Positions 1-19,930 of a stretch of 19,930 bases of DNA are shown here, one piece after another. Each line of letters starts with the position of its first letter. Within the stretch, counting starts at the first letter, position 1. This DNA is from Anaerolineales bacterium (GTDB taxonomy: Bacteria; Chloroflexota; Anaerolineae; Anaerolineales; UBA6663). The DNA lies in contig JAEURM010000010.1 of NCBI GenBank assembly GCA_016789245.1, forward strand, positions 1-19,930. Direction: 5' to 3'. The translations under genes and the position numbers were made by a program. Below the pieces are notes generated by a model. That model was not told where the DNA came from, searched no databases, and saw only the letters and a list, made by a program, of their open reading frames with translations.

Positions 1-1
1 A

Positions 2-415
2 CTGAACGCCGCGCCGCACCTCAGCCCAGCCACTGCCGCGTTGGTAGAGAATCAGTTGTGGCCCGCCGTTGAGCAAGATGATTTTGCCGCCTTCTCCCGC
101 GCACTGGCCGATTTGCACGCCCTCAACACCGCCGCTTTACAGGCCGCTGGCACGCCGCTCACTTCCGCACCCGAGGCGCTGACAGCGCTAGAAGTGATAA
201 AGGCGGAAGGCGTAGTGGCTTACGGCCAGTGCCTCACCGGCTTGGGCGTGTATGCTTTTGTGCAGGGCGCTACGGCCAGCCAAGAATTACGCAAGAAACT
301 GATGGCGCGGCTGGGGTATGAATCCGGAACCATCATGGCCGCCATTACAGATAACGCCGGCTGTGTGGCCCAGCACCTGAACCGGCATTTGCCGCCCGGC
401 TACCAACCCAACTAA
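2..415 (+). CDS. GHMP-kinase-family protein, beta-RFAP synthase-like (C-terminal part)
   Basis: The frame is open from the left edge, so only about the last 137 residues are visible and the real start lies outside the window; an internal TTG at 41 is unlikely to be the start. I see a region starting LVENQLWPAV, a glycine-containing stretch AYGQCLTGLGVYAFV, and an ending GTIMAAITDNAGC. These match in order the C-terminal part of beta-ribofuranosylaminobenzene 5'-phosphate synthase-type GHMP proteins, where the comparable stretches read roughly GQSSxGPTVYG and VxxxxxNxGA. In methanogens and methylotrophs that enzyme starts tetrahydromethanopterin synthesis. The SS of the usual GQSS motif is CL here, so the substrate may differ. 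The catalytic N-terminal GHMP motif is outside the window. Another GHMP kinase is possible; the family assignment is moderate and the exact function is weak. Confidence 0.5.
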   Translation: MNAAPHLSPATAALVENQLWPAVEQDDFAAFSRALADLHALNTAALQAAGTPLTSAPEALTALEVIKAEGVVAYGQCLTGLGVYAFVQGATASQELRKKLMARLGYESGTIMAAITDNAGCVAQHLNRHLPPGYQPN

Positions 416-489
416 TTTTTACTCGGCATGTTGGCCCTGCACTCAGCGAAGCATTGGATACTTTTGGCCGGTAAATTAGGTGAGCGGCC

Positions 490-1398
490 ATGACTGCCCC
501 AGCGCAACGCTCGGCGGCCAACGGTTGGCTAGCGGCCATTGCCTCCGTGGTGTGTTTTAGCATTGCGCCACCCATTGCGCGCACGTTATACGGCTATGGG
601 CTAGACCCCACTACTATGCTCTTTATCCGTTTTTGGCTCACACTATTTTTGTTGGGCGGCACGGTGTGGGCCACCGGCCAAGGCCGAAGCAACTTAGACC
701 GGCGGGGCGCGGTTCTCTCCCTCATTGCGGGTTTAGCCACCGGCGTAAGTATGCTGTGTTATTTCTGGTCTATCACGCTTTTGCCCGCGTCCATTGCCTC
801 CATGATTTTTTCCATTTACCCGCTGGTGGTGCTGGGGCTGTTGGCCTTGCGCGGTGAACGGTTTACGGCGCGGCAAGCTGTGCGGCTGGGCATTGCGTTA
901 GTGGGTTTGTACTTACTGCTTGGCCCTGGCGGCACACTAAATTGGCTGGGCGTTTTGCTCGTCATCATTTCTATTTTTGCCTCGTCACTGCAATCTGTTT
1001 TTGTGCAGTGGTATCTCAAAGGCTACAGTGGCATTTCCGTTACGCTGTGGTTGGTGGCTGGCATTCAAGTAGTGGTGGCCGGCTATTGGCTGGCGCAGGG
1101 CGCGCATTTTCCGGCGCTGGGCTGGCAAGCGTGGCTGGGCATGCTAGTGTTGGCTGTGGTAAGTACATATCTCTCACGCTTACTGTGGTTTGCGGCCATC
1201 CGGAGCGTGGGCGGCGGGCAGGTTTCCATGTTAGTGCCGCTGGAAACGTTGCTCACCGTGCTTTGGTCAACATTGTTTCTCAGTGAAAAACTCTCGGCGT
1301 GGCAGTGGGCGGGCGGCGCACTGATTTTATTTAGCGCCATCCTGGCCATTGAGCGTTGGCATGGCTGGCGGGCAGTTAACTCTCAGCAAAGGGCGTGA
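490..1398 (+). CDS. DMT-superfamily (EamA) permease
   Basis: A 302-residue inner-membrane protein made of two EamA halves (about residues 10-142 and 150-290), each with five hydrophobic helices, as is usual for 10-TM drug/metabolite transporters of about 300 residues. Characteristic pieces are visible: SIAPPIARTL in helix 1, the LLPASIASMIFSIYPLVV stretch in the first half, and VSMLVPLETLLTVLWSTLFLSEKL in the second, the usual position of the EamA P-x-x-x-x-x-ES/SEK signature. The start is ATG at 490, preceded by a good Shine-Dalgarno AGGTGAG at 478-484. The substrate cannot be told from sequence; relatives export amino acids, metabolites or drugs. It lies directly before the catabolic island on the same strand and could move a pathway compound, but a 101-bp gap with repeats separates it from the next gene. 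Confidence 0.85.
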   Translation: MTAPAQRSAANGWLAAIASVVCFSIAPPIARTLYGYGLDPTTMLFIRFWLTLFLLGGTVWATGQGRSNLDRRGAVLSLIAGLATGVSMLCYFWSITLLPASIASMIFSIYPLVVLGLLALRGERFTARQAVRLGIALVGLYLLLGPGGTLNWLGVLLVIISIFASSLQSVFVQWYLKGYSGISVTLWLVAGIQVVVAGYWLAQGAHFPALGWQAWLGMLVLAVVSTYLSRLLWFAAIRSVGGGQVSMLVPLETLLTVLWSTLFLSEKLSAWQWAGGALILFSAILAIERWHGWRAVNSQQRA

Positions 1399-1449
1399 AT
1401 AACCAAGGTATTGGTGAGTAGTTATTGAAGAATAATCATACACAAAGTT

Positions 1450-1490
1450 TCCTTTGCGCACTTGCGTCTTTGCGCTAAAGCGGTTGAAAG
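1450..1490. repeat. TTTGCG-type short repeat units in the gap before the flavin oxidase
   Basis: The 101-bp gap 1399-1499 holds three related units (CTTTGCGCA, CTTGCGT, CTTTGCGCTAAAG) at 1452-1480. A weak dyad (AATAACCAA at 1398-1406 against TTGG plus GTTATT at 1411-1426) begins at the stop codon of the permease gene. Units with the same TTTGCG core occur on the opposite strand in the gap at 5426-5489. Role unknown. Confidence 0.45.
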
Positions 1491-1499
1491 AGAAGCAAC

Positions 1500-2672
1500 A
1501 TGAAAACCCATTACGAATACATTGTGTTGGGCTGTGGGGGCATTGGCAGTGGCGCGGCGTATTGGCTGGCACGCCGCACGGGTGCTGAAGTGCTGGGGCT
1601 GGAGCAGTTTGCGCTCGGCCACCACAACGGCGGCTCACAAGACCATTCACGCATCATCCGGTTAACATACCACCACGCCGATTACACGCGCCTGACGCCG
1701 CACACCTACAGCGCCTGGGCTACGGTAGAAGAAGAATCTGGCGTGCAGGTGGTACACAAAACCGGTAGTGTTGAAATGGCGCTGACGGGCGGCGCGTACC
1801 GAAAAGATATTGAGAACTACGCGGGCGCGATGGATTCGGCCAACATTCCCTATGAGCGGATTGATGCGGATGAAGTGATGAAGCGCTACCCGCAGTTTAG
1901 GCTGAGTGCGCCGGTGGATGCGCTGTGGCAAGCGGATACCGGCTTGGCCGATGCCGCCAAAGGCAACGCGGCGCATGTGGCCACCGCACGTTTGCATGGC
2001 GCAACTTTTCTCCCTAACACCAAAGTTTTAGAACTGCACCCGTTTGCGGGCGGCGTGGAAGTGAAGACGGAGCGCGGCACGTTTACGTGTAAGAAGCTGA
2101 TTATTACAGCCGGCGCTTGGACGGATAGCGTGCTGGCGAGTGTGGGCGCGCAACTGCGCGTAACGGTGACGCAAGAGCAAGTGACGTATTACGCCACGCC
2201 GCACCTCCGAGAATTTGCCATTGGCCGCTTTCCTATCTTTATTTGGCATGACGCTAGCGTGTTCTACGGCTTCCCGGTGTATGGGGAAGTGGCCACCAAA
2301 GCCGCCATTGATGCCTCCGGCCATATGGTAACGGCGGATACCCGTACTTTTGAGCCTAACCCGGAGCGCGAAAAAGAAATGGACGAGTGGCTGGCGCAGT
2401 ACATTCCGCGTTTTCTTGGCCCTAAGCTGTACACCAAAACTTGTTTGTATGATATGCCGCCCGACCGTAATTTTGTAGTTGATGCTCTGCCCAACCACCC
2501 CGAAATTATTGTGTGTTGCGGCGCAGGGCATGCTTACAAATTTGCCAGCTTGCTCGGCAAAATTCTCAGCCAACTGGCCATTGATGGTGCAACGGAATAT
2601 CCCATTGCGCCCTTCACCCTCAACCGCCCAGCCCTTACTGACCCAACGTTTGAACCGGTGTTTCATATTTGA
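1500..2672 (+). CDS. Monomeric sarcosine oxidase/N-methyltryptophan oxidase-family flavoenzyme
   Basis: A 390-residue DAO-fold FAD enzyme, the same length as monomeric sarcosine oxidase (MSOX). The N-terminal dinucleotide-binding loop is GCGGIGSG (residues 11-18), followed by LEQF (34-37) and the family motif GGSQDHSRIIR (44-54). The C-terminal half has TKTCLYDMPPDRNFVVD; its Cys is residue 315, the position that carries the covalent FAD in MSOX. The glycine-rich GAGHAYKFAS follows at 341-350. Lys267 sits where MSOX has its oxygen-activating lysine, judged by context. The expected reaction is oxidative removal of an N-methyl (or other N-alkyl) group from an amino acid, giving formaldehyde and H2O2. 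The start is ATG 1500 with only a weak purine-rich AAAGAGA upstream. The following Zn-dehydrogenase could consume the aldehyde. The family is secure, the substrate is not. Confidence 0.85.
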   Translation: MKTHYEYIVLGCGGIGSGAAYWLARRTGAEVLGLEQFALGHHNGGSQDHSRIIRLTYHHADYTRLTPHTYSAWATVEEESGVQVVHKTGSVEMALTGGAYRKDIENYAGAMDSANIPYERIDADEVMKRYPQFRLSAPVDALWQADTGLADAAKGNAAHVATARLHGATFLPNTKVLELHPFAGGVEVKTERGTFTCKKLIITAGAWTDSVLASVGAQLRVTVTQEQVTYYATPHLREFAIGRFPIFIWHDASVFYGFPVYGEVATKAAIDASGHMVTADTRTFEPNPEREKEMDEWLAQYIPRFLGPKLYTKTCLYDMPPDRNFVVDALPNHPEIIVCCGAGHAYKFASLLGKILSQLAIDGATEYPIAPFTLNRPALTDPTFEPVFHI

Positions 2673-2678
2673 TTTTTA

Positions 2679-2718
2679 TAAACCCTAAAGGTCTACGCGA
2701 AGCCGACCTTAGGATTTA
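2679..2718. repeat. Imperfect palindrome of the AACCCTAAGGGTC type
   Basis: The arms TAAACCCTAAAGGTC (2679-2693) and GACCTTAGGATTTA (2705-2718) pair almost fully around a GC-rich loop, 6 nt after the oxidase stop codon. A closely related, perfect copy lies at 17708-17740. It could act as an intrinsic-terminator-like hairpin, but no T-run follows. Confidence 0.7.
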
Positions 2719-2740
2719 GTGATTATGGATTATTACTTCC

Positions 2741-3832
2741 ATGAAAGCCGCTGTCTGTTACGAATTTGGCAAACCGCTTGTGATTGAAGACCTTCAATTG
2801 GATGCGCCACACGCAGGCGAAGTACGCGTCAAAATCGCCGCCGTGGCCATTTGCCACAGTGATGTGCACCTCATCCGAGGTGATTGGAAGGGCTGGTCTA
2901 AAGATGCGCCAGTGGTGGCCGGACACGAAGCGGCTGGCGTGGTGCAAGCCGTTGGCCTCGGCGTGAGCCATGTGGCCCCCGGTGACCATGTGGTGGTTTC
3001 ACTGGTTCGCTCCTGTGGGCGCTGTTTTCAATGCACGCAAGGCGCACCCTTCATGTGTGAAGCTGCCTTCCCCATCGCCAGCGAATTCCGTTTGCACCGG
3101 CACGATGGCACGCCCATCAACCAAGGCATTAGCACCGGCGCGTTTGCAGAAGAAGTAGTGGTGGAACAATCGCAAGTGGTGAAGATTCCATCTGATGTGC
3201 CACTGGAGAGCGCGTGTTTGTTGGCCTGCGGCGTGATTACGGGCCTCGGCGCGGTGGTGAACACGGCGCGGGTGGTGCCCGGCTCTAGCGTGGTAGTGGT
3301 GGGCACGGGCGGCGTGGGGCTAAACGCCATTCAGGGCGCGCGGCTTTCGGGCGCGCACCCCATTGTTGCCGTAGATGTTTTGGAGAACAAGCTGGAAGCG
3401 GCCAAACAGTTTGGGGCCACGCACAGCCTCAACCCCAAAACACAAGATTTAAACGCCGAAATCCGCGCACTCACGCATGGGCGCGGCGCAGATTACGCCT
3501 TCATCACGGTAGGCAACGCGGGCGCGGTAACGCAGGCGCTCACGTACGTGCGCCGCCACGGAACCATTGTGGCCGTGGGCATGCCCAGCACGGGCGCTAC
3601 CACCCCATTCAACGTGGGTGATTTTGTGTACAGCGGCCAGAAACTGATGGGCAGTAACATGGGCTCCACGCGCACGGCGGTGGATATTCCACAATTAACG
3701 GAGTTGTACCGCAGTGGGCGTTTGCAATTGGATGAGCTGATTACGCGCCGCTATAAATTTGAAGACATCAACGAAGCCATTGAGAGCATGGAGCGCGGCG
3801 AGGCGTTGAGAAATGTGATTGTGTTTTCGTAG
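2741..3832 (+). CDS. Zn-dependent alcohol dehydrogenase, class III-like (MDR family), copy 1
   Basis: A 363-residue medium-chain dehydrogenase. Catalytic zinc ligands are Cys38 (ICHSD), His62 with Glu63 (GHEAAG) and Cys163. The structural zinc loop has all four cysteines (92, 95, 98, 106). The Rossmann loop is GTGGVG (188-193), with Asp212 at the end of the next strand, which favours NAD+ over NADP+. The overall pattern is closest to the class III/NDMA-dependent group, which includes S-(hydroxymethyl)thiol and formaldehyde-handling enzymes, so a role in oxidising formaldehyde or an aldehyde released by the adjacent oxidase is plausible. Start ATG 2741 has no clear Shine-Dalgarno. The stop codon TAG (3830-3832) lies inside a perfect 28-bp palindrome. 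A second, diverged copy is at 5571-6671. The true substrate is unknown. Confidence 0.88.
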   Translation: MKAAVCYEFGKPLVIEDLQLDAPHAGEVRVKIAAVAICHSDVHLIRGDWKGWSKDAPVVAGHEAAGVVQAVGLGVSHVAPGDHVVVSLVRSCGRCFQCTQGAPFMCEAAFPIASEFRLHRHDGTPINQGISTGAFAEEVVVEQSQVVKIPSDVPLESACLLACGVITGLGAVVNTARVVPGSSVVVVGTGGVGLNAIQGARLSGAHPIVAVDVLENKLEAAKQFGATHSLNPKTQDLNAEIRALTHGRGADYAFITVGNAGAVTQALTYVRRHGTIVAVGMPSTGATTPFNVGDFVYSGQKLMGSNMGSTRTAVDIPQLTELYRSGRLQLDELITRRYKFEDINEAIESMERGEALRNVIVFS

Positions 3833-3856
3833 AGACGCGCCGCGGCGCGTCTCTAC
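3829..3856. repeat. Perfect 28-bp palindrome overlapping the stop codon of the first Zn-dehydrogenase
   Basis: The left half GTAGAGACGCGCCG (3829-3842) is the exact reverse complement of the right half (3843-3856). The TAG stop of the upstream gene is contained in the left half, and the mttB1 start codon lies only 10 nt after the right end. A sister element of the same length with the same GTAG/CTAC ends lies at 6677-6704, after the second dehydrogenase. Confidence 0.85.
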
Positions 3857-3866
3857 AAGAAATTAT

Positions 3867-5423
3867 ATGACCACCGATACCGAACGCTCTGAACGCCGCG
3901 CGGCCCGCCAGGCCAATCGGCAAGAACGCCGCCAATCGCCCATTTATCGCATCCCGTTCCGCAACATCCGCAACCTGCTTAAGCCGATGGAGATTTTGGG
4001 CGCCGAAGCGATTGAAAAAATCCATTTGGCCTCCATGCGAATTGTGGAAGAAGTGGGCATAGTGATGATGGACGCCGAAACGCTGGATGTGTGGGAAAAG
4101 GCCGGCGCGCAGGTTGACCACACCTCGCAATTGGTGAAGCTTGACCGGAGCTTGCTGTTGGAATTGGTGAGCCGCGCCCCGGCAGAGTTTACGTGGCGGG
4201 CGCGCAACCCGGCGCATGATGTGGCGATTGGCGGCAATGCGTTGGCGTTTTTGCCGCAGGGCGGCGTGGTGTATGTTTCTGATTTGGATTACGGGCGGCG
4301 GCGCGGCACGCTGAAGGATTACGAGAACTTTTTGAAAATTAACCAGATGGTGGGCGTGGTGCACTTTGCTGGTGAACAATTAATTGCGCCGCATGAAGTA
4401 CCCAGCAATATCCGCCACCTTAAACGGTTGCCGCTGGCGCTGACGTTGACGGATAAAGCGTTGCTGGAGGCCGCGCACGGACGCGTGATAACGGCGGACG
4501 CGTTGCACATTGCGCGGCTGGTGTTTGGTGAAAGCATGGATGGGCCAAACCCGGTGCTGGGCGGCGTGATTAACGCTAGTAGCCCACTGCGCTACGATGA
4601 CCGGATGTTGGGCGGCTTGCTCACATACGCACGCGCCGGGCAAGTGAACGTCATCACGCCATTTATTTTGGCCGGGGCTATGAGCCCCATCACCATTGCC
4701 TCCGCGCTAGCGCAACAAAATGCAGAAGCATTGATGGGCATTGCGCTAACGCAATTAGCGCGGCCCGGCGCACCGGTAGTGTACGGCGGCTTCACCACCA
4801 ATGTAGATATGAAAACGGGTAGCCCGGCCATGGGTACGCCGGAGGGCGCGTGGGCCATGATTGCGGGCGCGCAGTTGGCACGGCGCTACAACCTGCCCTA
4901 CCGTGGCAGTGGCACGCTCAACACCGCCAAAGTGCCGGATGCCGAATCTATGTACGAAACGATGTGGACGACGTGGCCGGCGGTGATGGCCCACACTAAT
5001 CTCATCATGCACTCCGTGGGCTGGCTGGAAGGTGGCCTGACCGTTTCCTACGAAAAAATCATGATGGATGTGGAAAATCTGGCCATGTTCCAGCACTTTT
5101 TGGCCGGGATGGTGATTGATGATGAAACGCTGGCGCTGGAGATGATTAAGGAAGTGGGGCCGGGCGGCCATCATTTTGGCACGCCGCACACGCAGGCCCG
5201 CTTTGCCACCGAATTCTATGAATCGATTTTGGCTGACCGGTTAGGCTATGAAACGTGGGCCGCCGCAGGCGAGTGGGATGCGCCCAAACGCGCCAACGCC
5301 TTGTGGAAAGATGTGCTGGCCAATTATGAGCAACCGCCGTTGGATATTGCCATTCAAGACTCGGTGAGTGATTACGTGGCCCGCCGCGAACGAGAACTAG
5401 AAGGTAAAAGCCTTTACGATTAA
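3867..5423 (+). CDS. MttB-superfamily (trimethylamine methyltransferase-like) protein 1, non-pyrrolysine
   Basis: A 518-residue protein from ATG 3867. The frame stays open back to 3819, but that segment reads through the palindrome and the end of the previous gene, so ATG 3867 is preferred. A basic, charged N-terminus (about residues 1-28) leads into the MttB TIM-barrel region. The hallmark part is about residues 347-400: GSGTLNTAKVPDAES, then GWLEGGLTVSYEK. Characterised non-Pyl members methylate a corrinoid protein from glycine betaine, proline betaine, carnitine or related quaternary amines. No in-frame TAG occurs inside, so pyrrolysine is not used. No corrinoid-binding protein or corrinoid-reducing activase gene is near, so the methyl acceptor, and even methyltransferase activity, is unproven. 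It lies 34 nt after the Zn-dehydrogenase and is probably co-transcribed with it. It is clearly diverged from the second copy at 8684. Confidence 0.85.
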   Translation: MTTDTERSERRAARQANRQERRQSPIYRIPFRNIRNLLKPMEILGAEAIEKIHLASMRIVEEVGIVMMDAETLDVWEKAGAQVDHTSQLVKLDRSLLLELVSRAPAEFTWRARNPAHDVAIGGNALAFLPQGGVVYVSDLDYGRRRGTLKDYENFLKINQMVGVVHFAGEQLIAPHEVPSNIRHLKRLPLALTLTDKALLEAAHGRVITADALHIARLVFGESMDGPNPVLGGVINASSPLRYDDRMLGGLLTYARAGQVNVITPFILAGAMSPITIASALAQQNAEALMGIALTQLARPGAPVVYGGFTTNVDMKTGSPAMGTPEGAWAMIAGAQLARRYNLPYRGSGTLNTAKVPDAESMYETMWTTWPAVMAHTNLIMHSVGWLEGGLTVSYEKIMMDVENLAMFQHFLAGMVIDDETLALEMIKEVGPGGHHFGTPHTQARFATEFYESILADRLGYETWAAAGEWDAPKRANALWKDVLANYEQPPLDIAIQDSVSDYVARRERELEGKSLYD

Positions 5424-5425
5424 GG

Positions 5426-5489
5426 CTCTCGCGCTAAGCACGCAAAGACCGCAAAGTCTTCTTAGCGAGCTTAGCCTTCTTGGCGAGAG
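5426..5489. repeat. Complex dyad with TTTGCG/CTTAGCG units
   Basis: It begins 3 nt after the mttB1 stop codon. The outer arms CTCTCGC (5426-5432) and GCGAGAG (5483-5489), middle arms GCTAAGC (5433-5439) and GCTTAGC (5469-5475), and inner AAGAC/GTCTT (5445-5449/5456-5460) can form a nested hairpin. On the reverse strand it reads as tandem units around CTTTGCGG, CTTTGCGTG and CTTAGCGCG, related to those at 1452-1480. The rest of the gap up to 5570 shows only a Shine-Dalgarno before the next gene. Confidence 0.65.
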
Positions 5490-5570
5490 ATGACCACTTG
5501 ACTGGCACGGGTGATATTTGTCATTTGTGTATTTCCATACAATCCGTGTGCAGATAAAGAAGGATTAACT

Positions 5571-6671
5571 GTGAAAATTAAAGCCGCTGTTTTTTATCAA
5601 CCGGGCCAGCCCTTTAGCATTGAAACGTTAGAGTTAGCGCCGCCGCAAGCCGGCGAGGTGCTGATTAAAGTGGCGGCGGCTGGCGTGTGCCACAGTGATT
5701 GGCACTTGATGACGGGTGCTACCAAACACCGCACGCCGGTGGTGCCCGGCCATGAGGGCGCGGGCGTGGTGGAAGCCGTTGGCCCCGGTGTGACGCGTTA
5801 CCAGCCGGGTGACCATGTAGCGTTAAGTTGGGCACCGGCCTGCGGTGAGTGTTTTTACTGCTTGAATGACCGCCCCAGCCTGTGCGAAACATACGTTGGC
5901 CCCATTTGGGACGGCGTGATGATGGATGGCACGCCGCGCCTGAGCAAAGATGGGCAACCGGTTTACCACTTCAGTGCCCTCGCCTGCTTTGCCGAATACT
6001 GCGTAGTGCCACAAGAATGTTGCGTGCAAATGCCCAAAACTGTGCCGCTGGCCATTGCGGCATTGATAGGCTGTGCGGTGACGACGGGCGTGGGCGCGGT
6101 GCTCAACACGGCCAAAGTAAAACCCGGCTCCAGCGTAGTGGTGTTTGGCGCGGGCGGCGTGGGCCTGAGCACCATCATGGGCGCGAAGTTGGCGGGCGCG
6201 AGCCGCATCATTGCCGTTGACCGGGCGGAGGGCAAACTAGATTTGGCCAAACAATTTGGGGCAACTGATTGTGTGATGGCCGGGCCAGAAGCTAACGCCG
6301 AGATTAAGCGGCTGACGCATGGGCGCGGCGGCGATTATGTGTTTGAAGCGATTGGCATTCCGGCGGTGCAGGAGCAGAGTTTAGAAGTAACGCGCAAAGG
6401 CGGCACGCTGGTGTTGGTGGGCGTTTCTGCGATGGGCAGTGGAACTAACCTGCCCGGTGCCATCATCACGCGGCAAGAGAAAACTGTGACCGGCTCCTAT
6501 TACGGCTCCGCCAACCCGGCGCGAGATTTCCCGCTGTACGCCGATTTTTACGCCAACGGCCAATTAGATTTAGAGCGGCTGATTTCTCGCACCTACCCGT
6601 TAGAGAAAATCAATGAAGCCTACGCCGATATGCTCAGTGGTGAAATTGCGCGTGGTGTGATTGTGTTTTGA
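5571..6671 (+). CDS. Zn-dependent alcohol dehydrogenase, class III-like (MDR family), copy 2
   Basis: A 366-residue medium-chain dehydrogenase. GTG 5571 is chosen as the start because AAGGATT (5560-5566) is a good Shine-Dalgarno and homology to copy 1 begins right there (VKIKAAVFYQ against MKAAVCYEFG); an open extension back to 5511 has no family similarity. Catalytic zinc ligands are Cys40 (VCHSD), His61 with Glu62 (GHEGAG) and Cys168; structural zinc cysteines are 91, 94, 97 and 105; the nucleotide loop is GAGGVG (193-198), followed by an Asp in IIAVDRAEG. It keeps the extra stretch after the structural zinc loop typical of class III and NDMA-dependent dehydrogenases. The likely role is oxidising an alcohol or formaldehyde-type adduct made by the neighbouring oxidases. 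It is a diverged paralogue of the gene at 2741 and is likewise followed by a 28-bp palindrome. Confidence 0.88.
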   Translation: MKIKAAVFYQPGQPFSIETLELAPPQAGEVLIKVAAAGVCHSDWHLMTGATKHRTPVVPGHEGAGVVEAVGPGVTRYQPGDHVALSWAPACGECFYCLNDRPSLCETYVGPIWDGVMMDGTPRLSKDGQPVYHFSALACFAEYCVVPQECCVQMPKTVPLAIAALIGCAVTTGVGAVLNTAKVKPGSSVVVFGAGGVGLSTIMGAKLAGASRIIAVDRAEGKLDLAKQFGATDCVMAGPEANAEIKRLTHGRGGDYVFEAIGIPAVQEQSLEVTRKGGTLVLVGVSAMGSGTNLPGAIITRQEKTVTGSYYGSANPARDFPLYADFYANGQLDLERLISRTYPLEKINEAYADMLSGEIARGVIVF

Positions 6672-6676
6672 TTTCC

Positions 6677-6704
6677 GTAGGGGCGAAGTATGCTTCGCCC
6701 CTAC
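6677..6704. repeat. 28-bp palindrome after the second Zn-dehydrogenase
   Basis: The arms GTAGGGGCGAAG (6677-6688) and CTTCGCCCCTAC (6693-6704) are perfect 12-bp complements around TATG. It starts 5 nt after the stop codon. Length, GTAG/CTAC ends and position behind a dehydrogenase gene match the element at 3829-3856, although the inner sequence differs. The remaining 73 nt to the next gene show no clear signal. Confidence 0.85.
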
Positions 6705-6777
6705 TTGGTTCACAAACACAACCTAATTCCCCAAACCTTGTGCCTCAGCACCGTAGCCCAAAGCGAAGCCAATTTCT

Positions 6778-7251
6778 ATGATGCTCCGAACCAAAATTAC
6801 TGATTTGCTTGACCAGCACAACGTGGCCTATCGCCTTTTGCCGCACACCGAACCGGTGTTCACCGTGGAAGCGGCGGCGGCGCAACGCGGCGTGGTGAAA
6901 GAAGAGATGGTGAAATCCATCTTGCTGAAAGACCGAGCGGGCAAATACGCTATGGCCTGCGTGCCCGGCCCAGCCAAGCTAGACCCACAAGCCGTGCGCG
7001 CCGCCTTGGGTGATGAGTGGAAACGCATGAGCTTCGCCTCTGCGGAAGAAATCACCGCTATAACGGGTTACGTGCAAGGCGCCGTCGCGCCGCTCTGCTT
7101 GCCGGTTGAAGTGCCCGTGGTGGCCGATGAATTTTTTGGCACCTTGCGCCGGTGCAACATTTCTACAGGTGACCCGATGGCCGGCTTAGAGCTAGACGTG
7201 CAAGATTTACTGCGGCTGGCCAGTGCGCGGCTGGCGAAGATTACGATTTAA
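6778..7251 (+). CDS. YbaK/ProX-type aminoacyl-tRNA deacylase (prolyl-tRNA editing family)
   Basis: A 157-residue single-domain protein, the usual size for free-standing YbaK/EbsC/ProX editing proteins. These hydrolyse Cys- or Ala-tRNA mischarged on tRNA-Pro in the cytosol. Visible family features are HTEPVFTVEAAA (22-33), the invariant lysine in MVKSILLKD (Lys46, the same number as the catalytic Lys of Haemophilus YbaK), GYVQGAVAPL standing for the usual G-x-x-G-x-x-P segment, and the late NISTGDPMAGLEL. The start is one of two tandem ATGs (6778/6781) with no strong Shine-Dalgarno. An editing protein inside an amine-catabolic island is unusual; it might protect tRNA-Pro from a proline-like pathway intermediate, which is inference. 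Family certain, tRNA target not. Confidence 0.88.
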   Translation: MMLRTKITDLLDQHNVAYRLLPHTEPVFTVEAAAAQRGVVKEEMVKSILLKDRAGKYAMACVPGPAKLDPQAVRAALGDEWKRMSFASAEEITAITGYVQGAVAPLCLPVEVPVVADEFFGTLRRCNISTGDPMAGLELDVQDLLRLASARLAKITI

Positions 7252-7346
7252 CGCCGCAAACTTCAGAAGTGCGCTCGGCAGAGGTGAACGCGAACGCTAA
7301 GCCGATAAGCTGTATAAGATTAGTTCTTAGCTCATCTTACGCAAAT

Positions 7347-7412
7347 CGTCACTCCCGCGAAAGCGGGAGTCCACCATTTAGGTAATGGATACCCGCTTTC
7401 GCGGGTATGACG
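7347..7412. repeat. 66-bp double hairpin of the CCCGCGAAAGCGGG type
   Basis: The 27-nt arms 7347-7373 and 7386-7412 match at 23 of 27 positions around a 12-nt loop. Each arm itself contains the small palindrome CCCGCGAAAGCGGG (7354-7367 and its complement at 7392-7405). The four mismatches sit symmetrically on both sides of that core. This is the widespread CGTCATTCCCGCGAAAGCGGG-type intergenic repeat seen in many bacterial phyla. It sits in the 250-bp gap 7252-7501; the rest of that gap shows only a small GCGTT/AACGC dyad (7469-7484) and the Shine-Dalgarno of the next gene. Confidence 0.85.
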
Positions 7413-7501
7413 CTCTCAAAAATTACGTTCAGCCGCGCAAGATAAATTCTTAAATCAGCACCCAATCAGCGTTCTAAAAAACGCAAACAGGAACAGATTC
7501 C

Positions 7502-8680
7502 ATGACCACAACCACAGCAGACATTATCATCATTGGCGGCGGGATTAATGGCGCTAGCACGGCGTTTAATTTAGCCAACTTGGGCGCGAAGAACGTAGTC
7601 TTACTGGAGCGCAACGATGTGTGCTCCGGCGGCACGGCGAAATCCTGCGCCATCTGCCGCACGCACTACTCCATTGAGCCGAACCGCCTGCACGCTGTGG
7701 AAAGCCTGAAGATTTTTGAGAACTTTCAAGATGTGGTGGGCGGCTCGGCGGGCTTTCACCGCACCGGCTACATCATCCTTGGGCCGGAGAGCCACCGCGC
7801 GCCCATGCTGGACGTATTCAAAGCGCAAAATGCGCTCGGCATTGATACCGCCGTGCTGAGCAAAGCCGAAGCGCAGAAAATTCACCCCCTGCTCAACTTA
7901 GATGATATTGAAGTGATTGGCTACGATACGCGCGCCGGTTACTGTGACCCGCACTTGGCCACCAACACCTATGTGAGCCGCGCCAAAGAGTTGGGCGTGA
8001 ACATCCGCACCAGCACGCCGGTAACGAAGGTGGAAGTGGTGGGCAACATTAAGCGTTTACACACGCCGCACGGCATTTTTGAAACACCTACGCTGGTGGT
8101 CATTGCTGGCCCGTGGACGAATTCGCTCACCGAGCAAATCGGTGTGAAGTTTCCGTACGAAATTAGCCGCCACAAAGTGATTACGCTCAAAATCAATCAG
8201 CCGTATGATATTGATTGGCCCACAGTGAAAGACCTGACCACGGCGGACAAAATTTACTTCCGCCCGGAAACCGGCGGCGTGGTGTTGGTGGGCACCGGTG
8301 ACCACGGTGACCCGATTGAAGACGCGGATACATTGCTTGACAATCAAGTGAATATGGAACATGTGGAGCACATCAGCAGTTTGATTGCCCACCGCATGCC
8401 GGCCTTCCAGAATTCACAATACACAGCAGGTTGGACTGGCCCGTACGATATTACGCCGGACTGGAACCCGATTTTGGGCGCAGTGCCGGGCCACGAAGGC
8501 GTGTTTGTGGGCGTGGGCTTTAGCGGCCACGGCTTTAAGATGGCACCCACCGTGGGTGAATCTTTAGCACAGACGGTGCTGGACCTGCCGGTACGCGTTT
8601 CTATTGAGGCCTACAGCCCCAGCCGTTTTGCCGAGGGCAAGGCTCTGCACGGCGCGTACGGCATTGGCTCCATTTCTTAA
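7502..8680 (+). CDS. FAD-dependent oxidoreductase, sarcosine oxidase beta/dimethylglycine oxidase-like (DAO family)
   Basis: A 392-residue DAO-fold enzyme. The FAD-binding loop is IIGGGINGAS (10-19), with Glu36 ending the second strand (VVLLERND), then GGTAKSCAICRTHYS (43-57), the signature seen in SoxB-like enzymes. The C-terminal part has the substrate and flavin segment AGWTGPYDITPDWNPILG and VGFSGHGFKMAPTVGE. It is a different subfamily from the MSOX-like gene at 1500: it lacks the Cys315-type covalent flavin motif, and no alpha, gamma or delta subunit gene of heterotetrameric sarcosine oxidase is near. Expected chemistry is dehydrogenation of an N-methyl or secondary amine to an imine, possibly releasing formaldehyde. 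ATG 7502 follows CAGGA at 7488-7492. The stop codon is 3 nt before mttB2, so the two are almost certainly co-transcribed and translationally coupled. Substrate unknown. Confidence 0.87.
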   Translation: MTTTTADIIIIGGGINGASTAFNLANLGAKNVVLLERNDVCSGGTAKSCAICRTHYSIEPNRLHAVESLKIFENFQDVVGGSAGFHRTGYIILGPESHRAPMLDVFKAQNALGIDTAVLSKAEAQKIHPLLNLDDIEVIGYDTRAGYCDPHLATNTYVSRAKELGVNIRTSTPVTKVEVVGNIKRLHTPHGIFETPTLVVIAGPWTNSLTEQIGVKFPYEISRHKVITLKINQPYDIDWPTVKDLTTADKIYFRPETGGVVLVGTGDHGDPIEDADTLLDNQVNMEHVEHISSLIAHRMPAFQNSQYTAGWTGPYDITPDWNPILGAVPGHEGVFVGVGFSGHGFKMAPTVGESLAQTVLDLPVRVSIEAYSPSRFAEGKALHGAYGIGSIS

Positions 8681-8683
8681 ACC

Positions 8684-10204
8684 ATGAGCACCCGAGAACG
8701 CCGCCGCGAGCGCACGCCCCGTAAGCAAGCCAACATCTCACCGGCCGGTTTGGAAGGTGGCCGCTACCAGCCATTAACTGAAGCCGAAGTTCACCGCATC
8801 CACGAAGCGGCGCTGAGCGTGTTGGAACGCACCGGTGTAGAGATTGTGGAATCTGAGTGCCGCCAAATCATGGTGAACGCTGGGGCCAAATTGGATGCGG
8901 CCCACAACCGTGTGTACATTCCGCGCCAGATGGTGGAAGCGGCGCTGAAAGTGGCGAACCGCGATGTGGTGTTGTACAGCCGCGATGGCAAAACGGATTT
9001 GCACCTGCGCGGCAAACGCGTGCACTTAGGCACCGGCGGCGCGGCGGTGCTGGTGCTGGATTTAGAAACCGGCCACACGCGGCACAGCCAACTGCGGGAT
9101 ATCTATGATATTGGCCGGCTGGTAGAAACGCTGGATAACATTCACTTTTACATCCGCCCGGTGGTAGCGCGGGATGTTTCCAACGACGAGATTGATATCA
9201 ACACGTTTTACGCGGCGCTCACAGCCACCAACAAACATGTAATGGGCGGCTGTTACTTCGCCAGCAAAGTAGCGGAGCTAAAAGAATTAGGGGTGATGAT
9301 GGCCGGCAGTGAAGAAGCCTTCCTCGCGCGGCCTTTCTTCTCGCTCAACTTGGGCTACATGATTAGCCCACTGCGGTTTGCGGCGGAAACAATAGAAACG
9401 GTAATTGTGGCCGTGCGCGCCGGATTGCCCATCGCCCTCGTCTCCGCCCCCCTCAGTGGCGCCACGGCGCCCGCTTCGCTCATCGGTACTTTGGTGCAAT
9501 CCATCGCCGAAGAATTGGCCGGCATCACTTTCGTGCAACTGCTCCGGCCCGGCCACCCCATGCTCATGGGTTCCATGCCGCTGGTAACAGATTTGCGCAC
9601 CGGCGCGATGATTGGCGGTTGTGCTGAGCTGGCGCTGATGAACGCCGCCGCCGCGCAGATGAGCCACTTCTACGGTTTGCCGCTGTACAACTCCTGCGGC
9701 ATCACGGAAAGCAAAGTACCAGATGTGCAAGCCGGTTTTGAGAAGGGCCTCACCACCGCCGTTACCGCGCTGGCGGGCGCGCAATACAATCACCATGCGG
9801 CCGGCATGCTGGAAAGTTTGCTCTCGGTGGCGTATGAAAATTACGTGATTGATGATGATATTGGCGGCCAAGTGATGCGGCTGGTGCGCGGCTTAGAAGT
9901 GACGGACGAAACACTTTCGCTGGATGTGATTCACAACATTTGCACAGAAGGCCCCGGCCACTATTTGGGCCATGAGCAAACCATCTCGTTGATGAACAGT
10001 GAATACCACTACCCCCACACCGCAGACCGCACCACACGCCAAAGCTGGGAAGAAGCGGGTGCGCTGGATATGCGCGAGAAGGCCAAACGCAAAGCGCGTG
10101 AAATTCTCAAAACCAACTACCCAGAAATTATTTCTGCCGAAACCGATGCGCGGATCCGTGAGCGATTTAAGATATTGTTGCCAAGGGAAGTGATGCACTC
10201 ATAA
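8684..10204 (+). CDS. MttB-superfamily (trimethylamine methyltransferase-like) protein 2, non-pyrrolysine
   Basis: A 506-residue protein, a typical length for the superfamily. After a basic N-terminus (1-16), homology runs from about residue 28 (RYQPLTEAEVHRIHEAAL) through the barrel. The best motif is GITESKVPDVQAGFE (339-353), followed by AAGMLESLLSVAYENYVIDD (372-391), both hallmark regions of MttB and of non-Pyl members such as MtgB. The reading frame has no internal TAG, so no pyrrolysine. Start ATG 8684 is 3 nt after the flavin oxidase stop codon and lacks its own Shine-Dalgarno, suggesting translational coupling. This pairing puts a methyl-removing and an amine-oxidising protein on one message. 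As for copy 1, no corrinoid protein gene is visible. The stop codon TAA (10202-10204) directly abuts the left octamer array of the four-helix-bundle cassette. Confidence 0.87.
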   Translation: MSTRERRRERTPRKQANISPAGLEGGRYQPLTEAEVHRIHEAALSVLERTGVEIVESECRQIMVNAGAKLDAAHNRVYIPRQMVEAALKVANRDVVLYSRDGKTDLHLRGKRVHLGTGGAAVLVLDLETGHTRHSQLRDIYDIGRLVETLDNIHFYIRPVVARDVSNDEIDINTFYAALTATNKHVMGGCYFASKVAELKELGVMMAGSEEAFLARPFFSLNLGYMISPLRFAAETIETVIVAVRAGLPIALVSAPLSGATAPASLIGTLVQSIAEELAGITFVQLLRPGHPMLMGSMPLVTDLRTGAMIGGCAELALMNAAAAQMSHFYGLPLYNSCGITESKVPDVQAGFEKGLTTAVTALAGAQYNHHAAGMLESLLSVAYENYVIDDDIGGQVMRLVRGLEVTDETLSLDVIHNICTEGPGHYLGHEQTISLMNSEYHYPHTADRTTRQSWEEAGALDMREKAKRKAREILKTNYPEIISAETDARIRERFKILLPREVMHS

Positions 10205-10236
10205 GCAGGTGGGCAGGTGAGCGGGTGCGCAAGTGA
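10205..10236. repeat. Left octamer array (4 units, GCAGGTGA type)
   Basis: Four consecutive 8-nt units: GCAGGTGG, GCAGGTGA, GCGGGTGC, GCAAGTGA. It begins at the first base after the mttB2 stop codon. Part of it (from 10217) pairs with the right array. Confidence 0.8.
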
Positions 10237-10269
10237 GAAATGAAAAAGGATATACTTCTGAAAACATTC

Positions 10270-10281
10270 AGGAGGCCTCCT
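10270..10281 (+). promoter_or_regulatory. Shine-Dalgarno inside a perfect 12-bp palindrome
   Basis: AGGAGGCCTCCT is a perfect palindrome whose first half is the strong Shine-Dalgarno that fixes the start of the four-helix-bundle gene at ATG 10282. Its second half is anti-Shine-Dalgarno-like and could pair with the first half of another transcript, or locally with a shortened stem, lowering translation. A regulatory role is inferred. Confidence 0.5.
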
Positions 10282-10674
10282 ATGAACCGCAAACCGATAA
10301 AAACCCATCGTGATCTTGATGTGTACAAAATGGCCTTTGACGCTTCTATGCAGATTTTTAGATTGAGCAAGAAGTTTCCCACCGAAGAACGTTATTCCCT
10401 CACTGACCAAATTCGGCGTTCATCCCGCTCGGTAGCCGCTAATTTGGCGGAAGCATGGCGCAAGCGCCGCTATGAGAATAGTTTTCTAAACAAACTCACG
10501 GATTCTGAAGCCGAAGCCGCCGAGACTCAAACGTGGCTTGAGTTCGCTGTTGAATGTGAATACCTAGAACGCAAATCAGCCCGTGAGCTTTACCGAGCTT
10601 ACAATCAAATTATCGGCAAAATCGTTACCATGGTTAATCATCCTGAGCCGTGGATTTTGCAAAAGACCAAATAA
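10282..10674 (+). CDS. Four-helix-bundle protein (23S rRNA intervening-sequence/S23 family)
   Basis: A 130-residue protein. ATG 10282 is chosen because AGGAGG lies 6 nt upstream and because family members start just before the RDLDVY motif; an in-frame ATG at 10240 would add 14 unrelated residues. Family hallmarks are HRDLDVYKMAFDASMQIF, the strongly conserved FPTEERYSLTDQIRRSSRSV followed by AANLAEAW, and the later WLEFAVECEYL. This is the fold of proteins encoded in 23S rRNA intervening sequences; DGR accessory proteins (Avd) share it. The surface is rich in arginine and lysine, consistent with nucleic-acid binding, but the function is not established. It interrupts the metabolic operon, has lower GC than its neighbours, and is enclosed by inverted octamer arrays. 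No reverse transcriptase or template/variable repeat is visible, so a DGR is not indicated here. Confidence 0.88.
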   Translation: MNRKPIKTHRDLDVYKMAFDASMQIFRLSKKFPTEERYSLTDQIRRSSRSVAANLAEAWRKRRYENSFLNKLTDSEAEAAETQTWLEFAVECEYLERKSARELYRAYNQIIGKIVTMVNHPEPWILQKTK

Positions 10675-10680
10675 CACAGC

Positions 10681-10712
10681 TTCTCACTTTCTCACCCGCT
10701 CACTTTCACACC
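10681..10712. repeat. Right octamer array, inverted relative to the left one
   Basis: Consecutive 8-nt units TTCTCACT, TTCTCACC, CGCTCACT, TTCACACC; on the reverse strand they read as GTGAG-type octamers like those at 10205-10236. The segment 10681-10703 is complementary to 10217-10239 with two mismatches. It ends just before the Shine-Dalgarno of the AOR gene (GGAG at about 10721). Confidence 0.75.
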
Positions 10713-10729
10713 AGCCCCTTGGAGAATCT

Positions 10730-12622
10730 ATGCTCGCCGGTATACACAAAAAAATCCTGCACATCAACCTTAGCACCGGTAATATTCACGTTGAAAAGCC
10801 GCCGGAAGAATTCTACCGCTTGCTGGTGGGTGGCCGTGCGTTAGTGGCCTACCTGCTTTTGCGTGATTTACCCGCCAACACGGATGCCCTCAGCCCGGAG
10901 AACTTGCTGATTTTTGCGCCCGGCATCATGCAAGGCACGAGCTTGCCCGGCGCGGGGCGGCACGGCGTGGGTGGCAAAAGCCCACTCACGGGCGCGATTG
11001 GCTCCAGCGAGGCGGGCGGCTGGTGGGGGCATGAATTTAAGCGCACCGGTTACGATGCGTTAGTGATACGCGGGCGGGCGGAGAAGCCCGTGTATGTGTG
11101 GATCAAAGATCAACAGGTAGAAATCCGTTCTGCTGAACACTTGTGGGGGCAAGAAACATGGCCCACCGAAGTGGCGCTGAAACAAGAAATTGGCGACGAA
11201 AAAATTCGCGTGGCGCAAATTGGCCCAGCCGGTGAAAACCAAGTGCTGTACGCCGCCGTGATTCACGATATCAACCGTGCGGCGGGCCGCAACGGCTTAG
11301 GCGCGGTGATGGGCAGTAAAAATCTCAAAGCCGTAGCCGTGCGCGGCACCACCAACGTGCCCGTAGCCACCCGCCCGCGCGTCACTCAAGTTTCCAAATG
11401 GCTGGGCGAGAATTACAAAACATTGGCTTCGTGGGCCACCGCGCCCGGCCGTGGCACACAAGACTCTTTGGCGTGGTGGGGGCACCTCGGCGCACTGCCC
11501 ACGCAAAACTTCGGCCTGCCCCTGTGGGATGAACGCGAGCACTTGAGCGGCGAACGCAACTACGAAATGTTCTTCAAAGACCGCGATACCTGCCAAGCCT
11601 GCCCGATTGCTTGCAAACAAGTATTTGAACATGCCAGTGATAACCCATACCAAGTTTTGCGGCCAGAGTATGGTGGGCCGGAGTATGAAGGCATGGCCGC
11701 GTTGGGCGCTATGTGCCGCGTGAGTGATAACTTGGCCGTGTGCAAAGCCGCCGAGTTGTGCAACGCCAACGGGCTAGATGTAATTTCCACCGGAAGCTCC
11801 ATTGCCTTTGCCATGGAAGCTTTTGAGCGCGGCATCATCACAGAAAAGGATACCGGCGGTTTGGCATATCGCTGGGGAGATGGGGAATTGCTGGTGAAAT
11901 CGGTTGAGATGGTGGCGCGGCGGGAAGGGTTTGGCGCGGTGTTAGCGGACGGCGTGGCTCGCATGAGCGAACGTTTTGGCCCGGCCACCGCTGACTTTAA
12001 CTTGACGGTGAAGAAGCAAGAACTGCCCATGCATGAGCCGCGCTTAAAGCAGGCATTGGGCGTGGGCTATGCCGTGGCCCCCGTAGGCGCAGACCATATG
12101 ATGAACATGCACGATACCGATATTGCCTCGGAAGGCGAAGGCTTAAACCGCGTCAACTCCGTGCTGGAAAACAAAATTGGGCCGCAGAAGCCGGGCGACT
12201 TGAACGAAGATAAACTGCGCGCCTTCCACGCCGAAGTCAATTGGATGCACTTTCAGGATTGCGCCATCAACTGCCACTTTTATCCGTACCGCTATGAACA
12301 CCTTGCCAGCGCGCTCTCTGGCGTAACAGGTGAAGAGTTTAGCGTGCAAGATATTCTCAACGTGGGTGCGCGCGCGCAAACGCTCTGCCGCCTGTTTAAC
12401 TTGCGCGAAGGTTTTACAGCGGATGATGACAAACTCCCCAAGCGCGTGATGAAGGCGTTTGAAAGCGGCCCGTTGAAAAATGTGGCCATTAACGAAGATG
12501 CTTTTGAATGGGCCAAGCGCCGCTACTATGAATTGATGCAGTGGGATGTAGAAACCGGCGTGCCCACCCCTGCCTGCCTACGTGATTTAGACTTAACCGA
12601 TTTATTGCAATTTACACGCTGA
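10730..12622 (+). CDS. Tungsten-containing aldehyde:ferredoxin oxidoreductase (AOR family)
   Basis: A 630-residue protein from ATG 10730 (Shine-Dalgarno TTGGAG just upstream); the frame is open back to 10583 but that part overlaps the four-helix-bundle gene in another frame. It covers all three AOR domains. The N-terminal pterin-binding region shows GRHGVGGKSPLTGAIG (76-91) and AGRNGLGAVMGSKNLKAVA (185-203). The 4Fe-4S motif is Cys288, Cys291, Cys295 (CQACPIAC), the same numbers as in the Pyrococcus furiosus enzyme, with Cys511 or Cys515 as candidates for the fourth ligand. GARAQTLCRLFNLREGF (546-562) is the typical C-terminal signature. AORs oxidise aldehydes to acids in the cytosol and reduce ferredoxin. 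Here it could remove an aldehyde from the amine pathway. It is normally oxygen-sensitive, which is odd next to presumed O2-using oxidases. The exact aldehyde is unknown. Confidence 0.93.
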   Translation: MLAGIHKKILHINLSTGNIHVEKPPEEFYRLLVGGRALVAYLLLRDLPANTDALSPENLLIFAPGIMQGTSLPGAGRHGVGGKSPLTGAIGSSEAGGWWGHEFKRTGYDALVIRGRAEKPVYVWIKDQQVEIRSAEHLWGQETWPTEVALKQEIGDEKIRVAQIGPAGENQVLYAAVIHDINRAAGRNGLGAVMGSKNLKAVAVRGTTNVPVATRPRVTQVSKWLGENYKTLASWATAPGRGTQDSLAWWGHLGALPTQNFGLPLWDEREHLSGERNYEMFFKDRDTCQACPIACKQVFEHASDNPYQVLRPEYGGPEYEGMAALGAMCRVSDNLAVCKAAELCNANGLDVISTGSSIAFAMEAFERGIITEKDTGGLAYRWGDGELLVKSVEMVARREGFGAVLADGVARMSERFGPATADFNLTVKKQELPMHEPRLKQALGVGYAVAPVGADHMMNMHDTDIASEGEGLNRVNSVLENKIGPQKPGDLNEDKLRAFHAEVNWMHFQDCAINCHFYPYRYEHLASALSGVTGEEFSVQDILNVGARAQTLCRLFNLREGFTADDDKLPKRVMKAFESGPLKNVAINEDAFEWAKRRYYELMQWDVETGVPTPACLRDLDLTDLLQFTR

Positions 12623-12635
12623 AAACGTTAATAGA

Positions 12636-12686
12636 ACGCAGATAGCGCAGTTTTGCTAATCAGCGTTCATCTGCGCCTATCTGCGT
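12636..12686. repeat. Dyad with ATCTGCGT tandem units
   Basis: The arms ACGCAGATAGCGCAG (12636-12650) and CTGCGCCTATCTGCGT (12671-12686) pair with one bulged base. The right side continues as near-tandem 9-nt units CATCTGCGC, TATCTGCGT, CATCTGCGT (12669-12695). It lies in the 85-bp gap between the AOR and enolase-superfamily genes; no other signal is seen in that gap. Confidence 0.75.
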
Positions 12687-12707
12687 CATCTGCGTTTCAC
12701 AAGCCGC

Positions 12708-13835
12708 ATGAAAATAGACTCCATCGAAATTCGCCACTACCGCCTGCCACTTGACCCGCCTTTCAACGCCTCGTGGGACCCTAATCCACGCAAAACTTTT
12801 ACCAACACCGTTGTGCGCGTGACGGCGGGCGAGTACGAAGGCGTGGGTTCTGGTGATGCCATGCTGGGCTTTGTAGGCCATGAACATTTATTTATTGGCC
12901 AAGACCCGTTTACCATTGAGCGCCATGTGCGCATTTTGGATAACTTGCAATTTCACTATGGCCGGTGCTGGCCACTAGAAGTGGCGCTGTGGGATTTGAT
13001 GGGCAAGGCCAGCGGCCAGCCGGTGTGGAAATTGCTCGGCGGGCGGAGCAACCGCGTGCCGCTGTACGCCTCTTGTGGTGAGCGCAAACCAGCGGCTGAG
13101 CGCGCCGCTTCAGCCCAACAACTGCAAGCCCTCGGTTATCCCGCGCTCAAGATTCGGTTTCATGATGCCGATATCAAAAAAGATATTGCGGTGGTAGCCG
13201 CCACGCGGGAAGCTATTGGCAATGAAATGCACATTTTGGTAGATGCCAACCAAGGCTGGCAAATGCCGTGGGATGCCTCACCCACTTGGGATTTTAAAAC
13301 CGCGCTGTGGGTGGCCGATGCGTTGGCTGAGTTGGGCGTGTTTTGGCTGGAAGAGCCTTTGCACCGGCATGACTATGAAGGTTTGGCCAGCTTGCGCCGC
13401 CGCGCGAAACTGCGCATTGCGGGCGGCGAGGGTAACCGCGAGTACGCCGATTTGCGGCAATATCTAAAACACGGTTCGTTTGATGTGTACCAGCCAGATG
13501 TGGTGTGGTGCACGGGCGTTTTGCGCGCGCGGCAGTTAGCTGGTGAAGTGCAAGCGGAAGGTTGCATTTACACGCCGCACACTTGGGGTGATGGTTTAGT
13601 GTTGCTGGCCAACTTGCACGTGTGCGCCGCGCTCTCCACTGCGCCGTTTGTAGAATTTCCCTTTGACCCGCCCAACTGGACGCCTGAACGCCGCGATTTC
13701 ATTCTCCCCGCCCCCCTTCTCCCCAGCGGCCCCGGCTACATTGATTTGCCTGAGGCGCCCGGTTTAGGCGTAAACATTAACTGGGAAGCACTTGAACACC
13801 GGCGCGTTGATTCCGGTACAATGAAAGCCAGTTAA
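12708..13835 (+). CDS. Enolase-superfamily protein, mandelate racemase subgroup
   Basis: A 375-residue protein with the two-domain enolase-superfamily layout: an N-terminal capping domain (about 1-120) and a TIM barrel. Predicted Mg2+ ligands are Asp179 (VDANQGW), Glu215 or Glu216 (LEEP) and Glu241 (GGEGN). On the second barrel strand the acid/base motif is Lys148-Ile-Arg150 (K-x-R rather than the common K-x-K). On later strands Asp264 (YQPD) and His291 (TPHTWGDG) form the Asp-His dyad typical of the mandelate racemase subgroup; Glu316 in VEFPFD is the late conserved acid. These enzymes remove the alpha proton of a carboxylate and then racemise or dehydrate it, usually an acid sugar; betaine epimerases of hydroxyproline exist in the superfamily but are of the K-x-K type. 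Start ATG 12708 has no Shine-Dalgarno. Substrate unknown. Confidence 0.87.
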   Translation: MKIDSIEIRHYRLPLDPPFNASWDPNPRKTFTNTVVRVTAGEYEGVGSGDAMLGFVGHEHLFIGQDPFTIERHVRILDNLQFHYGRCWPLEVALWDLMGKASGQPVWKLLGGRSNRVPLYASCGERKPAAERAASAQQLQALGYPALKIRFHDADIKKDIAVVAATREAIGNEMHILVDANQGWQMPWDASPTWDFKTALWVADALAELGVFWLEEPLHRHDYEGLASLRRRAKLRIAGGEGNREYADLRQYLKHGSFDVYQPDVVWCTGVLRARQLAGEVQAEGCIYTPHTWGDGLVLLANLHVCAALSTAPFVEFPFDPPNWTPERRDFILPAPLLPSGPGYIDLPEAPGLGVNINWEALEHRRVDSGTMKAS

Positions 13836-13859
13836 CCACAAAGCAACTCAAAGCAATCT

Positions 13860-13893
13860 GAAGGCACACGAAGTTCTCCCTTCGTGTGCCTTC
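13860..13893. repeat. Perfect 14-bp-stem hairpin with CTTCGTG units
   Basis: GAAGGCACACGAAG (13860-13873) and CTTCGTGTGCCTTC (13880-13893) are exact complements around a 6-nt loop, 24 nt after the enolase-superfamily gene. Related units continue to the right (TTCGTGAAT, TTAGTGTAG, CTTAGTGGG, CTTCGTGG, up to 13928), reaching the start of the transporter gene. It could end transcription of the upstream genes, but only TTC with no T-run follows. Confidence 0.8.
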
Positions 13894-13932
13894 GTGAATA
13901 TTTAGTGTAGCTTAGTGGGTCTTCGTGGAAAA

Positions 13933-15480
13933 ATGAAAAACACAGAAACCGCCGTCCTCACCGTCACCATCCTCAGCACCGGCATGGTGTATTTAGATCA
14001 ATCGGCCCTCAACGTGGCCATCCCGCACATTCAAACCGCCCTCAACGCGGATGTGGCCGGCTTCCAGTGGATAGTCAACATTTATATCCTCACGCTCTCC
14101 GTATTGCTGATGATTGGCGGCGCGTTGGGTGACCGTTACGGGCGCGTGCGGATGTTAATCCTCGGCACGTTGATTTTCACCTTTGCCTCGGTGCTGTGCG
14201 GCGTAGCCAACTCACTGGAGATGTTGATTGCGGCCCGTGGCCTGCAGGGCGTTGGCGGTGCGCTGTTAGTGCCGGGCGGCTTGGCCATCATCAACGCTAC
14301 CGTACCCGCCCAGCGGCGTGGGCAAGCGTTAGGCATCTGGGGCACGTTTTCGCCCCTCATCGTCATGCTTGGCCCGCTGGTGGGTGGCTGGCTCACAGAT
14401 GCCATTTCTTGGCGCGCCATTTTCTTCATCAATATTCCACTGGGGTTGCTGGCCTGTTGGCTGGCGTGGCGCTACGTGCCCGAAAGCCGCGATGAAACTG
14501 CCACCGGCCGGCTGGATTGGCCCGGTGTGCTCACCCTCATGCTTGGCCTCGGCGCTTTGCTTTTTGGCCTAATAGAAGGCCCGCAACTGGGCTGGGCCAA
14601 TGCACTTGTTTTCATTTCAATCCTTACCGGCCTCCTCAGTTTGGCCGCCTTTGTTTTTATCGAAGCGCGTTCGCCTGCGCCGCTTATGCCGCTTCATCTC
14701 TTTCGCAATCGCGCCTTCAGCGGCATCAACGCGCTCACGCTTCTGCACTACTTTGGCCTGAGCAGTATTTTCTTTTTTCTCACCCTCAACTTTCAGCAAG
14801 TGCAAGGTTACGGCGCGTTTGAAGCTGGCCTGCATCAACTGCCCATCCCGTTTTGCCTGTTTCTCATGTCTCGCCTCGCGGGCCGCCTCACAGACCGAAT
14901 TGGCCCGCAACGCGTGATGACATTTGGCATTTTGCTCGCCAGCCTTGGCTTCTTGGTTATGCTCATTCCGGGTGCTGACGCCAATTACTGGCTCACCTTC
15001 TTCCCCGGCCAACTTCTGTTTGGCATTGGCAACGGCCTCACCTTTGTGCCGCTCACCTCTATTGCGCTCGGCTCATTGCCCGCCCGTTACTCCGGCGTTG
15101 CTTCTGGCCTCAACAACGCCGTAAGCCGCGTGGCCCAAATGTTAGCCGTGGCCATCTTTGGCATGGTGATGCTCAGCACCTTCCGCACGTCTCTCACGGA
15201 GCAAACGCAAAACATCCCAATGAGTGCGGACGCCCGCACGCAATTGGCGGAACAGGCCAGTAACCTTGGGGCCACGCAAGCCCCGGCCTCTTTGGAGAGC
15301 GGCGCGGCGCAAGCGGTGCAGGCCGCTGTCAAGCTGGCCTTTGTGCAAGGCTGGCGCAACATCATGCTCATTTCTTTTGTGTTAGTTCTGGTGGGCATTG
15401 CCACCTACTATCTCTTTGTTGGCCTCCGGCCTGCCCCCACTGCCCCGCAACCAGAAGCCACGCCGCTCAGCCTAGAGTAA
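13933..15480 (+). CDS. MFS transporter, DHA2 (EmrB/QacA-like, 14-TM) family
   Basis: A 515-residue membrane protein from ATG 13933; an in-frame GTG at 13915 lies inside the CTTCGTGG repeat and is less likely. Motif D1-like LDQSALNVAIP lies near residues 22-32, motif A GGALGDRYGRVRM at about 62-74, and motif C MLGPLVGGWL at about 145-154, the antiporter signature. The length and number of hydrophobic segments fit 14 helices. A soluble loop rich in Ala, Gln and Ser (from about 420, TEQTQNIPMSADA to AAVKLAFVQG) before the last helix is typical of DHA2 members. These are proton-driven exporters of drugs or metabolites in the inner membrane. In this setting it could export a product or move a substrate of the catabolic genes on either side; the direction is not provable from sequence. 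Confidence 0.9.
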   Translation: MKNTETAVLTVTILSTGMVYLDQSALNVAIPHIQTALNADVAGFQWIVNIYILTLSVLLMIGGALGDRYGRVRMLILGTLIFTFASVLCGVANSLEMLIAARGLQGVGGALLVPGGLAIINATVPAQRRGQALGIWGTFSPLIVMLGPLVGGWLTDAISWRAIFFINIPLGLLACWLAWRYVPESRDETATGRLDWPGVLTLMLGLGALLFGLIEGPQLGWANALVFISILTGLLSLAAFVFIEARSPAPLMPLHLFRNRAFSGINALTLLHYFGLSSIFFFLTLNFQQVQGYGAFEAGLHQLPIPFCLFLMSRLAGRLTDRIGPQRVMTFGILLASLGFLVMLIPGADANYWLTFFPGQLLFGIGNGLTFVPLTSIALGSLPARYSGVASGLNNAVSRVAQMLAVAIFGMVMLSTFRTSLTEQTQNIPMSADARTQLAEQASNLGATQAPASLESGAAQAVQAAVKLAFVQGWRNIMLISFVLVLVGIATYYLFVGLRPAPTAPQPEATPLSLE

Positions 15481-15519
15481 AATTCTCCAACTCTCTAATT
15501 CTCCAGTTCCCCAAATCCT
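15481..15519. repeat. CTCCA/CTCTA low-complexity tract
   Basis: The whole 39-nt gap consists of near-repeats: ATTCTCCAA, CTCTCTAA, TTCTCCAG, TTCCCCAAA. No Shine-Dalgarno is present for the gene starting at 15520. It fits the pattern of short-unit arrays seen in other gaps of this window. Confidence 0.4.
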
Positions 15520-16695
15520 ATGCCCACCATCTTCAACTTTGACGAAATTATCAACCGCCACAACACTAACGCCATCAAATGGGATCTGTATGGCCCGGAC
15601 GTTTTGCCCATGTGGGTGGCCGATATGGAGTTTTATTGCCCGCCCGCCGTGCAAGATGCTTTACGTGCCAAAGTGGAGCATGGCATCTGGGGCTATGAAT
15701 TTCCCAAACCAGAGTGGTTTAGCTTTGTGTGTGAGCGCATGGAAAAGTTGTACGGCTGGAAAATTACACCGGAAATGGTGGTGATGGTGCCGGGCATTGT
15801 GGCCGCCTTCAACGCCGCCGCCCGCGCCTATTGCCTGCCCGGCTCCGGCGTGCTGATGCAACCACCGGTGTATCACCCCTTCTTGCACGTGCATGAGAAC
15901 GCCAATTTACAGCGGCAATTTGCCCCGCTGGTAGAACATCAGCACGCGCACACGCTCAGTTATTCCATTGATTTTGATGTGTTTGAGCAATCCATCACGG
16001 AAGCCACGCGGCTGTTTTTGCTGTGTAACCCACACAACCCCACCGGCCAAGTTTTTTCCCGTGCAGAACTTACCCGCATGGCGGAAATTTGCCTGCGCCA
16101 CAACGTCATCATCTGTGCGGATGAAATTCATAGTGAGCTTTTGCTGGGTGAGGCTCAGCACATTCCAATGGCCACCCTCTCACCAGAAATTGAGCAGAAC
16201 ACCATTACGCTCATTGCGCCCAGCAAAACCTTCAACTTGGCCGGGCTGTTCACTGGCTTTGCCATTATTCCCAATGCTGAATTGCGGAAACAATTCCAAA
16301 CCATCACTCATCAATTAGTTTTACACCCCAACAGTTTTGGCCTCACTGCCGCCAAGGCGGCCTTTGAGCATGGTGATGAGTGGCTCACGCAATTGCGCCG
16401 TTATCTCACCACCAACCGCGAGGCGTTAGTCAGTTACGTGCGAGATTGTTTGCCCGGTGTACGCATCGCCGTGCCCGATGCCACCTACCTCGCGTGGCTA
16501 GATTTCCGTGCCTTCAACCTTCAGCCCTCGCCGTTTCAATTTTTTCTAGATAATGCCAAAGTGGCGCTGAACGATGGTGCGCCGTTTGGCCCCGGCGGCG
16601 AGGGTTTTGGGCGGCTCAACTTCGCCTGTCCCCGTTCCATGATGACGGAAGGGCTAGAAAAAATCAAAATCGCATTGAATGAACGTAGTGCGTAA
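15520..16695 (+). CDS. MalY/PatB-type PLP-dependent aminotransferase/C-S lyase
   Basis: A 391-residue fold-type I PLP enzyme of the MalY/PatB (cystathionine beta-lyase-like) branch. The N-terminal MWVADMEF (31-38) is the branch signature. PLP-site residues are Tyr118 (PVYHPF), Asn170 (LLCNPHNPTG), Asp201 (ICADEIHSE) and the Schiff-base lysine Lys236 (APSKTFNLAG). Arg372 in RLNFACPRS (365-373) is the likely carboxylate-binding residue. Relatives cleave the C-S bond of cystathionine or cysteine conjugates, giving pyruvate, ammonia and a thiol; some act as aminotransferases. A C-S lyase would fit if a thiol adduct or sulfur-containing amino acid is a pathway compound, otherwise a plain transaminase. 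The start is ATG 15520 with no Shine-Dalgarno, 39 nt after the transporter; probably the same transcript as the OCD-family gene 45 nt downstream. Confidence 0.9.
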   Translation: MPTIFNFDEIINRHNTNAIKWDLYGPDVLPMWVADMEFYCPPAVQDALRAKVEHGIWGYEFPKPEWFSFVCERMEKLYGWKITPEMVVMVPGIVAAFNAAARAYCLPGSGVLMQPPVYHPFLHVHENANLQRQFAPLVEHQHAHTLSYSIDFDVFEQSITEATRLFLLCNPHNPTGQVFSRAELTRMAEICLRHNVIICADEIHSELLLGEAQHIPMATLSPEIEQNTITLIAPSKTFNLAGLFTGFAIIPNAELRKQFQTITHQLVLHPNSFGLTAAKAAFEHGDEWLTQLRRYLTTNREALVSYVRDCLPGVRIAVPDATYLAWLDFRAFNLQPSPFQFFLDNAKVALNDGAPFGPGGEGFGRLNFACPRSMMTEGLEKIKIALNERSA

Positions 16696-16714
16696 TCCGC
16701 ATTTCGTTTACGCA
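16689..16714. repeat. Dyad at the stop codon of the PLP-enzyme gene, with ACGCAA units
   Basis: TGCGTAA (16689-16695), which contains the TAA stop, pairs with TTACGCA (16708-16714) around a 12-nt loop. It continues as short units TACGCAA, CACGCAA, TACACAA up to 16729. No Shine-Dalgarno is seen for the next gene. Confidence 0.55.
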
Positions 16715-16740
16715 ACACGCAATACACAATCCAAAAACCC

Positions 16741-17703
16741 ATGACTCTCCTCCTCACTGAACGCGACGTTGAAAACTTGCTGACGATGGAAATGGCGCTG
16801 GACGCTGTGGAAACGGCGTTCCGTGAGTTGGGTGCGAAGAGCGCCACCAACCATGCCCGCCGCCGTGTGCCTATTAAAAACGGCCTACTGCATTACATGG
16901 CCAGCGCCCTGCCCAACCAAAATGTGTTTGGGCTAAAGATGTATCCGGCCACCAGCATGGGCGCTAATTTTCTAATTCCGCTGTATCACTATGAAACCGC
17001 CAAGCTGGCGGCGCTGATTGAAGCCGATTACTTGGGCAAAATGCGCACCGGCGCGGCCAGCGGCGTGGCTACCAAGTTTATGGCGCGGCCAGATTTAAAA
17101 GTTTTGGGCCTCATCGGCTCTGGTGGGCAGGCGCGCACGCAGATGCAAGCCATTTGCGCTGTGCGGCCCATTGAGCGCGTGCTGGTGTACAGCCGCAGTG
17201 CTGAGAAACGGGCGCGCTTTGTGCAGGAATATCAAAGCACCGTGGCCGCAGAAATTGTGGCAGTGGAGAGTGCGCGAGAAGCCATTGAGCCAGCGGATGT
17301 GGTGGCCACCATCACCGGCTCCGCCACGCCAGTGTTTGAAGGCGCATGGCTCAAGCCGGGCACGCACATCAACGCGGCGGGAAGCAATCATTTGAAGCGG
17401 CGCGAAATTGATGGCGAAACCGTGCGCCGCGCAGGCCGCATTACGGTGGATATGCTGGAGCAAGCACAGGCGGAATGTGGAGATTTAGCCGCCGCCGTTG
17501 CGGAAGGCATCATTTCTTGGGAAGCGGTGGTGGAAATGGGAGAGGTGGTGAGCGGTACAGTGCCGGGCCGCACCTCTGCCGAAGAAATTACGCTCTTTGA
17601 ATCTCACGGCCTGAGTGTGTGGGATGTGCTGACAGCGGCTAGAGTTTATGAATTAGCTGTGGCACGTGGTGTGGGGCAAAAGATTCCGCTCTTTGCTTCG
17701 TAA
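16741..17703 (+). CDS. Ornithine cyclodeaminase/mu-crystallin-family dehydrogenase
   Basis: A 320-residue member of the OCD/mu-crystallin family, typical length. The substrate side shows Arg41-Arg42 (HARRRVP), Lys66 (GLKMYP) and Arg102 with the helix-capping MRTGAASGVAT (101-111). The NAD(P)-binding loop is LIGSGGQARTQ (124-134). Asp224 in KRREID matches the catalytic Asp of archaeal alanine dehydrogenase and OCD. The family includes ornithine cyclodeaminase, alanine dehydrogenase, ketimine reductase and 1-pyrroline-2-carboxylate reductase, so the reaction is an NAD(P)-linked conversion between an alpha-amino (or cyclic imino) acid and its keto or imine form. Residues separating these activities cannot be judged safely by eye. 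It is the last gene of the + strand run and faces the convergent PKD-protein gene across a perfect palindrome. Confidence 0.9.
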   Translation: MTLLLTERDVENLLTMEMALDAVETAFRELGAKSATNHARRRVPIKNGLLHYMASALPNQNVFGLKMYPATSMGANFLIPLYHYETAKLAALIEADYLGKMRTGAASGVATKFMARPDLKVLGLIGSGGQARTQMQAICAVRPIERVLVYSRSAEKRARFVQEYQSTVAAEIVAVESAREAIEPADVVATITGSATPVFEGAWLKPGTHINAAGSNHLKRREIDGETVRRAGRITVDMLEQAQAECGDLAAAVAEGIISWEAVVEMGEVVSGTVPGRTSAEEITLFESHGLSVWDVLTAARVYELAVARGVGQKIPLFAS

Positions 17704-17707
17704 CTAC

Positions 17708-17740
17708 AAACCCTAAGGGTCTTAAAGACCCTTAGGGTTT
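17708..17740. terminator. Perfect palindrome between convergent genes, likely bidirectional terminator
   Basis: The 16-nt arms AAACCCTAAGGGTCTT (17708-17723) and AAGACCCTTAGGGTTT (17725-17740) are exact complements around a single A. It fills most of the 47-bp gap between the stop codons of two convergent genes (17703 and 17751). Runs of A before and T after the stem provide short U-tracts on both strands (only 3 nt each), so termination is plausible but not certain. It is the same repeat family as 2679-2718. Confidence 0.75.
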
Positions 17741-17750
17741 CACTATCACT

Positions 17751-19930
17751 TCACCGCCGAATCATCGGCAAATAAACTTTGTTGGCGATAGCCAGCACCT
17801 GCACTGTTACCGTGCCTTGTGCGTTACCGCCGTGCCCATCACTAATTTGGTAAGTAAATGAATCATTGCCAGTGAAATTGCCAGCGGGCGTGTAAGTTAT
17901 GACGCCGTTCAAAAGTGTCACGGTGCCGCCCGCTGGTGTAGTGCCGCTGACGCTCGTCACTGTCAGCACATCGCCCGCATCCACATCCGTATCATTGGTA
18001 AGCAAGCTGGCCACTGGAATTTGCGCGCTCACCCCTTGCAGAACATTCACCGCATCATTGCCAGCCGCCGGTTGGTCATTCACTGAATTTACCGTGAGAT
18101 TGAAGGCCGTGCTATCAACGCCGCCGCGGCTATCCGTAACGGTGATGGTGATGGTGGCCGTGCCAAACTGATTGGCCGCAGGCGTGACTTTGAGCGTGCG
18201 GTTGCCGCTGGAGCCGCCGAATACAAAGCCGCTCGGCGTTACTAACGCCGGGTTGGAACTGGTAGCCGTCATCACCAAACTGGCCGCCGGAGTTTCAATA
18301 TCACTCACCGTAAAGGCCAAATTGCCGGTAGTGGAATCTTCATTGATGGTTTGCGACGAAAACGAAGATAACGTGGGTGCGTTATTGAGGTAATTGGCCG
18401 TGAACGTGAGCGGCGTGACGCCGATGATAATTTCTCGGTCACGCGCGCCGCCGCCCACCCACGCATCAAATGAAAGGCCATCTTGGATGAAGGGCGCGGA
18501 AAGTTGTTGCACGGAATTCACAATACTGGTGGCCGTAAACGGTGTGGTGAAGCTACCGCTGGAATACACCAGCTCCAAGCCGGGCGGATTGGTGAGGAAG
18601 GTGTATGTGGTTTGATTAGGCAAAAGCGCACGGCACACGGTGTGGCTTAGGTTACCCACATCGGTGGCCGTAAGGCACAGTTCCATCCAAGTTCCATCAC
18701 TATGATCTGGCGCAGTGAAGGAGCCACTGGAGCCTACCGCCGTAAAGTAGTTGTAGTGAATGTGCTCGGCGTGATGGAGCAGAACCTCCCACGCCAAACG
18801 TGAGCTGGCCAACGTGCCTTCTTCCGCATCGGCGGCCGTACCACTAAAGTTAATCACATCGCCCACGCTGTAGGTGGTGCCACTCACCGGCGTAGTCAGG
18901 CTAGCCACTGGCGCAGTGTTGCCCACAATCACTAGCACGCTACTGGTGCCAGTTGCGCCCAATGTATCTGTGGCCGTGAGCACGGCAGTGTACAAACCGG
19001 CGGCGGTGTAAGTATGTGATGGATTGGCTTGCGTAGAAGTTACACCATTGCCAAAGTTCCACTGATAGGTGATGGCTTGCCCATCCGGATCAAAAGAGCC
19101 TTGGCTGGAGAAATTTACGTTGAGCGGTGGCTGGCCGTTGGAAGGATTGGCACTGGCGTTGGCGGTGGGCGGTGTGTTGCCGCCGCCAATGTAGCGAATG
19201 CGGCGCACTTCACTACTAGAGCCGTTATACATCACGTAATACAAATTGGTATCCGGGCCAGAAATGAGTTGCACTGGCCCGCCCGTTGAAAGTGAAACAT
19301 CGGCGCCAAAATCAAAACTAGTAGCGTTGCCCTGCGCGTCAAACTTCAGGTACTTAATCCAATCATTGTTGTAATCTTGATAAAACAACGCGCCCTTGTA
19401 TTGCGCCGGATACGCCGTGCCAGAATAAATGGCACCCACCTGAACGGAAGAGCCTTGATTTTGCCCGTTGATGACCACGTGCTGATAAGCATAAGTGGCC
19501 GCCTGCACACTGCTCCCACCGCCAGCCCCACCGTTGCCGCCGCCAAAATCATCTAGCACGGCATTGCCTGCATTCAACATCCACAAGCCAATATAACCGC
19601 CAGAGGTGGCAAACGGCCACGTAGTAATATCCGCACTGCCCAGCAGGGTAGTGTTTTTATACACTTGCACCAAACCACCCGCCGTGGCCCGTGCCCCAAA
19701 CCGGTCACCGTCCACAAATGTGGCCGGCATATTCGCGCCGTGTTGCACCCAGCCTTGCGCGTTGGTAAACGTCCACACCTGTACCACCTGTTGATTGGGG
19801 TCATACAAAATTTCCAGCACGCCGCCGCCGTAAAAACTAGGGTCTTGCGCTTTGAGCAATAAATCAATTTCAGAAGCGGCGTTATCTACGGTGCTGAGCG
19901 TCACATATACTTCTTGGTCAGCGCCGTACG
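17751..19930 (-). CDS. Secreted multidomain PKD/cadherin-like protein with Chloroflexota-type C-terminus (5' end outside the window)
   Basis: About 725 C-terminal residues are visible; the frame is open through the right edge, so a GTG at 19904 is only internal. Order of parts, in visible numbering: a concanavalin/LamG-like beta domain (about 1-135); a glycine linker; a piece resembling the last blades of a glucose/sorbosone dehydrogenase propeller (GALFYQDYNNDWIKYLKF, GPDTNLYYVMY, EVRRIRY); a PKD domain (FDPDGQAITYQWNFGNG ... SHTYTAAGLYTAVLTATD); an Ig-like or carbohydrate-binding part with HHAEHIHYNYF and FTAPDHSDGTW; a cadherin-like domain (TINEDSTTGNLAFTVSD); a further Big/cadherin repeat (LLTNDTDVDAGDVLTVTSV, FTGNDSFTYQISDGHGG); and the tail VYLPMIRR. 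It is rich in Thr, Ser, Asn and Gly, as expected for an exported surface protein. The signal peptide and any enzymatic part would be upstream. It is unrelated to the amine genes and on the opposite strand. Confidence 0.85.
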   Translation of the reverse strand, partial: YGADQEVYVTLSTVDNAASEIDLLLKAQDPSFYGGGVLEILYDPNQQVVQVWTFTNAQGWVQHGANMPATFVDGDRFGARATAGGLVQVYKNTTLLGSADITTWPFATSGGYIGLWMLNAGNAVLDDFGGGNGGAGGGSSVQAATYAYQHVVINGQNQGSSVQVGAIYSGTAYPAQYKGALFYQDYNNDWIKYLKFDAQGNATSFDFGADVSLSTGGPVQLISGPDTNLYYVMYNGSSSEVRRIRYIGGGNTPPTANASANPSNGQPPLNVNFSSQGSFDPDGQAITYQWNFGNGVTSTQANPSHTYTAAGLYTAVLTATDTLGATGTSSVLVIVGNTAPVASLTTPVSGTTYSVGDVINFSGTAADAEEGTLASSRLAWEVLLHHAEHIHYNYFTAVGSSGSFTAPDHSDGTWMELCLTATDVGNLSHTVCRALLPNQTTYTFLTNPPGLELVYSSGSFTTPFTATSIVNSVQQLSAPFIQDGLSFDAWVGGGARDREIIIGVTPLTFTANYLNNAPTLSSFSSQTINEDSTTGNLAFTVSDIETPAASLVMTATSSNPALVTPSGFVFGGSSGNRTLKVTPAANQFGTATITITVTDSRGGVDSTAFNLTVNSVNDQPAAGNDAVNVLQGVSAQIPVASLLTNDTDVDAGDVLTVTSVSGTTPAGGTVTLLNGVITYTPAGNFTGNDSFTYQISDGHGGNAQGTVTVQVLAIANKVYLPMIRR

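What the first reader, a model, noticed from the sequence alone, without database searches (positions are those of the whole stretch)
10205..10712. IVS-like cassette: four-helix-bundle gene enclosed by inverted octamer arrays, inserted in a metabolic operon
The gene belongs to the family found in 23S rRNA intervening sequences, where the ORF sits in a loop closed by a stem. Here a protein-coding operon carries the same design: 8-nt units (GCAGGTGA type) on the left and inverted units on the right, with 23-nt arms matching at 21 positions by hand alignment. The boundaries fit exactly between the mttB2 stop codon and the AOR Shine-Dalgarno, and the gene is AT-richer than its neighbours. This suggests a non-autonomous mobile unit or RNA-structured cassette that inserts into gaps without harming the flanking genes. 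The octamer arrays may be its target, its ends, or its recognition RNA.
Basis: partly seen in the sequence, partly recalled or inferred. Interest (0 to 1): 0.8.

Follow-up and report, generated by a model that had tools for sequence, protein, structure and literature searches.

The report
Mobile hairpin cassette between operon genes
A small gene related to those found inside bacterial ribosomal RNA sits between two metabolic genes, bracketed by mirror-image rows of short repeats; the same gene-plus-repeats package occurs in many bacteria at places where relatives have nothing, so it behaves like a tiny mobile element of a little-recognised kind.

Summary
The pattern is general. Counting one gene per genomic site, 95 of 128 PF05635 genes have complementary flanks, against 1.1% of 183 neighbouring ORFs and 0 of 37 PIN-domain ORF calls. 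Units of 7-9 nt differ between most copies even within one genome, yet own arms tend to pair best. Unit type follows protein similarity (Mantel p 0.001). Mobility shows by comparison: two Nostoc-family sites and the window's own mttB-AOR junction occur bare, filled by different cassettes, or with gene-less arrays. At the window's junction one relative carries a PDDEXK_3 (GxxExxY) gene between the same kind of arms; that family repeats the design. Best reading: an IVS-like mobile hairpin cassette in protein operons, the arms being its ends. Insertion mode, RNase III processing and the protein's role are inferred. Against: a cyanobacterium sampled is full of such arrays without the gene, array density does not follow gene number, and arms do not measurably co-evolve after insertion.

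The parts
10205..10239 (+). left arm: degenerate octamer array GCAGGTGG/GCAGGTGA/GCGGGTGC/GCAAGTGA
10681..10715 (+). right arm: inverted counterpart of the left array, 83% complementary over 35 nt
10282..10674 (+). four-helix-bundle (PF05635, 23S rRNA IVP) gene, 130 aa; longer ORF from 10240 possible
10270..10281 (+). palindrome AGGAGGCCTCCT holding a strong Shine-Dalgarno directly before ATG 10282, inside the loop
   Evidence: read directly
8684..10204 (+). upstream gene mttB2 (MTTB family); its stop codon abuts the left arm
10730..12622 (+). downstream gene, aldehyde ferredoxin oxidoreductase; its start lies 14 nt after the right arm
12623..12707 (+). gene-less inverted array pair (unit ACGCAGAT, as around PDDEXK_3 genes) right after AOR; related element, not part of the cassette
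   Evidence: (z -4.7), compare L233

Best explanation
It is a small mobile cassette of the rRNA intervening-sequence (IVS) type living in a protein operon. The two inverted arrays are its ends and travel with the gene. When transcribed, the arms pair into a stem that puts the four-helix gene in the loop, with its own ribosome-binding site inside. The cassette settles at operon junctions, where it leaves the upstream stop and downstream start usable. Likely but not shown: RNase III cuts the stem, as it does in rRNA; and the encoded Avd-like four-helix protein binds the hairpin of its own repeat type and helps it copy or insert, using host enzymes. Gene-less array pairs would be derivatives, and PDDEXK_3 cassettes a second cargo type of the same design.
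For: SHOWN: complementary flanks at 95 of 128 sites against 1.1% of 183 neighbour ORFs and 0 of 37 PIN ORF calls. Within one genome own arms pair better than chance pairing (G096, 14 genes of 22 copies, own partner best in 7, permutation p 5e-5; G046, 7 of 19 copies, own partner best in 6, p 3.5e-4). Unit similarity follows protein similarity (122 cassettes, Spearman 0.57, Mantel p 0.001). Site 1: of 19 loci with both flanks, 4 carry cassette type 1, 7 type 2 (one with a broken frame), 8 no gene. Site 2: 13 loci without the gene, three with only 15 nt between the genes, two with gene-less inverted arrays; two different cassettes fill it in others. Window junction, 7 loci: 3 bare, 2 with a gene-less single array, 1 PDDEXK_3 cassette, 1 other gene without arrays. 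Of 116 listed gene-only DNA matches to the site-2 locus, 1 runs past the left arm end and 1 past the right. The protein is under purifying selection (dN/dS 0 to 0.27 in 13 scorable of 14 pairs). LITERATURE: the Coxiella 23S IVS has a 28-bp stem, an S23 ORF, RNase III excision and tandem heptamers before the ORF (PMC4990558, abstract and passages). INFERRED: RNase III processing in mRNA, protein binding to arms, insertion chemistry.
Against: Arrays without the gene are very common in a Calothrix sample (124 per 400 kb; 34 have an inverted partner, of which 1 is near the gene). Array density does not rise with gene number over 34 samples (Spearman 0.19, p 0.28; 0.02 after genome size). Arms of cassettes at the same site do not clearly pair better with their own partner than with the other's (14 better, 10 worse, 1 equal). 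No clear target-site duplication was seen. Co-directional orientation (59 against 8) is about what ordinary genes show (253 against 47). 33 of 128 sites score below the threshold. In G096 only 4 of 14 genes reach it, and three copies there share a GTGTCA-like unit. About half of the gene-only matches end inside the gene, so arms often diverge. The unit-protein link could be mere linkage within clades: below 60% protein identity unit similarity is flat at about 0.1.
Confidence: 0.65

Rival explanations
1. The arrays are ordinary short tandem repeats (STRR-like) that slip and spread in intergenic DNA; the four-helix gene is bracketed by them because small intergenic genes collect them.
For: Calothrix holds 124 arrays per 400 kb, nearly all away from the gene; genomes with no PF05635 match still have arrays; inverted array pairs also enclose ordinary genes in cyanobacteria.
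Against: Neighbour ORFs in the same loci show complementary flanks in 1.1% of 183 cases and PIN ORF calls in 0 of 37. In an Anaerolineae-class genome arrays are rare (3 per 400 kb), yet both PF05635 genes in that sample have arms at the threshold (30 and 32). Own arms pair better than other arms of the same genome.
Confidence: 0.12
2. A gene-less mobile hairpin is the true element, moved by an unknown host enzyme; the four-helix and PDDEXK_3 genes are passengers captured between its arms.
For: Gene-less inverted pairs occur at the very same junctions (L180; L462, L473) and in the window at 12623-12707; two unrelated cargo families share the design.
Against: The unit type follows the protein and the protein is under purifying selection, which suits a working part better than a passenger.
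Confidence: 0.25
3. It is a host regulatory hairpin of the operon (attenuator or mRNA-stability element) with an ordinary host gene in it.
For: Co-directional with the operon; strong stem; its ribosome-binding site sits in a palindrome.
Against: Not found at the same junction in the 7 relatives examined, present at unrelated sites in several phyla, repeat unit not conserved.
Confidence: 0.06
4. It is an accessory gene left from a diversity-generating retroelement (Avd relative).
For: Weak match to Avd and bAvd models; PF05635 is noted as Avd-like (PMC10053308, passages).
Against: Far below the Avd cut-off (25.1 of 80 bits); multi-copy with private arms.
Confidence: 0.03

Closest known systems
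23S rRNA intervening sequence (IVS) with S23 ORF, e.g. Coxiella burnetii (PMC4990558, abstract and passages seen)
   Same: Same protein family, ORF in the loop of a long terminal stem, heptamer repeats before the ORF; present or absent between relatives (recalled).
   Different: This one lies between protein genes, not in rRNA; arms are tandem arrays with units that differ from copy to copy; RNase III excision untested; its Shine-Dalgarno lies inside the loop, whereas the Coxiella paper says the region is removed on excision.
Heptamer arrays of Xanthomonas and Nostoc (Rehm 2015, PMC4692102, abstract and passages seen) and cyanobacterial STRRs
   Same: Short tandem arrays of 7 nt in gaps, partly as inverted pairs (70 and 75 cases in two Xanthomonas genomes).
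   Different: Described as G-quadruplex repeats, not as ends of a gene cassette; 'four helix' has no occurrence in its main text; supplements were not read.
Paired opposite-strand tandem repeats of Geobacter metallireducens (PMC2700814, passages seen)
   Same: Pairs of tandem 7-8-mers on opposite strands; class 2 unit TCTCCGTS is the complement of the ACACGGAG-like unit around PDDEXK_3 genes here.
   Different: Read there as global-regulator binding sites; 'S23' has no occurrence in its main text; supplements were not read.
REP elements and RAYT (Y1 transposase)
   Same: Small gene bracketed by hairpin repeats, with gene-less copies elsewhere (recalled; REP-like palindromes seen).
   Different: No Y1 transposase in the cassette; units differ from copy to copy; no dosage link.
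Avd of diversity-generating retroelements
   Same: Distant sequence relation.
   Different: Below the Avd cut-off.

Membership tests
PF05635 / TIGR02436 protein family | profile match above curated cut-off | tested here: met
   105.4 of 33.8 bits and 100.8 of 24 bits; solved relative 2gsc E 1e-10
23S rRNA IVS | inserted in a 23S rRNA helix | tested here: not met
   lies between mttB2 and AOR; no rRNA match up to E 1 in 8600-13000
23S rRNA IVS | terminal inverted repeats closing a stem | tested here: met
   (prediction only)
23S rRNA IVS | S23-type ORF in the loop | tested here: met
23S rRNA IVS | excision by RNase III | not testable with these tools
   needs RNA experiments; reported for Coxiella
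Insertion sequence or MITE | terminal inverted repeats of shared sequence among copies | tested here: not met
   units differ between most copies of one genome, though related within clades
Insertion sequence or MITE | target-site duplication | tested here: inconclusive
   none evident by eye at the sites; array edges blur the ends
Insertion sequence or MITE | presence/absence at orthologous sites | tested here: met
REP/RAYT | Y1 transposase gene | tested here: not met
   Pfam finds PF05635 and weak bAvd only
Diversity-generating retroelement Avd | Avd profile above cut-off | tested here: not met
   NF033474 25.1 of 80 bits; PF22296 27.8 of 40
Diversity-generating retroelement Avd | reverse transcriptase and template/variable repeats nearby | not tested
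   only 7 window ORFs were scanned with profiles; no reverse-transcriptase search was run

The most novel reading that the evidence does not exclude
PF05635 and PDDEXK_3 cassettes are two cargo versions of one unnamed class of mobile element whose ends are inverted tandem arrays with a unit private to the copy. The encoded protein recognises its own unit type, so that ends are defined by structure and repeat phase rather than by a fixed terminal sequence; ribosomal RNA IVSs and many gene-less heptamer arrays of bacteria are members or relics of it.
Probability: 0.35. Interest if true: 0.9.

Novelty: new variant of a known kind. Interest (0 to 1): 0.77.

Why it matters
It would give two very common gene families of unclear role (matches in 65 and 67 of 100 genomes of one class) a shared biology as mobile hairpin cassettes, tie the old puzzle of rRNA intervening sequences to elements in protein operons, and explain part of the unexplained heptamer arrays of bacteria. 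It makes a long-standing question testable: what the S23/IVS protein does, by asking whether it binds its own array.

Tried and rejected
Dosage model (protein as trans-acting spreader of arrays, like RAYT and REP): no support, Spearman 0.19, p 0.28, over 34 of 40 genome samples; 6 of the 40 were dropped because under 14 kb was obtained (gene counts). Compensatory evolution of arms after insertion: not supported, 14 better, 10 worse, 1 equal. Orientation bias as proof of RNA-level insertion: dropped, ordinary genes show nearly the same bias. DUF559 as a further cargo: 5 of 26 ORF calls with complementary flanks, of a different long-palindrome kind by eye; Y1 transposase: 7 of 33, REP-like palindromes. 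Content of inverted array pairs in the cyanobacterial samples: ordinary genes or nothing, except one PF05635 gene. Link of GxxExxY genes to reverse transcriptases: the one paper passage proved incidental. Rfam: only PYLIS_3 inside mttB2, 36.4 bits with cut-off 38. Plasmids: 41 of 72,556 records hold a relative of the window protein; not followed further. Prior print: in the listings and passages seen from the searches no paper linked PF05635 or PDDEXK_3 genes with flanking inverted arrays outside rRNA; long listings were seen in part, supplements were not open to me, and the library holds open-licence papers only and no preprints.

Full report
WHAT IS THERE. In the window, mttB2 ends at 10204 and an aldehyde ferredoxin oxidoreductase starts at 10730. 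Between them lies a PF05635 gene (105.4 bits, cut-off 33.8) bracketed by two inverted arrays, 10205-10239 and 10681-10715, 35 nt, 83% complementary. Of 476 positions scanned with the same geometry only the one spanning the cassette reaches this score. Most relatives align from about residue 15 of the longer ORF, so the gene most likely starts at 10282, right after AGGAGG inside the palindrome AGGAGGCCTCCT.

IS IT GENERAL. 80 relatives were fetched from the genome collection (467 candidates encoded a relative and the best 80 were kept), mostly cyanobacteria with some Chloroflexota, Planctomycetota, Verrucomicrobia, Cloacimonadota and Deltaproteobacteria. Flanks of 15 of the 80 were printed first. 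For 78 genes the complementarity of own flanks had median score 50, against 27 for other loci's flanks and 16 (maximum 27) for shuffles. With loci from 8 genomes and from 100 genomes of an Anaerolineae-type class added, 101 of 120 genes with full flanks (of 142 found) scored at least 30; neighbouring ORFs 1.1% of 183, cross-locus pairs 17.7% of 3580 (some loci there are duplicates). One gene per site cluster: 95 of 128, and 87 of 108 for strong family members (213 genes in 148 clusters, 20 clusters dropped for short flanks). A Planctomycetota-phylum set gave 13 of 26 ORF calls. Control: PIN domains 0 of 37 ORF calls. Among the 101, the left arm is G-richer than C in 93 and C-richer in 6; the commonest periods are 8, 7 and 14.

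PRIVATE UNITS. In G096 (14 of 22 copies looked at) and G046 (7 of 19) units differ between most copies, though three G096 copies share a GTGTCA-like unit. Own arms pair better than chance pairing within the genome (permutation p 5e-5 and 3.5e-4; own partner ranks first in 7 of 14 and 6 of 7). In G096 only 4 of 14 reach the score of 30, in G046 6 of 7. Over 122 cassettes unit similarity follows protein similarity (Spearman 0.57, Mantel p 0.001): the window's clade uses mostly purine-rich units of the GGGGAGCA kind, another clade GTCAGCA-like units, a third AT-rich units such as TTATCAG. Below 60% protein identity the unit similarity is flat (about 0.1), so the link lies within clades and could partly be plain linkage of gene and arms.

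MOBILITY. Site 1 (192 genomes of a Nostoc family searched; 30 loci examined, 19 with both flanks): 4 carry cassette type 1, 7 carry a different cassette type 2 (one with a broken frame), 8 have no gene. Of those 8, one is bare (26 nt between the flanks used), five have a single ATTACGA array, one another single array, one a gene-less inverted array pair beside an ATTACGA array. Site 2 (192 genomes; 32 loci examined, 19 with both flanks, two of them re-fetched copies): cassette A in L041, L046 and L457, a different cassette B in L062; 13 without the gene, of which three have 15 nt, three 33-42 nt, five a small ORF (read by eye), and two gene-less inverted arrays (L462, L473). The gene-less relative with the most similar flanks, L461 (87 and 90%), has the small ORF, so cassette A may have replaced it. 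The window's own junction (396 genomes searched, 230 with some match; 20 of the 30 loci examined, 7 with both genes): 90, 68 and 57 nt bare; two with a gene-less single array; one with a PDDEXK_3 gene (138.1 bits) between arms that match over about 45 nt; one with an unrelated gene without arrays. None of the 20 had a PF05635 gene. All 116 listed matches to the site-2 locus that covered the cassette only were tallied (the list was itself cut): 1 passes the left arm end by more than 10 nt and 1 the right; 43 begin and 39 end within about 15 nt of the arm ends, 26 do both; 68 begin and 69 end at or inside the gene, so in many copies the arms are too different to align.

SECOND CARGO. PDDEXK_3 (GxxExxY) genes occur in 67 of 100 genomes of the class; 14 of 35 ORF calls, which by my count of the listing are 12 of 28 distinct loci, have complementary arms, mostly with ACACGGAG/ACGCAGAT-like units. 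The window itself holds such a gene-less pair at 12623-12707.

WHAT SPEAKS AGAINST OR LIMITS IT. A Calothrix sample of 400 kb holds 124 arrays, 34 with an inverted partner, 1 of these near a PF05635 gene; an Anaerolineae-class sample holds 3 short arrays and no inverted pair by that stricter test, while its two PF05635 genes have arm scores of 30 and 32. Array density does not follow gene number. Cassettes at the same site do not show concerted arm evolution. Orientation (59 co-directional, 8 opposite, among 104 sites scored) hardly differs from ordinary genes (253 and 47). In the site comparisons the flanks are 69-100% identical, so exact ends and target duplications cannot be read.

HOW IT PROBABLY WORKS. 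Shown: inverted arms, units differing between copies, unit-protein link, presence/absence, gene plus arms as one block, purifying selection on the protein (dN/dS 0 to 0.27 in 13 scorable of 14 pairs). Inferred: the transcript folds into a stem with the gene in the loop; RNase III opens it as in the rRNA IVS of Coxiella, whose stem is 28 bp and which also has tandem heptamers before its S23 ORF (PMC4990558, passages); the four-helix protein acts on its own arm type. The insertion enzyme is unknown.

KNOWN OR NEW. IVSs with S23 ORFs in 23S rRNA are known. Heptamer arrays in inverted pairs were reported in Xanthomonas (PMC4692102) and paired opposite-strand tandem 7-8-mers in Geobacter metallireducens as presumed regulator sites (PMC2700814); TAACTGA arrays in Beggiatoaceae as presumed regulatory repeats (PMC4679880, passages). 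In what the searches named under Tried and rejected showed me, no paper joins these to the gene families. I therefore rate it a new variant of the IVS kind, possibly a class of its own.

Noticed in passing
window 12623-12707: Gene-less inverted array pair with ACGCAGAT-like units directly after the AOR stop; same unit type as around some PDDEXK_3 genes; folds with z -4.7.
   Followed up: partly
window 5424-5510: Hairpin with CGCAAAG-like repeats between the first mttB and the next gene; weaker fold, z -2.0.
   Followed up: partly
window 9701-9803: Match to Rfam PYLIS_3 (36.4 bits, cut-off 38, E 5e-5) inside mttB2, whose frame is open under the ordinary code.
   Followed up: no
window 7345-7410 and 13836-13914: Further intergenic hairpins (GCGAAAGCGGGAG type and a terminator-like CACACGAAG type) seen by eye.
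   Followed up: no
L007 and L079: Similar Nostoc flanks in which, by eye, the cassette lies in opposite orientation, with no right array in L079.
   Followed up: no
L121, L123, L126: Same site by flank similarity (pieces 80-95% identical); L126 has a different repeat unit in both arms and a more diverged gene, as if replaced.
   Followed up: partly
L326, L308, L329: DUF559 genes flanked by long palindromes of the gccctcacccc type, another possible gene-plus-hairpin unit.
   Followed up: no
G593, G605: Genomes of the Planctomycetota-phylum set with 25 and 21 PF05635 matches at low scores.
   Followed up: no
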